This document shows positions 1 to 62,934 of a stretch of 62,934 nt of DNA, in pieces. The stretch is from Marinifilaceae bacterium (GTDB lineage Bacteria; Bacteroidota; Bacteroidia; Bacteroidales; Marinifilaceae), in the NCBI GenBank assembly GCA_016936255.1, contig JAFGYE010000077.1:1-62934 (forward strand), given 5' to 3'. Position numbers and translations under genes: made by a program. Under the pieces are notes generated by a model. The model searched no databases and had not been told where the DNA came from. It was given only the letters and a program-made list of their open reading frames with translations. Each line of letters begins with the position of its first letter. Position 1 is the first letter of the stretch.

Positions 1-56
1 AACAAATAAGCAGTATAAGGCAGTTTAATCTCAAAAAAACAAAAGATCATGAAAAA

Positions 57-97
57 GAGGATGTCTACTTTGTTATGAGACATCCTCATTTTTTTTG
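57..97 (+). terminator. Rho-independent terminator of a gene left of the window
   Basis: A 10-bp perfect stem (57-66 with 78-87) has an 11-nt loop and is followed by a run of T residues at 89-96. It most likely ends a plus-strand gene that lies before the window. Confidence 0.75.
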
Positions 98-102
98 CAA
101 TA

Positions 103-135
103 AAAAAGAGATTGCTATCTTGGCAATCTCTTTTT
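103..135. terminator. Bidirectional terminator beyond the FadL-like gene
   Basis: A 13-bp perfect stem (103-115 with 123-135) has a 7-nt loop. The A-run on the left and T-run on the right give a U-tract in either direction. It lies 20 bp past the stop of the minus-strand FadL-like gene. Confidence 0.75.
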
Positions 136-154
136 AGATATAGTCGCAGTGTTC

Positions 155-1612
155 TTAAAATTTGAATCCAAAGGTCATTCGAACCTGATGGTTTGTATTG
201 TTCAGGCTTATGATATCATTACTGCCTGAGTAGATAACAAAATCTTCATCGTACTCTTTATATTGATAGGCCATATCAAAGAAGAAGTTGTTCTGTTTAA
301 TTCCAAAACCTGCAGAGTAAGTGTTGTAACCTTCATCAATAAAACTTTTGTAAGGATCTCCAATTTTAGCGTATCCTCCGCGTATACTTATGTTAGGTGT
401 AAGTCGGTATTCGGCACCAATTCTTAAATTAGAAGTTGACCGGTATGAGTTTGCAATGTCTTGATTTTCGTTCATCAAATCTCCAGCGTCACTATCGTTA
501 AATTCGGCATTAGAGTAGTCAATCATTTCGTAATCTACACTAAGTACGCCTTTTTGTCCGAATAAATAAGCGGCACTAAGGATTGTTCTGAATGGAGTTT
601 CAAAATCATAACTGGTTCTTGATACAAACTCCGACTCGTAGGCATGATATGCTTCCCCGTCTTCAGGAAATGCATCAGGAATATTTGGATCAAATTCTGA
701 ACTTACTGATGTATCGTAAGTTTCGTCAAGATTATAAAATGTAGGTGTGTGAATTGCTGCACCTAATCTCAAACTGTTTGTGACTTTATAAATAGCTCCA
801 AATTTAAAGTTAACACCGACACCAGATGTTGTCATGTATTCATTAAAAGTAAATTCATTCAATGATGTAATGTTATCAGCAAGGGAAAATTCTGAATAAG
901 AGGTTGTTGATTTGTGGTATAGGTCTTGAATTCCAACAGTTGCTCCTAAGTACAATTTGTGTCCGTAATTAGCACCAAAAGACACTACATATTCGCCAAT
1001 GTATCCTTTCTCGTCAACCCTTTTTTGCTGATCCATACGATCATTTCCGAAGAGCACCGATTGATAGTTTAAATCATCATCATTATTGATTAGGTAAGTG
1101 TCGTAAGCAAGTTTTTCTTCAAAAGAGTACAGATTGTCTGGAGAATTGCCAGCGGCCAATTCGGCCCATTTATCAAGCAATGATGTTCCTGAATTTAAAT
1201 TGAATAAATAACCTTCTCTATTGAAATTAGCAATTCGGTTGTAGCCAATCCCAAAGTTGAAATTTTGCCATCCTTTTTCAGGTGCTATTCTTGGAATAAA
1301 ACTAGCTACATAGCCAACATTCCCTATGGTAAAACTATACTTATCCTCAGAAAAACCATTGTTTTTTGATTCAGTATATTCAATGGAAGGAGTAAATGTA
1401 AATTCTGAACTTCTGTAAACACCGATACCTGCAGGATTTATACTTAGGCTTGAAAAGTCGCCTCCTAAGGCACCGAAAGCACCACCCATGGCGGTTGAAC
1501 GCGCAGTTCCGTTAAATTCTTGTCTCGAATATTTTAGTGCATTATCTACACTCTGAGAATATGAAGTTCCTGCTATTAGGGACAAGATGAGCAAAAAAGT
1601 ATATCGTTTCAT
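155..1612 (-). CDS. FadL/OMPP1-family outer membrane transport protein
   Basis: A predicted outer membrane beta-barrel of about 485 residues, probably a channel for hydrophobic molecules. It starts with a signal peptide (KRYTFLLILSLIAG, cleavage near SYSQ). The mature N-terminus has the small-residue stretch ARSTAMGGAFGALGGD followed by SINPAGIGVYR, which is the hallmark of the OMPP1/FadL/TodX family (the NPAG motif). Alternating aromatic strands run to a C-terminal phenylalanine. I chose the start at 1612 because it begins the signal peptide directly; an ATG 48 bases further upstream would put a non-signal tail in front. The substrate is not known. In Bacteroidota this family is often annotated as a hemin receptor without direct proof. 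A strong terminator follows the gene. Confidence 0.8.
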   Translation of the reverse strand: MKRYTFLLILSLIAGTSYSQSVDNALKYSRQEFNGTARSTAMGGAFGALGGDFSSLSINPAGIGVYRSSEFTFTPSIEYTESKNNGFSEDKYSFTIGNVGYVASFIPRIAPEKGWQNFNFGIGYNRIANFNREGYLFNLNSGTSLLDKWAELAAGNSPDNLYSFEEKLAYDTYLINNDDDLNYQSVLFGNDRMDQQKRVDEKGYIGEYVVSFGANYGHKLYLGATVGIQDLYHKSTTSYSEFSLADNITSLNEFTFNEYMTTSGVGVNFKFGAIYKVTNSLRLGAAIHTPTFYNLDETYDTSVSSEFDPNIPDAFPEDGEAYHAYESEFVSRTSYDFETPFRTILSAAYLFGQKGVLSVDYEMIDYSNAEFNDSDAGDLMNENQDIANSYRSTSNLRIGAEYRLTPNISIRGGYAKIGDPYKSFIDEGYNTYSAGFGIKQNNFFFDMAYQYKEYDEDFVIYSGSNDIISLNNTNHQVRMTFGFKF

Positions 1613-1738
1613 AAAAAAGATTTTTAAAATGTCTTGTGTTATTCTGATCAAAAATTGCAATCATTCAATTAAGAGAGTAAGCTGAAAAGTTATATCAGAT
1701 TTAGGATGATCGTAAATTCGTTTTTGTTGGTTCTGTTT

Positions 1739-1778
1739 ATAATCACCGGAGCTTGGAGAACGAAACTCCGGTGATTAT
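1739..1778 (-). terminator. Hairpin terminator after the low-complexity lipoprotein gene
   Basis: A 13-bp perfect stem (1739-1751 with 1766-1778) lies 4 bp past the minus-strand stop. No clear U-run follows on the minus strand, so termination strength is uncertain. Confidence 0.5.
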
Positions 1779-1781
1779 ATT

Positions 1782-3302
1782 TTATCGCCTTCTGGTACTT
1801 CCTGAGTTACTGGAATTTGAACTTCCGCTCGATGATCTGGAACTTCCACTTGATGATCTTGTTGAAGTTCCTGATGATCCGGAACTGCTTCTCGAGGAAC
1901 GAACCGATGATCCTGATGATCCTGATGATCTTCTGGTTCCGCTGTTGCTGTAACCGGAATTAGATCTTGAAGAACCTGATCTGTAAGTTGATTTGGACGA
2001 ATTACTGTTCACTTTAGAATAAGACGATCTTGTCGACGATTTTGAATAACTCGAATTGTTAGAATTTGAAGATCGGTTGTAAGAAGGTCTTGTATTCGTT
2101 TGTGGCTTATTATAGCTTGGTGATGTACTTCTACGGGTATTGGAATAACTGTTTCTATTTTGATTGGTATTTCCGTTGGAATAATTACTTCTGCTATTAG
2201 TCTCTGTTCTTGTTGCAGGATTAGTTCCATAAGTAGATCTTCTGCCTGAAGTACCATTTAATACAGTTCTTCTTGTTCCATAAGAATTTCCATTGCCTGA
2301 GCTGTAACGGGCCGCAGCATTACTTCTTCTGATATCATCGGCAGCAGAGCTTGTTGATCTTCTGGTTGTGCTTACAGTACCAGTTTTTGTGCTCGAAACT
2401 GCTGACCTTCTGGTTGATGCCGAAGTTGCATTTGTGTTTGTTCTTCTGGAGGCACTTGTATTAGTTACAGTTCCTGCTTTATAATTATTTGATCTTCTTT
2501 TTCCATCATAAGTTGAAGAGGCATAATTATTGTATCCGTGGTGACCATAATATCCATGATGTCCGTAGTAACCATAGTATGGATAGTAATGTCCGTAATA
2601 ATGATTTGAGAATCCCCAGCCGAAATTCAAATCCCAATACCAACTGTCGCCAAAGCCCAAATTAAATCCCCAATAGGAATTATTGCCATAGTATCCGTAT
2701 GGATAGTTGTAAGCAAACAGATTGCCGTATCTCATTGTGGAATAGTTATAGCCATTGTAAAAGCGGTAATTGGTCCATGTTGGTGTCCACCATACATTGT
2801 TTCCATCTACGTAAACATTCCAGTCAGGATCTCCGGCCAGCCACATCGCGGTATTGTAACCGCTGTTATCGTAGTAACCAAATCCCTGAGGATACATTTC
2901 CCGTAAACGTTGAGCTTCTTCCTGATCCCTTTCCGAACCAGTAAATCCACCTAAGTAATAACCTGAATCACCTTCATAAATTACTGTGTCAACACTACCA
3001 ATTGACTCATCATTTAATATTTCGGTGTATTTTTGTTGTAATGCATCAAAATTACGATCATCAAGAGCTTCCGATTCAATATTTGGATTGGTTTTTGTTG
3101 ATGATTGTGTTGCTGTTGCCGGAGCTAAAGAATTGCTCTTTTGAACAGCAGGGGAATTGGCTTCAACTTTTTGAACTAATAAAGGAGCCTGATTTGGGTT
3201 GTAATACAAATCATCTTCGTAAACCGCTGTTCCCATATAAGATGGGGAGCAACTGGCTGCAAAGAATGCTGTAACGAGTAGAATTTTTAAATAGGTTTTC
3301 AT
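1782..3302 (-). CDS. Low-complexity Ser/Arg-rich lipoprotein, function unknown
   Basis: A 506-residue exported lipoprotein: the lipobox AASC places the lipidated cysteine at residue 18. Residues about 60-170 look folded and contain acidic and aromatic stretches. Residues about 170-260 form a Tyr/Gly/His/Asn-rich tract (YYGHHGYYGHHGY). The last roughly 240 residues are almost only Ser, Arg, Thr, Asn, Gly and Tyr, with repeating TRRS/SSGSS-type words and the basic end STRRR. The composition suggests a disordered, strongly positive surface tail. I recognise no enzymatic domain. A good Shine-Dalgarno-like GGAGG stands about 9 nt before the ATG. The gene diverges from proS. Binding polyanions or cell-surface polymer is only a guess. 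Confidence 0.75.
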   Translation of the reverse strand: MKTYLKILLVTAFFAASCSPSYMGTAVYEDDLYYNPNQAPLLVQKVEANSPAVQKSNSLAPATATQSSTKTNPNIESEALDDRNFDALQQKYTEILNDESIGSVDTVIYEGDSGYYLGGFTGSERDQEEAQRLREMYPQGFGYYDNSGYNTAMWLAGDPDWNVYVDGNNVWWTPTWTNYRFYNGYNYSTMRYGNLFAYNYPYGYYGNNSYWGFNLGFGDSWYWDLNFGWGFSNHYYGHYYPYYGYYGHHGYYGHHGYNNYASSTYDGKRRSNNYKAGTVTNTSASRRTNTNATSASTRRSAVSSTKTGTVSTTRRSTSSAADDIRRSNAAARYSSGNGNSYGTRRTVLNGTSGRRSTYGTNPATRTETNSRSNYSNGNTNQNRNSYSNTRRSTSPSYNKPQTNTRPSYNRSSNSNNSSYSKSSTRSSYSKVNSNSSKSTYRSGSSRSNSGYSNSGTRRSSGSSGSSVRSSRSSSGSSGTSTRSSSGSSRSSSGSSNSSNSGSTRRR

Positions 3303-3341
3303 CGCTTGTCCTCCAATAATGAATTATCTAAGATTATTTTT

Positions 3342-3349
3342 TACTTTTG
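3342..3349 (+). promoter_or_regulatory. Candidate -7 box for proS
   Basis: TACTTTTG matches the Bacteroidota -7 consensus TAnnTTTG, 54 bp before the proS ATG. I see no convincing -33 TTG at the usual spacing. Confidence 0.35.
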
Positions 3350-3403
3350 TAAAGAATTATAACTACCCTAAAAGTAGCAAATACCATACCAAAACAATAT
3401 ATA

Positions 3404-4879
3404 ATGGCAAAAGTTTTAACCAGTAGAAGCGAAAATTATTCGCAATGGTATAATGACTTGGTGATCAAGGCAGATTTAGCAGAAAACTCTCCTGTAAGGG
3501 GATGTATGATTATTAAACCTTATGGCTATGCTATTTGGGAAAAGATACAGGCTCAATTGGATAGAATGTTCAAGGAGACAGGTCATCAAAATGCATATTT
3601 TCCTCTTTTAATTCCTAAATCATTTTTGAGTAAGGAAGCTGATCATGTGGAAGGTTTTGCAAAGGAATGTGCAGTGGTAACTCATTACCGTTTGAAAAAT
3701 GATCCGAACGGAAAAGGAGTGATTGTTGATCCGGATGCTAAGTTGGAGGAAGAGTTAATTATTCGGCCAACTTCTGAAACGATTATTTGGAGTACTTATA
3801 AAAACTGGATTCAATCGTACCGCGACTTACCAATTCTTTGTAATCAGTGGGCGAATGTTATGCGTTGGGAAATGCGGACCCGTTTATTTTTGCGTACATC
3901 AGAATTTTTATGGCAAGAAGGCCATACGGCACATGCAACTAAAGAAGAGGCATTGATCGAGACCAAACAAATGGTTGATATTTACGGTGAATTTGCCGAG
4001 AAATGGATGTCTGTTCCCGTGTTAAAGGGACATAAAACAGAATCTGAGCGTTTTGCAGGAGCATTGGATACTTATTGTATTGAAGCCTTAATGCAGGATG
4101 GTAAAGCTCTTCAGGCAGGAACATCTCACTTTTTAGGACAGAATTTTGCAAAAGCATTTGATGTAAAATTTACTAACAAAGAAGGCAAAGAGGATTATGT
4201 TTGGGCAACTTCATGGGGGGTTTCAACTCGTTTAATGGGTGCTTTGGTAATGGCTCACTCCGATGATAATGGTTTGGTTTTGCCTCCAAAACTGGCTCCT
4301 ATTCAGGTGGTAATTGTACCTATTTACCGCAAAGCTGAAGAGTTGGAGAAAATTGCAGAAACTATAAATCCTATTGTTGCAAAACTAAAAGCCAAAGGCA
4401 TTTCAGTTAAATTCGATGATAGCGATAATCGCAAGCCGGGATGGAAATTTGCTGAATACGAATTAAAGGGTGTACCTGTTCGTTTGGCAATTGGTGCCCG
4501 CGATTTGGAGAATGGAACCATCGAGTTGGCCCGTCGTGATACCCTAACAAAAGAAACAGTTTCTATTGAAGGTGTAGAAGATTTGATTGAAAATTTAATG
4601 GAAGAAATTCAGAATAGTATTTTCCAGAAAGCATTAGATTTTAGAACAGAAAAAACGACTAAAGTGGATACTTACGAAGAGTTCAAGGAACTTTTGGAAA
4701 GCAAAACCGGATTTTTCCTTGCTCACTGGGATGGTACAGCCGAAACAGAAGAGAAAATTCAAACGGAGACTAAAGCAACAATTCGCTGTATTCCTTTCGA
4801 AGGAGATGGAGAAGAAGGGGTTTGTATGGTAACCGGTAAACCTTCAAAGCAAAGAGTGGTATTCGCAAAATCTTATTAA
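3404..4879 (+). CDS. proS: Prolyl-tRNA synthetase, archaeal/eukaryal type
   Basis: Cytoplasmic class II aminoacyl-tRNA synthetase that charges tRNA-Pro with proline using ATP. It has 491 residues, the short (ProS type 3) form, without the inserted editing domain of the long bacterial form. Motif 2 is visible in the [20 protein letters not shown] region and the start [14 protein letters not shown] is typical. The anticodon-binding domain covers about residues 285-390 ([12 protein letters not shown]). A C-terminal domain ends in VVFAKSY, with the terminal tyrosine characteristic of this subtype. The gene is monocistronic: a strong hairpin follows, and the divergent lipoprotein gene lies upstream. 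Confidence 0.97.
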
Positions 4880-4907
4880 TTAAGAAAAGTTAATTGTAAA
4901 TATTATC

Positions 4908-4941
4908 AAACAGTCATCAGGTATCTGATGACTGTTTTTTT
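4908..4941 (+). terminator. Rho-independent terminator of proS
   Basis: The perfect stem AAACAGTCATCAG / CTGATGACTGTTT has a GTAT loop and is followed by T residues. An ATG at 4928 lies inside the stem, which argues against using it as the start of the next gene. Confidence 0.85.
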
Positions 4942-4975
4942 GTATATTTACTTTTCATTTTTAAACAATAACACA

Positions 4976-5659
4976 ATGAATATCTTAAACACAAAAGCAG
5001 CCATACTATCAACAATTATGGACAAAGCTTCATTAAAGCAGGTTGTTTATAAAAATACCAAGGAAATATTCGAGGAATTACGAACTGTAGTTAAAAATCT
5101 AATTGAAGAGTACAATTCAGAATTGGGTGAGGTCGATGAAAATATACTTCTTTCTTTTGAGGACAAAGGAGAATTTGAATATCAAATTAAGATTGCATCC
5201 GATATTTTAGTTTTTAGTTTGCATACCAATGTATTTCAATTTAACAGAGATCATAATGTGTGGAAGCAAGCTTACGTGAAAACAGATCCTGACAATGCTT
5301 ACTCAGGCATTATCAATGTCTATAATTTTTTGGCCGATTCTTTTAAATATACTCGATATGAGGATTTAGGATATTTGGTTGCCCGAATTTTTATCAACAG
5401 AGAAAAGCATTACATTGTTGAGGGGAAAAGACAATTGGGTTTGCTGCAAACGGATTTATCGGTTTCTACTGCCGATCATGATAACCTGCGAAACATTGTG
5501 GAAACTGCCATTAATTATTCTTTGAATTTCGATTTATTGGTTCCTCCATACGATAATGTGAAGATCATGTCAGTAGGACAGATGTTCGAGAAAATTCAGA
5601 ATGCAAGAATCCCAACGGGTAAACGATTGGGTTTTCAGTTTAAATCCGATGATGTATAA
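4976..5659 (+). CDS. Conserved hypothetical protein, 227 aa
   Basis: A soluble protein without signal peptide or membrane segment. I do not recognise a named domain. It is mixed alpha/beta with an acidic N-terminal helix region (TKEIFEELRTVVKNLIEEYN) and later aromatic-rich strands (FEYQIKIASDILVFSLHTNVF). I chose the ATG at 4976. The upstream ATG at 4928 is within the proS terminator stem and would encode an implausible hydrophobic leader. A further start (MDKASLKQ) 30 codons into the longer frame is possible. The gene stands alone between proS and pepT, both same strand, with its own short spacers. Confidence 0.7.
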   Translation: MNILNTKAAILSTIMDKASLKQVVYKNTKEIFEELRTVVKNLIEEYNSELGEVDENILLSFEDKGEFEYQIKIASDILVFSLHTNVFQFNRDHNVWKQAYVKTDPDNAYSGIINVYNFLADSFKYTRYEDLGYLVARIFINREKHYIVEGKRQLGLLQTDLSVSTADHDNLRNIVETAINYSLNFDLLVPPYDNVKIMSVGQMFEKIQNARIPTGKRLGFQFKSDDV

Positions 5660-5789
5660 CAGTTAAGATTCGCAATAAGAAAACCTGAATCAAATTCATT
5701 TTCAAACATCATTTTAGTAATATTGCAACGCTTCACCAAATAGTTTTTGGAAGTGGTTATGTGTGCATTTTTTAATATAAACACCAGAT

Positions 5790-7016
5790 ATGAGTGCCTT
5801 AATAGAAAAATTTATACGATACGTAAAATTCGATACTCAATCGGATACCGAAACCGGGTTAACTCCCAGTACACCCGGACAAATGTTTTTGGCAAAAGAA
5901 TTGACCCGGGAATTGGAAGAGATGGGATTGGAAAATATCAGTCTTGACGAGAACGGATACATTATGGCTGTACTTCCATCCAATTTGGATCATGAAGTTC
6001 CTACTGTTGGTTTTGTAGCTCATATGGATACAAGTCCTGATTTTTCAGGAAAACATGTAAAGCCTCAGTTTTGGGAAAATTACGACGGCAAAGATATTGT
6101 TTTGAATGAAGAAAAGGATATTGTGATGAAAGTTGCTGATTTTCCGGAATTGAAGAAATACAAAGGTCAAACAATAATAACAACAAATGGGACTACACTG
6201 TTAGGAGCCGATGATAAAGCAGGTATTGCTGAGATCATGACTGCTATAGAATATCTTACCGAACATACTGAAATAAAACACGGTGCTGTTCATGTAGGTT
6301 TTACGCCTGATGAAGAAATTGGAAAAGGAGCCGATTTTTTTAATGTGAAGAAGTTTGGAGCTGAGTTTGCCTACACAATGGACGGTGGAGAAATAGGTGA
6401 GTTACAGTATGAGAATTTTAATGCAGCATTTGCAAAAATCAACTTTAAAGGCCGCAATGTTCATCCTGGAATGGCAAAAGATAAAATGATTAACTCGATG
6501 TTGATTGCCAATGAATTTCTGACACGTTTGCCGGAAGATGAGGTGCCTGAAAAAACACAAGGATACGAAGGTTTTTATCATTTAATTTCGATGACAGGAA
6601 ATGTTGAGAATTCAAACCTTCAATATATTGTCCGCGATTTTGAAATGAAGAAGTACGAAGAAAGAAAACAATTTGTACAGTCTCTTTGCGATGAGTTTTG
6701 TGAGAAATATGGCGAGGGAAGTGTTAGTCTGGAAATAACCAATCAGTATTACAACATGCGCGAAAAAATTGAGCCGGTGAAATACATTGTTGATATTGCA
6801 GAGGAGGCAATGAAGCAAGTTGGAGTTGAGCCAATGATTATTCCAATTCGTGGCGGAACTGATGGAAGCCGTTTATCTTATATGGGACTGCCTTGTCCAA
6901 ATATTTTTGCAGGGGGACATAACTTCCACGGAAGATTTGAATACGTACCGGTAGAATCAATGGAAAAATCGGTAGAGGTGATTTTAAAAATTGTAGAACT
7001 GATTTCGAAGCGATAA
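5790..7016 (+). CDS. pepT: Peptidase T (tripeptide aminopeptidase)
   Basis: Cytoplasmic M20-family zinc aminopeptidase that removes the N-terminal residue from tripeptides. It has 408 residues, the family's usual length. Metal and catalytic residues are visible: H78 and D80 in VAHMDTSPD, bridging D141 in LGADDKAG, catalytic E175 and metal E176 in [10 protein letters not shown], and the late histidine in [12 protein letters not shown]. The dimerisation (lid) domain falls between about residues 205 and 315. It is probably monocistronic, with a strong terminator 20 bp downstream. Confidence 0.96.
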
Positions 7017-7036
7017 TTGAATAAATATACAAAGAG

Positions 7037-7063
7037 AAAGGCAACCGTTTGGTTGCCTTTTTT
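7037..7063 (+). terminator. Rho-independent terminator of pepT
   Basis: The stem AAAGGCAACC / GGTTGCCTTT has a GTTT loop and is followed by T residues. Confidence 0.85.
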
Positions 7064-7141
7064 GGGTGATCAATTTCCGGATTATCTATATAATATGAAG
7101 AAAATATACAGAAACAAATAATCTATCAAAAAGAATTTTAA

Positions 7142-7510
7142 ATGAAAGGTTTATTAACAATTGGGCTGCTAATTCTTAGCAATACATTCATGATAATTGC
7201 ATGGTACGGGCATTTGAAATTTTCTGAGTGGAAATGGTTTGGTAAACTTGGCTTGATTTCAATTATTCTGATCAGTTGGGGAATTGCTTTATTTGAATAT
7301 CTATTTCAGGTGCCAGCTAATAAAATTGGTTTTAAAGGGAATGATGGACCGTTTACCTTAATTCAATTGAAAGTATTGCAAGAGGTTATAACTTTGGTAA
7401 TCTTTGCCATTTTTACGCTTGCGGTATTTAAAACAGAAACATTTAGAATGAACCATATCATTGCATTTCTATTACTGATTTTGGCCGTATACTTTATGTT
7501 TAAAGAATAA
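7142..7510 (+). CDS. DMT-family protein (DUF486), small membrane protein
   Basis: A 122-residue inner membrane protein with four hydrophobic helices, about residues 3-22, 36-55, 75-96 and 102-119. The helix-1 pattern NTFMIIAWYGHLKF and the loop NKIGFKGNDGPFTLIQLKVLQE match the DUF486 branch of the drug/metabolite transporter superfamily. Such small four-helix proteins resemble half of a DMT transporter and would act as dimers. No substrate can be assigned. It faces the HxlR gene across a shared terminator. Confidence 0.8.
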   Translation: MKGLLTIGLLILSNTFMIIAWYGHLKFSEWKWFGKLGLISIILISWGIALFEYLFQVPANKIGFKGNDGPFTLIQLKVLQEVITLVIFAIFTLAVFKTETFRMNHIIAFLLLILAVYFMFKE

Positions 7511-7603
7511 AGAGGAATTTTATTGCAGCAATGAATTCTTTTTTGACAGATAGGAGAAAGCTTGGAAAATAATTTTCGGACAAAATTAATGTGAAGTAAA
7601 ATC

Positions 7604-7625
7604 AAAAGACAATTGTCTTTTTTTA
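7604..7625. terminator. Bidirectional terminator between DMT protein and HxlR genes
   Basis: The palindrome AAAAGACAATTGTCTTTT (7604-7621) runs into further T residues. It is convergent between the plus gene ending at 7510 and the minus gene ending at 7623. Confidence 0.6.
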
Positions 7626-7937
7626 TTCCATTAATTTTTCGAATATCCTTCCACCTAAAAACATGGCTTTTAAAATGGGATGAATCTCTTTTCCCAAATC
7701 AGTAAGGCTGTATTCCACTTTAGGCGGAACTTCAGGGTAAACCTTACGGATCACCAAACCATCCTCTTCCAATTCTTTTAGGTTTTTGCTAAGCATTCTG
7801 TCGCTGATGTCCGGCAAAAGTTTCACCAATTCGTTGTACCGCTTGGTTCCTTGTATCAGATGCAAAATGATGGTTGCTTTTCGTTTTCCTTTAACGAAAT
7901 TGATAAATGTATCTATTGGACAATCTCCTTTTTTCAA
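7623..7937 (-). CDS. HxlR-family winged-helix transcriptional regulator
   Basis: A 104-residue DNA-binding regulator. It shows the HxlR pattern: an N-terminal cysteine (C6) in GDCPID, then the winged helix with RYNELVKLLPDISDRMLSKNLKELEEDGLVIR and the wing ending in VEYSLTDLGKEI. In this family the N-terminal cysteine often senses electrophiles or oxidants. The only suitable start in frame is TTG at 7937, since a stop lies a few codons further upstream without an ATG. It is divergent from the YhdH-type oxidoreductase gene, its most likely target (inference). Confidence 0.88.
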   Translation of the reverse strand: MKKGDCPIDTFINFVKGKRKATIILHLIQGTKRYNELVKLLPDISDRMLSKNLKELEEDGLVIRKVYPEVPPKVEYSLTDLGKEIHPILKAMFLGGRIFEKLME

Positions 7938-8011
7938 AATTAAAAAGTTTTTATGAGCTGATAATCAGTGATTCCGAACAAAATGTTAGTAGCCTTCCAA
8001 AGTGTAAGTTC

Positions 8012-8042
8012 TTGATTAGTAATTAAAATGATTGTAGCTTTG
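8012..8042 (+). promoter_or_regulatory. Promoter of the yhdH-type gene
   Basis: TTG at 8012-8014, a 20-bp spacer and TAGCTTTG at 8035-8042 match the Bacteroidota -33/-7 consensus. This predicts a leader of about 25 nt before the ATG at 8074. Confidence 0.65.
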
Positions 8043-8073
8043 GTGCAAGATAAGAATTAAATCAGGATAAGAA

Positions 8074-9072
8074 ATGGATACTAAGAGAGAATTTAAAGCG
8101 CTGCGGATTTACGAAGAAGAAGGGAAATACATTCGAAGAATTGAAAAAAGGAAAATTGAAGATCTTCCGGATGGAGAAGTAATTGTGAGAGTGAAGTATT
8201 CTTCTTTGAATTTTAAAGATGCACTTTCGGTTTCAGGAAATAAAGGAGTGACTCGAAAATATCCGCATACGCCGGGTATTGACGCGGCAGGAGTTGTGGA
8301 ATATTCAGCGAGTGAAAGGTTTAAAGCCGGCGATGAAGTAATTGTAACCAGCTACGATTTGGGCATGAATACCGATGGTGGTTTTGCAGAATATATTCGG
8401 GTGCCGGAATCTTGGGTCGTTGCAATGCCAAAAGAATTGGACTTTAAACAAGCCATGATTTATGGAACTGCTGGATTTACGGCTGCTTTATCAGTGTATC
8501 GCTTGTTGTCGGCAGGACAAACTCCAAAAATGGGGCCGGTAGTGGTTACAGGAGCCTTAGGTGGAGTGGGTAGTATTGCTATTAGTATATTGGTTAGTTT
8601 AGGCTTTGAAGTAATTGCAGCGACTTTCGAAAACAGTGGTGGTGAAGATGAATTACACGAATTAGGTGTTGCTAGTCGCATTAGTAGTGAAATTACTGAT
8701 GATCAATCGGGAAGACCATTATTAAAGCCACTTTGGGCTGGAGCCATTGATGTTATTGGTGGAAATACTTTGCATACACTTCTTAAAGCTTGCAAACCAT
8801 TGGGAAATGTGACCTGTTGTGGTAATGTTGGCTCAGGAGATTTAGCAATGACGGTTTACCCTTTCATTCTAAACGGAATTAGTTTAATTGGTATTGATTC
8901 TCAGAATTGCCCAATGGAATTGCGCCAAAAAGTTTGGAACAAGTTGGCTTCCGATTGGAATGTTTACAGCAACAAAGAGCAGGTTATTGAGTCATCTTTA
9001 GAAGAATTGGATACCTATATTGATTTAATGTTGGCAAAGAAGAGTCGCGGGAGAGTTATTGTGAAACTATAG
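8074..9072 (+). CDS. YhdH/YhfP-family NADPH quinone oxidoreductase (acryloyl-CoA reductase-like)
   Basis: A 332-residue cytoplasmic medium-chain dehydrogenase/reductase without structural zinc. The N-terminal GroES-like domain has YSSLNFKDALSVSGNKGV and the GIDAAGVV turn. The Rossmann domain carries GALGGVGSIAISIL. These are signatures of the YhdH/YhfP/AcuI group. AcuI reduces acryloyl-CoA to propionyl-CoA with NADPH, while other members reduce quinones. The substrate here is open. The gene is divergent from an HxlR regulator, which suggests induction by a reactive carbonyl or quinone. Confidence 0.88.
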   Translation: MDTKREFKALRIYEEEGKYIRRIEKRKIEDLPDGEVIVRVKYSSLNFKDALSVSGNKGVTRKYPHTPGIDAAGVVEYSASERFKAGDEVIVTSYDLGMNTDGGFAEYIRVPESWVVAMPKELDFKQAMIYGTAGFTAALSVYRLLSAGQTPKMGPVVVTGALGGVGSIAISILVSLGFEVIAATFENSGGEDELHELGVASRISSEITDDQSGRPLLKPLWAGAIDVIGGNTLHTLLKACKPLGNVTCCGNVGSGDLAMTVYPFILNGISLIGIDSQNCPMELRQKVWNKLASDWNVYSNKEQVIESSLEELDTYIDLMLAKKSRGRVIVKL

Positions 9073-9092
9073 TTTTTTAAATATTAAAAGAG

Positions 9093-9120
9093 AAAAGGCA
9101 GCCAATTGGCTGCCTTTTTT
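9093..9120 (+). terminator. Rho-independent terminator of the yhdH-type gene
   Basis: The self-complementary stem AAAAGGCAGCC / GGCTGCCTTTT has an AATT loop and a following T-run. Confidence 0.85.
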
Positions 9121-9348
9121 GATTTAAAAGCAAATTGGTCTTAGAGGTCTGTAGCAAGAGAGTGCTTTTAATGTATTGTTGTTGGCAATACAAGTCAAAT
9201 ATTTGGCAGAAGAATAGCGATTCAAAAAATAGTTAATCATTTAAAAGTATTGATTATGCAAGTGATTGAAACATTGGAGTCAAGAGTTTTCAGTCTGAAA
9301 GCAACTATTTTTTTGTATCTTGCCCCCTAAATTATTGAGGAAATTAGA

Positions 9349-10575
9349 ATGAGTTCAATTCAGGCAATAAGTATAGATAATTTGGGGAGGGATAAATCCC
9401 AGCTAAAGCTTGTTGAAGAGGCTGAAAACAAAGCCGTTTTAACTCATTATCTGCATAATTATCAAAATGGTGTGAAAAAGCACTATGAAAAGGATGCTCT
9501 GTTAACTCTAAATAATTACTTGGAATGCGAAGAGCAAAGCGATAATTTCCCTGTTTTGCTTGAAAATACATTACAACAACTCTTATCTGAAGTTGAAAAT
9601 GTACCATTCCCAACTCCTGAAAATTACAAGTTTAAATTTATTGATCTTTTTGCCGGTATTGGCGGGTTTAGACTTGCATTGCAAAATGTTGGAGGGAAGT
9701 GTATCTATACCAGTGAGTGGAATAGTAATGCTAAAAAGACTTATAGTGCGAATTTTGGAGAGGTACCGTTTGGAGATATAACCAAAGAGAAAAATAAAAA
9801 TTACATTCCCGATCAATTTGATATTTTATGTGCGGGCTTTCCTTGTCAGGCATTTTCAATTGCCGGGAACCGAAAAGGTTTTGCTGATACACGGGGAACT
9901 CTGTTTTTCGATGTAGAACAAATTATCAAAAGACATCAACCCAAAGTTGTTTTTTTAGAAAATGTTAAGAATCTGGTATCTCATGATAAAGGAAATACGT
10001 TTAAAGTAATTCTTGAAACATTAGAAGTAAAGTTAGGATATAAAGTGTCTCACAAAGTTTTAAATTCGGTAACACATGCAAATGTTCCTCAAAACAGAGA
10101 ACGGATTTTTATTGTAGCTTTTGATCCGAATCAGGTTGAAAATTATTTGAATTTTGAATTTCCCGAAGAGATTAAATTAACAAAGACCATTCACGATTTT
10201 ATAGAAAAAGGGAAGCAGGATGAAATTTATTATTACAAAAAGGATCATAAATATTACCCGGAATTGGAGAGATCAATGATATCGAAAGATACCGTTTATC
10301 AGTGGCGTAGGGTTTATGTGAGAGAAAATAAAAATAATGTTTGTCCGACCTTAACTGCAAATATGGGTACCGGTGGACATAATGTGCCGCTTATTAAAGA
10401 TGATTTTGGAATACGAAAACTAACTCCAAAAGAATGCTTTGCATTTCAAGGCTATCCTGTTCATGATTATATCTTGCCCAAGCTAGCGAACAGTAATTTG
10501 TATATGCAGGCAGGTAATTCGGTTACAACAAGCTTAATTGAGCGAATCGCTAAGCAAATTTGTATGGTTTTATGA
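9349..10575 (+). CDS. DNA (cytosine-5-)-methyltransferase
   Basis: Type II 5-methylcytosine methyltransferase, 408 residues. Conserved motifs appear in order: motif I DLFAGIGGFRLAL (residues 99-111, AdoMet binding), motif IV GFPCQ with catalytic C166, motif VI ENV (204-206), motif VIII QNRER (248-252), motif IX in RKLTPKECFAFQGYP, and motif X QAGNSV near the C-terminus. The target-recognition region between motifs VIII and IX is short (about 80 residues). Residues 1-95 form an extra charged N-terminal extension not found in minimal enzymes. The gene is followed after 57 bp by a small gene that could be the cognate nuclease. The recognition site cannot be read from the sequence. Confidence 0.95.
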   Translation: MSSIQAISIDNLGRDKSQLKLVEEAENKAVLTHYLHNYQNGVKKHYEKDALLTLNNYLECEEQSDNFPVLLENTLQQLLSEVENVPFPTPENYKFKFIDLFAGIGGFRLALQNVGGKCIYTSEWNSNAKKTYSANFGEVPFGDITKEKNKNYIPDQFDILCAGFPCQAFSIAGNRKGFADTRGTLFFDVEQIIKRHQPKVVFLENVKNLVSHDKGNTFKVILETLEVKLGYKVSHKVLNSVTHANVPQNRERIFIVAFDPNQVENYLNFEFPEEIKLTKTIHDFIEKGKQDEIYYYKKDHKYYPELERSMISKDTVYQWRRVYVRENKNNVCPTLTANMGTGGHNVPLIKDDFGIRKLTPKECFAFQGYPVHDYILPKLANSNLYMQAGNSVTTSLIERIAKQICMVL

Positions 10576-10632
10576 TATCATTTGCAGGAAAATAATTAAT
10601 GAAAACGAATACATATATTGAATTTTGCCAAG

Positions 10633-11151
10633 ATGAATAAAGTACTTTTAAATCAATTAGTTTATTTTAAAAGAGTAAATATCCCTAAATATATAGAAGC
10701 TAATATTCAATCAATAGCACTAAAGCATCTTGAATTGTCTGATATGGGCAAATTAAGGGATAGAATGGAAGGGCAGCTATATTATAGTCGGTTGAGAGAT
10801 GATATATTCTCAGAATATGCTTTTGAGAATATAATTGGTCTGCGGAAATTTGATTGGGATAAACGAACTAAAAAAAATTACAAGAGAAAAAAGTATGTTT
10901 TCGAAAATAAGACTCTGAATTTAGTTTTATTCGCGGGCGATTCGTTACCAAAATTCAGTGCTGATCATGTAAGTAATTGCATTTTTGTTCATGTTAATAC
11001 TGATAGTCGTGTTCTTTTAAGTGGTTTGGCAACAAAGAGTATGATTGATGAAATGACTGTTGAACAGGATTCAAAAATAATTGAGTTTGCTGATTTTAAA
11101 GGTTTATTAGAGTACAATTCAATGGAGGAGTTAATCATGAAGATGGAATAA
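10633..11151 (+). CDS. Hypothetical protein, possible restriction endonuclease partner of the C5 methyltransferase
   Basis: A 172-residue soluble, Lys/Asp-rich protein. I do not recognise a named family. Its position right behind a type II methyltransferase suggests a restriction role. A helix with RLRDDIFSEYAFENIIG is followed by FDWD, then by the strand YVFENKTLNLVLF whose E-N-K (E91, K93) could be the ExK part of a PD-(D/E)XK nuclease site, then by CIFVHVNTDSR. This reading is inference from motif order only. I chose the ATG at 10633; a TTG five codons earlier is also in frame. A Vsr-type mismatch nuclease seems unlikely because its N-terminal signature is absent. Confidence 0.6.
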   Translation: MNKVLLNQLVYFKRVNIPKYIEANIQSIALKHLELSDMGKLRDRMEGQLYYSRLRDDIFSEYAFENIIGLRKFDWDKRTKKNYKRKKYVFENKTLNLVLFAGDSLPKFSADHVSNCIFVHVNTDSRVLLSGLATKSMIDEMTVEQDSKIIEFADFKGLLEYNSMEELIMKME

Positions 11152-11237
11152 AATATTATTCTTATTACTTTAGTCTTTAATTGATATTTTGACAAAATAC
11201 TCGTTTGTATTAAGAAGGTAAATCAAAAAAAATAGGA

Positions 11238-11693
11238 ATGAAAGAAGTTGAAAAGCTATCAGAAAGTACTAATTACAGTGCAGTTAATTTGGGTGATTTA
11301 AAAGATATAATGGATTACTCTCTAATACATCCTGCAAGTAAAAACTTAATAGAAGGCAAAGTTTTTTTAAAAGATGCGACTAAAGCAACCGGCACTGAAA
11401 TTTCGTTTAATTCGCTTCCACCGCAATCTGAGCAATCTTATTTTCACATTCACAGAAAAAATGAAGAAACCTATATAATTATTAAAGGTTCTGGTTTTTT
11501 TCAAGTGGACGAAGATTGTTTTAGTATAAAAGAAGGAAGTACAATACGGGTTGCACCGTAAGGGAAACGTGGTATCCGTAATTCTTCCAACGAAACAATG
11601 ATATATATGGTGATCCAGTCTAAAGAAAATTCTTTGGAAGAGCATACTGTTGCCGATGGAGAAAGAGTTCCTGTTGAACCTAAATGGAGATAA
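11238..11693 (+). pseudogene. Cupin-domain protein gene interrupted by an in-frame TAA
   Basis: The first 107 codons encode a single-domain cupin. Cupin motif 1 is seen around YFHIHRKNEETYIIIKGSG and motif 2 begins at FSIKEGSTIRVAP. A TAA (11559-11561) then falls inside the barrel. Directly after it, the same frame continues for 43 codons with the expected remainder (GKRGIRNSSNETMIYMVIQ ... VPVEPKWR) to a stop at 11691-11693. One base change (GAA, CAA or AAA to TAA) explains the break. Either the gene was recently inactivated, or the position is a sequencing error. An intact protein would be 151 residues and would bind a metal through its histidines and glutamate. Confidence 0.8.
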
Positions 11694-11818
11694 AAACAAA
11701 TAAGAAATTGTCTAAAGTTGGTGATGACGAGATGAAAACTTTTCGTATTGCTGATGATAATGGGACAAAAAGCCAAAAAATATCTTCTACGCAAGATGTA
11801 GAAGCCGTCCAAACAAAA

Positions 11819-11851
11819 AAATGTCTTCTCTGAATTTCAGAGAAGACATTT
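11819..11851 (+). terminator. Hairpin terminator after the cupin locus
   Basis: A 14-bp perfect stem (11819-11832 with 11838-11851) has a 5-nt loop. The T-run is short, so strength is uncertain. A 33-codon frame (11732-11833) ends inside this stem; I do not treat it as a gene. Confidence 0.6.
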
Positions 11852-11981
11852 AAACAAAATGATCATATTTAGTTTCAGGAAGATCTCCTTAAATTAATAT
11901 TCGCTTCATATCGTATTGCAGTATTTCTTCTATTTTGTAGAAGAGAAGAGATTCTACGCATCTTTTCTTTAAATTTGCCAC

Positions 11982-13292
11982 ATGCGAAAAAGGCTTACTT
12001 TCCACATATCCGACACAACAAAATTTAAAGAACAATTGCTTTTTTGGAGCAAGAAGTTTCAGTGCGTGTGTATTCTTGACAGTCACGAAGTGAACCTGAA
12101 GGAGAATTCGAAAATGGAATACAATACTTACGAGTTGATTGCCGGTATTGATGCCCTTCAAATTATTGAACCAGCGCAGAATTGCTTTGATAGCCTAAAA
12201 GCTGAGATTGATTTTGCTAAAGATTGGTGGTTTGGTTATTTGGGTTATGATCTTAAAAATGAGATTGAGAATTTAAGTTCAGATAATCAGGATGGACTGG
12301 ACATGCCGCAAATGAATTTTTTTCGTCCGCGTTGGGTGTTTCTTTTGGATGTGGATACTTTATTGATTCATTATTTCGAAGAGGAATTTTCCGAAGAGGA
12401 TATTTATAATTTGGTCATGAATATTCAGAATATATCTGTACCAAAAGAGAAAGAGGTTACTGTTGCGGAAATAAAATACAGAATCAGCCGGGAAGAGTAT
12501 TTAAAAGCAATCAGGCAATTGAAGGAACACATCCGAATAGGCGATATATACGAAGTCAATTTTTGTCAGGAATTTTATGCGGAGGATACTTATATCCGGC
12601 CAAGGCAAACGTTTCGAAAATTAATGAAGGTTTCGCCTACGCCATATTCATGTTTTTACCGAATGGGAGAGAAGTATTTGTTATCGGCAAGTCCTGAGCG
12701 ATATCTTAAAAAAGTGGGACGGAAAATTATATCTCAACCCATTAAGGGAACAGCTAAAAGAGGTGCGAATGAAGAAGAAGATAAGTTAATTAAAGAGAAT
12801 TTATTTTCTGATCCTAAGGAGAGAGCCGAGAACATCATGATAGTGGATTTAGTTCGCAACGATTTATCGAGAACTGCAGCAAAGGACTCAGTAATTGTTG
12901 AGGAATTGTGCGGTATTTATACATTTCCGCAGGTTCATCAAATGATATCTACCATAGTTTCGGAGCTGAAAGAAGATGTTCATTTTGTAGAAGCAATTCG
13001 TCAGACTTTCCCAATGGGATCGATGACCGGTGCACCAAAGGTTAGAGCTATGAAATTGATTGAGAAATACGAATCAACCAAAAGAGGACTGTTTTCCGGA
13101 GCAGTTGGTTATGTCACTCCTGATGGTGATTTTGATTTTAATGTGGTAATTCGAAGTATTCAGTATAATGCAATGAACCATTACCTGTCTTTTATGGTGG
13201 GTGGGGCTATCACCATGCAGTCAAATCCTGAAAAGGAATATGAGGAATGTATGTTGAAGGCAAAAGCCATTATGAAAGTGTTAAAAGAGTAA
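11982..13292 (+). CDS. pabB: Aminodeoxychorismate synthase component I
   Basis: A chorismate-utilising enzyme of 436 residues that converts chorismate plus ammonia to 4-amino-4-deoxychorismate for folate synthesis. The family core is clear: IGDIYEVNFCQEF, SASPERYL, IVDLVRNDLSR, FPMGSMTGAPKVRAMKLIE and MVGGAI. The motif PIKGT (253-257) carries the lysine K255 found in PabB, where anthranilate synthase TrpE has PIAGT; this decides PabB over TrpE. The N-terminal part (residues 1-150) is a short version of the family's first half. The next gene, tilS, starts about 60 bp later on the same strand. No pabA or pabC is in the window. Confidence 0.92.
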   Translation: MRKRLTFHISDTTKFKEQLLFWSKKFQCVCILDSHEVNLKENSKMEYNTYELIAGIDALQIIEPAQNCFDSLKAEIDFAKDWWFGYLGYDLKNEIENLSSDNQDGLDMPQMNFFRPRWVFLLDVDTLLIHYFEEEFSEEDIYNLVMNIQNISVPKEKEVTVAEIKYRISREEYLKAIRQLKEHIRIGDIYEVNFCQEFYAEDTYIRPRQTFRKLMKVSPTPYSCFYRMGEKYLLSASPERYLKKVGRKIISQPIKGTAKRGANEEEDKLIKENLFSDPKERAENIMIVDLVRNDLSRTAAKDSVIVEELCGIYTFPQVHQMISTIVSELKEDVHFVEAIRQTFPMGSMTGAPKVRAMKLIEKYESTKRGLFSGAVGYVTPDGDFDFNVVIRSIQYNAMNHYLSFMVGGAITMQSNPEKEYEECMLKAKAIMKVLKE

Positions 13293-13352
13293 GGGATTTT
13301 TTATCTTTAAACTTTGAGCAAAAACTCATTGGTTACAATTAAATATTATTTG

Positions 13353-14675
13353 ATGCAACGTAAACTTGTCCGTTTTGTAGAAGAGGAAAATTTATTTTAC
13401 CGCGATGAAAAAATTTTGGTTGCGGTAAGCGGTGGAGTCGATTCCGTTGTTTTGCTTGATCTTCTCTGTAAAATGGAAGTAGAGTGTGGGGTTGCTCATT
13501 GCAATTTTCATTTGCGGGACGAGGAGTCAGATGGTGACTTTGAGTTTGTGAAAAATTTGGCCAAAGAGAAAAACCTGGCGTTTTATTCAAAAGATTTTGA
13601 CACTAAAAAGTATGCTGCCACGAACAAAATTTCCATTGAAATGGCGGCCCGCGACCTGCGTTACAATTGGTTTGAACAGGTACGGGAAACTTCTGGTTAC
13701 AAATACATTGCTGTTGGCCATCATGCTGATGATGTTGCGGAAACCGTTCTTATCAATTTGGCTCGCGGAACGGGGATTCATGGTTTATCGGGAATTAAAC
13801 CGAAGTTAGGTAAGATTGTGCGTCCACTGCTGTCGTTTACGCGTAAGCAGTTACTTGCGTATGCAAAAAAGCATTCTCTTGATTTTCGTGAGGACAGAAC
13901 AAATGCGGAAACCGATTATGTGCGGAATAAAATCCGCCATCAGATCATGCCTGTGTTGGAGGAGATTAATCCTGCTATTCGTGCGACCATGACCGAGAAT
14001 GTACAGCGTTTTCGTGAAGTGGAACAGATTTACAACAGGGTAATTGAACAGAACCGTTTGCATTTGGTTTTCACACGAAATAATCAGTTGTTAATTTCAA
14101 TTCCTAAGTTGAAAGAGCTGTTGGCACCTGTGTCTCATTTGTACGAACTGCTTTCTCCCTGCGGCTTTCATCATCGTGATGTCCGCAAAATTGCAGAATC
14201 TATTCATGGAATTTCGGGTAAGTTATTTTATTCGGCAAGCCATCAATTGCTGCGCGATAGGGAATATTTAATTCTTACGGAGATTTCAGAAGGAAATACT
14301 AATGAATATTTAATTTCGGATGAGGAATCTAAACTTAAATTACCAGTAGAGCTAAAGATTTCGTTTCTGGATCGGACGCCTGGATTTCAGTTCCCCAACA
14401 GCACTAAAATTGCCTGTTTTGATGCGAACAAACTTCAGTTCCCTCTTAAGTTACGGAAATGGAAGGAAGGAGATTCATTTCATCCAATCGGTATGAAAGG
14501 CAAGAAGAAGATCTCCGATTTTTTTATCGACCAAAAATTCTCTCTTCAGGAGAAAGAGAATACCTGGTTGTTGCTTTCGGGCAGTAAAATTGTGTGGATT
14601 GTTGGTCACCGCATGGATGATCGATTTAAAATTGCAGGCAACACCACCAAGATATATCGATTGGAATTGGTTTAG
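13353..14675 (+). CDS. tilS: tRNA(Ile)-lysidine synthetase
   Basis: A cytoplasmic ATP-dependent ligase of 440 residues that attaches lysine to C34 of the AUA-reading tRNA-Ile. The N-type PP-loop SGGVDS is at about residue 26, followed by HCNFHLRDEES and the typical IAVGHHADDVAETVLINLARGTG. A C-terminal TilS domain with LRKWKEGDSFHPIGMKGKKKISDFFID is present. I chose the ATG at 13353 because it places the PP-loop at the normal distance; an in-frame TTG 39 bases upstream is possible. It is probably co-transcribed with pabB. Confidence 0.95.
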   Translation: MQRKLVRFVEEENLFYRDEKILVAVSGGVDSVVLLDLLCKMEVECGVAHCNFHLRDEESDGDFEFVKNLAKEKNLAFYSKDFDTKKYAATNKISIEMAARDLRYNWFEQVRETSGYKYIAVGHHADDVAETVLINLARGTGIHGLSGIKPKLGKIVRPLLSFTRKQLLAYAKKHSLDFREDRTNAETDYVRNKIRHQIMPVLEEINPAIRATMTENVQRFREVEQIYNRVIEQNRLHLVFTRNNQLLISIPKLKELLAPVSHLYELLSPCGFHHRDVRKIAESIHGISGKLFYSASHQLLRDREYLILTEISEGNTNEYLISDEESKLKLPVELKISFLDRTPGFQFPNSTKIACFDANKLQFPLKLRKWKEGDSFHPIGMKGKKKISDFFIDQKFSLQEKENTWLLLSGSKIVWIVGHRMDDRFKIAGNTTKIYRLELV

Positions 14676-14771
14676 TCGTGTTAAATGAAATCTGATTTAG
14701 ACGGAAATTTGTGCCCGCAATTTTATAAATTAGTTCTTTCATATTAAACAACTAATCAAAATACCTTAAAC

Positions 14772-15857
14772 ATGATACAAGTAAAAAAATGCATTGCCTT
14801 TTCCCTTTTTATTCTGTTATCAGGATTTTGTATTGCCCAAACGGAAAATTCTATTCATGAAGAACTTCAGAATCTTAAGAAATACAACGAAAATCTTAAT
14901 CAACGAATGGATCAGCTGCAAAAAATGGCAGATGATTTAATTTGGTTTGAGCGGGTAGGAGATGTTGCGCATATCGACAAATTATACATTTATGGTCCGC
15001 CAAAACGGAAAGAAAAAAATGAAACAGCATTAGGTGCAGGTAATCCTGTTAAATTTTGGACCTATGTTTTTGTTCCGAAAAATATTGATGTAAACAGGAA
15101 ATATCCTTTAATAGTACTGCCACATGGTGGTGTTCATGGCGATTTTACGACTTATTACACGCATATTGTTCGTGAGCTGATTTCACAGGAATATATTGTT
15201 GTGGCGGCAGAATACCGGGGAAGCACAGGATATGGAAAAAGTCATTACGAAAAGATCGATTACGGTGGATTGGAAAATGAAGATGTTTATGCCAGTCGAA
15301 ATTATATGATTGAAAACTATGGTTTTGTGGATGAGAAACGTGTTGGAATTATGGGATGGAGTCACGGAGGAATGATTGCACTTTTTAATCTTTTTAACCA
15401 TCCAAAGGATTATAAGGTTGGATTTGCAGGTGTTCCGGTGAGTGATTTAGTGGCGAGAATGGGTTACCAAACCGAAGATTACCGAGAGCTGTATTCAGCC
15501 GATTACCATATTGGAAAAACAGCTCACGATAATTTGGCTGAGTACCGACGTCGTTCTCCGGTTTGGAATACACACAAGTTTCAAAATACACCATTGCTTA
15601 TTCATACCAATACCAATGATGATGATGTAAATGTTTTGGAAGTTGAACATCTTATTAAGTCTTTGAAAGCAGATGGAAAGAAATTTGAATATGAGATTTT
15701 TAAGGACATTCCGGGTGGACATTCTTTCGATAGAATGGATACAAAAACAGCTAAAGAAATTCGGGTGAAGATCTATCAGTTTTTAGCAAAACAATTGAAT
15801 CCAAACCGACCAATTAATAGTATCAAGGAATTACAAAAGGCAGGATATCGTTTTTAA
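14772..15857 (+). CDS. Exported prolyl oligopeptidase-like alpha/beta hydrolase
   Basis: A 361-residue protein with a cleaved signal peptide (FSLFILLSGFCIAQ). After a short coiled segment (EELQNLKKYNENLNQRMDQLQ) comes one S9-type alpha/beta hydrolase domain. The oxyanion/HGG strand is LIVLPHGGVHGDF. The nucleophile elbow is GWSHGG. The acid is in NTNDDDVNVLE and the catalytic histidine in PGGHSFDRM. The beta-propeller of true prolyl oligopeptidases is missing. It probably acts in the periplasm as a peptidase or esterase. It is likely monocistronic, with a terminator downstream. Confidence 0.85.
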   Translation: MIQVKKCIAFSLFILLSGFCIAQTENSIHEELQNLKKYNENLNQRMDQLQKMADDLIWFERVGDVAHIDKLYIYGPPKRKEKNETALGAGNPVKFWTYVFVPKNIDVNRKYPLIVLPHGGVHGDFTTYYTHIVRELISQEYIVVAAEYRGSTGYGKSHYEKIDYGGLENEDVYASRNYMIENYGFVDEKRVGIMGWSHGGMIALFNLFNHPKDYKVGFAGVPVSDLVARMGYQTEDYRELYSADYHIGKTAHDNLAEYRRRSPVWNTHKFQNTPLLIHTNTNDDDVNVLEVEHLIKSLKADGKKFEYEIFKDIPGGHSFDRMDTKTAKEIRVKIYQFLAKQLNPNRPINSIKELQKAGYRF

Positions 15858-15875
15858 CGAATAGGTTGTTAGAAT

Positions 15876-15916
15876 AAACAAAAGAGCTTGTTTTTAGTGA
15901 ACCAGCTCTTTTGTTT
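15876..15916. terminator. Bidirectional terminator between the hydrolase and a small convergent gene
   Basis: A 13-bp perfect stem (15876-15888 with 15904-15916) has a 15-nt loop. It is convergent between genes ending at 15857 (+) and 15927 (-). Confidence 0.65.
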
Positions 15917-15926
15917 CGCTTCAGTT

Positions 15927-16199
15927 TTAGGCCTCAACTTTTTGAAGTAAGCTTTCTTTTAAATTTTTGAGTAATGATTTTTTTACTTTGCGTGGCTTAT
16001 CAGCACTAATTTCTTCCAGAGCAATTAGGGCAAGATTACCAATTTCGAAAAGACCAACAGGATTTTTGTCGTAGTTGTAGCTGCCAATTACATACTCTAA
16101 TTTTGATTTTAGATCGTTGTATGCTTCATTTCCGGGTTTATTCAAGCACTCTAATGCTTCTTGACAAACATCTCTAAGTTCTTCATTTTTTGTATCCAT
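15927..16199 (-). CDS. Small conserved helical protein, 90 aa, unknown
   Basis: A 90-residue cytoplasmic protein, mostly charged helices (ELRDVCQEALECLNKPG at the start, KKSLLKNLKESLLQKVEA at the end). No signal peptide, membrane segment or known motif is seen. It starts with a clear ATG and has its own terminator. It stands alone between the hydrolase and the acyl-CoA carboxylase operon, so the neighbourhood gives no function. Confidence 0.6.
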   Translation of the reverse strand: MDTKNEELRDVCQEALECLNKPGNEAYNDLKSKLEYVIGSYNYDKNPVGLFEIGNLALIALEEISADKPRKVKKSLLKNLKESLLQKVEA

Positions 16200-16430
16200 A
16201 GCTTTTGGGTTAAAAGTTAATATCTAACTAAATTTACGGAATAATTGTTACTGGAGAGTTGTTAATATGTTAATCTTTGTGTTTTTGTTTATGTAAATTT
16301 ATATTTGTCATGTCGAAATTGTTTTCGATATGGATCACAATGGTTTGCGCTATAGATGTAAGAATATCAAAAGTTAGTAAATAAACGTTTCAGCTTGCAG
16401 ATTCAATTTACGAATAAATTGGAAAAAGAA

Positions 16431-16456
16431 AAAACAATGCGAATATTCGCAGTGTT
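16431..16456 (-). terminator. Terminator of the acyl-CoA carboxylase operon
   Basis: The stem AAAACA.TGCGAA / TTCGCA.TGTTTT has one mismatched pair and lies 28 bp past the minus-strand stop. A U-run follows on the minus strand. Confidence 0.7.
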
Positions 16457-16483
16457 TTCCTTTTGGAATTTTTAAACTTTTTA

Positions 16484-18019
16484 TCACAATGGAATGTTAC
16501 CGTGTTTTTTAGGCGGATTCTGTTCGCTTTTGTTCGCACACATATCCAAAGCCTGCACCAGTTTGTAGCGGGTTTGTTTGGGCTGAATAATTTCATCAAT
16601 ATATCCCAATTCTGCAGCTTTGTACGGATTGGCAAATTTATCACGGTAATCCTCAATAGCATCTGCTCTTTCCGATTCTGTAAGTCCTTTGTGCATAATA
16701 TTAACAGCTCCTTCGGCGCCCATAACGGCAATTTCGCCGGTTGGATAGGAATAATTAATATCTGCCCCAATGTGCTTCGAAGCCATTACATCATAAGCAC
16801 CACCGTATGCTTTACGGGTGATTAAGGTGATTTTTGGAACCGTAGCTTCTGCGAAAGCATATAACAGCTTGGCGCCATGTTTAATAATTCCACCAAATTC
16901 CTGAGCCGTTCCCGGAAGAAAACCGGGTACATCAACGAGAGTGATTAACGGAATATTAAAAGCATCGCAAAAACGAACAAATCTTGCTGCCTTAACCGAA
17001 CTATTGATATCTAAAACTCCAGCCATAAAAGCAGGATTATTAGCTACAATTCCCACAGGCTTTCCGCCCAATCTGGCAAAACCAATACATATGTTTTGAG
17101 CATATAGCGGCATTACCTCAAAAAAGTTATGGTCATCAACTACAGTCTCGATAATATCTTTAATGTTGTAAGGTTTATTTGGATCAACGGGAACCATTGT
17201 TTGAAGTTTTTCATCTTCGCGATGAATATTATCAGTACAAGGTTTTATGGGAGGATCTTCCATGTTGTTTGATGGAAGAAAACCAATTAATTCACGAAGC
17301 ATTATCATTGCCTGCTCGTCGTTATCGGCAGTAAAGTGAGCAACACCACTTTTAGAATTGTGAGTTATTGCTCCACCCAGTTCTTCTTTGGTAACTTCTT
17401 CGTGAGTCACTGTTTTTATCACATCGGGTCCGGTTACAAACATATAACTTGTATCCTTCACCATCATAATAAAATCGGTAAGAGCAGGAGAGTAGACTGC
17501 CCCACCGGCACATGGCCCCATAATGGCAGAAATCTGCGGAATTACCCCGGAACCTCTAACGTTCTGATAAAAGATATCAGCATATCCGGCTAAACTCTGC
17601 ACTCCTTCCTGAATCCGTGCTCCTCCTGAATCATTCAAACCAATAATTGGAGCGCCCATTTTCATGGCTAATTTGGTGATTTTAACAATCTTATCGGCAT
17701 TGGCACTACTCAACGAACCACCAAAAACAGTAAAGTCCTGGGCGAAAACATAAACCAAACGACTATCGATTTTGCCATAGCCACAGACAACTCCATCTCC
17801 GAGTATTTTGTTTTTCTCCATACCAAAATCGGTAGAACGGTGCGTAACCATCTTGTCTACTTCCACGAAAGTTTCGGGATCCATAAGGTCCAGAATTCTC
17901 TCCCTGGCAGTTTTTTTACCATCAGCATGATGTTTGGCAATTCGATCTTGTCCACCACCAGCTTCGGCGGCTTTATTTAATTCTTCAAATTTTTTAATTT
18001 TATCTTCAAGTGTCAACAT
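16484..18019 (-). CDS. pccB: Acyl-CoA carboxylase, carboxyltransferase subunit (propionyl-CoA carboxylase beta-like)
   Basis: A 511-residue carboxyltransferase that moves CO2 between carboxybiotin and an acyl-CoA, most likely propionyl-CoA/methylmalonyl-CoA. Both crotonase-like halves are present. Typical runs are [42 protein letters not shown] in the N-half, and [27 protein letters not shown] and [14 protein letters not shown] in the C-half. It ends in [12 protein letters not shown]. It is the last gene of a minus-strand operon behind the biotin carboxylase and biotin carrier genes. A paralogue lies at 44384-45940 in a sodium-pump operon. Acyl-CoA specificity is inferred. Confidence 0.9.
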
Positions 18020-18118
18020 TTCTTTATAATTATAAATTTTGAATGATAAATTATGAATGTCTTTTCAAGTTGGGGAATTCATCAATTAATACCCATAATT
18101 GTTAATTCGTAATTTTAC

Positions 18119-18628
18119 TTAGTCAATAAACACCAAAGGTTGATTTCCGTCGATGATATCCTCTTCATGAACATAGATTTCTTTTACAATACCATCTTTC
18201 ATGGCTTTGTATTCGCTCTCCATTTTCATTGCTGATACAATAATTACGGTGTCTCCCTTTTTTACTTCACTGCCCAATTCAACAGGAATCTTAACTACCT
18301 TTCCGGGCATTGGTGAGGTGATTGTACTCTCCGCAGCTTCAAGGTTGCCCGAGTTTCGTGCTTGCAGATATTTGGTTTCAGCATCAATAATTTCAGCACC
18401 ATAGGAATGGTAAAATGTGTTGACTGAATACTTTTTTGGAGAATCAGTTTCAATTAATTCCACATTATAGGAGTTGCCCTTATATAGAACAGAGTATACG
18501 CCATTTTCAACCTGCAGCATATCCAAATCATACTCTTTGGAGTCAACCATTATCTTAATTTGATTTCCCTCTTCGGCTAAAAGTTCAACTTTTGCCATGC
18601 GTTCGCCCAATTTTATTTCAATTGCCAT
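18119..18628 (-). CDS. Biotin carboxyl carrier subunit of the acyl-CoA carboxylase
   Basis: A 169-residue biotin/lipoyl-attachment protein. The attachment motif SAMKMES places the biotinylated lysine at K135. The lead-in TSPMPGKVVKIPVELGSEVKKGDTV is the standard hammerhead domain. Residues 1-90 form an N-terminal beta-rich domain like that between the carboxylase and biotin domains of larger alpha subunits. I chose the ATG at 18628, since an earlier in-frame ATG (18766) would run far into the coding end of the biotin carboxylase gene. Gap to that gene is 22 bp, so the two are co-transcribed. Confidence 0.88.
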   Translation of the reverse strand: MAIEIKLGERMAKVELLAEEGNQIKIMVDSKEYDLDMLQVENGVYSVLYKGNSYNVELIETDSPKKYSVNTFYHSYGAEIIDAETKYLQARNSGNLEAAESTITSPMPGKVVKIPVELGSEVKKGDTVIIVSAMKMESEYKAMKDGIVKEIYVHEEDIIDGNQPLVFID

Positions 18629-18650
18629 TTTATTATTTTTTGTTTGTCTT

Positions 18651-20174
18651 TTAGTTTTCACTTGCTCTAAACATTCCCCTTCTGCGTCCAAATTCTTTCC
18701 ACTTGTTTTGCATCGATGCTTTTGGACAAATTTGAGAGCTTTTAAGTTTGTTGTGATAATTGACAAAGGCGGTAACTATGGCCAGATCTTCAAAAGACTT
18801 TTTGGCTTCATCGGCACCAAGAAGAAAATCTTCGTTTTTTTGAATAAAGTGAGTATCATAGGTGCCGTTTCTAAAGTCAGGACAATCCATGATTTTTTCT
18901 AGATATTTGATTGAGGTTTTTACACCTGTAATTTTATATTCGAAAAGAGCCCGCCGCATTCGTTCAATCGCTTCCTCTCTTGTTCTGGCCCAAATAATTA
19001 ATTTTGAGATCATTGGGTCGTAGTGAATTGGGATTTCGTATCCCTCATAAACGTAGCCGTCGGTTCTAACTCCTAAGCCCATTGGCTCGGTAATGTGGGT
19101 AATCACACCCGGACTCGGCATAAAGTTATTATCGGTATCTTCCGCATAAATTCTGCATTCGATTGCATGTCCGAACTGAAAAATATCTTCTTGTTTCATT
19201 TTCAATTCTTGTCCTTCGGCAATTAAAATTTGTTGTTTCACAAGATCGTATCCGGTTACCCTTTCGGTGATAGGATGCTCGACTTGTAATCGAGTATTCA
19301 TTTCAAGGAAATAGTAGTTGTGATCATTATCTACCAGAAACTCAATGGTGCCTGCTCCATGATAATTAACTGCTTTAGCGGCTGCAACAGCATGTTCTCC
19401 CATTTGAGCTCTTAACTCAGAAGTCATTAGCGGAGAGGGCGTTTCTTCTACCACTTTCTGGTGTCGTCTTTGAACGGAGCATTCTCTTTCGCAAAGATGA
19501 ATTACATTGCCATGTTTGTCGCCAAGGATCTGAAACTCGATGTGATGAGGAGAAGAAATGTATTTTTCGATGTAAACAGCGTCATCACCAAATGATGCCA
19601 TGGCTTCCGATTTAGCAGCTCTTAGCCCTTCCAGAATATTCTCTTCTTTGTCGATCATTCGCATTCCTTTTCCACCACCTCCGGCTGAAGCTTTAATCAT
19701 TACCGGTAAACCAATTTCCCGAACCGTTTTAAGTATTGTCGATTCATCTTTTAGGTTTTCTTTAGTCCCCGGAACTACAGGAACACCACTCTTAATCATG
19801 GTTTGTCGAGCGGTAATTTTGTCCCCCATTGTTGCAATTACTTCGGGAGTTGGACCTATAAAAATGATACCTTCTTTTTCGCAGCGTTTTGAAAATTCAG
19901 CATTTTCGCTTAAAAATCCATAACCAGGATGAATGGCGTCAGCCTTTACCAGTTTTGCTGCGTTTATTATTTTATCAATATTTAAATAACTTTCGGCTGA
20001 TGTGGCAGCTCCGATATGAATTGCCTGATCGGCATATCGCACATGCATAGATGTTCGATCGACATCGGAGTAAACAGCAACAGAAAGAATTCCCAATTCT
20101 CTGCATGATCGCATAACACGCAGAGCAATTTCTCCTCGATTTGCAACAAGGACTTTTGAAATCTTCTTGATCAT
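18651..20174 (-). CDS. accC: Biotin carboxylase subunit of acyl-CoA carboxylase
   Basis: A 507-residue ATP-grasp enzyme that carboxylates the biotin of the carrier with bicarbonate and ATP. Family marks: KVLVANRGEIALRVMRSC at the start, ASAGGGGKGMR (glycine-rich ATP loop), VIHLCERECSVQRRHQKVVEE, and FLEMNTRLQVEHPITERVTG. It is first gene of the operon with the carrier and carboxyltransferase. The C-terminus is about 50 residues longer than in a typical AccC (about 450). The partners point to propionyl-CoA carboxylase rather than acetyl-CoA carboxylase (inference). Confidence 0.92.
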   Translation of the reverse strand: MIKKISKVLVANRGEIALRVMRSCRELGILSVAVYSDVDRTSMHVRYADQAIHIGAATSAESYLNIDKIINAAKLVKADAIHPGYGFLSENAEFSKRCEKEGIIFIGPTPEVIATMGDKITARQTMIKSGVPVVPGTKENLKDESTILKTVREIGLPVMIKASAGGGGKGMRMIDKEENILEGLRAAKSEAMASFGDDAVYIEKYISSPHHIEFQILGDKHGNVIHLCERECSVQRRHQKVVEETPSPLMTSELRAQMGEHAVAAAKAVNYHGAGTIEFLVDNDHNYYFLEMNTRLQVEHPITERVTGYDLVKQQILIAEGQELKMKQEDIFQFGHAIECRIYAEDTDNNFMPSPGVITHITEPMGLGVRTDGYVYEGYEIPIHYDPMISKLIIWARTREEAIERMRRALFEYKITGVKTSIKYLEKIMDCPDFRNGTYDTHFIQKNEDFLLGADEAKKSFEDLAIVTAFVNYHNKLKSSQICPKASMQNKWKEFGRRRGMFRASEN

Positions 20175-20616
20175 ATTTTGGTCTTCGTTTAAAAGCCTGT
20201 AAAGGCTTTGTTTTTAATCAACTAATCCATCTGATAGTTAGAAAAATATTTTTCCAAAAAGAATAATATACAGCATGGATGTGTTGTAGAACATCTAAAT
20301 GTAATCAAAATTTCGAAGTTTTCAAGTAATTAAATATAAAGATGTGTGCATGTGATGATCATAAATCATACATGCTTTTGTGTGATTAAATCAACTGAAA
20401 ATCAGTAGTTTGCAGGGGTGATATTTAGCAGTGTGGGAATTTCAGTTCAAAAAAATCGTAAAATGGGTGAAAACCGCCAATTATGTTGCAGAACAAGGAT
20501 TGTATTTGTAAGAAATTATGGAATTTAAGCGGTAATATGCATGAAAACGAGGAGTTTTTAAGTCGTATTTACAAATATTATTTTTGCCAAATGAATATTT
20601 GAAACCGGAGAGTGAC
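20175..20616. other. 442-bp intergenic region upstream of accC
   Basis: No gene is seen. It must hold the accC promoter. A 7-bp hairpin (20192-20198 with 20203-20209) stands 17 bp before the accC start. An imperfect hairpin (GCATGT.ATGA with TCATACATGC, 20348-20375) lies further out. I find no riboswitch pattern. Confidence 0.5.
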
Positions 20617-21948
20617 TTAGTTTTTGTTTTTCACCTCTCCGCCAAATTCGAAACCAAGGCTTTCCAGTTCTTTTTTTATGATTTGTAAATCGATATTATT
20701 TCCCTCTAACTGCAAAAGTTTTTGTTCCAGATTTACTTCTGCCAGAGTAATGTTTTTCATGGCTCCAATGTGTTTTTCCACACTGTTTTTACAATGGTTA
20801 CAGCTCATCCCATTCACTATTACCAGTTTTTTATTAACAGCTATTTCAGGATCAGTTGATTTAAGCTTGTTTTTGCCGGAAATATATTTTTGTAAATAGC
20901 CATTGATAATCAATAGAACTAATGCAATACTGCTTCCCCATCTTAGCCAGTCGGGAAGCATCCAATGTCCTTCATGTGCCCCCATATGATCATGCAATGC
21001 GCCCATAGTAAACCATTCTCTGGGGAAAACATTATCGATTAACAGTCCAAAAAGCAGTGCGCCGGTAACAATTGACAGTAGGTAGGACCACATTGTTTTT
21101 TTGCCCAGAACTTTATTTAGTACGGTAATGGTTGCGGCATTGGTTGCCGGACCGGCCATTAAGAATACCAAGGCAGCACCGGGAGAAATGCCTTTCATCA
21201 TTAAGATAGCAGCCACTGGTACCGATGAAGTTGCGCAAATATACAGAGGGATAGATGCCACAAGAATTACCAGCATACCAATAAAATCATTTCCAATATA
21301 AGCAGAGAAAAAATCGTCTGGAATTAGTACTGAAATTACAGCAGCCAAAAGAAGTCCAATAATTAACCACTTCGAAATGTCCTGCAGAAAATCTACAAAA
21401 GCATATTTGAACATGGTATAGAGTGGTGATTTTTTCTTTTTAGTTTCTGTATTGCATTCTCCATTACATCCGCAGTCCGATTCTTTTTCGGTAGAGCAGC
21501 AAGAATCCGTGCTTTGTACGGGAATTTCTTTTTCATCTTTATCAAAATGATTGGTGAGCATTCCGCCAAACAGTCCGGTTAATAATGCTATAAAGGGACG
21601 AATGATTGCAAAAGGTAAGCCTAATAAGGAATAAGTAACTAAAATTGAGTCTACACCAGTTTGGGGAGTTGAGATCAGAAATGATACAGATGAACCTTTG
21701 GAAGCGCCGCTCTTATAAAATGAAATACCGGTAGGGATAACTCCGCAAGAGCACAATGGAAGTGGAATACCCAGAAGTGCGGCATATAAAACGGATTTCC
21801 CATTTTTTGGACCTAAATATTTGTCGATAAATTTTTGTGGGAAAGCTACTTTTAAGATTCCTGCAAATAAAAATCCTAGCATTAGGTAAGGTGACATCTC
21901 GTTTAAGATATCAATAAAATCTATAAAAAACTGATTGATATATTCCAT
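20617..21948 (-). CDS. SO_0444-type Cu/Zn efflux permease with C-terminal heavy-metal domain
   Basis: A 443-residue inner membrane permease of the COG0701 (DUF318/ArsP-like) family. The first repeat carries LLGIPLPLCSCGVIPTGISFYKSG and STPQTGVDS; the second carries MAGPATNAATITVLNKVLG. Between them is a Cys-rich cytoplasmic loop (DSCCSTEKESDCGCNGEC, about residues 147-165). Two or three more helices follow. The C-terminus (about 370-440) is an HMA domain with the metal motif GMSCNHC. The layout matches the SO_0444 group of copper/zinc efflux transporters. Usually a small ArsR-type regulator is adjacent; none is seen here. It is monocistronic. Metal identity is inferred from the family. Confidence 0.85.
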   Translation of the reverse strand: MEYINQFFIDFIDILNEMSPYLMLGFLFAGILKVAFPQKFIDKYLGPKNGKSVLYAALLGIPLPLCSCGVIPTGISFYKSGASKGSSVSFLISTPQTGVDSILVTYSLLGLPFAIIRPFIALLTGLFGGMLTNHFDKDEKEIPVQSTDSCCSTEKESDCGCNGECNTETKKKKSPLYTMFKYAFVDFLQDISKWLIIGLLLAAVISVLIPDDFFSAYIGNDFIGMLVILVASIPLYICATSSVPVAAILMMKGISPGAALVFLMAGPATNAATITVLNKVLGKKTMWSYLLSIVTGALLFGLLIDNVFPREWFTMGALHDHMGAHEGHWMLPDWLRWGSSIALVLLIINGYLQKYISGKNKLKSTDPEIAVNKKLVIVNGMSCNHCKNSVEKHIGAMKNITLAEVNLEQKLLQLEGNNIDLQIIKKELESLGFEFGGEVKNKN

Positions 21949-22187
21949 AGTAAGCTTCTATTAAGTAACCGAAATGCTATCGTAAAAAGCAAATACGGTG
22001 AATTTTCAAATTCAAAAGTATTAAAATATTTGGATAAGTATATAAGGTATATTAGTAATAAAAGAGCTGATGGTCTAAGAATACCAACATGTAGGTATTT
22101 CTACTTATTCAGTCTTAATCTAATTTAGCATCCTAAAATAATGCTCATTATTCGAGCAGTGAAACTAAAACCTAATTATTTAAACTG

Positions 22188-23360
22188 ATGAAAAAGGGAT
22201 TACTATTTATGGCTGTGATTGCTGCTTTTATTACAACAAAAGCACAGGAGGTTCAGGAACCAAAAAGTATTGGCACAACCATTTTGGAAAGAGTAAAAGA
22301 TGAGAAATTAAGTATTGGCGGATATGGGGAGATTCATTACAATCAACAAATTAGTGGCAATACCCGTTACAATGGAAATATGGATGTTCACAGAATGGTG
22401 TTGTTTTTTGGATATCAATTTAATGATAAAACCTCATTTGTTACGGAAATTGAATATGAACACGTAAAGGAATTGTACGTTGAGCAAGCATTTTTAAATT
22501 ACAATGTTCGTCCAAATACAAATTTGAGAGCAGGTTTAATGTTGGTGCCAATGGGTATTGTGAATGAATATCACGAGCCAACTACTTTTAATGGTGTTGA
22601 ACGTCCGAGTGTGGATAACAGCATTGTTCCTACTACATGGCGCGAAATTGGAGTTGGTGTTAGCGGTCGTATGCCTTCATTTCCATTAAAGTATCAATTG
22701 TATGTAATGAATGGTTTTAACGGATACAACGGAGCAGGCGTATTAAGAGGTTCTGATGGATTTAGAAAAGGTCGTCAGAAAGGTGCTGAATCTACATTTA
22801 CATCTCCATCTTTATCTGCTAAACTTGATTATTACGGAGTTAAAGGTTTAAATATTGGTTTGGCAGGATATTTTGGAAAAACACAGTCATCTGCTTTCAA
22901 CGGATTGGATAAGAATGATGATTTTGCTGAAGCCGCAGCTGATTCAACTCGTGTTGGGATAAGCATGTTTGGAATGGATGTGCGTTACAAAGTGAACGCT
23001 TTGCAATTAAAAGGTCAGTACATTCATTCTTTTATTAGTGATGCAGCCGAATACAACGATAAAACGGGTAAGGATCTGGGAAAGCAAATGCAAGGTTATT
23101 ATTTAGAAGCAGGATATGATTTATTGCAAGGAAAAGAGCAGGCTTTAGTTCCATTTGTACGCTACGAAAATTATAACACTCATCATAAGGTAGCAGGAAA
23201 CATGATTGCTAATAAGGCTTACGATCGAGAAGAAGTATTCTTTGGATTAAGCTATCATTTGGCAAAAGGTGCTGTTGTTAAAGCTGATTACCAAATGTCA
23301 AAAGACGGTAATGATGAGAAAAAGAATTTTGTGAATTTTGGTGTAGGCGTTTGGTTCTAG
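22188..23360 (+). CDS. Outer membrane porin (phosphate-selective porin O/P-like)
   Basis: A 390-residue beta-barrel with signal peptide (GLLFMAVIAAFITTKAQ). Barrel strands alternate through the protein and the last residue is phenylalanine (GVGVWF), as needed for outer membrane insertion. Features such as SIGGYGEIHYNQQ near the N-terminus, HRMVLFFGYQFNDKTSFVTEIEYEH and AFLNYNVRPNTNLRAGLMLVPMG resemble the OprO/OprP-like porins of Bacteroidota. The solute is unknown. A hairpin terminator follows, then a gene for an FMN-binding exported protein on the same strand. Confidence 0.8.
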   Translation: MKKGLLFMAVIAAFITTKAQEVQEPKSIGTTILERVKDEKLSIGGYGEIHYNQQISGNTRYNGNMDVHRMVLFFGYQFNDKTSFVTEIEYEHVKELYVEQAFLNYNVRPNTNLRAGLMLVPMGIVNEYHEPTTFNGVERPSVDNSIVPTTWREIGVGVSGRMPSFPLKYQLYVMNGFNGYNGAGVLRGSDGFRKGRQKGAESTFTSPSLSAKLDYYGVKGLNIGLAGYFGKTQSSAFNGLDKNDDFAEAAADSTRVGISMFGMDVRYKVNALQLKGQYIHSFISDAAEYNDKTGKDLGKQMQGYYLEAGYDLLQGKEQALVPFVRYENYNTHHKVAGNMIANKAYDREEVFFGLSYHLAKGAVVKADYQMSKDGNDEKKNFVNFGVGVWF

Positions 23361-23385
23361 AACTAAAACAATTAAAATATTTACT

Positions 23386-23426
23386 TCAAAGCATTTTGGT
23401 TTTTCCATTGTGCTTTGAGGTTTTTT
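23386..23426 (+). terminator. Terminator of the porin gene
   Basis: The stem TCAAAGCA / TGCTTTGA (23386-23393 with 23411-23418) is followed by GGTTTTTT. Confidence 0.65.
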
Positions 23427-23445
23427 AAGTAAAGGAGATTTGTTG

Positions 23446-23994
23446 ATGAAAAGATGGATAAGTATTCTGCAGCCAGTGGTTATTTTTGTTTTGATTAGTG
23501 GAGTGTTTAGTGCAAGGGCAAGTAGTTTTCCTAAATCAATACAGAAAAAAATTGAAAAAGAAGTTCAGAAAATATTCACTTCTGAAGATTTGATAATGGA
23601 TGATATTGACAATCTAAATTTGGATACTTTTAATTGTGAGGGGCTAAGAGATTTACATTTGAGTACCCTAAAGGAGGCGGATAAATTAATGGGATTTGCT
23701 TGTTTTGCATCATCAAAAGGGAAGAATGACTTTTTTGATTATATGGTTCTGTTCAATCAAAAACTGGAGATTCAAAAAGTAGTGGTACTAATTTACAGAT
23801 CTTCCTATGGCGGCGAAATTATGGCTAAATCGTGGTTGAAGCAGTTTATTGGAAAAGTAGGAGGAGAGGAGATGGAATTTGGAAAAGATATTGATGGAAT
23901 TTCCGGAGCCACTATTTCAGCTCCGGCAATGGCTAAAGGAATAAAAACTCTTAGTCTGCTTTTAAGCGAGCTAAAAGCTAAAGGGGAAATCTAA
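23446..23994 (+). CDS. Exported FMN-binding domain protein
   Basis: A 182-residue protein with an N-terminal hydrophobic segment (ISILQPVVIFVLISGVFSA), so periplasmic or membrane-anchored. The C-terminal half has the FMN-binding domain of RnfG/NqrC type: DGISGATISAPAMAKGIK contains the SGAT-like motif whose threonine takes covalent FMN. It is shorter than RnfG and unlinked to any rnf or nqr genes, so it may be a stand-alone periplasmic flavoprotein. AAAGGAG 8 nt before the ATG at 23446 supports this start over TTG codons just upstream. Its stop overlaps that of the convergent mntP gene. Confidence 0.8.
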   Translation: MKRWISILQPVVIFVLISGVFSARASSFPKSIQKKIEKEVQKIFTSEDLIMDDIDNLNLDTFNCEGLRDLHLSTLKEADKLMGFACFASSKGKNDFFDYMVLFNQKLEIQKVVVLIYRSSYGGEIMAKSWLKQFIGKVGGEEMEFGKDIDGISGATISAPAMAKGIKTLSLLLSELKAKGEI

Positions 23995-24557
23995 GCTAGA
24001 AAGAATATATGTTCGATTAAAATTCGAAATCCAATAAGAATTAGAACAACACCTCCAATTATCTCAAATCGTTTGCTCATTTTACTACCAATTTTCTTGC
24101 CCAGCAACATCCCGAGCATTGAAACGATAAAGGTTATTATACCAATTATAATGGCTGGAAACCAAATAACAACGTCAATAAGGGCAAGGCTTAATCCTAC
24201 AACCAAAGCGTCTATACTTGTAGCTACAGAAATGCCTATAAGAACCAACAGTTTTAGTGGGTTAAAAGAGCAATCTTTTTCTTTGGAAGTTATGCTTTCA
24301 TATATCATTTTACTACCCATTCCTGCCAGTAGAATAAAGGCAACCCAATGATCAAAATCTTTGATTAAATCTTTTAACTCCCAACCTGTATACCAACCTA
24401 TAATTGGCATTCCTCCCTGAAATACAGCAAGAAAAAAAGCAATTTTAGCAGCTTGAAAGAAATGAATCTTTTTTATGGCCAATCCACTGCATATAGATGC
24501 AGCAAACGAGTCAACAGAAAGTCCGAGGGCAAGAAGAAGTATACTTAATAATTCCAT
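23991..24557 (-). CDS. mntP: Manganese efflux pump MntP
   Basis: A 188-residue inner membrane protein with six helices. LGLSVDSFAAS places the conserved aspartate at residue 16, and GISVATSIDALVVG carries the matching aspartate of the second repeat, as in MntP. It exports Mn2+. The ATG at 24557 is chosen because it gives the canonical MELLSILLLALG start, and a longer start at 24581 would fall inside the predicted -7 box. The stop codon overlaps that of the convergent FMN-binding gene by 4 bp. No yybP-ykoY manganese riboswitch is visible. Confidence 0.9.
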   Translation of the reverse strand: MELLSILLLALGLSVDSFAASICSGLAIKKIHFFQAAKIAFFLAVFQGGMPIIGWYTGWELKDLIKDFDHWVAFILLAGMGSKMIYESITSKEKDCSFNPLKLLVLIGISVATSIDALVVGLSLALIDVVIWFPAIIIGIITFIVSMLGMLLGKKIGSKMSKRFEIIGGVVLILIGFRILIEHIFFLA

Positions 24558-24578
24558 GTAATCGTATTTTTTGGATTG

Positions 24579-24586
24579 CAAAGATA
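24579..24586 (-). promoter_or_regulatory. Candidate -7 box of mntP
   Basis: On the minus strand this reads TATCTTTG, an exact TAnnTTTG match. It predicts a leader of about 15 nt before the start at 24557. The -33 element is weak. Confidence 0.45.
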
Positions 24587-24662
24587 TATGCTTCTTACTT
24601 AAGAGCCGAAAAAAAAGCAGTTTCTGGTAAAGAAATTGCCTATTTAAAAGTATTCTAAAAAG

Positions 24663-26795
24663 TTAGGCTGATTTTAAAGAGAAAATGAATTTGCTTCCTT
24701 TATTTTCTTCACTTTCAACCCAAATTTCGCCGCCGTTTTTCTTAACAAATTCTTTACAGAGAATAAGTCCCAGACCGCTTCCGGTTTCATCCATAGTGCC
24801 ATTAGTTGTAAAGTTACAATCTAATCGAAAAAGTTTATCCTGATTGTTTTTACTAATTCCAATACCATTGTCTTTTACTGAAAGATGAATAAAATCACCA
24901 TCCAATACAGAAGATAAGAAGATTTCGCCATTTTCATCTGTGAACTTTAATGCGTTGCTAATTAGATTTCTAACTATGGTATTTACCATGTTTACATCGC
25001 CAAATGCCACAGTGTTTGGTTTTATGTCTGAAAATAATTTTATTGATTTATCGGCAGCTTTTAATTTGAAAATAGCAAGATTGGATTGAATTAATTCATA
25101 TAAATCAATTTGGATTGGAGTGAATTCAAGGATTCCACGTTGATCATTAGCCCATTGTAAAAGGTTTTCAAGTAGTGTAAATAAACTGTTTGCCGATTCG
25201 TTAATGTTGTCATTATATTCTTCTATGATCTCTAAATCTTTTCCTCTCTGTACTTCCGATTTTATCAGTTCCGAAAATCCTAATATGGCATTAAAGGGTG
25301 ATCTTAAATCATGAGCTATTATTGAAAAGAATTTATCCTTTGTGGCATTCATGATTTTTAATTTGGAATTGGAATCTTCCAATTTGCCATTTATAATTTT
25401 TATTTGATTGTTTATTTTTATTTTAGAACGGAAAAGGATAATGATCAGAAGGATAACAGCAAGCGCTAAGAAAGAGAAAATATAAAGGTATTTTGCTCTC
25501 ATTTTTTCTTGTTCCAGTTTTTCTTGAGTAAATTGGTTTTTCACTCTTAAAATTTCGTTCTCCTTCTCTTTTTTTTCAGAATCAAACTTTGTTTGAAGTT
25601 CTACTATCTTCTCGGTTCTTGATTTTTGTTGTATGCTGTCTTTAAGAGAGTTGTAGTCTATCATTGAGGAATAGGCTTTTTGGTATTTCCCTGTTTTATT
25701 GTAATATTCAGCAAGGAGCTTTAATAAATCACTTCTTTTACCTTTTGTCTTTAATTTTTTAGTTAAAGAAATTCCTTCTTCAAGATATTTGTAAGCCTGA
25801 TTGAAATTACCCAAGCTAAGGTGTATTTGAATTAAGGTCTCCAAATTATAAATAATTTCAGTATCAAGTTGTAATTGTCGATTGGTAGATAATGATTCGC
25901 GCAAGAATACAATTGCTTTATCTGTATTCCCCATTTTAAAATAATTTTCACCAATATTATTCAGACACAATGCAACGCCTGCTTTATTATTTGCTTTCTT
26001 ATATATTGCGAGACTTTTTTCGTAAAATTTTAATGCTTTATTAAAATTTAAATCGTTTTGGTATATAATTGCTAAATTATTGTAAAGAACTGATAGAGTG
26101 TCTTCATCCTTTAGCTCTATCGCGATTTCCATAGCTTGATTGTAATAGGATATTGCCTTTTCCCTTTGATGTTCATCGGCATAAATATTTGCCATACTAA
26201 TGAGAATACTAAGCTTAGTATTCTTGTTGTCCTGTACTTTATTATATTGAAAGGCTTCTACATATTTGCTTAGTGCTAATTCAAAATCTCCTCTTTCATA
26301 GTACACTTGTCCAAGCCCGATAAGATTATTAATTTTATTTTTGTTATTCTTGATTGCCTCGCTTATTTCAAGAGATTTATTGTATTGGGCAATTGCACTG
26401 TCGTATTTGCTGGCTAATACATAATAGTATCCTAAACAGGAATGTACTCTGCCAATACTTAAAGAATCATTTATTATATATGCGATTGATTTGGCTTCAT
26501 CAAGGACTTCTTTTGCATTTGTCAGATCTCTGTTCACAGAATAATTGTAAAAACATTCAATCTGCGAATTGATGATCAATTTTTGGTTATTACTCTTTAG
26601 AGATAGTTGCAGCGCTTTATTTGCAAAATAGATTGCACTATCAGTTTTTACCGTATAGTACGTTCTTGATTTGGTTAGATATCGTTCTATCTTAATACTA
26701 TCCTGATTCTTTACGTCATCTGAAACCCTATTTGCAAATAGAGTGTTGGAGAACGAAATATAAAAAAGCAAAACAAGTGGTAGGGGAAATTGCAT
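24663..26795 (-). CDS. TPR-domain sensor histidine kinase
   Basis: A 710-residue membrane sensor. A signal peptide (LPLVLLFYISFSNTLFA) is followed by about eight tetratricopeptide repeats (about residues 50-385) in the periplasm, a coiled coil (390-435) and one membrane helix (436-455). A HisKA domain follows with phospho-acceptor H495 in FFSIIAHDLRSPFNAIL. The HATPase domain (about 590-710) has DNGIGISKNNQ and ETGSGLGLILCKEFV. No response regulator is next to it, so its partner is elsewhere. Periplasmic TPR kinases of this form are common in Bacteroidota; the signal is unknown. Confidence 0.9.
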   Translation of the reverse strand: MQFPLPLVLLFYISFSNTLFANRVSDDVKNQDSIKIERYLTKSRTYYTVKTDSAIYFANKALQLSLKSNNQKLIINSQIECFYNYSVNRDLTNAKEVLDEAKSIAYIINDSLSIGRVHSCLGYYYVLASKYDSAIAQYNKSLEISEAIKNNKNKINNLIGLGQVYYERGDFELALSKYVEAFQYNKVQDNKNTKLSILISMANIYADEHQREKAISYYNQAMEIAIELKDEDTLSVLYNNLAIIYQNDLNFNKALKFYEKSLAIYKKANNKAGVALCLNNIGENYFKMGNTDKAIVFLRESLSTNRQLQLDTEIIYNLETLIQIHLSLGNFNQAYKYLEEGISLTKKLKTKGKRSDLLKLLAEYYNKTGKYQKAYSSMIDYNSLKDSIQQKSRTEKIVELQTKFDSEKKEKENEILRVKNQFTQEKLEQEKMRAKYLYIFSFLALAVILLIIILFRSKIKINNQIKIINGKLEDSNSKLKIMNATKDKFFSIIAHDLRSPFNAILGFSELIKSEVQRGKDLEIIEEYNDNINESANSLFTLLENLLQWANDQRGILEFTPIQIDLYELIQSNLAIFKLKAADKSIKLFSDIKPNTVAFGDVNMVNTIVRNLISNALKFTDENGEIFLSSVLDGDFIHLSVKDNGIGISKNNQDKLFRLDCNFTTNGTMDETGSGLGLILCKEFVKKNGGEIWVESEENKGSKFIFSLKSA

Positions 26796-27430
26796 TGTGG
26801 TTTTGGATCTTAAGTTTGGATGCTATTATTAAATCGGATTGTTTTAATTGTTTAGTTGAGGTTTTTTGTGGTATTGTTTATTCATAATTGTCTAATAATG
26901 AGCCGAAATATAGTAATATTATTCTAATTAATATTGGCTGAAATAATAGTATTATTATTTTGATAAATTATTGATGGAATATATTATATCTTTTCGTTTT
27001 TTTTTGTAAAAAAGTGTTTTGAATTGGACAAATATTTTGATTACTACCTAAGTAACTTCCACTATTTTTTTGATGATAAATGGATTTATTTAAAATACAC
27101 GCAGTAATTTGTGTGTGTTTAATTATTTGTCTATAAGTGCCTTGTGAGAGTGTTTTCGGCGCAATTCAGTTATTGATCCGGAAACAAATTGGGATGATTG
27201 AGAATAAGTTCTTAAGACGAATTCGGAATTGATGGTTGATGCTACAGCGGCAATTCGTAAGTAAAATGAATTGTTTTTTTTTACAGGAAAAAATATTCAC
27301 ACCCAAATTCATAATATAGATGGTTTTTGTTTCTTTCAGCTACAGTATTTGCATGCGAAACAAAGATGCCATCAAATTGTTTTGAGTTTAATTTTGAATA
27401 TTTTTCCCTTTACTATTTTTTTTATGGAAA
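26796..27430. other. 635-bp intergenic region, no gene seen
   Basis: Very AT-rich. It holds the upstream region of the TPR kinase and the downstream region of nadC, both minus strand. Short open frames are not credible. I see no tRNA, riboswitch or strong terminator in it. Confidence 0.5.
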
Positions 27431-28279
27431 TTAAAGAACAATGTTTTGACTGATATCTAATGCAGTTACAGAATGGGTAAGAGCACCAATTGAAATAAAG
27501 TCAACACCGGTTTTAGCAACTCCGGCAATCCTGCTTAAATTCATATTTCCCGATGCTTCAACCAAAGCTCTGCCATCAATAAAGTCAACAGCTTCTTTCA
27601 TTAATTCATTACTCATATTATCGAGCATGATGATATCTGCGCCTGCAGTAACAGCTTCTTTAACTTCATCTAAGTTTGTTGTTTCTACCTCCACTTTAAT
27701 ATCCGAAGGAATGGCTTTGCGAACCTGTTCAACAGCGGAGGCAATGCTGCCGGCAACCTTAATGTGATTGTCTTTAATCATTACCATATCATATAAACCA
27801 ATGCGATGATTGGTTCCTCCGCCCATTTTAACTGCATATTTATCAAATGTCCGTAGCCCGGGAACTGTTTTTCTGGTATCCAATATCTTCACCTTTGTGC
27901 CTTTTGTCTCGGCAACGTATTTAGCTGTTTCGGTAGCAATTCCCGACATTCTTTGCAGTAAATTCAAGGCTAGTCTTTCACCGGTTAAAAGAGCCCTGAA
28001 TGTTCCATTTATTTCCAGAATAACATCACCTTTTGATACCCGCTCACCATCTTTAAATTGAGGATTCCATTTTAGATTTGCATCCAACTTTCGAAATACC
28101 ATTTCGGCAATATCCAAACCTGCTATTATCCCATCAGCTTTAGCAGTCATACTTGCTGTGGCTAAAGTATTCTCGGGTACTATATTATTTGTGGTAATAT
28201 CACCACTTCCTATGTCTTCTTGAAAAGCATGATTAATGATGAGTTCAATTTCCTGAACATTAAATCCTGATTCTTTCAT
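27431..28279 (-). CDS. nadC: Nicotinate-nucleotide pyrophosphorylase (carboxylating)
   Basis: Quinolinate phosphoribosyltransferase of 282 residues, the third step of de novo NAD synthesis: quinolinate plus PRPP gives nicotinate mononucleotide, CO2 and pyrophosphate. Signature runs: EDIGSGDITTNNIV near the start, NLLQRMSGIAT, LDTRKTVPGLRTFDKYAVKMGGG (Arg, Lys and His contacts), and the (beta/alpha) barrel end with EVETTNLDEV, IMLDNMSNE and EASGNMN. It lies 10 bp downstream of nadB and is clearly co-transcribed. nadA is not in the window. Confidence 0.96.
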   Translation of the reverse strand: MKESGFNVQEIELIINHAFQEDIGSGDITTNNIVPENTLATASMTAKADGIIAGLDIAEMVFRKLDANLKWNPQFKDGERVSKGDVILEINGTFRALLTGERLALNLLQRMSGIATETAKYVAETKGTKVKILDTRKTVPGLRTFDKYAVKMGGGTNHRIGLYDMVMIKDNHIKVAGSIASAVEQVRKAIPSDIKVEVETTNLDEVKEAVTAGADIIMLDNMSNELMKEAVDFIDGRALVEASGNMNLSRIAGVAKTGVDFISIGALTHSVTALDISQNIVL

Positions 28280-28289
28280 ATGTGATAAT

Positions 28290-29873
28290 TTAATCTTGAG
28301 ATCGGCGATCTACAGGAACAAAATAAATTTCTTTATTGATTTGTTGAATTGAGTGAGTAAGGAATCTTGATTTTTCTTTCGGGAAATCTTCTCTGAAATG
28401 GCCACCGCGACTCTCTTGTCTGGATAAAGCAGCCGTTGAGAGTAATTTACATACCCGAATAATATTTTGCAAACGAACGCTGTAATATTCATAATTTTCG
28501 AAAGGGAAACTATTTTCGATCGATTCTAAAAGTGAAATAACTTCTGTCAATTCTTTTTGGTTTCGCACGATTCCAGCCTTCAAATTCATCTCATTTGCAA
28601 TTTCATTGCTGTGATTTAGAAATGATTGTTCGAGTTTTGTATTGACATGCATCCGGGTTTGATTCAACGGAAAAGAATCTTTAACCAAAGAAGTTTTTCT
28701 GGCATGATCGATAGCTCTCTTACCAAAAACCAAACACTCAAGCAATGAGTTTGAAGCAAGTCTGTTGGCGCCCATAACTCCTGATGAAGCTATTTCCCCA
28801 CAGGCATACAGTCGCGATATATTGGTTTCAGCGTGTATTCCGGTTTTAATTCCTCCAACCATATAATGCGCCGCAGGAGCAATTGGAATTTCCTGAGTCA
28901 TATCAACGCCTGAAGATTCGCAATTTTTATTAATAGACGGGAACCGATTTTTTATTTTCTCTCCATCAAGATGTTTAAGGCTAAGAATCACATGATTGCT
29001 TTGACTTTGTTTCATCTGATTGAAAATGGACCGGGCAACGATATCTCGGGGAGCTAATTCGGCCAAAGGATGAATTGCCGACATAAACCGTTCTCCTTTT
29101 GAATTTATAAGATGAGCACCTTCACCACGAACAGCTTCGCTAATCAGAAATGTATATCCTTCCTTTGAATAAAACGAACTGGGATGAAACTGAATGAATT
29201 CCATATCCGCTACTGTAGCACCGGCCTTATAAGCCAGGTTGATTCCATCGCCAACTGTAGTGTGCGGGTTTGTTGTTCTTTGATAGACAGCAGAAGCTCC
29301 GCCCGAAGCAAGAATTGTATTCTTAGCTTCAATTAGGAGATTGGTATTGTTGGTGATATTGTAGCTTTTTGCTCCGGCACAAATTTTATTTTCAACAAGC
29401 AATTCAAAAACCATATGGTTTTCAAATATTTCTATATTGGGATTATTCACTACCTGTTTAATCAAAAAAAGAGTCATTTCTTTTCCTGTTGAATCACCAC
29501 CGGCATGAAGAATCCGCCTTCGGTGATGCCCTCCTTCAAGTCCCAAAGCCAGTTTGCCGTTCTCTTTATCGAATTGCATGCCCAAATCGATTATATCCTG
29601 AATACGATCCGGCCCCTCGTTAACGAGAATTTCCACAGGAATAAGGTCACACAAACCACGACCTGCGGTTAAAGTATCTTCTAAATGATATTGAGGAAAA
29701 TCTTCAGGATCGGTAACAGCAGCAATGCCTCCTTGTGCGTAGTAAGAATTGCTAACATCAATCTTCGATTTTGTTAAAATGGCAACTTTCCCAAAGCGGG
29801 AAGCATAGTAGGCTGAATATAAACCAGCCAGTCCACTTCCGATTACTAAATAATCGAACTGTTTGTGTAGCAT
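28290..29873 (-). CDS. nadB: L-aspartate oxidase
   Basis: A 527-residue FAD enzyme that oxidises L-aspartate to iminoaspartate, the first step of NAD synthesis. The N-terminal Rossmann motif VIGSGLAGLYSAYYAS binds FAD. NSYYAQGGIAAV, EGGHHRRRILHAGGDSTGKEM, EFIQFHPSSFY and GAHLINSKGERFM are typical of the NadB branch of the succinate dehydrogenase flavoprotein family. The helical C-terminal domain is present. It forms an operon with nadC. A TAATTTTG -7-like box lies at 29926-29933 on the minus strand. Confidence 0.95.
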   Translation of the reverse strand: MLHKQFDYLVIGSGLAGLYSAYYASRFGKVAILTKSKIDVSNSYYAQGGIAAVTDPEDFPQYHLEDTLTAGRGLCDLIPVEILVNEGPDRIQDIIDLGMQFDKENGKLALGLEGGHHRRRILHAGGDSTGKEMTLFLIKQVVNNPNIEIFENHMVFELLVENKICAGAKSYNITNNTNLLIEAKNTILASGGASAVYQRTTNPHTTVGDGINLAYKAGATVADMEFIQFHPSSFYSKEGYTFLISEAVRGEGAHLINSKGERFMSAIHPLAELAPRDIVARSIFNQMKQSQSNHVILSLKHLDGEKIKNRFPSINKNCESSGVDMTQEIPIAPAAHYMVGGIKTGIHAETNISRLYACGEIASSGVMGANRLASNSLLECLVFGKRAIDHARKTSLVKDSFPLNQTRMHVNTKLEQSFLNHSNEIANEMNLKAGIVRNQKELTEVISLLESIENSFPFENYEYYSVRLQNIIRVCKLLSTAALSRQESRGGHFREDFPKEKSRFLTHSIQQINKEIYFVPVDRRSQD

Positions 29874-30014
29874 TATTAAAAATCTTGGTTCGTGCGAAAT
29901 TAGGGAATTTCATTTTATTTCGTTGCAAAATTATACGAATTTTAAAGAACAGGAATAGTATTCGTTGATTTTTTGTGTGATAATGCTCTTTTAAGATACA
30001 TGAAAAGCTAAAAA

Positions 30015-30041
30015 AGGCGGTAAATTGAGAATTTACCGCCT
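30015..30041 (-). terminator. Terminator of the trehalose synthase/phosphatase gene
   Basis: The stem GGCGGTAAATT / AATTTACCGCC (30016-30026 with 30030-30040) is followed on the minus strand by a U-run. Confidence 0.8.
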
Positions 30042-30056
30042 GCTATTAGCTTCTAA

Positions 30057-32264
30057 TTATTTAATGAATTCCGAAAGTAGTTTTCGAACCGAAGCAACAG
30101 ATTCAACTTTGTATTTTGCCGCTGTATTCTTAAGTCCAACTTTTATGGTATGTGATGATTCAGGAAGTTCACGGAACATGTATTCATCAGTCCAATCATC
30201 TCCAACAGCCATTACGAAATCAAAATTTTGGTTTTTAAGAAATTGCATCGCGGCAATTCCCTTGTTAATTCCACCGCTTTTCACCTCAATTACTTTATTG
30301 CCTTCTAATATTTCTAAGTTGTGATTGGCGATCATTGTGGTTAACTCGTCCCGAAGCTCATTTGCTCTAAGTTCTCCTTGTTCAGGTTCTGCTTTTCTGA
30401 AATGCCAAACCAGAGAATAATTTTTTTCTTCGATAAAAGACCCTGGTGTTTGGTCAACAAAGGTTTCTAAAGTAGGACGAATATTTGGTTTCCATATATC
30501 CGAAGCATTGCTTAGCATTTTCCACTCTTTTTGATTTTTTCTAAGCCAAACACCATGTTCAACAATCAAATTGATTTTGTGTCCGTCGAACCATTTCTCC
30601 AGACTATCTCTATCTCTGCCACTTATAATTGTAATCACATTACGAGGATCTTCTTCCAGTTTGAAAAGAATTTTATGAAGCTCTTCATCCGGTTTTGCAT
30701 CATTCGGGTTGGATCTGAAACCGGTTAACGTTCCGTCGTAATCAAGGAATATGGCTCTTTTTTCAGAAGAATGGTATTTCGAGCTAAGATTTTCCATGAT
30801 TTTACTATTGATTTTCTTCGCATAGAAGGAGTTTTGTATCTTCTCAACTTTTGATAAAGATTTTACAAACTCACTGGACCATTTGAAAACATCATATCGT
30901 TTTATTCTGTCCTGAAGAAAGATCATCCGTTCCCGTTGTTCATCAAGCGGCATGATTAAGGCCTGATTAATAGCGCTTGCAATTTCGTTACTATTGTTCG
31001 GGTTAATAATCAGAGCTTCCCCCATTTCTTTGGCAACCCCCGCCATCTCACTTAAAATGATAACCCCCGTTCTATTTGTTCTTGATGCAACATATTCTTT
31101 GGCAACCAGATTCATTCCATCGCGCACGGGTGTAACCAGAGCAACATCACATGAGCTGTATAATTCAATCAGGTTTTCGAAGGGTAACGAACGGTAAAAA
31201 TACCAAACAGGTGTGTAGTTAATGCTCCCGAATTTTCCATTTACAGTTCCCACCAATTCATCTACTTCTCTTTTAAGATTGATATAGTGTTCTACGGTTC
31301 CACGGGATGGTACCGCAAGCATTATAAGTGTTACTTTGCCAATAAATTCAGGATAATCTTCCAAGAATTTGGAGAAAGCCCGTAAACGGTTTGGAATTCC
31401 TTTCGAGTAATCCATTCGATCGATCGAGAGAATTAGCTTTCGTTCGGGTGAAACCATAAAATATTTTTCCAGCTCACGATGAAGCTTTGATTTTTCCTGA
31501 AGTGGTTTTTGAAATGTTTGAGTTGCAGCGTCTCTAAATTTATTGTAGTCAATTCCCATTGGAAAGGAATCAACAAGTATAATCCGGTCTTCGATGTGAA
31601 TTTGGTTGAATGAAATTTCATAACCCATTAAACGACGTACCGAACTGCAAAAATGTCTTTGATAATCGAAAGTGTGAAAGCCTATCAGATCAGCACCCAG
31701 CATACCTTTTATCAATTCTTTTCTCCAAGGCAAAATTCGAAAAACTTCAAACGAAGGAAAGGGGATGTGAAGAAAAAAACCAATGGTAACACCAGGTTTT
31801 TTCGATTTTATCATTTCAGGGACCAGCAATAGTTGATAGTCATGAATCCAAATTGTATCTCCTTCCTCTATGGTTTCCAGTGCTTTGTCAGCAAATTTTT
31901 GATTCACGCTTACAAAAGCATCCCACAGCTCGGGGGCATAATCAATGTATTGCGCAAAATAATGAAAGAGAGGCCAAATAGTCCGGTTACTAAAACCATC
32001 ATAGTACAAGTCTATTTCCTGTTTTGACAGATGAACAGATACACAATCTTCTTTTTGTAAATTCTCTTCGATTTTTGCAGTTAGCTGATCGTCAAGATCA
32101 TCGCTGGGAAGTCCCGGCCAGCCAATCCATTTTCCATTGTATTCTTTGTAAACCGACCTCATACCTGTTGCAAGCCCGCCAACACTCGGAATTAATTCGA
32201 TGTTGTCATTTTCTACGTTAATACTAAAAGGAAGTCTGTTGGAGACAATGTGAATTCTATTCAT
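30057..32264 (-). CDS. Bifunctional trehalose-6-phosphate synthase/phosphatase (OtsA-OtsB fusion)
   Basis: A 735-residue cytoplasmic fusion. Residues 1-475 are a GT20 trehalose-6-phosphate synthase: VSNRLPFS, GGLATGM, WIHDYQLLLVPEMI, FFLHIPFPSFEVFRILPWR, DRMDYSKGI and RDGMNLVAKEYVA. Residues about 500-735 are a HAD-type trehalose-6-phosphate phosphatase: DYDGT with nucleophile D508 and D510, ISGRDRDSLEKWF and GDDWTDEYMF. Together they would make trehalose from UDP-glucose and glucose-6-phosphate in one polypeptide. Such fusions are known in Bacteroidota and eukaryotes. It diverges from a GH15 gene across 101 bp that holds a palindrome. Trehalose would serve as osmolyte or reserve. Confidence 0.94.
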   Translation of the reverse strand: MNRIHIVSNRLPFSINVENDNIELIPSVGGLATGMRSVYKEYNGKWIGWPGLPSDDLDDQLTAKIEENLQKEDCVSVHLSKQEIDLYYDGFSNRTIWPLFHYFAQYIDYAPELWDAFVSVNQKFADKALETIEEGDTIWIHDYQLLLVPEMIKSKKPGVTIGFFLHIPFPSFEVFRILPWRKELIKGMLGADLIGFHTFDYQRHFCSSVRRLMGYEISFNQIHIEDRIILVDSFPMGIDYNKFRDAATQTFQKPLQEKSKLHRELEKYFMVSPERKLILSIDRMDYSKGIPNRLRAFSKFLEDYPEFIGKVTLIMLAVPSRGTVEHYINLKREVDELVGTVNGKFGSINYTPVWYFYRSLPFENLIELYSSCDVALVTPVRDGMNLVAKEYVASRTNRTGVIILSEMAGVAKEMGEALIINPNNSNEIASAINQALIMPLDEQRERMIFLQDRIKRYDVFKWSSEFVKSLSKVEKIQNSFYAKKINSKIMENLSSKYHSSEKRAIFLDYDGTLTGFRSNPNDAKPDEELHKILFKLEEDPRNVITIISGRDRDSLEKWFDGHKINLIVEHGVWLRKNQKEWKMLSNASDIWKPNIRPTLETFVDQTPGSFIEEKNYSLVWHFRKAEPEQGELRANELRDELTTMIANHNLEILEGNKVIEVKSGGINKGIAAMQFLKNQNFDFVMAVGDDWTDEYMFRELPESSHTIKVGLKNTAAKYKVESVASVRKLLSEFIK

Positions 32265-32307
32265 AAAAGGAAATTTAAATTTTGGTTTAAAAACAGTCTA
32301 AAGTCAT

Positions 32308-32325
32308 GGAAAATCTTTATTTTCC
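32308..32325. promoter_or_regulatory. Palindrome in the otsAB/GH15 divergent promoter region
   Basis: The inverted repeat GGAAAAT-CTTT-ATTTTCC lies near the middle of the 101-bp gap between divergent starts (32264 and 32366). The position fits an operator controlling one or both genes, but an RNA hairpin or chance is possible. Confidence 0.35.
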
Positions 32326-32365
32326 GAGGAGTTTTTATGGTTAAGCTCTAAAATAGCATTTTTTT

Positions 32366-34177
32366 ATGAGGAATTTAAATTACGGGGTAATAGGAAATTG
32401 TAGAAGTGCGGCACTGGTTTCGGAAAAGGGGTCGTTGGATTGGGTGTGTTTGCCACAATTTGATTCATCTTCGGCATTTGCTAAGTTGTTGGATAAGAGT
32501 AAGGGTGGGAGTTTTGAAATTTTGCCTGAGAGTGCAACAGATATAACGCAGGAGTACCGGAAAAATACAAATATTTTAAAAACACGTTTTGAGTGTGTCG
32601 ATGGAGTTTTTGAAGTATTGGATTTTATACCCAGATATGTGACAGAAAAAAATGATTACTACATGCCATCTGATGTGATTCGTTTTTTTCGATTGGTTTA
32701 TGGGAAACCAAAATTTCGTATTAAATACAATCCGCAACTCGATTATGCCCGAAATATTACAGAAAATAAAGTGTCGGGAGAGGAATATATCAAATCCTAT
32801 ACAGCATCAGGAAATTACGATTCCTTGTATTTGTATTCCAGTTTTAATTATTCCGATATATTGAATCAGGAAGTCATTGAATTGGAAAAAGATGGGTTTT
32901 GCCAGGTAAGCTACAATCAGAAATTGTTGGAACAAACACCCGACCGTATTTATTTGAAATTGCAGCGGACAAAAACATATTGGCTGAACTGGAGTGAAAA
33001 AACAAAAGTACTGCCGAAATACAACGAAGAAACCAATCGAAGTGCATTGGTTTTGAAATTATTAAGTTATCAGAAAAGTGGGGCGGTTCTGGCAGCATTA
33101 ACAACTTCTTTACCCGAAACAATTGGGGAAGTTAGAAATTGGGACTACCGCTTTTGCTGGATTCGCGATGGCTCTATGGTTGTTAAGATTCTCACCCAAT
33201 TGGGACATTATAATGTGGCAAAACGATACCTGAATTTTATTATGGATATCATTCCTGAGAAGAATGAGAAAATTCAGATCATGTATGGGATCAATGGTGA
33301 AAAAAAGCTTTCAGAATATGAATTGGATCACCTTGCAGGTTATGAAGGATCAAAACCGGTAAGGGTTGGGAATGCGGCCTACAAACAAAAGCAGAATGAT
33401 ATATATGGAATATTGCTGGATTTGATTCATCAGCATTTCGAAATGTTCGAAAATTCTCTCGACCATAGTGAGGAATTGTGGACCATTGTAAGAAGTATTG
33501 TGAAGGTTGTAGAGGAGAACTGGAAAAAACCGGATCGTGGAATTTGGGAAATCCGGGGCAAGAGTCTCCATTTTACTTTTAGTAAAGTGATGTGTTGGGT
33601 GGCTTTCGACCGGGCGGTTAAAATTGCAAGTCTTTTGAAGCGCGATTATTATGTAGGAAAGTGGACTGTTCTTCGGCATTCGGTGAAAGCAGATATCATG
33701 AAAAAGGCTTGGAGTGAAAAGAAACAGGCGTTCACCCAATTTTATGGCTCTGAGGATATGGATGCTTCGGTTTTGCTGATGGAAAGCTATGGTTTTATCA
33801 ATGCCACAGATGAGAAGTATAAATCGACAGTACTAACCATTCAAAACGAATTGGAACACGACGGTTTGATGTATCGTTATAAAAACAAGGACGATTTTGG
33901 GACGCCAAAGTCAGCCTTCACAATTTGTTCTTTCTGGTTAATCAACAGTTTGTATAAAATTGGCAGAAAGAAGGAGGCGAAAGAGAAATTTGATAAATTG
34001 CTTACTTACTCGAATCATCTTGGTTTGTTTGCTGAGGATATCGATTTTGTGTCGAAACGGATGCTTGGGAATTTCCCACAGGCCTATTCGCATTTGGCGA
34101 TAATCGAAACAGCTCTGAACTTTTCAAATACTAAAGCAGAGGACGAAGAGAGCCTTCTGGATCAATTGAATAGTTAA
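32366..34177 (+). CDS. Glycoside hydrolase family 15 protein (glucoamylase/trehalase-like)
   Basis: A 603-residue cytoplasmic enzyme without signal peptide. The N-terminal domain begins YGVIGNCRSAALVSEKGSLDWVCLPQFDSSSAFA, typical of the GH15 family. The (alpha/alpha)6 barrel carries NWDYRFCWIRDGSMV, RGIWEIRG (probable acid glutamate) and HLGLFAEDID (probable base, E557). GH15 includes glucoamylases, glucodextranases and bacterial trehalases. The divergent pairing with a trehalose synthase/phosphatase fusion favours a trehalose or alpha-glucan role, but this is inferred from context. Confidence 0.88.
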   Translation: MRNLNYGVIGNCRSAALVSEKGSLDWVCLPQFDSSSAFAKLLDKSKGGSFEILPESATDITQEYRKNTNILKTRFECVDGVFEVLDFIPRYVTEKNDYYMPSDVIRFFRLVYGKPKFRIKYNPQLDYARNITENKVSGEEYIKSYTASGNYDSLYLYSSFNYSDILNQEVIELEKDGFCQVSYNQKLLEQTPDRIYLKLQRTKTYWLNWSEKTKVLPKYNEETNRSALVLKLLSYQKSGAVLAALTTSLPETIGEVRNWDYRFCWIRDGSMVVKILTQLGHYNVAKRYLNFIMDIIPEKNEKIQIMYGINGEKKLSEYELDHLAGYEGSKPVRVGNAAYKQKQNDIYGILLDLIHQHFEMFENSLDHSEELWTIVRSIVKVVEENWKKPDRGIWEIRGKSLHFTFSKVMCWVAFDRAVKIASLLKRDYYVGKWTVLRHSVKADIMKKAWSEKKQAFTQFYGSEDMDASVLLMESYGFINATDEKYKSTVLTIQNELEHDGLMYRYKNKDDFGTPKSAFTICSFWLINSLYKIGRKKEAKEKFDKLLTYSNHLGLFAEDIDFVSKRMLGNFPQAYSHLAIIETALNFSNTKAEDEESLLDQLNS

Positions 34178-34198
34178 GAAAATTACAAATGATTGTTT

Positions 34199-34246
34199 GA
34201 ACAGCACCATATTGACATCGGTTATTTGGTGCTGTTCTTATTTTTT
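34199..34246 (+). terminator. Terminator of the GH15 gene
   Basis: The stem GAACAGCACCA / TGGTGCTGTTC (34199-34209 with 34227-34237) is followed by TTATTTTTT. Confidence 0.8.
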
Positions 34247-34249
34247 GAT

Positions 34250-34621
34250 TTAGCCTTTCAGTAAACTGATTACCTCTTTTAAGGTTTTGTTTTCGTTTTC
34301 GAGTAATTCGATTCTTTTTTTAAGGCCATCTACTTCTGCATCTATCTGAGATAGTTCCATGCCTTTTTCTACCGCCTTTTGTGATTGATTCTCTCTCTCG
34401 AGTCTATTCGCAATTTCCTGAAAAATATTTAATTCAAGAGCCTGACAGATACTCCATAGTCTGTTTACCTGAAGTGTTGATCTGTTCAGTTGTTGGTGAA
34501 GTGAAATAGGGCGGATATTAATTTTCATTGCTAACCAGCTTACCGTTAGGTTTCGTTTCGATAAGTTTTGTCGAATCATTCGGTGAATGCTAAACGGGAT
34601 TTTTTCTGATTTTGGGTTCAT
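34250..34621 (-). CDS. HTH protein with C-terminal leucine zipper; candidate binder of the 21-bp array
   Basis: A 123-residue putative DNA-binding protein. Residues about 10-72 look like a Cro/CI-type helix-turn-helix: SIHRMIRQNLSKRNL, TVSWLAMKINI, RPISLHQQLNRST and RLWSICQALELN as four helices. Residues 88-122 form a near-ideal coiled coil. The a positions are L90, V97, I104, N111 and I118; the d positions are I93, L100, L107, L114 and L121. An asparagine at an inner a position is the mark of parallel dimeric zippers of GCN4 type, so I predict a dimer. Its own upstream region, 123 bp from the start, contains a phased 21-bp repeat array with dyad-like units. Binding of that array is inference; the family is not one I can name. 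Confidence 0.75.
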   Translation of the reverse strand: MNPKSEKIPFSIHRMIRQNLSKRNLTVSWLAMKINIRPISLHQQLNRSTLQVNRLWSICQALELNIFQEIANRLERENQSQKAVEKGMELSQIDAEVDGLKKRIELLENENKTLKEVISLLKG

Positions 34622-34744
34622 GCGTATTTGGCGGGTTTAAAAATTAATATTCTTCCTGATTCAGTTCATCCGTTTCTTTTACAGAAATTGTAAACCTGAG
34701 AGCAAATATGCTTTCTACAAGTATAAAGTTAAACCTTATAAATA

Positions 34745-34975
34745 GTAAAATCAATAGTGTAGTAATGAAAATACATCCTTTAAGATGTATAAAACTTAAT
34801 AATTTAAGTAAGAAAGATATTCCGATATGTAAATTACCTACCTGAATAAGTAAAAAAGATAATTATAGATGTAAAAAACGTTTTATAGTAAGTAAAGTAC
34901 ATGGTAAAATATGTAAAAAGCATCGTATAAATAGTAAAATATATATCCGAAGATGTAAAATACGTATTAGGGGTA
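34745..34975. repeat. Degenerate tandem array, 11 units with exact 21-bp period
   Basis: Eleven consecutive units start at 34745, 34766, 34787, 34808, 34829, 34850, 34871, 34892, 34913, 34934 and 34955, with no insertion or deletion. Column consensus: positions 1-6 GTAAAA, 7-11 WACAT, then a variable stretch with T or C at 14 and mostly A at 17-18, ending in A/T. GT at 1-2 is kept in 10 of 11, A at 3 in 11 of 11 and T at 11 in 11 of 11. The flanking AT of the previous unit plus GTA, three A-rich bases and TAC form an imperfect dyad (clearest at 34892 and 34953-34965). The period equals two helical turns, so all sites face one side of the DNA. Stops in all examined frames argue against coding. 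Confidence 0.85.
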
Positions 34976-35020
34976 CATAGCGTCCAACTACGAAGCTTTT
35001 GTTGGTGACTGAGAAGAAAA

Positions 35021-35047
35021 AGAGCTTGCCGAATTACGACAAGCTCT
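35021..35047 (-). terminator. Terminator of the secreted Asp-box/PKD protein gene
   Basis: The stem AGAGCTTG / CAAGCTCT (35021-35028 with 35040-35047) is followed on the minus strand by TTTTTCTT. Confidence 0.75.
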
Positions 35048-35071
35048 CACTAAAATACCTGTTTGATCTTC

Positions 35072-38000
35072 TTATTTCACCAACAGCTTTCCCTTGTATA
35101 TTTTCTCACCCGAAAGGTTGATGATATGCACACCGGGTTTTAATTGTTCCCGGTTTATAATTACGTTGTTTCCTGTGATGTTTTCAATAATCCGAACCAC
35201 CCGGCCACTTGCATCCACAACCACCAACCGGTATTTCTGATTGGTTTGGTTGGGAAAAACTACATTACTCTTGTGCAACAGAGGATTCGGGTAGATCTTT
35301 AATTTATCTGCTTTATTCGAGTTTAAATCATCTTCAATTCCGGTTGCTACATCACTAAACCCAACCAAGGCTTTTATGGCCAGGGAGGTATTGTTTCCAA
35401 ATACTTCGTTATAAGGTTCCCATGCATTATTGTAATGCATGTATGCAGTATTGGCCCATTCGGCATCTGCTTGTAAGGGCAGGTGAGCAACGGCAAATGT
35501 GTCAATGGGCATTTCGTATAAAACTTCGTAGCCTACAAAGAAATTCTTGTCAACAGCAACAGGGAAATCCAGTTCGATGTCATTAAATTCTCCTGCCACC
35601 AATTCTGTAAAGGGAACAGATTTAGAGTAGACTTCATTGGTAGGTTCATTGGATCCGTTCCAAATTTTAATAATTATATGCGGATCAGCGGAATTTGACT
35701 GCAGTAAAGATGGCATAATTTTGATCTGTTTAACTGCATTTAAATTAGGATTTATCATCTCAAATTTCTCAGCGTATTGATCAATTTTCAGGTTCGTTTG
35801 TCCTGTTATATAGCCATCATTATCGCCGGTAAATATATATTGAGTCAATTGATTCTCAAATTCACCTTCTATATTGTAAAGCAAATCATCATCAAAATCA
35901 TCGGCATCAAGAACGGTAATGTATCCTGTTTTAATTTCTGTGTCGTTGAATTCAGCATCACGAACAACCAATGTCACGTCAAATGTACCAACGGTACTGT
36001 AGGTAACAACAGGATTTTGTTCTGTTGAACTTTCAGGCGTTCCACCCGGGAAACTCCAGTTCCAGGATGTGGGTGTCCCAACGGTTTGATCAGTAAATGT
36101 AATTTGCGTATCCACATTAATATTTGTAGCGCTGGCAGTAAATTTAGCGCCAACTGTTTTTACAATTATAGCGGAGGTAATTGTTTGAGTATTTGAACCA
36201 GCAGCATTTGCCGCAGTTAATGTCACCGAATGAACACCTGGAGTTTTGTAGACAATTGCCCGGGGATGTTCGTCGGCCGAAGTTGTTGTTTCGGCTCCTT
36301 CAAATGTCCATTCCCACTTGGTAAACCCATCGCCAATACTTCTGTTCATGAAATCAACTGCTTCTCCTATTTGAATAGAATCTTTTGTCATTCCAATTAG
36401 TGCAACAGGAGCAGCAGAGCTAAAATCATCATCAGCTGTAAATACCCCATTACCATGAGTTGCAACAGCAAAGAATCCATCTCTGCGAGCTTTTATCATT
36501 GAAACAACGCTGGTTCCGATTTGGTTAATTGCTTGCTGTGTCCAGATAGTAGAACTTCCCTCAAGTTTTGTTGTACTGTACAAACCGGTACTGGTACCTG
36601 CATAATAGGTAGTGTCAGTTGGTGAAACCATGTAAGCTGCTGAGCGGATGGACGGACCATTATTCTCACCATTTATTTCTTCCAGATTTCCACTTACAGG
36701 AGTCCAGGTGGTTCCCCCATCGGTAGTACTAAATATACTTTCAATTCCGTAATTGGAAAATCCGACCAATACTTCATTCGCATTTAAAGGGTTTACATCA
36801 ATAGAAATTACATTTCCAGCTGGCATATTTGTTCCTGTAATGTCGTTTTTCTTTGCCCATTTCGAGTGCGAATTTTCAATTTTATAAATTTTTCCTGTTG
36901 ATGTTCCATAATACAGAATGTGAGCAGGGAAGGTTGAGGATTCCATTGCCGATACAGTTCCGCTTGCTTTTGATATTTCCAGTTTTTCCCAATTTATATT
37001 GGCTTCATTGGATTGTAGTTTTGGAATTTCAAAAATATTGGAATTTCTCCAGATGTATTGTCCTGCAGCATAGTATAAAATTTCACTGTTGTTGGCATCC
37101 TCAACAAATGGATTGATAAACAATTGTCCGGTTGCTCCCTCTGGATCAACACGGGTCCAATAGTAACTTGCCTCGTCTGTTACGTTATTTTCAAGGTAAG
37201 TGGTGCCGCTTTGTGAAGAAGAGTAGATACTGGTACCTAAATTAAAAATACTGCAGTAACTGCCGTCGCCTGACCCCCAGGCTAACCAATCTTTATCAGA
37301 ATCGGAAGTTTCAGCAAGCCAGGTACCGTTGTCCTGAAATCCGGAAAGTAATACTTTGTTTGTTCTTATATCGTTATCAACAGCGACTGTATAAGCTTGT
37401 GTTGTTAGGTAGCCATTGTTCAGAAATTCCCAATCAACAGGCATGCTTTTGTCTCCTGCTGTTTCAGAAAATGTATCGTCTGTTTGTTTATAGTTGTTCG
37501 TAATGCTTATTCCACCATCGTGTCCGCATAGTAATGTTGCATTATCATTCTTAAATACTAATGCATGTACATCCGGATGATGATTTGGATACTGACTAAT
37601 ATTATTTTCGGTAGCGTAGCCTCCGATCCAGTAGGTTTTTGATTCATCGGTCGATTTCCCAACACTTAAAGGACTTGCTTTTGTAGCAAAAGCATCATCG
37701 GAACGAAGCAGATTAGTGCCGCCGATAAATACCATATTTTCATTATCCGGAGCAACTTTTATTACCATATTGTAAGACCCCTGTGAGTTGTAACCATTTA
37801 CATCTGTGTCCCCGTCGCCACCTTCCGGTAGATTTTGTGACCGGTCTACCCATGTTGCCGGAGTTGTTGCAGCAGCATTATAAGTCAATTTCCAAAAACT
37901 GTGATCCTGAAAACCTGCTCCTATTGTTTCACCTAAAATATAAACAATATCATTGGTCGTATTACTTGGTGCATGTGCTAGTACCACTCTGTTATAATCT

Positions 38001-38992
38001 GCAGGAAATCCACTAGGAGTAATGTCTTCCCATTCATTTAAATTTCCTGTTACCGATCTGTAGATTCCTTTTGTTGTACCATCGGCACTTAAAGAAGCGT
38101 ACTTAATCCCGCTGGGAGTACAGATAATATCTTCATAATAGGAATCTGACGCGATAGCATCAGCCCATGTAGTTCCTCCATCTGTAGAACGTTTAATACC
38201 ATCAGCAGTTGCAACATATACATCGCTGTTGTTCGGGTCAACGCATATATTCCAGATATAATCAAAAGCATCATATATTTCAGATGTGTTGGATGCGGTA
38301 GAGGCTAAAGATGTCCAGTTGTCGCCGTTATCCGTTGATTTAAACAGCCCATTTCCCCGGTAAGGAGCGCCACCTGCCGATGCTGAATTACCTATTAGTT
38401 CTCCGGTTGTATAATACCAGATTGCAGTGTTGTTTGGATCTTGTGCAATAGAAGTTACACTAGGGTGGTCTTCAAGCTTTGTTGTTCGGGTCCAACTAGC
38501 TCCGTTATCGGTTGATTTCCACATTCCGCCGGTTGTTCCGCCAGCAAGAATTATATTTTCATTTGCTATGTCAACAGCCAGAGCCCTGGTTCTTCCACCA
38601 ACATTTCGAGGTCCGCTATTGATATAGCTTAATCCTCCTGTTTTTAATCTGCTTTGCAAACCTGAGGCTGAGGAAAGGACATATGCCTTTTCCAGTTCTT
38701 TAATGTTTAATGGGATCTGTCCCGTAAGGGGGTTTTTTAGTAGGTTTCTTTCGTACAAGGCTCTGGCAATAGGATCATCCGCACGTTTTGGTTTTCCCGC
38801 TTCTTTGTCCGCAATTTTAGCCAACTTTCTCTTGTTTAATGTTGGATTGGTTAAATCATTGTACGTTTTTTCGGTTATTACGATATTTTTCACTCCTAGT
38901 GTAGAGTGCTTTTGTGCTGTTAGTTTTTTATTTTGCGCAAGTGTTGGAAAAGAAATCGCTATTGCGAGTAGTATGGTGAAAATTGATTTCAT
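35072..38992 (-). CDS. Secreted Asp-box (BNR/sortilin-like) protein with PKD domains and T9SS sorting signal
   Basis: A 1306-residue secreted protein. Its signal peptide is FTILLAIAISFPTLAQ. Residues about 110-870 form a beta-propeller-like region with Asp-box repeats (SxDxGxxW): STDNGASW, STDNGDNW, STDGGTTW and TTDGGTTW. Two PKD domains follow (about 875-955 and 957-1040; GDGFTKWEWTFEGAETTT and GTPTSWNWSFPGGTPESS). A further beta domain comes next, then a C-terminal type A sorting domain (about 1235-1306; LKIYPNP ... GRVVRIIENITG ... YKGKLLVK). The last marks export by the type IX system to the cell surface. No catalytic residues can be assigned; sortilin-like propellers usually bind proteins or glycans. 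It is monocistronic. Confidence 0.9.
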   Translation of the reverse strand: MKSIFTILLAIAISFPTLAQNKKLTAQKHSTLGVKNIVITEKTYNDLTNPTLNKRKLAKIADKEAGKPKRADDPIARALYERNLLKNPLTGQIPLNIKELEKAYVLSSASGLQSRLKTGGLSYINSGPRNVGGRTRALAVDIANENIILAGGTTGGMWKSTDNGASWTRTTKLEDHPSVTSIAQDPNNTAIWYYTTGELIGNSASAGGAPYRGNGLFKSTDNGDNWTSLASTASNTSEIYDAFDYIWNICVDPNNSDVYVATADGIKRSTDGGTTWADAIASDSYYEDIICTPSGIKYASLSADGTTKGIYRSVTGNLNEWEDITPSGFPADYNRVVLAHAPSNTTNDIVYILGETIGAGFQDHSFWKLTYNAAATTPATWVDRSQNLPEGGDGDTDVNGYNSQGSYNMVIKVAPDNENMVFIGGTNLLRSDDAFATKASPLSVGKSTDESKTYWIGGYATENNISQYPNHHPDVHALVFKNDNATLLCGHDGGISITNNYKQTDDTFSETAGDKSMPVDWEFLNNGYLTTQAYTVAVDNDIRTNKVLLSGFQDNGTWLAETSDSDKDWLAWGSGDGSYCSIFNLGTSIYSSSQSGTTYLENNVTDEASYYWTRVDPEGATGQLFINPFVEDANNSEILYYAAGQYIWRNSNIFEIPKLQSNEANINWEKLEISKASGTVSAMESSTFPAHILYYGTSTGKIYKIENSHSKWAKKNDITGTNMPAGNVISIDVNPLNANEVLVGFSNYGIESIFSTTDGGTTWTPVSGNLEEINGENNGPSIRSAAYMVSPTDTTYYAGTSTGLYSTTKLEGSSTIWTQQAINQIGTSVVSMIKARRDGFFAVATHGNGVFTADDDFSSAAPVALIGMTKDSIQIGEAVDFMNRSIGDGFTKWEWTFEGAETTTSADEHPRAIVYKTPGVHSVTLTAANAAGSNTQTITSAIIVKTVGAKFTASATNINVDTQITFTDQTVGTPTSWNWSFPGGTPESSTEQNPVVTYSTVGTFDVTLVVRDAEFNDTEIKTGYITVLDADDFDDDLLYNIEGEFENQLTQYIFTGDNDGYITGQTNLKIDQYAEKFEMINPNLNAVKQIKIMPSLLQSNSADPHIIIKIWNGSNEPTNEVYSKSVPFTELVAGEFNDIELDFPVAVDKNFFVGYEVLYEMPIDTFAVAHLPLQADAEWANTAYMHYNNAWEPYNEVFGNNTSLAIKALVGFSDVATGIEDDLNSNKADKLKIYPNPLLHKSNVVFPNQTNQKYRLVVVDASGRVVRIIENITGNNVIINREQLKPGVHIINLSGEKIYKGKLLVK

Positions 38993-39189
38993 GTGTTTTG
39001 ATTATTTAATGCCGAATACGTGCAAATTAAGTTTTCTTATCAAAGAGGAAGCAGACATATTACGTTTCCCTAATTTATTTGTTAGTTGAAAAGTAATTTT
39101 TATTCCAATTTTTAAATTACAATTGGGGCTGTTCTCCTGTATTCAAGGAGCCAATAAGTAATAGGATAAGGACTAAATTGAAATTAATT

Positions 39190-39603
39190 TTATTGTTTTG
39201 TTTCTGATTTATAATCTACCAGTTTGTAAAGGGGTGTGTTGTGCACTCCTTCGATGCTGGATATTAAACAAGAAATGGTTCTTGCAGATTTCAAATTAAT
39301 AAATTGTTGTTCTGTAATTTTTATTTGAATGCTTTGTTCCTTCTCGAAAGTTGAAGTAAAGCCTGCACCATAAGATTTTATGGAAATAACTTTTCCGTTT
39401 AGCAGGAATTTATTGTTCTCTGATAAAAATTTAAAGTCACTTATTACAAGAGAACAAGTACCGGGGGCAATTTGTTTTTCAATGGGGATTCTTTTTTCCT
39501 TTTGGATTGAGTCTTGCTTTTTTTCAGTGGAAGCAAGTTTATTAGGTGGGGTACACGCTAATGTTAATCCCAGAATGGCAATAAGGGGTAAAAAATGTTT
39601 CAT
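39190..39603 (-). CDS. Small lipoprotein, unknown function
   Basis: A 137-residue lipoprotein. The signal peptide HFLPLIAILGLTLAC gives a lipobox with the cysteine at about residue 17. A lysine-rich linker (STEKKQDSIQKEKR) leads to a small beta-rich domain (about 50-130) with KVISIKSYGAGFTSTF. I chose the ATG at 39603, which starts the signal peptide; an ATG nine codons upstream adds a non-signal tail. No family is recognised. It lies alone between purL and the secreted Asp-box protein. Confidence 0.65.
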   Translation of the reverse strand: MKHFLPLIAILGLTLACTPPNKLASTEKKQDSIQKEKRIPIEKQIAPGTCSLVISDFKFLSENNKFLLNGKVISIKSYGAGFTSTFEKEQSIQIKITEQQFINLKSARTISCLISSIEGVHNTPLYKLVDYKSETKQ

Positions 39604-39676
39604 ATACGTTGTGATTTCGTTAGTTGTCACAAGTTATGAAAAATGTATTAGTTTTTACCTTGTACTTAAGCAAAAA

Positions 39677-39703
39677 AAATACCCCCTTGAAAAAGGAGGT
39701 ATT
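39677..39703 (-). terminator. Terminator of purL
   Basis: The stem AATACCCCCTT pairs with AAGGAGGTATT with one imperfect pair. It is followed on the minus strand by a run of T residues. Confidence 0.75.
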
Positions 39704-39723
39704 CTATATTTAATTACTTGAAA

Positions 39724-42700
39724 TCATTTGTGTTGCATGATCCATTTCTTTGCATTTACAAATGCCTCAATCCAAGGTGAAACCTCGTCATCAATACGGT
39801 TCTCATCGTAATGAGCCCAATTCCATGGGTAAGTTGCTCTTTCCAGGTGAGGCATCATAGCCAAATGACGACCATCATTTGATGAAATTGCGGCCGTTGC
39901 AAATGGCGAGCCGTTTGGATTGGCAGGATACTGATCAATATTGTATCTCATAGGAATCTGATACTTGTCTTGTTCGTATGGCAAATCAAATTTACCTTCC
40001 CCGTGAGCGACCCAAATGCCTAATTTACTTCCTGCCAAAGACGAAAGCATAATTGAGTTATTTTCTGGAATGAATACACTTACAAATCCAGATTCGAATT
40101 TATGTGATTCGTTGTGAAGAAGTTTTGGGTGTTTTTCATGATCAGGATAAATTAATCCCAGTTCGGAAATTAACTGACAACCATTACAAACTCCAAGACT
40201 TAAAGTATCTTTTCGAGCGTAGAAATTATCAAGCGATTTTTTAGCTTTTTCATTGTAAAGGAATGCTCCGGCCCATCCTTTTGCCGAACCTAGTACATCA
40301 GAGTTAGAGAAGCCTCCAACAAAAACAATCATGTTCACATCCGATAAATCTTCACGTCCGGCAATCAAGTCAGTCATATGAACATCTTTAACGTCCATTC
40401 CTGCCAAATGCATCATCCAAGCCATTTCGCGATCGCCGTTTACACCTTTCTCACGAATGATGGCAGCTTTAACACCCGATTTTTCTTTTCTTTTTGGATC
40501 AATACCGAATTGTTCGAATTTCCCGGTGAAGTTTTCGTCGAATTTGAATTCCAATTCATTCTTTTTGTAGGATTTAAATCTTTCCAAAGCCAATTCTTGG
40601 CCCGCTTGATTTCGATCCAGTAAATATGAAGTTTTGAACCACAAATCGCGCAAAGAAGCAATATCAAGATCAAGAACCTGATCGTCTTTTGAGATCTGCA
40701 TTTTTCCGGCTTCAGCAAGAGTTCCAATTGTGTGGAATACAATTCCTTTGTCCGTAAGAACCTGTGAAATAGATTCAAGATCTTTCACCTGAAAAATAAT
40801 ACCAGGGTTTTCGCTAAACAATACTTTAACCAAATCGCTTTCGTCAATCGATGAAAGATCAATATCAGCACCAAGTCTGTTGTCTGCAAAACACATCTCC
40901 AACAATGCTGTAATCATACCACCAGCCGAAATATCATGACCGGCAAGTATTTTACCTTCCAATATTAATTGCTGAATAGTTTCAAATGCTTTTACAAAAT
41001 ATTTAGAATCTTTAACATCAGGAGTTTGTGTGCCCAATTTATTTACGATCTGAGCAAAGCTGCTTCCTCCCAATTGAAAATCATCTTTCGAGAAATCCAT
41101 ATAGATTATATGAGAATTCGCGTCATTCTTCAGAACTGGAGAAATTATTTTTTTGATATCAATTATTTCACCTACAGTTGAAATGATAACTGTTCCCGGA
41201 GAATAAACCACATCGTTTTCTCCATATTTCTGGGTCATTGAAAGAGAATCTTTTCCTGTTGGAACATTAATTCCCAATTCAATGGCAAAATCACTAATTG
41301 ACTGAACAGCCTGATACAGACGAGCGTCTTCACCTGGGTTTTTACAAGGCCACATCCAGTTTGCCGATAATGAAACTCCTTTAAGTCCTTGTTCAATTGG
41401 AGCCCAAACCATGTTGGTTAAGGATTCAGCAATGGATAAACGACTGCCATTTTCAGAGTTTACCAAAGCTGCAATTGGTGTATGACCAATAGATGTAGCA
41501 ATTCCTTTTTCGCCTTGAAAATCAATTGCAACGGCGCCTAAATTATTCAATGGCAATTGAAGCGGGCCCGCACATTGCTGCATGGCTATTTTTCCAGTCA
41601 CCGATCTGTCTACCTTGTTGGTTAACCAATCTTTGCAGGCAACAGCCTCTAATTGAAGAACATTTTCGATGTATTCTTCTATTTTATTACCATCATATTT
41701 AACAGCTTCAAATTTTTCATTCAAAGTTGTATCTGTCATTACAGTTTTTGGTGGTTTTCCAAACATTTCCGAAAGACCAAGATCAATTGGATTTTGTCCG
41801 TTTTTTTTATCCTCAAAAGTGAACCTCATATCACCGGTTGTTTCGCCAACCTGGTAAATTGGGGCTCTTTCTCTCTCTGCTATGCGGGTTAAAAGGGCAA
41901 CATCTTTTTCTTTAATAACCAATCCCATTCTTTCCTGAGACTCGTTGCCTACAATTTCTTTAGCTGAAAGGGTAGGGTCACCAACAGGAAGGGCATTCAA
42001 ATCAATTTTACCGCCAGTTTCTTCAACAAGTTCTGATAGGCAATTTAAGTGTCCGCCTGCTCCATGATCATGAATAGAAACAATAGGATTCTCATCGATT
42101 TCGGCCATTGCCCGAATTGCATTACAAACTCTTTTTTGCATTTCAGGATTTGAACGCTGTACTGCATTTAATTCTATAGAGTTTGTGAATTCACCGGTTG
42201 CAACAGATGAAACGGCTCCACCGCCCATTCCAATTCGGTAGTTGTCTCCGCCTAAAAGGATTACTTTATCTCCCTTTTCAGGAGTATCTTTTTGAGCTTG
42301 TTCCAATCTTCCATAGCCAATTCCTCCGGCCTGCATAATTACTTTATCGTAGCCGTATTTCTTATTGTTCTCGAAGTGTTCGAAAGTAAGAACAGAACCA
42401 CAAATAAGTGGCTGACCAAATTTGTTCCCAAAATCACTTGCTCCGTTTGATGCCTTAATTAGAATTTCTTCAGGGGTTTGATACAACCATTTTCTGGGAT
42501 CAGTAGCATTTTCCCAAGAACGAGCAGCTTCCAGTCTAGGATATGAAGTCATGTAAACAGCAGTTCCGGCCATTGGTACTGATGCTTTTCCTCCTGCAAT
42601 TCTATCTCTAATTTCACCACCAGTACCTGTTGCTGCACCATTAAATGGTTCAACAGTAGTTGGGAAATTATGTGTTTCCGCTTTAAGCGAAATTACCGTA

Positions 42701-43413
42701 TTAATATCTTTGGTTTGAAAGAAATCTGCTTTATCATGAGTGATCGGAGCAAATTGTTCCATTTTAGGTCCTTCTAAAAACGCACAATTGTCTTTGTAGG
42801 CAGATACAATTCTGTTATGGTTTACATTTGAGGTCTTTCTAATTAATTGGAAAAGTGAAGATTCTTTTTCTTCACCATCAATAACAAACACTCCGTTAAA
42901 AATTTTATGACGACAGTGCTCCGAATTAACCTGAGAGAAACCAAACACTTCGGAATCAGTTAATTTTCTGCCGATTTTTTCTGAAACTCCATTTAAATAA
43001 TCAATCTCCTCACTGCTAAGAGCTAAACCTTCCTGTTGGTTGTATGCTGCAATGTTTTCAATATTTAGAATAGGTTCCGGTTGCTTTTCAATGGTGTAGA
43101 TGTCTTGACCAATTTTCTTATAGAAAGCTTGCAGCATAGGATCGTATGTGGCTTTCTCGCTTTCTTTTTTATGAAATTCTTCAATTCGTAGAATTCCTGA
43201 AATACCCATGTTTTGGGTTATTTCAACTGCATTTGTACTCCAGGGAGTAATCATTTCCTTTCTTGGGCCAATAAAAAATCCCTCTATCTCATCTTCTTGA
43301 ATTTTTTCGGCATCTCCGAATAGCCAGGAAAGCTTTTCAAAATCCAATGCATTCAATTGGTTAGTTGTCTGAACAACAAAGTGTACTTCGTCTTTTTTGA
43401 AGAATAGTATCAT
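39724..43413 (-). CDS. purL: Phosphoribosylformylglycinamidine synthase, large single-chain form
   Basis: A 1229-residue enzyme of purine synthesis. It turns FGAR plus glutamine and ATP into FGAM. The long form joins the N-terminal domain, two AIRS-type halves and a glutaminase. Seen in order: FSQVNSEHCRHKIFNG, ETHNFPTTVEPFNGAATGTGGEIRD, IVSIHDHGAGGHLNCLSELV in the first half; PTGKDSLSMTQ and AGHDISAGGMITALLEM in the second; and the class I glutamine amidotransferase end with the nucleophile in GVCNGCQLISELG and the His/Glu pair near PHLERATYPWNW. A TATATTTG -7 box lies at 43467-43474 on the minus strand. It stands alone, not in a pur operon. Confidence 0.97.
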   Translation of the reverse strand: MILFFKKDEVHFVVQTTNQLNALDFEKLSWLFGDAEKIQEDEIEGFFIGPRKEMITPWSTNAVEITQNMGISGILRIEEFHKKESEKATYDPMLQAFYKKIGQDIYTIEKQPEPILNIENIAAYNQQEGLALSSEEIDYLNGVSEKIGRKLTDSEVFGFSQVNSEHCRHKIFNGVFVIDGEEKESSLFQLIRKTSNVNHNRIVSAYKDNCAFLEGPKMEQFAPITHDKADFFQTKDINTVISLKAETHNFPTTVEPFNGAATGTGGEIRDRIAGGKASVPMAGTAVYMTSYPRLEAARSWENATDPRKWLYQTPEEILIKASNGASDFGNKFGQPLICGSVLTFEHFENNKKYGYDKVIMQAGGIGYGRLEQAQKDTPEKGDKVILLGGDNYRIGMGGGAVSSVATGEFTNSIELNAVQRSNPEMQKRVCNAIRAMAEIDENPIVSIHDHGAGGHLNCLSELVEETGGKIDLNALPVGDPTLSAKEIVGNESQERMGLVIKEKDVALLTRIAERERAPIYQVGETTGDMRFTFEDKKNGQNPIDLGLSEMFGKPPKTVMTDTTLNEKFEAVKYDGNKIEEYIENVLQLEAVACKDWLTNKVDRSVTGKIAMQQCAGPLQLPLNNLGAVAIDFQGEKGIATSIGHTPIAALVNSENGSRLSIAESLTNMVWAPIEQGLKGVSLSANWMWPCKNPGEDARLYQAVQSISDFAIELGINVPTGKDSLSMTQKYGENDVVYSPGTVIISTVGEIIDIKKIISPVLKNDANSHIIYMDFSKDDFQLGGSSFAQIVNKLGTQTPDVKDSKYFVKAFETIQQLILEGKILAGHDISAGGMITALLEMCFADNRLGADIDLSSIDESDLVKVLFSENPGIIFQVKDLESISQVLTDKGIVFHTIGTLAEAGKMQISKDDQVLDLDIASLRDLWFKTSYLLDRNQAGQELALERFKSYKKNELEFKFDENFTGKFEQFGIDPKRKEKSGVKAAIIREKGVNGDREMAWMMHLAGMDVKDVHMTDLIAGREDLSDVNMIVFVGGFSNSDVLGSAKGWAGAFLYNEKAKKSLDNFYARKDTLSLGVCNGCQLISELGLIYPDHEKHPKLLHNESHKFESGFVSVFIPENNSIMLSSLAGSKLGIWVAHGEGKFDLPYEQDKYQIPMRYNIDQYPANPNGSPFATAAISSNDGRHLAMMPHLERATYPWNWAHYDENRIDDEVSPWIEAFVNAKKWIMQHK

Positions 43414-43466
43414 CTTAGAGTCTACTTATGAAATTTATAATAATGGTTGAAACCTGTTTCAAAATG

Positions 43467-43474
43467 CAAATATA
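43467..43474 (-). promoter_or_regulatory. Candidate -7 box of purL
   Basis: On the minus strand this reads TATATTTG, an exact TAnnTTTG match 54 bp before the purL ATG. TTG words upstream are at non-ideal spacing. Confidence 0.4.
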
Positions 43475-43884
43475 GGTAAAAGACTTTACACAATGTAACA
43501 AAATGAATTCTCTAAGACTGCGGAATTGCTCTTTGGCTATTTGTAAGCTAAAAAGTATGAACTGAGAATGGCATTGGGCAATAGTTGCGGATGTGTTTTT
43601 TATACCGGTTGACTAAAAAATCTTGAAAACGTATTAGTGTTCGGATATGTTGAAAAATAGTAAAATAAATTTCTGTTTTATGCGAAAAGAGAGTTTCTTT
43701 GATCGCAAATTAAAAGGAGATCTTATTTGAAATGTACTTTACGCAAAGGTTTTCGGTGTTTTGAATTCTAAATAAGAACTTTGAGAACTGATTTTGATCT
43801 TATTTGTTTGATTTTTAGAAGTAAAGTGTGATCTTCTTGTTTTGCATACATGTTGAAAAACAACTTTTATAATGTTACAGATCA

Positions 43885-43915
43885 TTGATTGCCGTTTTTC
43901 AAATCGATATTTTTG
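43885..43915 (+). promoter_or_regulatory. Promoter of the mce/Na+-decarboxylase operon
   Basis: TTG at 43885-43887, a 20-bp spacer and TATTTTTG at 43908-43915 fit the -33/-7 consensus. Leader length would be about 23 nt. Confidence 0.6.
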
Positions 43916-43944
43916 TAACCTATTTAATTTAAAATATATCTATC

Positions 43945-44349
43945 ATGAAACCATCCCATATTGAACATATCGGTATCGCAGTAAAAAGTTTAGAAGAAGC
44001 AATTCCATTCTACGAGAAAGTATTAGGATTAGAATGTTATGCAGTTGAAGAGGTAGTGGATCAGAAGGTTAAAACAGCTTTTTTTAAAGTTGGAGATACC
44101 AAAATTGAGTTGTTGGAGTCAACAGATCCAGAAGGTCCAATCGGTAAGTTTGTTGCGAAAACAGGTGGCGGAATGCATCATATGGCATTCGCAGTTGAAG
44201 ATGTTCAGCAAGCATTAACTGATGTTCAGGAAGCTGGTTGTGAAGTGATTGACAAAACGCCTCGTAATGGTGCAGAAGGTTTGAAAATTGGATTTTTACA
44301 TCCGAAATCAACTCAGCGTGTGCTGACTGAAATTTGTGGCAATAAATAA
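43945..44349 (+). CDS. mce: Methylmalonyl-CoA epimerase
   Basis: A 134-residue glyoxalase/VOC-fold enzyme that interconverts (S)- and (R)-methylmalonyl-CoA. Metal ligands and signature are visible: HIEHIGIAVKSLEEAIPFYEKVLGL at the N-terminus, KIELLESTDPEGPIGKFVAKTGGGMHHMAFAVEDV in the middle, and RVLTEICG at the end. It is first in an operon (gaps 34, 12, 5 and 31 bp) with the sodium-pumping decarboxylase, where it prepares the isomer used for decarboxylation to propionyl-CoA. Confidence 0.95.
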   Translation: MKPSHIEHIGIAVKSLEEAIPFYEKVLGLECYAVEEVVDQKVKTAFFKVGDTKIELLESTDPEGPIGKFVAKTGGGMHHMAFAVEDVQQALTDVQEAGCEVIDKTPRNGAEGLKIGFLHPKSTQRVLTEICGNK

Positions 44350-44383
44350 GAATACTCAATAAATAATAATAACTCAATTAGTT

Positions 44384-45940
44384 ATGGCTAGTCAGGATAA
44401 AATTAAAAAGTTAATTGATTTAAGAGCAGAGGCTAAGCTTGGTGGAGGTGTGAAAAGAATCGAATCTCAACACAAGAAAGGCAAGTTTACAGCTCGTGAA
44501 AGAATCGATATGCTTCTTGATGAAGGAAGTTTCGAGGAATTTGACATGTTTGTATCGCACCGTTGTACTAACTTCGGTATGGAGAAAACGAAATTTTTAG
44601 GCGATGGTGTTGTTACCGGTCAGGGAACAATCGACGGGCGTTTAGTATTCGTATTCTCTCAGGATTTTACTGTTTTTGGAGGATCGTTATCTGAAACTTT
44701 CGCTCAGAAAATTTGCAAAATCATGGATATGGCAATGAAAATGGGTGCACCGGTTGTGGGTCTTAATGATTCAGGAGGAGCTCGTATTCAGGAAGGTGTA
44801 ACTGCTTTGGCAGGTTATGCTGAGATTTTCCAGAGAAATATTATGGCTTCTGGAGTTATTCCTCAGATTTCAGCAATTTTTGGTCCTTGTGCAGGAGGTG
44901 CTGTTTATTCTCCGGCTCTTACCGATTTCATCATGATGACAGAAGAAAAATCATACATGTTTGTGACTGGTCCTAAGGTTGTTAAGACGGTTACCGGTGA
45001 AGATATTTCTGTTGAAGATTTAGGTGGTGCTAAAATGCATGCCAGCAAATCAGGTGTATCTCACTTCATGGTAGAAGATGAAGAAGAAGGTATCATGATT
45101 GTTCGTAAGTTGTTATCTTACATGCCATCAAATAACTTGGAAGAAGCCCCAATTACAGCTTGTTCAGATCCTATTGATAGAATGGATGATATCCTCAATG
45201 AAATCATTCCAGCAAATCCGAACATGCCTTATGACATGAAGGATGTTATTTATTCGATTGCTGATGATGCTGAATTTTTGGAAGTTCACCGTCATTATGC
45301 AAAGAATATTATTGTAGGTTTTACTCGTATGGGTGGAATGTCTGTAGGTGTTGTTGCCAATCAGCCTAGTTTCCTTGCTGGTGTACTTGATATTGAGTCT
45401 TCAAGAAAAGCGGCCAGATTCATTCGTTTCTGCGACTGTTTCAATATTCCAATTTTAACTTTGGTTGACGTTCCTGGTTTCTTGCCTGGATCAAGTCAGG
45501 AGTTTGGTGGTATCATTACTCATGGTGCGAAATTAATGTTCGCTTATGGTGAGGCTACAGTTCCAAAAGTAACTATTACTCTAAGAAAATCTTACGGTGG
45601 TGCTCATGATGTAATGTCTTGTAAGCAACTTCGTGGTGATTTGAATTATGCATGGCCTACAGCTGAAATTGCTGTTATGGGTGCAAAAGGTGCAATCGAA
45701 GTGCTTCACGGAAGAAAAATGGCTGAATTGTCAGATGATGAAAAAGTGAAATTCATCGCTGAAACTGAGCTTGAGTACAACGAGGCATTTGCAAATCCAT
45801 ACAATGCAGCATCATATGGTTATATCGATGATGTAATTGAGCCACGTAATACACGTTTCAGAGTGATTCGCGCATTCCAGTCTCTTCAGACTAAAAAGCA
45901 ATTGAATCCACCTAAAAAACATTCTAATATTCCATTATAA
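44384..45940 (+). CDS. mmdA: Methylmalonyl-CoA decarboxylase alpha subunit (carboxyltransferase)
   Basis: A 518-residue carboxyltransferase, paralogous to the one at 16484-18019. It moves the carboxyl group from methylmalonyl-CoA to the biotin of the carrier subunit. Core runs: [71 protein letters not shown] and [14 protein letters not shown], ending [12 protein letters not shown]. It lies between mce and the OadG-type, biotin-carrier and OadB-type genes, which assigns it to the Na+-pumping decarboxylase complex rather than an ATP-dependent carboxylase. Substrate assignment rests on the mce link. Confidence 0.92.
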
Positions 45941-45952
45941 AAAAAACGTTCT

Positions 45953-46303
45953 ATGTTGATGAATATTTTATCTATAGGAAGTCAAGGTGGATGGACTGTT
46001 GCCATTGTAGGTTATTCCATTGTATTTGTTGCATTGGTGCTGCTGGTAATTGTTTTTGTCAATTTGCCTAAACTCTTACATCTTAACTTAAGAAAAAAGT
46101 TGGTGAGAGAAGGTCGATCTGGCTCTGAAACTGATGACTTAAACATCGAGGGAGGTGTAAATGCTGCTATTGCAATGGCCTTGCACATGCACTTTAACCA
46201 GAATCACGATGATGAAAGCAATATCATTACAATTAAAAAAGTTACTAAGAATTATTCTCCGTGGAGTTCTAAGATTTATGGAGTAATGAATCAACCAAGA
46301 TAA
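45953..46303 (+). CDS. OadG-family gamma/delta subunit of the Na+-pumping decarboxylase
   Basis: A 116-residue membrane anchor. One helix at about residues 14-38 (VAIVGYSIVFVALVLLVIVFVNLP) is followed by a hydrophilic cytoplasmic tail with GGVNAAIAMALHMHFNQNHDDESNIITIKKV, the form seen in OadG-like subunits. It holds the soluble carboxyltransferase and carrier at the membrane near the beta subunit. ATG codons at 45953 and 45959 are both possible starts. Confidence 0.85.
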   Translation: MLMNILSIGSQGGWTVAIVGYSIVFVALVLLVIVFVNLPKLLHLNLRKKLVREGRSGSETDDLNIEGGVNAAIAMALHMHFNQNHDDESNIITIKKVTKNYSPWSSKIYGVMNQPR

Positions 46304-46308
46304 GCAAA

Positions 46309-46731
46309 ATGAAGAAGTTCAAATTTACAATACGTGGGCAAGAATACGATGTTGAAATCAAAGATTTTGAAGGATCGAATGCCAAAATTGAAGTGAACGG
46401 AACGAGTTATGATGTTGATGTGCATGTTGCAGAAAAATCATCAAAAACTCCTAGATTGGTTCGCAAGCCGGTTGTTAACAAACCAGGAGAAGGTAGTATC
46501 AAAAAAAGTGGAGGAGGAGCTTCAACAGTAAAAGCACCGCTTCCGGGTAGTATTATTAAAATTAACATTGCAGTTGGTGATTCTATTAATCCAGGAGATA
46601 CTCTTTTGGTAATGGAGGCAATGAAAATGGAAAATAATGTATTAGCCGAAAAAGGAGGAACCGTTAAAGCCATAAAGGTTGCAGTTGGCGATAGCGTACT
46701 TCAGGATGATGTACTAATTGAAATAGCATAA
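46309..46731 (+). CDS. Biotin carrier subunit of methylmalonyl-CoA decarboxylase
   Basis: A 140-residue biotin/lipoyl carrier. The attachment motif EAMKMENN puts the biotin lysine at K106. The lead APLPGSIIKINIAVGDSINPGDTL is the typical fold. A short N-terminal beta domain (1-45) and a flexible Gly/Ser/Lys linker (45-75) precede it, giving the swinging arm. It starts 5 bp after the OadG-type gene, so it is translationally close or coupled. It takes CO2 from the alpha subunit to the membrane beta subunit. Confidence 0.9.
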   Translation: MKKFKFTIRGQEYDVEIKDFEGSNAKIEVNGTSYDVDVHVAEKSSKTPRLVRKPVVNKPGEGSIKKSGGGASTVKAPLPGSIIKINIAVGDSINPGDTLLVMEAMKMENNVLAEKGGTVKAIKVAVGDSVLQDDVLIEIA

Positions 46732-46762
46732 CATTTCAATAATAAAAGGCAAAAACTATATA

Positions 46763-48397
46763 ATGAGAAAACTTTATTCATTGGTATTCTCAATGATTTT
46801 GGTAATGGGGTTAGCTTTTAACTCCATTGCTCAAAAATCATCGGATACCGCAGAAAAATTAACAACGGGAAAATGGGTTAACCATGAAGATGGATATATT
46901 CCTAACCCTGTTGGAAATTCCGATATTACAGTAAAAAGATACAAGATTTTCGAATTCAAAAGTGATAATACATTTATGATGGATTCGGTAAAACAGCGTT
47001 TTACTGGAAAGTGGAAAGCAGAAGGGGAAAATGTTATAATGACATTTAATCCAAAAACTGTAACACACCTGCAAAAAAATATTGATCCGAACTCCAATTC
47101 GAATAATTATCTTACAACTTCAGAAATTCTTGATCTTGGTTCGCGTATAGCCAAAGTAGATGGTGATTTTCTTAAGTTTGCTAACTCCAGTCTTGATTGT
47201 GAAAATAACTCAGGTGCGGTCGTTGGGTTAAAGAATTTTTACGAATTTACTGGATTCGCAAATGTTACCGGTGGTAACTTATTGATGGTATTGATTGGTT
47301 TGTTTTTCATATTTTTAGCAATTAAATATGATTACGAGCCCCTATTGTTAATTCCAATCGGAATGGGTGTTATTATTGGTAATATTCCAATGTTTCAGGC
47401 TGTTGATTTTAATTTGAAATTAGGAATTTATGAGCCTGGATCAGTAATGAATATTTTATATTCGGGTGTAGTTAGTGGTTGGTATCCTCCATTAATATTC
47501 CTTGGTATTGGAGCTATGACTGATTTTTCATCTTTAATTAGTAATCCTAGATTAATGATTTTGGGTGCAGCAGCTCAGATTGGTATTTTTGTTACTTTTT
47601 TGGGAGCTCTTTGGTTGGGTTTTGCGCCACCGGAAGCGGGTGCAATTGGAATTATTGGTGGTGCCGATGGTCCTACCGCAATTTTCTTGTCATCGAAACT
47701 GGCCAATGGAATGAATGTGATGGCTAATGGAGAAACGGTTAAAAATCTGATTGGACCTATTGCAATTGCAGCATATTCGTATATGGCTTTGGTTCCGGTA
47801 ATTCAACCTCCAATTATCAACTTGTTAACAACTAAGAAAGAGAGAAAAATTAAGATGAAACCGCCACGTGCAGTGTCTCGTCTTGAAAAAATTATTTTCC
47901 CTATTATTGGATTGTTGTTAACTGCATTTATTTCGCCAACAGCATTGCCGCTTTTAGGAATGTTATTCTTTGGTAACTTACTAAAAGAGTCAACAGTAAC
48001 TAATCGTTTGGCTGATACAGCAAGTAATGCATTGATCAATACAATCACAATTTTGTTGGGAGTTACTGTTGGAGCGTCTACACAAGCAGATGTTTTCTTG
48101 ACTAAAGATTCCATCTTAATTTTTGGATTGGGGGCAGCTTCATTTGTCGTTGCTACAGCGGGTGGTGTAATTTTTGGAAAAATTATGAATTGGCTTTCAC
48201 CAAAAGATCGTCCGATTAATCCAATGATTGGTGCGGCAGGAGTGTCGGCAGTGCCGGATAGTGCTCGTGTTGTTCAAACAATGGGATTGCAAAATGATCC
48301 AACGAATCACTTGTTGATGCATGCAATGGCACCTAATGTTTCCGGCGTTATTGGATCGGCGGTGGCAGCTGGTATTTTATTGAGTTTCTTGATGTAA
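46763..48397 (+). CDS. Na+-translocating decarboxylase beta subunit with N-terminal periplasmic-type extension
   Basis: The membrane motor of 544 residues, which decarboxylates carboxybiotin and exports Na+. The OadB/MmdB core covers about residues 160-544. Typical runs: FTGFANVTGGNLLMVLIG, YEPLLLIPIGMGVIIGNIP, GGADGPTAIFLSSKLA with the key aspartate (about 303), and GAAGVSAVPDSARVVQ near the end. Unusual is the front part: residues 1-24 look like a cleavable signal peptide (FSMILVMGLAFNSIAQ). Residues 30-155 are a soluble beta-rich domain (TGKWVNHEDGY, YKIFEFKSDNTFMMDS, FTGKWKAEGENVIMTF) of lipocalin-like style. Classical OadB is about 430 residues and lacks it. Confidence 0.92.
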   Translation: MRKLYSLVFSMILVMGLAFNSIAQKSSDTAEKLTTGKWVNHEDGYIPNPVGNSDITVKRYKIFEFKSDNTFMMDSVKQRFTGKWKAEGENVIMTFNPKTVTHLQKNIDPNSNSNNYLTTSEILDLGSRIAKVDGDFLKFANSSLDCENNSGAVVGLKNFYEFTGFANVTGGNLLMVLIGLFFIFLAIKYDYEPLLLIPIGMGVIIGNIPMFQAVDFNLKLGIYEPGSVMNILYSGVVSGWYPPLIFLGIGAMTDFSSLISNPRLMILGAAAQIGIFVTFLGALWLGFAPPEAGAIGIIGGADGPTAIFLSSKLANGMNVMANGETVKNLIGPIAIAAYSYMALVPVIQPPIINLLTTKKERKIKMKPPRAVSRLEKIIFPIIGLLLTAFISPTALPLLGMLFFGNLLKESTVTNRLADTASNALINTITILLGVTVGASTQADVFLTKDSILIFGLGAASFVVATAGGVIFGKIMNWLSPKDRPINPMIGAAGVSAVPDSARVVQTMGLQNDPTNHLLMHAMAPNVSGVIGSAVAAGILLSFLM

Positions 48398-48420
48398 TAA
48401 ACATCATTATAGATATTGTA

Positions 48421-48450
48421 AAAGGTTGTCGGTTTCGACAACCTTTTTTT
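48421..48450 (+). terminator. Terminator of the decarboxylase operon
   Basis: The stem AAAGGTTGTCG / CGACAACCTTT has a GTTT loop and is followed by T residues. Confidence 0.85.
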
Positions 48451-48604
48451 GTTATTTTTTTTTCACGTCTAAAATGTTATATTTATATACATTAATTGAT
48501 CAGATGTAAAATGGTAATAAAAGGAGTGGTGGGAACTGATTATTTAGGTTCTTGCTTCTCTTTTTTTTTCTTTTGAGATTTTGGCAATCTAAACCTCATT
48601 CATT

Positions 48605-49831
48605 ATGGAACTGGGAGAACAAATTAGCAGGTCTGGAAATTTTGATTCTAATAGCAAAGGGGATTGTTTTGTTAGTATTGAGTTAAAACAATCAGGAGGG
48701 GTAAATTTTGTATTGGAATCAAAAGTGAAAGTTTTCTATGGGAAATCAATCGAAAAGCTATGTAGATCCATATTGGCTTTTTTTTCAATTGAGAATATTG
48801 CCATTGTAATTAAGGATAATGGGGCGTTGCCTTATGTTATTGCTGCTCGAATCGAGTCGGCAGTTAAACAATTGATTACATCTGAAAAGGAATTTCTTTT
48901 CGATTTTATCAAAGATAATTTATATCCATCAAATAAGGAACGGTTTCGGTTTTCCAGGCTTTATTTGCCGGGAAATACGCCATACATGATGATTAATGCT
49001 GGTCTTCATAAGCCCAATGGTATTATTTTGGATTTGGAAGATGCTGTTGCAATCTCAAAAAAGAATGAAGCAAGATATATCGTGAGAAATGCTTTGCGTT
49101 CTCAAACTTTTTATGGAGCTGAGAGAATGGTTCGAATAAATCAAGGAGAATTAGGCATTGAGGATTTGGCCTTTATTGTTCCTCACAATGTACATGTGAT
49201 TTTAGTGCCAAAATGTGAGTCTGCCAATGATATTTACAGGGTTGAAGAAGAAATCAATAGAATTAAGAAACGAGAAAATGTGATACAGGATATTTTTTTG
49301 ATGCCAATTATAGAAAGTGCTCTTGGTGTTGAAAATGCTTATGAAATTGCCGTTTCATCACACAATATTGTTGCGATGGCAATTGGTTTGGAAGATTATA
49401 CGGCAGATTTGGGTGTTCAGCGAACCAATACGGGCACAGAATCATTGTATGCAAGAATGCGGGTTGTAAATGCTTGCCATGCAGCTAAAATACAGGCAAT
49501 AGATTCTGTTTTCTCCGATGTGGGGAATATGGAGGCGTTGGCTGAAAATGTAAAAAGGTCAAAATCATTGGGCTTTCAAGGTATGGGTTGCATACATCCT
49601 CGGCAGATAGCAGTAATACATGAAAATTTCGCACCAAATTATAATGAAATCAAAAAAGCAATGGAAATTGTGAATGCTTTTCATGAAGCAGAGAAGAATG
49701 GTCTTGTTGTTGTATCGGTTGGAACAAAAATGGTTGATCCTCCTGTAGTAAAGCGTCAATTAAAGGTACTTGAATTAGCAATTAAACTCGGACTACTATC
49801 TAAAGATTGGAGGAGCGAATATGTCGGTTAA
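48605..49831 (+). CDS. Citrate lyase gamma-beta fusion (CitD-CitE)
   Basis: A 408-residue fusion. Residues 1-100 match the citrate lyase acyl carrier protein CitD: GNFDSNSKGD, with S15 at the place of the serine that carries the phosphoribosyl-dephospho-CoA arm, then VKVFYGKSIEKLCRSIL and IVIKDNGALPYVIAARIESAV. Residues about 115-408 are CitE, the citryl-lyase beta subunit of the HpcH/HpaI family: RLYLPGNTPYMMINAGLHKPNGIILDLEDAV, RINQGELG, PIIESALGVENA and GMGCIHPRQIAVIHENF. It cleaves citryl-ACP to oxaloacetate and acetyl-ACP. Its end overlaps citF by 11 bp. Genes citC, citX and citG are not in the window. Confidence 0.88.
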   Translation: MELGEQISRSGNFDSNSKGDCFVSIELKQSGGVNFVLESKVKVFYGKSIEKLCRSILAFFSIENIAIVIKDNGALPYVIAARIESAVKQLITSEKEFLFDFIKDNLYPSNKERFRFSRLYLPGNTPYMMINAGLHKPNGIILDLEDAVAISKKNEARYIVRNALRSQTFYGAERMVRINQGELGIEDLAFIVPHNVHVILVPKCESANDIYRVEEEINRIKKRENVIQDIFLMPIIESALGVENAYEIAVSSHNIVAMAIGLEDYTADLGVQRTNTGTESLYARMRVVNACHAAKIQAIDSVFSDVGNMEALAENVKRSKSLGFQGMGCIHPRQIAVIHENFAPNYNEIKKAMEIVNAFHEAEKNGLVVVSVGTKMVDPPVVKRQLKVLELAIKLGLLSKDWRSEYVG

Positions 49832-51374
49832 ATTGATTAAAAATGCTGTTGGACGAATGGTTCCAACGGAAATTAATGGGCAGGAGGCAATTCCTTATAT
49901 GGGAGTTGGAAAGTTTATTCCTAAAAAAAGAAAGTATAATTCTCTTATTTCTTCTAATGCAGATTTTCCTGTTGATGGAAATAAGCAAGTAAAGAATTTG
50001 AAAGAAGCCTTGCAAAAAGCAGGTTTAGCTAATGGTATGAGGATTTCCACTCATCATCATTTTAGAGATGGAGATTTGTTGGCCAACAAGGTGTTTGATA
50101 TTGCGCATGAGATGGGTGTGAAGGATTTAATTTGGTTTCCATCAGCATCATTTCCTTGTCATGAACATCTGATTCCATATTTGGAAGATGGTACCATTTC
50201 CCGCATTGAGGGAAGTATGAATGGTCCGCTGGGTAAATATTGTTCAGAAGGTAAAATGAAGGGCGTGGCTGTTTTGCGTTCTCATGGAGGAAGGTATCAG
50301 GCTATTCAGGATGGAGAAGTTCATATTGATATAACCATTATTGGCGCGGCTTGTGCTGATTCTTTTGGAAATGCAAATGGTCTTAACGGTAAGTCAGCTT
50401 CAGGTTTACTCGGATTTGCTTTGGCGGATTCTCAGTTTGCTGATAGGGTAATTGTTGCCACAGATAATATGGTCGCATTCCCTTGTGTCCCATGGCAAAT
50501 TCAGGGAAACTATGTTGATTTTACTGTTGAAATGGATCAAATTGGTATTCCCGAAAAAATTGTTTCAGGTACGACACAAATTACGAAAAGTCCTGATCGT
50601 TTATTGATAGCAGAATTGACAGCACGATTTTGTGAGGAGGCAGGAATTATTAAGGATGGATTTTCTTTTCAAGCCGGAGCCGGAGGAACTGCGCTTGCCA
50701 TTGGTGAGTTTTTTGGTAAGATAATGAAAGAAAAATGCATAAAAGCCCGGTTTGCCAGAGGGGGTAGTAACAAATATCTGGTTCAGATGCTTGAGGATGG
50801 ATTTGTAGAATACATATTAGATGGTCAAACTTTCGATTTGGAAGGAGTGAGGTCTATGCGGGAAAATCCAAATCATGTGTGGACCAGTCCTTTCACAAGT
50901 TATAATTATCACAGCAAAGGGAATTTTGCAGGAATGGTTGATGTCGCAATTTTAGGGGCGACTGAGGTTGATGTTAATTTTAATGCGAACGTAGTGACTC
51001 ATTCAGATGGCTATTTATTGCATGGCATAGGTGGTTGGCAAAATTGTTTGTTTAGCAAGACTGTAATTCTTCCCATACCTCTTTTCCGAAATAGAATTTC
51101 GGTTGTTAGAGAAAAAGTGACAACCATTTGTGGTCCAGGCGAATTAATTGATGTAATTATTACCGAAAGAGGAATAGCAATTAACCCTTTGCGAAAAGAT
51201 TTAATTGCAAAATTAAAGGAAAGCAATTTGCCGGTTAAGTCAATCCATGAATTGAAAAAGGAAGCTGAAGAAATATGCGGTGTTATGGAAGAATGTATTT
51301 TATCCGACGAGATTGTAGCTGCTGTAAAATGGGTTGATGGAACTGTTATTGATGTTGTGAGAAAGGTTTTATAG
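49821..51374 (+). CDS. citF: Citrate lyase alpha subunit (citrate-ACP transferase)
   Basis: A 517-residue transferase that exchanges acetyl for citryl on the acyl carrier. CitF marks: AVGRMVPTEINGQEAIPYMGVGKF near the N-terminus, GMRISTHHHFRDGDLLANKV, HEHLIPYLEDGTISRIEGSMNGPLG, VLRSHGGRYQAIQDGEV, and SFQAGAGGTALAIGEFFGKIM. It starts inside the end of the CitD-CitE gene (11-bp overlap), with GGAGG about 7 nt before its ATG, so translation is coupled. It gives fermentation of citrate when acylated by CitC, or possible supply of acetate and oxaloacetate. Confidence 0.93.
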   Translation: MSVKLIKNAVGRMVPTEINGQEAIPYMGVGKFIPKKRKYNSLISSNADFPVDGNKQVKNLKEALQKAGLANGMRISTHHHFRDGDLLANKVFDIAHEMGVKDLIWFPSASFPCHEHLIPYLEDGTISRIEGSMNGPLGKYCSEGKMKGVAVLRSHGGRYQAIQDGEVHIDITIIGAACADSFGNANGLNGKSASGLLGFALADSQFADRVIVATDNMVAFPCVPWQIQGNYVDFTVEMDQIGIPEKIVSGTTQITKSPDRLLIAELTARFCEEAGIIKDGFSFQAGAGGTALAIGEFFGKIMKEKCIKARFARGGSNKYLVQMLEDGFVEYILDGQTFDLEGVRSMRENPNHVWTSPFTSYNYHSKGNFAGMVDVAILGATEVDVNFNANVVTHSDGYLLHGIGGWQNCLFSKTVILPIPLFRNRISVVREKVTTICGPGELIDVIITERGIAINPLRKDLIAKLKESNLPVKSIHELKKEAEEICGVMEECILSDEIVAAVKWVDGTVIDVVRKVL

Positions 51375-51397
51375 GAGGAAGTATTGAATCAAAAAAA

Positions 51398-51430
51398 AAA
51401 GAAGCTTCGGGGTTTCCGAAGCTTTATTGT
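51398..51430. terminator. Bidirectional terminator between citF and the BFD-like gene
   Basis: The stem AAGCTTCGG / CCGAAGCTT (51402-51410 with 51416-51424) has an A-run on the left and T-rich sequence on the right. Confidence 0.75.
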
Positions 51431-51431
51431 T

Positions 51432-51656
51432 TTACCAAAGTTTAAATTTACTTTGTACTGAATTCTCTACTTTCGCTGCAATTTTAGGAACTTCAATATC
51501 TAAAATACTGTTGATGTAACTAATACATTTCCCGCAACCGGTATTGGCTCCGGTGTATCTTCTAATCTCTTCAATTGTAGTTGAATTTTTCTCATGAATT
51601 GCCTTATCAATGTTTTTTCTATCTACCATCTGACAGTTACAAACTATATCCCTCAT
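51432..51656 (-). CDS. BFD-like [2Fe-2S] protein
   Basis: A 74-residue ferredoxin-like protein. Four cysteines, C6, C8, C41 and C44 (IVCNCQMVD and TGANTGCGKCISYI), have the spacing of the bacterioferritin-associated ferredoxin domain that binds one [2Fe-2S] cluster. The helical hairpin between them (KNIDKAIHEKNSTTIEEIRRYTG) fits the fold. It is a stand-alone version; no bacterioferritin gene is nearby, so an electron-transfer or iron-release role is inferred from the family only. Confidence 0.85.
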   Translation of the reverse strand: MRDIVCNCQMVDRKNIDKAIHEKNSTTIEEIRRYTGANTGCGKCISYINSILDIEVPKIAAKVENSVQSKFKLW

Positions 51657-51775
51657 TTTTTTTTCTTCTTATTAATAATAATCTGCTGTAAATATATACA
51701 TTATTCAATTTAAACCATCAAATTTGAGGGTGTTATTTTAAATGGTTCTAGATAAGGGTGGCGAGGAATTGTTTA

Positions 51776-52555
51776 TTACAGCTGATTTTCAAGGTATATC
51801 TTCATCTGCCTGTACATGTCAATTACTAGGTCTTTTTTAGGTAACGTTTCGAATATTTGTTTTAAGTAAGTTTTTTCACTTACTATTTTAAAGCTTTTTT
51901 TATACTTAAGATCAAAAATTAAAGACATCTGATAAAGTTTTAGATCGTTGAGTGTAAGCACGTCCTTAAAGTCAACATGTTTTTCGTCAATAATGTTTTG
52001 ATATAGCTTTTTAGAGATTTCCGGTTTATCCGATAATTCCATTTCGAGTCTTTTGTTGCTGCCCTGTTTGTTGTTTGAATAGTAATCAGAGACAATACTA
52101 AGAATATCTATTTTATCAGCATCTCTTAAGATTTGAACAAAAGGCAAAAGCTTTGGATCAATTGATTTTGGAAGAAGTAATTCATTGTGGTTTTTAATAC
52201 TTTCAATTACCACATTTGTTTCTTCCTCAGTAAGCTCCGATAAAAGATTGTTTTCGGTGATGGTTGAGATGCCAAGTTGGATATGATTTATTTCCTCTGT
52301 GTCGGAGAATGTTCCAAACTTAGTCAATTGCTCAAATCTGCCAACGTCATGTAATAATGCAGAGATTTGTGCCAAGATCACATCAGACTCATCTAAACCG
52401 GATTCATCACCAAGTTCCTTAATTAAATTAACTACACGAAATGAATGATTTCGTTTCAAATTAATATTAGACTTAATTTCTTCGATCTCATTTTCAAAAC
52501 CTGCAACATAGCTGTTAAACCATGTTTCTATACTATTGTAGACTTCCTGCTTCAC
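51776..52555 (-). CDS. HD-domain phosphohydrolase
   Basis: A 259-residue cytoplasmic protein. The metal motif is complete: H37 (NHSFRVVNL), the pair H69-D70 (SALLHDVGRFEQ), a further histidine in NHIQLGIS, and D in LRDADKIDIL. HD proteins hydrolyse phosphate esters, often nucleotides. The N-terminal helix and the C-terminal helical region (about 190-259) have no named domain. There is no operon partner within 100 bp. Confidence 0.85.
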   Translation of the reverse strand: MKQEVYNSIETWFNSYVAGFENEIEEIKSNINLKRNHSFRVVNLIKELGDESGLDESDVILAQISALLHDVGRFEQLTKFGTFSDTEEINHIQLGISTITENNLLSELTEEETNVVIESIKNHNELLLPKSIDPKLLPFVQILRDADKIDILSIVSDYYSNNKQGSNKRLEMELSDKPEISKKLYQNIIDEKHVDFKDVLTLNDLKLYQMSLIFDLKYKKSFKIVSEKTYLKQIFETLPKKDLVIDMYRQMKIYLENQL

Positions 52556-52698
52556 TTCTTAGTCATTAAAAATTGCCTACAAAACTACTCTTTTTATCCA
52601 ATTTTGGAAAGGAATTCAGGGGGTATTGGCTTGTGAAAAAGGAGTACCAATACAACTACTTGATCAAAGTATTGTATTTTGTTGTCAATGGTTTATAA

Positions 52699-53496
52699 TT
52701 AAAGATTAAATAGGTTTAATGATTGGATACCAAAAATAAGAATGATAAACATTAGTATCCATCTAATGAAATTGGCACCCCAATTTACTGCAAAATGTGA
52801 AGCCGTGTAACCTCCAAATATATTCCCAATAGCAGCAATGGCACCAATGTCATAATGTATTTGATCATTCATCATGAAAACGATCAGAGCAAAGGGACTG
52901 TATAGTAATACAATAAAAACTTTTAAGGCATTTGCTTTAATCAGGTCGTAACCCATTTCCAGAACTAGTATGCCTATTAAAAAAATTCCTACACCGATAT
53001 GAATGAATCCTCCATAAACACCAATTGCAAAGAAGATTGTGAATTGCTTGAATCCGAATTGTTTGTTTTGAAGTATTTTAGAGCCTGCAAGCCATTGATT
53101 CGGCTTGAAAAATAAGAAGAGCCCCATTGTAAGCATTACTCCGGCTATTAATATCTCAAATAGATCTTTGTTGATGTTTATTGCAATCTGTGCTCCTAAA
53201 ACAGATCCAAGAACTGTTGGTAAGGCTAGTAGAATACCTTTTTTTAGTTCTAAAACATTTTGTTTTTTGAAATTGTAGGAGGCTACCAGTGTTTGCATGA
53301 TCACACCAAATCGAATTGTTCCATTGGCAAATGGAGCAGAGAGTCCTAAAAGCATGAACAAGGAATAGGAGATTACGGTTCCGCTTCCAGCAATCGTATT
53401 GATAAAACCCACAGCAAATCCGGCCAGTAAAAGTAAACATATAATGGGAAAGGAGTAAATGTCCATTTCCTGAAGATTAGCAAATAGTTCAGCCAT
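52699..53496 (-). CDS. TauE/SafE-family sulfite exporter-like permease
   Basis: A 265-residue inner membrane protein with about eight helices. The N-terminal half GFAVGFINTIAGSGTVISYSLFMLLG and the second half FAIGVYGGFIHIGVGIFLIGILVLE hold the two related repeats of the TauE/SafE family, each with its conserved G-rich turn. Family members export sulfite, sulfoacetate and related organosulfur anions, or import others. The substrate here is unknown. Confidence 0.88.
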   Translation of the reverse strand: MAELFANLQEMDIYSFPIICLLLLAGFAVGFINTIAGSGTVISYSLFMLLGLSAPFANGTIRFGVIMQTLVASYNFKKQNVLELKKGILLALPTVLGSVLGAQIAININKDLFEILIAGVMLTMGLFLFFKPNQWLAGSKILQNKQFGFKQFTIFFAIGVYGGFIHIGVGIFLIGILVLEMGYDLIKANALKVFIVLLYSPFALIVFMMNDQIHYDIGAIAAIGNIFGGYTASHFAVNWGANFIRWILMFIILIFGIQSLNLFNL

Positions 53497-53542
53497 GCCA
53501 TTTGTTCTATGTAAATGGATTAATTAATTGAAGGTATAAAAA

Positions 53543-53578
53543 AAAACGGCAATTCTGAATTTAGAATTGCCGTTTTTG
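53543..53578 (-). terminator. Terminator of pepD
   Basis: A 15-bp perfect stem (53543-53557 with 53564-53578) is followed by a U-run on the minus strand. It separates pepD from the downstream TauE/SafE-type gene. Confidence 0.8.
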
Positions 53579-53603
53579 TGGTGTCGGAAAGGATATATTT
53601 CTT

Positions 53604-55067
53604 TTACTTCAAAGGAGCATTATTTAGGATGTCAAGAAGATGTTTCCAAAACTTATCTACCGTTTCAATATTAATTCTTTCATCAGGAGAATGTACGTCC
53701 TTGAGTGTAGGGCCAAATGAGATCATATCCATATTCGGATATTTTTCAAGAAAAAGACCACATTCAAGTCCTGCGTGAATAGAACGGACAACAGGATCAA
53801 CTCCAAAAAGCTTTTTGTACGAATTTACCGCAATAGTAAGTATTTCTGATGAAGGGTTTGGAGCCCATCCCGGATATCCATCGGAATGTACAATTTTTGC
53901 ATTTGCCATTGTCAGACATGTGCCAACCATTTGAGCGATGTTGTATTTTTCACTATCCACATCACTTCTTTGCGATGTGGTAATTTGAATTTTATTATCG
54001 TCTAAAAATTTTATAGAAGCTAAGTTTGTTGAAGTTTCAACCATGCCAGGCATTTTCGAACTCATGGAAAATACACCATGAGGACAGGCATATATAGCAT
54101 CCATTAGGTTTGAAGAGCTTTCTTCATCAATAACAAATGTTGGTTTGTCGGTAGATTCAAGAGAGATTTTTAACTTAGGTTCAGTAATTTGCCAAACCTC
54201 TTCCATTTCTGTTGCGTAAATATTCAGATCAACACGGATATTTTCTTTGAATTCAGAAGGAAGGGTAATAATAGAGTAGGCCTCACGAGGAATAGCGTTT
54301 CTTAAATTTCCTCCTTCAAAACAGGCAATACGAATACCATATTTCTTATTTATTTGCCAAAGAAAGCGATTCAAAATTTTGTTTGAATTTCCACGACCTT
54401 TATTAATTTCATCTCCTGAATGCCCGCCAAGAAGACCTTTTACATCAATTCGTACTGAAAAATGCCCATTTGGAACATCTTCCTTGGTATATTCCATTGT
54501 TGCTAAGGTATCAATGCCTCCTGCACAGCCAATAAATATCTCACCTTCATCTTCCGAATCAAGATTTAATAGTATTTCACCATTAAAAAAACCTGATTCT
54601 AAGGCAAATGCACCTGATAAACCTGTCTCTTCATCAACAGTAAAGAGACATTCAATAGGGCCATGTTCAATATTACCAGAGGTAAGAAGTGCCATTTCTG
54701 CAGCCATTCCAATACCATCATCTGCACCTAGTGTTGTGCCTTTTGCTTTCACCCATCCATTATCAATCCATGGAATTATAGGATCCTTATCAAAATTATG
54801 AATTGTTTCATTATTCTTTTCACAAACCATATCCATATGCGATTGCAAAACAATCGTCTTTAGGGTCTCTTTTCCGGGAGTAGCTGGTTTGCTGATTAAC
54901 ACATTCCCAATCTCGTCTCTTTTTGTTGGTAAGTTGTGTTTTTTTCCGAATTCAAGAAGGAAGTCAATTATTTGATCTTCTTTTTTTGAAGGTCTTGGAA
55001 TTTGACAAATATCTTCGAAATGGTTCCAAATTTCGGTGGGTTGTAATTCTGCGAGTATTTTTTTCAT
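53604..55067 (-). CDS. pepD: Aminoacyl-histidine dipeptidase (M20 metallopeptidase)
   Basis: A 487-residue cytoplasmic dipeptidase of the PepD group, cleaving dipeptides such as carnosine-like Xaa-His. Active-site residues are visible: H77 and D79 in LQSHMDMVCEKN, bridging D116 in LGADDGIGMAA, catalytic E146 and metal E147 in TVDEETGLSGA, D in NLDSEDEGEI and H in the later IHAGLECG. The lid domain lies between about residues 195 and 390. A TACATTTG -7 box is at 55085-55092. It diverges from the SusC gene. Confidence 0.94.
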   Translation of the reverse strand: MKKILAELQPTEIWNHFEDICQIPRPSKKEDQIIDFLLEFGKKHNLPTKRDEIGNVLISKPATPGKETLKTIVLQSHMDMVCEKNNETIHNFDKDPIIPWIDNGWVKAKGTTLGADDGIGMAAEMALLTSGNIEHGPIECLFTVDEETGLSGAFALESGFFNGEILLNLDSEDEGEIFIGCAGGIDTLATMEYTKEDVPNGHFSVRIDVKGLLGGHSGDEINKGRGNSNKILNRFLWQINKKYGIRIACFEGGNLRNAIPREAYSIITLPSEFKENIRVDLNIYATEMEEVWQITEPKLKISLESTDKPTFVIDEESSSNLMDAIYACPHGVFSMSSKMPGMVETSTNLASIKFLDDNKIQITTSQRSDVDSEKYNIAQMVGTCLTMANAKIVHSDGYPGWAPNPSSEILTIAVNSYKKLFGVDPVVRSIHAGLECGLFLEKYPNMDMISFGPTLKDVHSPDERINIETVDKFWKHLLDILNNAPLK

Positions 55068-55084
55068 TGTTGCTTAAATTTTAC

Positions 55085-55092
55085 CAAATGTA
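55085..55092 (-). promoter_or_regulatory. Candidate -7 box of pepD
   Basis: On the minus strand this reads TACATTTG, an exact match to TAnnTTTG, 17 bp before the pepD ATG. The -33 element is weak. Confidence 0.4.
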
Positions 55093-55484
55093 GCAAATTA
55101 TGAAATTTGTTAAGAAATTCCATTCAATTTTTTAATGATGTTGATTTTCATGTTTTTTTTATTTTTCACATTGACACCCCTTTCTCTGTTGTGGTGTAGT
55201 GAGAAGTTGTTGTTGTTTTTCTTGCGATTGCTTATTTTAAACTGGGGTGTTGGTTGAAAAACTCTTATTTTTGAAGTTTAGTCGTGTTTTTCTTAAAAAA
55301 AAACATATTTTTTTTATTTTTTTTTTTGAGTTTAAATATGTTGTTCTTTTTTTAAGCTATAGTGTTGATTTTTAAAAGTCAATAAACAATACTTTCAATT
55401 GAATTATCTAGGATAATTTACGAAAAACACACTAAAACATGACATAAGTCATATCTTGAAAAAGTGTTAAAAGTGTGTTAATTT

Positions 55485-55514
55485 TTGTTAAAAGCTTTTT
55501 TAATGCTATTTTTA
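55485..55514 (+). promoter_or_regulatory. Candidate promoter of the susC/susD operon
   Basis: TTG at 55485-55487, a 19-bp spacer and TATTTTTA at 55507-55514 (one mismatch to TAnnTTTG). It predicts a leader of about 58 nt. Confidence 0.45.
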
Positions 55515-55578
55515 AGATCTAGAATTACCATTAACCATTTTGCATCTTTACTTAATTACTAACTAAAAAGTTTTTTTT

Positions 55579-58500
55579 ATGAAAAAAATGATTGGACTAT
55601 TTGTATTGCTCATTTTTATGGGAATGCAAGTAGTAAATGCGCAAAGCAAGCAGATTTCTGGTACTATTACCAGTGCTGAAGATGGTCTGGGCATGCCCGG
55701 AGTATCTGTTGTTTTAAAAGGTACTACTATTGGTGCCAGTACTGATATTGACGGACGATATTCCCTGGAAGCTAAATCTACAGATGTATTGTTGATTAGT
55801 TTTGTTGGTATGGTTACCCAGGAAATTAAAGTTGGTGACAGAACTGTCATTAACGTTGTAATGGAGACAGAATCCATTGGTGTAGATGAAGTTGTTGTTA
55901 CAGCTTTAGGTATCACTAAAGAGAAAAAATCGCTTGGATATGCTGTTCAGGAAGTTGGAGGAGATAATGTAAACACTGCGAAAGATAATAGTTTCATTAG
56001 TTCTCTTTCTGGACGGGTAAGTGGTCTTTCAATTAAAAAATCCGGACAAATTGGAGGGTCTGTAAATGCGATTATTAGAGGTTCCAACTCTTTTACAGGT
56101 AACAATCAAGCTTTATTTGTTGTAGATGGAGTTCCTATTAGTAATAGTAATACTAATACATCCGATGCCCAAAGAAATAGAGGTGGGTATGATTATGGTA
56201 ATGCGGCTTCTGATGTTGATCCTGAATCAATTGAATCAATCTCTGTATTGAAAGGAGCAACAGCGTCTGCTCTTTATGGATCAGATGCTGCCAATGGTGT
56301 AATTTTAATTACGACCAAGCGTGGTAAAGCAAAAAAAGGCATTGGCGTAACCATTAATCAAAGTATGACTATTTCTACTTACGATAAAGAAACATTTCCT
56401 GAATATCAATCTGAGTATGGAGCTGGTTACGGTCCTTATTATGGTTCTACCGGTTATTTTGACGATAAAGATGTGAATGGAGATGGAACACTTGATTATG
56501 CTGTGCCTTATTATGAGGATGCCTCTTTTGGTGGTGCTTTTGATGGCACTATGGTCTATCAATGGGATGCTTTATATCCTCAATTGGATACCTACGGACA
56601 AAAAAGTGCATGGTCTGCACCAAAGAATGGTCCAAGTCATATTTTTAAAAATGGTATGAGTAATGTTACAAGTATATCTATTGATGGAGGAAATGAAAAA
56701 GGAACTTTCCGAATGGGGTATACAAATGATGATAGAACCGGAATTCTTGATAACAGTAAAATAAAGAAAGATGTAATTGATGTGAGTTCTTCCTATAAAC
56801 TTACAGATAAATTGACGTTTGATGCAAAAACTACTTTTACAAGAACTTCTGGTAAAGGTAGATATGGAACCGGTTATGATCCAGGTAATGTGGTACAAAT
56901 GCTTAGACAGTGGTACCAGACGAATGTGGATCTAGAAGATCAGAAACAAGCTTATCTTTCAACAAAAGAGAATATTACTTGGAATCCATCTGCTTATAAT
57001 AATGTTTCGCCTAAATTTTGGGATAATCCTTATTTTGTGTTAAATGAGAATTATGAAACAGATTCAAGAACTAGATTTTTTGGAAAGTTTCAGGCTGGTT
57101 ATGAATTTAATGACAATATAAGCTTTGTTGCCAGATTTGGGGTTGATACTTACACAGATCTTAGAGAAGAGAGAGTTGCAATGGGTTCTTTAGATGTATC
57201 TGAATACGAAAAGTATGAGAGAAGATTCCAAGAATATAACAATGACTTTATATTAAATTTTAATAAGCGGTTCTCTGATGACTTTTCTTTAACTGGTCTT
57301 GTAGGAATGAGTATTAAAACAAAATATATTACGAGTACTAGAACTTCAACTAACGGAGGTTTAGTTGTTGCTGGTGTATATGCATTAAGTAATTCTACAA
57401 GTACTTTAGAGCCTTCTGTCGAATCTGATATTCATACCTTGAAATACGGATATTATAGTCAGTTGTCTTTAGCATACGCAAATTATTTGTATTTAGAGGG
57501 TACTGTTCGTGTTGATCAGTCGTCTACTTTGCCTTCAGATAACAATACTTACGTTTATCCTTCTGTATCGTCAAGTTTTGTGTTTAACGAATTATTAGAT
57601 ATCTCTTGGCTGAATTTTGCTAAGTTTAGAGTTGGATATGCTGAAGTTGCGAATGATGCTTCTTCATACAGTGTTACAAATAACTATACAGCAGGGACAT
57701 CGTTTGGTAGTACCCCAATGTATTACATTAGTAATACTTCTAATAACCCTGATTTGAAAGCTGAATCAACTTCAGAAATAGAAATTGGTTTGGAGATGAA
57801 TTTATTAAATAATAGACTAGGATTCGATTTGTCAGTTTACGAAAAGAAAACAACGGATCAGATATTGCCTGTGACTGTTACGCCTGCATCTGGTTATAAT
57901 TTCAAATATGTAAATGCAGGAGAAATGAAGAATAAAGGAATAGAGCTTTCTATGTTTGGATCACCTGTTAAAACTAATGATTTTGAGTGGAATGTTAATT
58001 TAAATTGGGCAAAGAATAATAATGAGGTGGTTTCTTTGTTTGGCGACACTAAAAATTTGTTGATTTATTCTGCATGGAACACTGCAATTAACGCTAGAGT
58101 AGGTGAATCTTATGGTTCTATTACTGGATATGATTTTTTATATAAAAATGGTAAAAAGGTGATAGGAAGCGACGGAAAGTATGTAGCAGATGTATCTAAT
58201 AGTTCTGCCGTTATTGGGAATATTCAACCGGATTGGACTGCTGGTATCAGCAATAGCTTTAGATATAAAAACCTTACTTTAGGTTTCTTGATTGATATTC
58301 AAAAAGGTGGTGATGTTGTTTCTTACGATATGGCATTTGGTAATGCAACAGGTTTGTATGCAGAGACCGCCGGTTTGAATGAATTGGGTAACCCGCAAAG
58401 GAATGCTGTTTCAGATGGAGGAGGTATTTTGTTAGATGGCGTTGATGCTGCTGGTAATGTAAATACTACGAGAGCAGAATCCAATACCTATGAGCATGCT

Positions 58501-58809
58501 TATGGATACTATGGAGGTTCTGCTGATTCTGATTATATTGCAATTGACAACAATTTTCTTTATGATGCTTCTTATGTGAAACTACGTGAGCTTACCATCA
58601 ATTATCAATTACCTAAGTCAATAGTTAGCAAAACATTATTCACTGATATTTCTTTTGGATTATTTGGTCGTAATTTATGGATTATTCATAAAAATCTACC
58701 ATATAGTGATCCAGAGTATGCTGCAAGTTCTGGAAATTATCAAGGAATCCAGAATGGTTCTCTGCCAACTACAAAGGAGTATGGATTTAATTTGAAGATT
58801 ACATTGTAA
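55579..58809 (+). CDS. SusC/RagA-type TonB-linked outer membrane transporter
   Basis: A 1076-residue outer membrane importer. After the signal peptide (GLFVLLIFMGMQVVNAQ) there is a carboxypeptidase-regulatory-like domain (about 25-105; ISGTITSAEDGLGMPGVSVVLKGT). Then come a TonB-box-like DEVVVTALG, the plug (about 115-235) and a 22-strand barrel to the C-terminus (YGFNLKITL). It pairs with the SusD-like lipoprotein 13 bp downstream, which forms the lid. No glycoside hydrolase or peptidase follows, and no sigma/anti-sigma pair is seen, so the nutrient is not indicated. Confidence 0.93.
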   Translation: MKKMIGLFVLLIFMGMQVVNAQSKQISGTITSAEDGLGMPGVSVVLKGTTIGASTDIDGRYSLEAKSTDVLLISFVGMVTQEIKVGDRTVINVVMETESIGVDEVVVTALGITKEKKSLGYAVQEVGGDNVNTAKDNSFISSLSGRVSGLSIKKSGQIGGSVNAIIRGSNSFTGNNQALFVVDGVPISNSNTNTSDAQRNRGGYDYGNAASDVDPESIESISVLKGATASALYGSDAANGVILITTKRGKAKKGIGVTINQSMTISTYDKETFPEYQSEYGAGYGPYYGSTGYFDDKDVNGDGTLDYAVPYYEDASFGGAFDGTMVYQWDALYPQLDTYGQKSAWSAPKNGPSHIFKNGMSNVTSISIDGGNEKGTFRMGYTNDDRTGILDNSKIKKDVIDVSSSYKLTDKLTFDAKTTFTRTSGKGRYGTGYDPGNVVQMLRQWYQTNVDLEDQKQAYLSTKENITWNPSAYNNVSPKFWDNPYFVLNENYETDSRTRFFGKFQAGYEFNDNISFVARFGVDTYTDLREERVAMGSLDVSEYEKYERRFQEYNNDFILNFNKRFSDDFSLTGLVGMSIKTKYITSTRTSTNGGLVVAGVYALSNSTSTLEPSVESDIHTLKYGYYSQLSLAYANYLYLEGTVRVDQSSTLPSDNNTYVYPSVSSSFVFNELLDISWLNFAKFRVGYAEVANDASSYSVTNNYTAGTSFGSTPMYYISNTSNNPDLKAESTSEIEIGLEMNLLNNRLGFDLSVYEKKTTDQILPVTVTPASGYNFKYVNAGEMKNKGIELSMFGSPVKTNDFEWNVNLNWAKNNNEVVSLFGDTKNLLIYSAWNTAINARVGESYGSITGYDFLYKNGKKVIGSDGKYVADVSNSSAVIGNIQPDWTAGISNSFRYKNLTLGFLIDIQKGGDVVSYDMAFGNATGLYAETAGLNELGNPQRNAVSDGGGILLDGVDAAGNVNTTRAESNTYEHAYGYYGGSADSDYIAIDNNFLYDASYVKLRELTINYQLPKSIVSKTLFTDISFGLFGRNLWIIHKNLPYSDPEYAASSGNYQGIQNGSLPTTKEYGFNLKITL

Positions 58810-58822
58810 AAAAAAATACTAT

Positions 58823-60262
58823 ATGAAAAATATAATAATATTTCTCGGCATAATTATCGCTGTTGGATTTGTTTCCTGTGACGATAATATTTCTGACTTG
58901 AATATCGATCCTAAAGCAGCTACAGAAGTTGATCCACAAGTATTGTTCTCTTACGGATTAGAAGGACTCTCCAGGCAGATGACTAATATAGAATATAATT
59001 ATAATGTTGATAGATTTTGGGCGAATTTTCTGACTCAAACAACTTATATTGAAGAATGTTCTTATGATCCGGTTAATCGCGATATTGGAGGTTCTTTATG
59101 GGATAATATTTATGAAGAAATGTTAATTGAGTTGAAGTCGGCTAAGGCTCTCTTAAGGGCTCAAGAAGTTTCAGATGCAGTTAAGCCAATGCGTGATAAC
59201 AAACTTGCTATGATTAGTGTATTGGAGGTTTATGCTTATCAATATCTGGTTGATAATTTCGGAGATATTCCTTATTCTGAAGCTCTGGATATTACTAACA
59301 CAACTCCTGCGTATGATGACGCAACAACTATTTACCTTGCTATTTCTGATAGTTTGGAGGTTGCAATTGCTAATATGGATATCACAAAATCTGGTTTCGA
59401 TAGTACTTATGATCTTCTTTATGGTGGAGATATGGGGATGTGGAAGAAATTTGCAAGCTCACTACAGTTGAAGTTAGGAATTCGTTTGTCAGATGTTAAT
59501 GCAACAAAAGCCGCTTCTTTGGTAACTAATGCAGTAGCAAATGGAGTTTTTACTTCTAATGCTGATAATGCGAGTTTTAACTTTTTGGGTTCAGAACCTT
59601 ATGTGAATCCTATTTATAATTATTTTGAAACTCAATCTAGAAGCGGTGACTTTATTGCTTCTGATTTCTTTGTAAATCTTCTTAATGATTATAATGATCC
59701 TAGAATAAGTTATTATTTGGATGACAATATTGCTACCGGTTATGTTGGTGGAGTTTATGGGAAAAAGGGTAATACTTACGGTGATTTTTCACATGTATCA
59801 CCAACAATTGTAGAGCCTACATATCCTGGAATTTTAATGGATTATGCTGCTGTATCTTTTTCTTTGGCTGAAGCTGTGGAAAGAGGATTTATTAGTGGTG
59901 ATGCTGAAGTTTTTTATGTTAATGGAATTACGGCATCTTTTGATTTTTGGGGAGTTCCAAGTACTGATTTATCCACTTATTTACTTGAATCTGATGTTGT
60001 ATATGACTCTGCTTCCTATAAAGAAAAAATTGGAGTACAGAAATATTTCGCGGCTTATAATCAAGGACATGAAGCTTGGACAGAGGCAAGACGTTTGGAT
60101 TATCCTGTTCTTGTTGCAGCGGCTTCTAATGGTGTACCTAATCCAAAGCGCTTATTATATCCTAATAATGAAGATCTAATTAATGAAGTAAATTACAATG
60201 CAGCGGCCACTGCTATTGGTGGTGATAAATTAGATACTCCTATTTTTTGGGATGTAAATTAA
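58823..60262 (+). CDS. SusD/RagB-type nutrient-binding lipoprotein (SusD-like_2)
   Basis: A 479-residue surface lipoprotein with lipobox VGFVSC (Cys19). The helical core shows the SusD-like_2 branch: LNIDPKAATEVDPQVLFSYGLEGLSRQ, WDNIYEEMLIELKSAKALLR, VLEVYAYQYLVDNFGDIPYSEA and the C-terminal VGVQKYFAAYNQGHEAWTEARRLDYP-like run. It captures the ligand for the SusC-type transporter directly upstream. The terminator lies 49 bp downstream. Confidence 0.92.
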   Translation: MKNIIIFLGIIIAVGFVSCDDNISDLNIDPKAATEVDPQVLFSYGLEGLSRQMTNIEYNYNVDRFWANFLTQTTYIEECSYDPVNRDIGGSLWDNIYEEMLIELKSAKALLRAQEVSDAVKPMRDNKLAMISVLEVYAYQYLVDNFGDIPYSEALDITNTTPAYDDATTIYLAISDSLEVAIANMDITKSGFDSTYDLLYGGDMGMWKKFASSLQLKLGIRLSDVNATKAASLVTNAVANGVFTSNADNASFNFLGSEPYVNPIYNYFETQSRSGDFIASDFFVNLLNDYNDPRISYYLDDNIATGYVGGVYGKKGNTYGDFSHVSPTIVEPTYPGILMDYAAVSFSLAEAVERGFISGDAEVFYVNGITASFDFWGVPSTDLSTYLLESDVVYDSASYKEKIGVQKYFAAYNQGHEAWTEARRLDYPVLVAAASNGVPNPKRLLYPNNEDLINEVNYNAAATAIGGDKLDTPIFWDVN

Positions 60263-60310
60263 TATCAAATGTAAATAGAGATCTTTTAGTAAAGGAATCT
60301 CTTTAATAAT

Positions 60311-60341
60311 AAAAAAGGGTGTCCATTGGGCACCCTTTTTT
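60311..60341. terminator. Bidirectional terminator between susD and the TonB receptor gene
   Basis: The stem AAAAAAGGGTG / CACCCTTTTTT has a short loop and is flanked by A-runs and T-runs. It is convergent between genes ending at 60262 (+) and 60390 (-). Confidence 0.8.
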
Positions 60342-60389
60342 ATTATTAAGTTAGGACTAGTCATTATGTTATTTAATTCGAAAAGTATC

Positions 60390-62780
60390 TTATGTTTTAA
60401 AGCTGACTCCCAATATAAAATTCCTACCACTTGCACTAATTCCAGATGAATAGGGTCGGTATCGCTTGTCTAAGATGTTTTCCACACTTATATTGATATA
60501 AAGCTTCTTGCTGATCTGAATTTGATTGTTAAAGCTTAAAATCATCCAGAAAGGCGAGTAGGGATTACCATTTTTGTCTTTGGCATACAAATACGCTTTG
60601 TCTCTTTCTGTATCAGCAAGATCCTTATAACTGATCTCATCATTAAATTCAAGGCTTAGTTTTGATGTTAAGTGTTTCGCTTTATAGGTTACCGATGTAT
60701 TTCCAAATAATGGAGGAACGTGTCGTACAGGGCTGCCATCTTTGTATTTCCCTTTTGTAAATGTAAAGCTTGTATTGGCCGAAAAACGATCAGTTATCTT
60801 CAAAATAGCACTAAAGTTACCTCCCCATATCTTGGCATTATCTGCATTTACGATGGCTTGAACCGAGCTTTCTTCACCATCATAAATTAGAGTGGTTTGC
60901 CCGTTGAACGAAAAATCTTTTCTAAGCATAGCCTGATCTAAGAAGGAGTAGAATCCATTTAAGTCAAGAAACAGGATGTTAGAGAAATTTTTACTCAAAT
61001 TAATTTCAAAATTATATACCGTTTCAGCTTTTAAATTCTTGTTCGGAACAACAACTTTTCCGGGTTCCGAATCAAAAACCTTTGCAACATCATCTATATT
61101 TGGAGCTCTGAATCCTGATGTTGCATTTAGTTTAAGCAACCATCCTTTATTTGATAAATAACTTATGCCGATGCCTGCATTTACAGCCCCTAAAGAAAGA
61201 TTTAAGTTGTCAAAAGGGAAATTGTAAAAGCGATTGTTCAGATTAGATGTTATCCAAAAATGAGAATATCGTATTCCTGTATTTAGGGTCCATTTTGAAT
61301 TTAACTTCCACTTTAAGTTGGAGTATAATGCCAAACTGGTGTATTTAGAATTATCAGGGTAACGACTTGCTGTTTCTAACTTTTCATTGGAAAAAATATC
61401 GGTATCATTTCCGTAAGAATTTATTTTATTGTGAGTCCATTCACTTCCATAAAACAATAGAGAAGATGAATTTATTTGCTTTTCAGCATCAGCATTTACG
61501 GAGTATATTTTAAGATTCTCATCTCTGTTTGTTAGTGTTGAAGAACCGAATTTTCTGCTATGTCTGCTTTCCTGATAGTTTTGATAACCAGCTATTACTT
61601 TGTAAGAATTATATAGAAATGTTGGTTTGGAATTGTTGATTTTTAAAGAATGCAATTGAAGTTTTTGTGGTCCGTAAAACCACTCGGCATATTTTAACTC
61701 ACCACCTGAATATTGTATTAATCGATCGTATCTTGGAATGTTTGATGTTTCGGAATGTTGAAAATTATATTGAAGATCCATAGTCTCTGAAGCTTTGAAA
61801 CGTATTTTTTGCAATACATTAATCTGGGAATAGCCACTGCGTTTTTGATTTTCAGGATTTGGATTTTGGATTATTGCATCGATGCCATTTCTGCTGATTA
61901 CATATTGAGGTCGTAAGTAATAATCGGGACCATGTTTTCCCATTTTTAGATCCGAGAAGTTGGAATAGCTAATACTACCAGCAAAACTCCATTTGGAAGT
62001 TCCAAAACTGTATTTGGCATGATTCATTGCTTCATTATTGGCAGATGAATATCTGGATTTAAATGAAAAGTTAATATTAGGCACTTCAGAAGTTGACAGA
62101 CGCGGTTTAATCGTGTGAAAATCCATTACGCCACCAATTGCATCACTTCCATAAATAATAGATCCTGGGCCCAATATTATTTCGGCCGATTCAAGGCTGT
62201 TTGGGTCAATATTGATTATATTTTGAAGGTTGCCACTCCTGTAAATGGCATTGTTGAGACGAATACCGTCCAACACAATGAGAACTCTGTTGGCAGCAAA
62301 TCCTCTAATCATAGGACTACCTCCTCCCAATTGGCTTTTTTGAATGTAAACCTGATTGCTTTCCTTTAATAAATCTGCACTGGTTTGAGCTGTACTTTGG
62401 TTTATGTGATCTTTGGTTATTTTTATAAGCTTTATTGGTATTTCATTACTGTTTTCCTCCCATTTATTTGCAGATATCATGACCTCTGATATTGGAAATA
62501 TGTCGGATTGAAGGGAGACAATGAATGATTTGTTTTCTAATTCAGAAAAAGTAAATTGAAGGTTTTTATAAGAAGGATGTTGAAAATAGATAGGCTTGTT
62601 TTTTGAGAAACCAGCCAATCTTGCTTCTCCCATACTATTGGTTGATATGGAATTTTTTGAATCAAAGATGTATACATTTTCTATTGCTTTGTTTGTTTTT
62701 GAATCAGTAAGTTTAACTATCTGAGCAAATGCACTCAAGTTATAGAGTAGTGAAATAATACAAAGAAACAGACGGATCAT
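60390..62780 (-). CDS. TonB-dependent receptor
   Basis: A 796-residue outer membrane receptor. Signal peptide: RLFLCIISLLYNLSAFAQ. Residues about 20-100 form a small carboxypeptidase-regulatory-like domain, then a plug (about 115-220; QTSADLLKESNQVYIQKSQ, GGGSPMIRGFAANRVLIVLDGIRLN, SAEIILGPGSIIYGSDAIGG) and the barrel to a final phenylalanine-rich strand (GRNFILGVSFKT). The layout resembles siderophore, heme or cobalamin receptors of the BtuB/FepA type rather than SusC. I chose 62780 because the TACATTTG -7 box (62814-62821) covers the alternative ATG at 62816. The ligand is unknown. Confidence 0.92.
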   Translation of the reverse strand: MIRLFLCIISLLYNLSAFAQIVKLTDSKTNKAIENVYIFDSKNSISTNSMGEARLAGFSKNKPIYFQHPSYKNLQFTFSELENKSFIVSLQSDIFPISEVMISANKWEENSNEIPIKLIKITKDHINQSTAQTSADLLKESNQVYIQKSQLGGGSPMIRGFAANRVLIVLDGIRLNNAIYRSGNLQNIINIDPNSLESAEIILGPGSIIYGSDAIGGVMDFHTIKPRLSTSEVPNINFSFKSRYSSANNEAMNHAKYSFGTSKWSFAGSISYSNFSDLKMGKHGPDYYLRPQYVISRNGIDAIIQNPNPENQKRSGYSQINVLQKIRFKASETMDLQYNFQHSETSNIPRYDRLIQYSGGELKYAEWFYGPQKLQLHSLKINNSKPTFLYNSYKVIAGYQNYQESRHSRKFGSSTLTNRDENLKIYSVNADAEKQINSSSLLFYGSEWTHNKINSYGNDTDIFSNEKLETASRYPDNSKYTSLALYSNLKWKLNSKWTLNTGIRYSHFWITSNLNNRFYNFPFDNLNLSLGAVNAGIGISYLSNKGWLLKLNATSGFRAPNIDDVAKVFDSEPGKVVVPNKNLKAETVYNFEINLSKNFSNILFLDLNGFYSFLDQAMLRKDFSFNGQTTLIYDGEESSVQAIVNADNAKIWGGNFSAILKITDRFSANTSFTFTKGKYKDGSPVRHVPPLFGNTSVTYKAKHLTSKLSLEFNDEISYKDLADTERDKAYLYAKDKNGNPYSPFWMILSFNNQIQISKKLYINISVENILDKRYRPYSSGISASGRNFILGVSFKT

Positions 62781-62813
62781 TTGTTTATGATTTTCAGGAT
62801 TAAGTTTAGAATC

Positions 62814-62821
62814 CAAATGTA
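62814..62821 (-). promoter_or_regulatory. Candidate -7 box of the TonB receptor gene
   Basis: On the minus strand this reads TACATTTG, an exact TAnnTTTG match, giving a leader of about 27 nt. It overlaps the upstream alternative start codon and so decides the start. Confidence 0.45.
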
Positions 62822-62851
62822 TGATAAATATTTCATCTGAGGAATGGAAAT

Positions 62852-62885
62852 AAAAGAGGCTGTCTCAAATGAGATAGTCTCTTTT
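62852..62885. terminator. Hairpin terminator at the right edge
   Basis: A 16-bp stem with two wobble pairs (62852-62867 with 62870-62885) has A- and T-rich flanks. It probably ends a minus-strand gene beyond the window. Confidence 0.6.
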
Positions 62886-62934
62886 TCGTTTTATAGTTTT
62901 TTATATTTATCACTGATTTCTTATTTTAGAGATA

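Follow-up and report, generated by a model that had tools for sequence, protein, structure and literature searches.

The window, i.e., the whole stretch of 62,934 bases that was analysed and that constitutes an entire contig of a draft genome with chromosomal-type genes, contains an array of eleven 21-bp units upstream of a gene for a small helix-turn-helix (HTH) protein with a predicted coiled coil. The array, its period, and its upstream position are conserved at orthologous loci, arrays of the same kind recur with sequences of their own upstream of many related genes, and the window array is present as a single copy in its genome. From the comparison of sequences, we consider it probable (roughly 0.6) that this array is a private cooperative operator of the adjoining HTH-zipper protein; binding of the array by this protein, cooperativity, and autoregulation are what we infer. 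The Labilibaculum-like genome that carries the window presents the following features around the array:

32366..34177, plus strand: glycoside hydrolase family 15 (GH15) protein, convergent gene beyond the HTH gene (ORF and protein search)
34250..34621, minus strand: gene for the 123-residue HTH and coiled-coil protein (ORF, profile, and predicted structure)
34622..34744, minus strand: putative promoter and leader region belonging to the HTH gene (from the sequence)
34703..34744, no strand: possible faded continuation of the array (weak matches to the unit consensus)
34745..34975, no strand: array of eleven 21-bp units (autocorrelation and unit alignment)
35072..38992, minus strand: PKD/secretion-tail protein, 3' end toward the array (ORF and protein search)

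The window array is real. Self-identity of the segment 34720-34985 at lags of 21, 42, and 63 bp amounts to 0.51, 0.55, and 0.51, respectively, vs 0.33 after shuffling (z of 6.3, 7.3, and 5.7), values that none of 2000 dinucleotide-preserving shuffles reaches, and in a lag-21 scan of the whole window the top 17 positions all overlap the array. An initial annotation of this DNA had described a contiguous, indel-free series of eleven units with ten of them starting with GTA, and this description is confirmed for the 231 bases at 34745-34975. It had also proposed autocorrelation as a check; a periodicity exceeding that of shuffled sequences is found, and period as well as position are kept in related species. 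On the plus strand the units are GTAAAAWACATANTNNAATAW-like; read in the direction of the HTH gene, they alternate in the alignment between TTTTACAT and TTTTACTT, a hint of a 42-bp repeat. In line with this hint, lag 42 exceeds lag 21 in the window array, with p values for an alternating 42-bp unit of 0.07 (window) and 0.016 (orthologue L010). Agreement with the consensus extends to 13-17 of the 21 positions in each of the eleven units. The stretches starting at 34703 and 34724 match the consensus at 11 and 12 of 21 positions, with a 99th percentile of 11 in the nearby background, and the match falls to 6 beyond 34975. The imperfect dyad GTA-N3-TAC ascribed to the unit turns out to be weak, as both halves are present in only 3 of the 11 units and the dyad test gives p values of 0.044 for the window array and of 0.28 and 0.13 for two orthologues. 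The remark that columns 12-21 vary is roughly correct, except for columns 14 and 20, which are conserved in 9 of the 11 units.

No model of NCBIfam or Pfam matches the 123-residue protein at its cut-off, a Pfam HTH match remaining below threshold. The predicted fold (mean pLDDT of 83.5) consists of a four-helix HTH within residues 12-62, followed by a 57-residue helix, the putative coiled coil, comprising residues 66-122. The HTH is predicted to be of the SinR/434 type. Foldseek searches with the predicted structure retrieve Cro/C1-type proteins (best E value of 8.9e-3, none ≤0.001), a profile of 50 family members matches SinR with an E value of 4.9e-6, and HTH_26 is detected at E ≤0.01 in 30 of 50 family members. 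By prediction, the protein has a Cro/C1 (XRE) HTH fold, and the Cro/C1-type autoregulators C.Esp1396I, SinR, and HipB are among its fold or sequence matches. Its closest named relatives are those of Labilibaculum euxinus and L. manganireducens (98% identical), followed by Marinifilum. Searches of phage, plasmid, and IMG/VR collections with the HTH protein gave zero matches and thus no support for an origin from a phage or plasmid. A role in anti-phage defence was also discarded, as the searched proteins gave weak matches only and the window protein none.

Genes for a partition NTPase (ParM, ParA, or TubZ) or a Rep initiator are absent among the genes adjoining the window array, and the statement that no Rep or Par gene is in view holds for these neighbours (GH15, PKD/secretion-tail, and HTH). 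Also, a ToxN-type RNase gene is absent after the repeats, which are followed by the HTH protein gene instead. All 6 orthologous loci of the Labilibaculum type that were compared have the GH15 gene as their convergent neighbour. On the other side of the array, a terminator-like hairpin with a T run is situated behind the PKD/secretion-tail gene at window positions 35012-35069, so that the transcript of this gene probably stops short of the array; STnc390 of Rfam matches the hairpin below threshold. The array sits at least 121 bp upstream of the start codon of the HTH gene. Positions 34718-34725 read TATACTTG on the minus strand, which is one mismatch away from TAnnTTTG, the motif that we take to be the Bacteroidota -7 consensus and by which we read these positions as a putative promoter. 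No exact TAnnTTTG was found between the window array and the HTH start codon; of the 31 loci having room for the motif in this interval, 8 contain it. Arrays of the window type are located upstream of the presumed promoter.

In the two orthologous loci with 98% identical proteins, the array aligns over its full length, that of L. euxinus carrying an internal 1-bp deletion. Among three orthologues, 39 of 251 sites are variable in the array vs 14 of 186 in the flanks, and columns with conservation between units are the less variable ones (rho of -0.55, p of 0.009). As the columns conserved among units are the ones conserved among species, sequence is constrained and not spacing alone. More distant orthologues (L011, L012, L013, L160, and L161), whose proteins are 46-61% identical, likewise carry 21-bp arrays at this position but with different unit sequences, indicating that period and position outlive sequence; L014 stays below the strict threshold with 0.162 at lag 63. 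The expectation that the array would be kept at the orthologous locus with its spacing held while its sequence drifts is borne out by the Labilibaculum orthologues and these relatives. Of the further proposal that spacing rather than exact sequence is under selection, the first half stands, and the second does not, in view of the constrained columns.

Phased arrays are a recurrent feature of the HTH-zipper family. The sample comprises 148 family gene hits (125 and 22 from family searches plus L004) and leaves out four rows from the window's own genome as well as G257:C13 and G141:C9, which contain internal stops; for two hits upstream DNA is insufficient and 146 were scored. Upstream regions were called array-positive at an excess identity ≥0.18, a threshold chosen after a first look, with a best lag of 21, 42, 63, 22, 44, 66, or 41, the last being admitted after L095 had been seen. 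An array is present upstream of 54 of the 146 genes vs downstream of 1 of 147, where the hits are mutually related and the counts not independent. As controls, 700 random flank windows yield 16 positives and 438 shuffled upstream regions yield 1; 15 of these 16 random windows have best lags of 42-66 and none of 21, and only 2 of 700 reach 0.25 at any lag. The 38 upstream regions with values ≥0.25 have best lags of 42 (14), 21 (11), 63 (9), 44 (2), 22 (1), and 41 (1). The remaining 92 of the 146 upstream regions are not array-positive. In the genome of the window three out of four family genes (L001, L002, and L004) possess an array, and L003 does not. Seven more distant loci were obtained by a later search in other genomes or contigs and five of them have a 21-bp array, the exceptions being L232, where the gene is broken, and L233, which belongs to an array-free branch.

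On a protein tree of 132 members, array presence requires 12 changes vs 41 after shuffling, and none of 500 shuffles is as low. A large branch, including for example L032, L033, L038, and L051, is free of arrays. Tandem pairs of HTH-zipper genes occur among relatives from this branch (L032, L033, L038, L039, and L100). All four arrays with a 22-bp period belong to a single group of six related proteins, whose two remaining loci are cut by contig ends. Support is just 84/31 for this group and 100/99 for its two halves, and a further search identified no additional close members. From this clustering it looks as if the protein might set the period. Array-bearing proteins of 99 to 142 residues all go along with a 21-bp period, which argues against the coiled coil as period-setter, and helical phase is the likelier reason for the 21 bp. 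The arrays consist of 6-13 units (median of 9), six being the floor of the counting method. In none of 53 arrays do units resemble their nearest neighbours more than the next-nearest at p ≤0.01, and this lack of distance decay argues against recent local duplication. The association of arrays with HTH-zipper homologs that the initial annotation had put up for examination is strong, as the upstream and downstream counts indicate, but an invariable one it is not, since two solitary arrays in genome G122 and 13 arrays with another gene family, both described below, lack an adjoining HTH gene.

The unit sequences seem to be private to each protein. The mean similarity of array motifs is 0.73 for proteins that are at least 70% identical and 0.86 for those at least 95% identical, and falls to the baseline of about 0.31 below 40%. 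For proteins with more than 70% identity, this similarity may reflect common descent of the DNA instead of recognition. Among 38 proteins that are all less than 70% identical, a Mantel r of 0.145 is obtained and none of 2000 permutations is as high. Paralogues from the same genome have a motif similarity of 0.316, the same as all others (0.316). A sequence model of the window array detects four places in its own genome, all of them in the array (47-55 bits), and as the next match has 14.9 bits and an E value of 0.11, a second copy was rejected. A pattern search of this genome gave 24 matches vs 41 for the reversed control, and only the array and C4:33039-33089 go beyond chance. At the latter place (G000:C4:33039-33089, about 2039-2090 of L170), approximately four TTAC-containing units are spaced 21 bp apart before a large regulator-type gene; they are perhaps AraC-type direct repeats. 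In G191, 7 of 7 matches of the L073 unit are situated in its own array (control 0), and in G117 the own array holds 7 of 10 unit matches (control 3). In G122, the L029 unit has 25 matches vs 7 for the control, of which 6 belong to its own array, 13 to two other places, and 6 are scattered. These two places are same-period arrays between convergent genes without an adjoining HTH gene:

G122:C33:25730-25940, no strand: solitary array L175 (1-7001), from the unit search
G122:C33, about 8630-8800, no strand: solitary array L176, from the unit search

The two share their motif with the array of the HTH gene of this genome (similarities of 0.86 and 0.67), and one of them adjoins a ribosomal-protein operon, a gene of which was recognised by eye. 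In 853 kb of fetched DNA, covering the loci collected before those of the second family and lag 21 only, no array with an excess ≥0.25 was found more than 700 bp away from a family gene, save for a run of N.

Two layouts of arrays can be distinguished. In 21 of 53 cases the array ends ≤30 bp from the start codon, and 16 of these have significant dyads, e.g., AGGTTTAAAACCT, vs 2 of the 32 arrays ending farther out (Fisher p of 1.6e-7, rows not independent), which adds up to 18 of 53 arrays with dyad units. Arrays that reach the start codon cover the leader and any promoter there, suggesting repression. The window array is of the farther-out kind. At Labilibaculum-type loci, 38-278 bp separate the array from the start codon, and over all loci this distance ranges from 1 to 324 bp. 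Lag 42 is significantly higher than lag 21 in 4 of 53 arrays and the reverse is the case in none of the 53.

A comparison of neighbouring genes revealed that in ten loci a gene for a protein of about 160 residues, for which we coin the name AAP, precedes the array. Pfam provides no match at E ≤0.01 for 29 AAP members and NCBIfam nothing at a convincing level for three of them; AAP is confidently predicted to be helical (pLDDT of 92) and its predicted fold has no match in the PDB. Of the 295 genomes in the class sample, 39 encode homologs, and the genome of the window is one of them:

G000:C115:12769-13215: AAP gene with array (L224) in the window's genome, from the AAP family search

Thirty AAP loci (L197-L226) were examined among the matches listed, and a phased array is present downstream of the AAP gene in 20 and upstream in 3 of them. 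Seven of the 20 downstream arrays run on into an HTH-zipper gene and 13 are without a following HTH gene, as read within about 1.5 kb, i.e., 13 of the 23 AAP loci with an array lack such a gene. In L207 the array is located behind a second AAP gene and in L208 it is upstream, and L206, L210, and L216, whose strong signals are at 43 or 64, were scored as negative. AAP arrays of 22-bp or 43-bp period exist in L219, L225, and L216, and L219 (0.65) and L225 (0.56) are the most regular arrays of all. The AAP-only arrays share no motif with HTH arrays of the same genome, and the possibility that they are trans targets of the HTH proteins encoded there received no support, only the two solitary arrays of G122 sharing such a motif. 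Single queries with AAP gave no match in phage and IMG/VR collections, and there is one plasmid match (L227, 39.6% identity) on pTs417 of the gammaproteobacterium Candidatus Thiodictyon syntrophicum, without a downstream array. AAP-only arrays speak most strongly against a reading as autoregulation alone and, together with the solitary arrays, suggest a function beyond the control of one gene.

If the window array is a private operator, dimers of the HTH protein would bind to its 21-bp units, or to pairs of units as the 42-bp signal hints, on one face of the helix, with contacts from dimer to dimer made by the coiled coils or by the HTH domains. About ten units would thereby become a nucleoprotein array beside the promoter of the gene, and the HTH gene would be steeply controlled by its own product. 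The cooperative loading site for an HTH filament, one of the candidates of the initial annotation, comes close to this reading. The operator reading draws on the upstream-only placement of arrays in the family, on best lags of about two helical turns or multiples thereof in all 38 strongest cases, on array presence following the protein tree, and on motif similarity tracking protein identity and not a shared genome. In addition, 18 of 53 arrays have the dyad units that one would expect with an HTH dimer, the columns that units have in common are kept between species, units show no distance decay, five of the seven later loci possess an array, and an HTH of the SinR/434 type with a 57-residue helix is predicted. 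Against it speak the 92 array-negative upstream regions, which include L003 from the own genome, and the AAP-only and solitary arrays, for which an adjoining HTH gene is not required. Also, the gap of 38-278 bp and the unclear dyad at Labilibaculum-type loci make a plain repressor dimer fit less well, and the sub-cut-off Pfam match, the relatedness of the hits, and the post-hoc threshold of 0.18 weigh on the same side.

A wider reading, which we advance only tentatively, considers the arrays as private DNA addresses used throughout the Bacteroidota. Phased arrays of about 200 bp, accompanied by HTH-zipper or AAP genes or solitary between convergent genes, would form nucleoprotein filaments that organise or mark the chromosome, each genome having many orthogonal copies. 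Somewhat less probable still seems that the arrays are anchor or loading sites of a DNA-organising or centromere-like system, in which the HTH protein, or another protein at AAP-only loci, would act as adaptor and control of a gene would be secondary. The nucleoid or centromere-like anchor of the initial annotation belongs to this reading. The G122 arrays between convergent genes, which have no promoter to serve and carry the motif of the HTH array, would fit such a system, as would those that follow an AAP gene in 20 of 30 loci and the widely varying distance to the start codon. However, the window array is single-copy in its genome, units of two other genomes are confined to their own array (G191) or occur outside it at chance level (G117), genomes hold several unrelated private arrays, and a ParA- or ParM-like gene is absent from the ORF list and from the three neighbouring proteins searched. 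Furthermore, the array is located upstream and not downstream of the HTH gene, which suggests control of that gene.

It is very improbable that the array acts as a transcribed repeat RNA, be it a leader or a small RNA, as in type III toxin-antitoxin systems. The 21 arrays that end within 30 bp of a start codon could be transcribed and the folded minus strand is slightly more stable than shuffled sequences (z of -2.24, 5 of 200 as stable), but all periods come close to two or four turns of DNA, which is meaningless for an RNA, the predicted fold is not periodic, units drift in sequence, and no Rfam family matches at E <0.1, two sub-threshold matches having E values of 0.11 and 0.14. Even less credit can be given to ordinary tandem repeats arising by slippage or to curvature of AT-rich promoter DNA, in either case with no cognate protein, since, although the window array is AT-rich (GC of 0.23 vs 0.36 for the whole window) and has A-runs at its start, AT-preserving shuffles lack such periodicity, periods do not vary as those of slippage products would, units show no distance decay, columns are conserved between species, and GC-rich arrays with the same period exist (L217, L219, and L226). 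Curvature by phased A-tracts, which had been offered as a possible role, was rejected as a general cause because of these GC-rich arrays and of class members without A-tracts, e.g., L217, L219, and L085.

The private-operator reading can be compared with several known systems. According to PMC9426499, ParR-parC of ParMRC plasmids consists of an adaptor gene beside direct repeats of 10, 11, 17, or 20 bp, with sequence and spacing specific for each family and recognition of the cognate repeats only. The arrays described here resemble that account in that a gene for a DNA-binding protein adjoins cognate direct repeats private to each family, but they are apparently chromosomal, lack an adjoining ParM-like gene, and keep a fixed period of 21-22 bp across many families with 6-13 units; also, ParR is a ribbon-helix-helix protein, whereas the protein here has a Cro/C1-type HTH and a coiled coil, as predicted. 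Iterons of plasmid origins are direct repeats of about two helical turns that are bound by the protein of a neighbouring gene. The present arrays are likewise two-turn direct repeats beside the gene for a DNA-binding protein, but they differ by the lack of a recognised Rep gene, by the protein family, and by units that are private to each apparently chromosomal gene. Several Cro/C1-type autoregulators bind cooperatively to adjacent operators and control their own gene. C.Esp1396I, SinR, and HipB share the HTH fold predicted for the window protein but make use of two to a few operators, in contrast to about nine strictly phased units and a long C-terminal helix. Direct half-sites of the AraC type have a spacing of about 21 bp, i.e., two helical turns, similar to the one found here, but comprise two to four sites and involve another protein family. 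Finally, TAACTGA heptamer repeats of Beggiatoaceae, Cyanobacteria, and some Bacteroidetes are intergenic and often placed just before start codons; according to PMC4679880, they are one fixed 7-bp sequence repeated every 7 bp, with a proposed role in translation and without a cognate gene. Intergenic direct repeats are common to both, whereas the 21-bp period, the private sequences, and the adjoining HTH gene set the present arrays apart from that description.

No published description of such arrays was found in a literature search that was a weak test, several of its terms being too narrow. The evidence points to a widespread, apparently undescribed regulatory or DNA-organising device, and there is a real chance that the arrays represent a kind of system separate from cooperative operators and from centromere-like repeats. 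If the private-operator reading is true, many Bacteroidota genomes would hold several orthogonal pairs of a protein and its array. Such pairs would amount to a natural library in which DNA-binding proteins are matched with cooperative multi-site operators and spacing is held while both partners drift. Co-evolution of regulators with their sites and the importance of helical phasing in cooperative assembly would become directly testable, and a first handle would be obtained on two protein families for which there is no curated model among those used.
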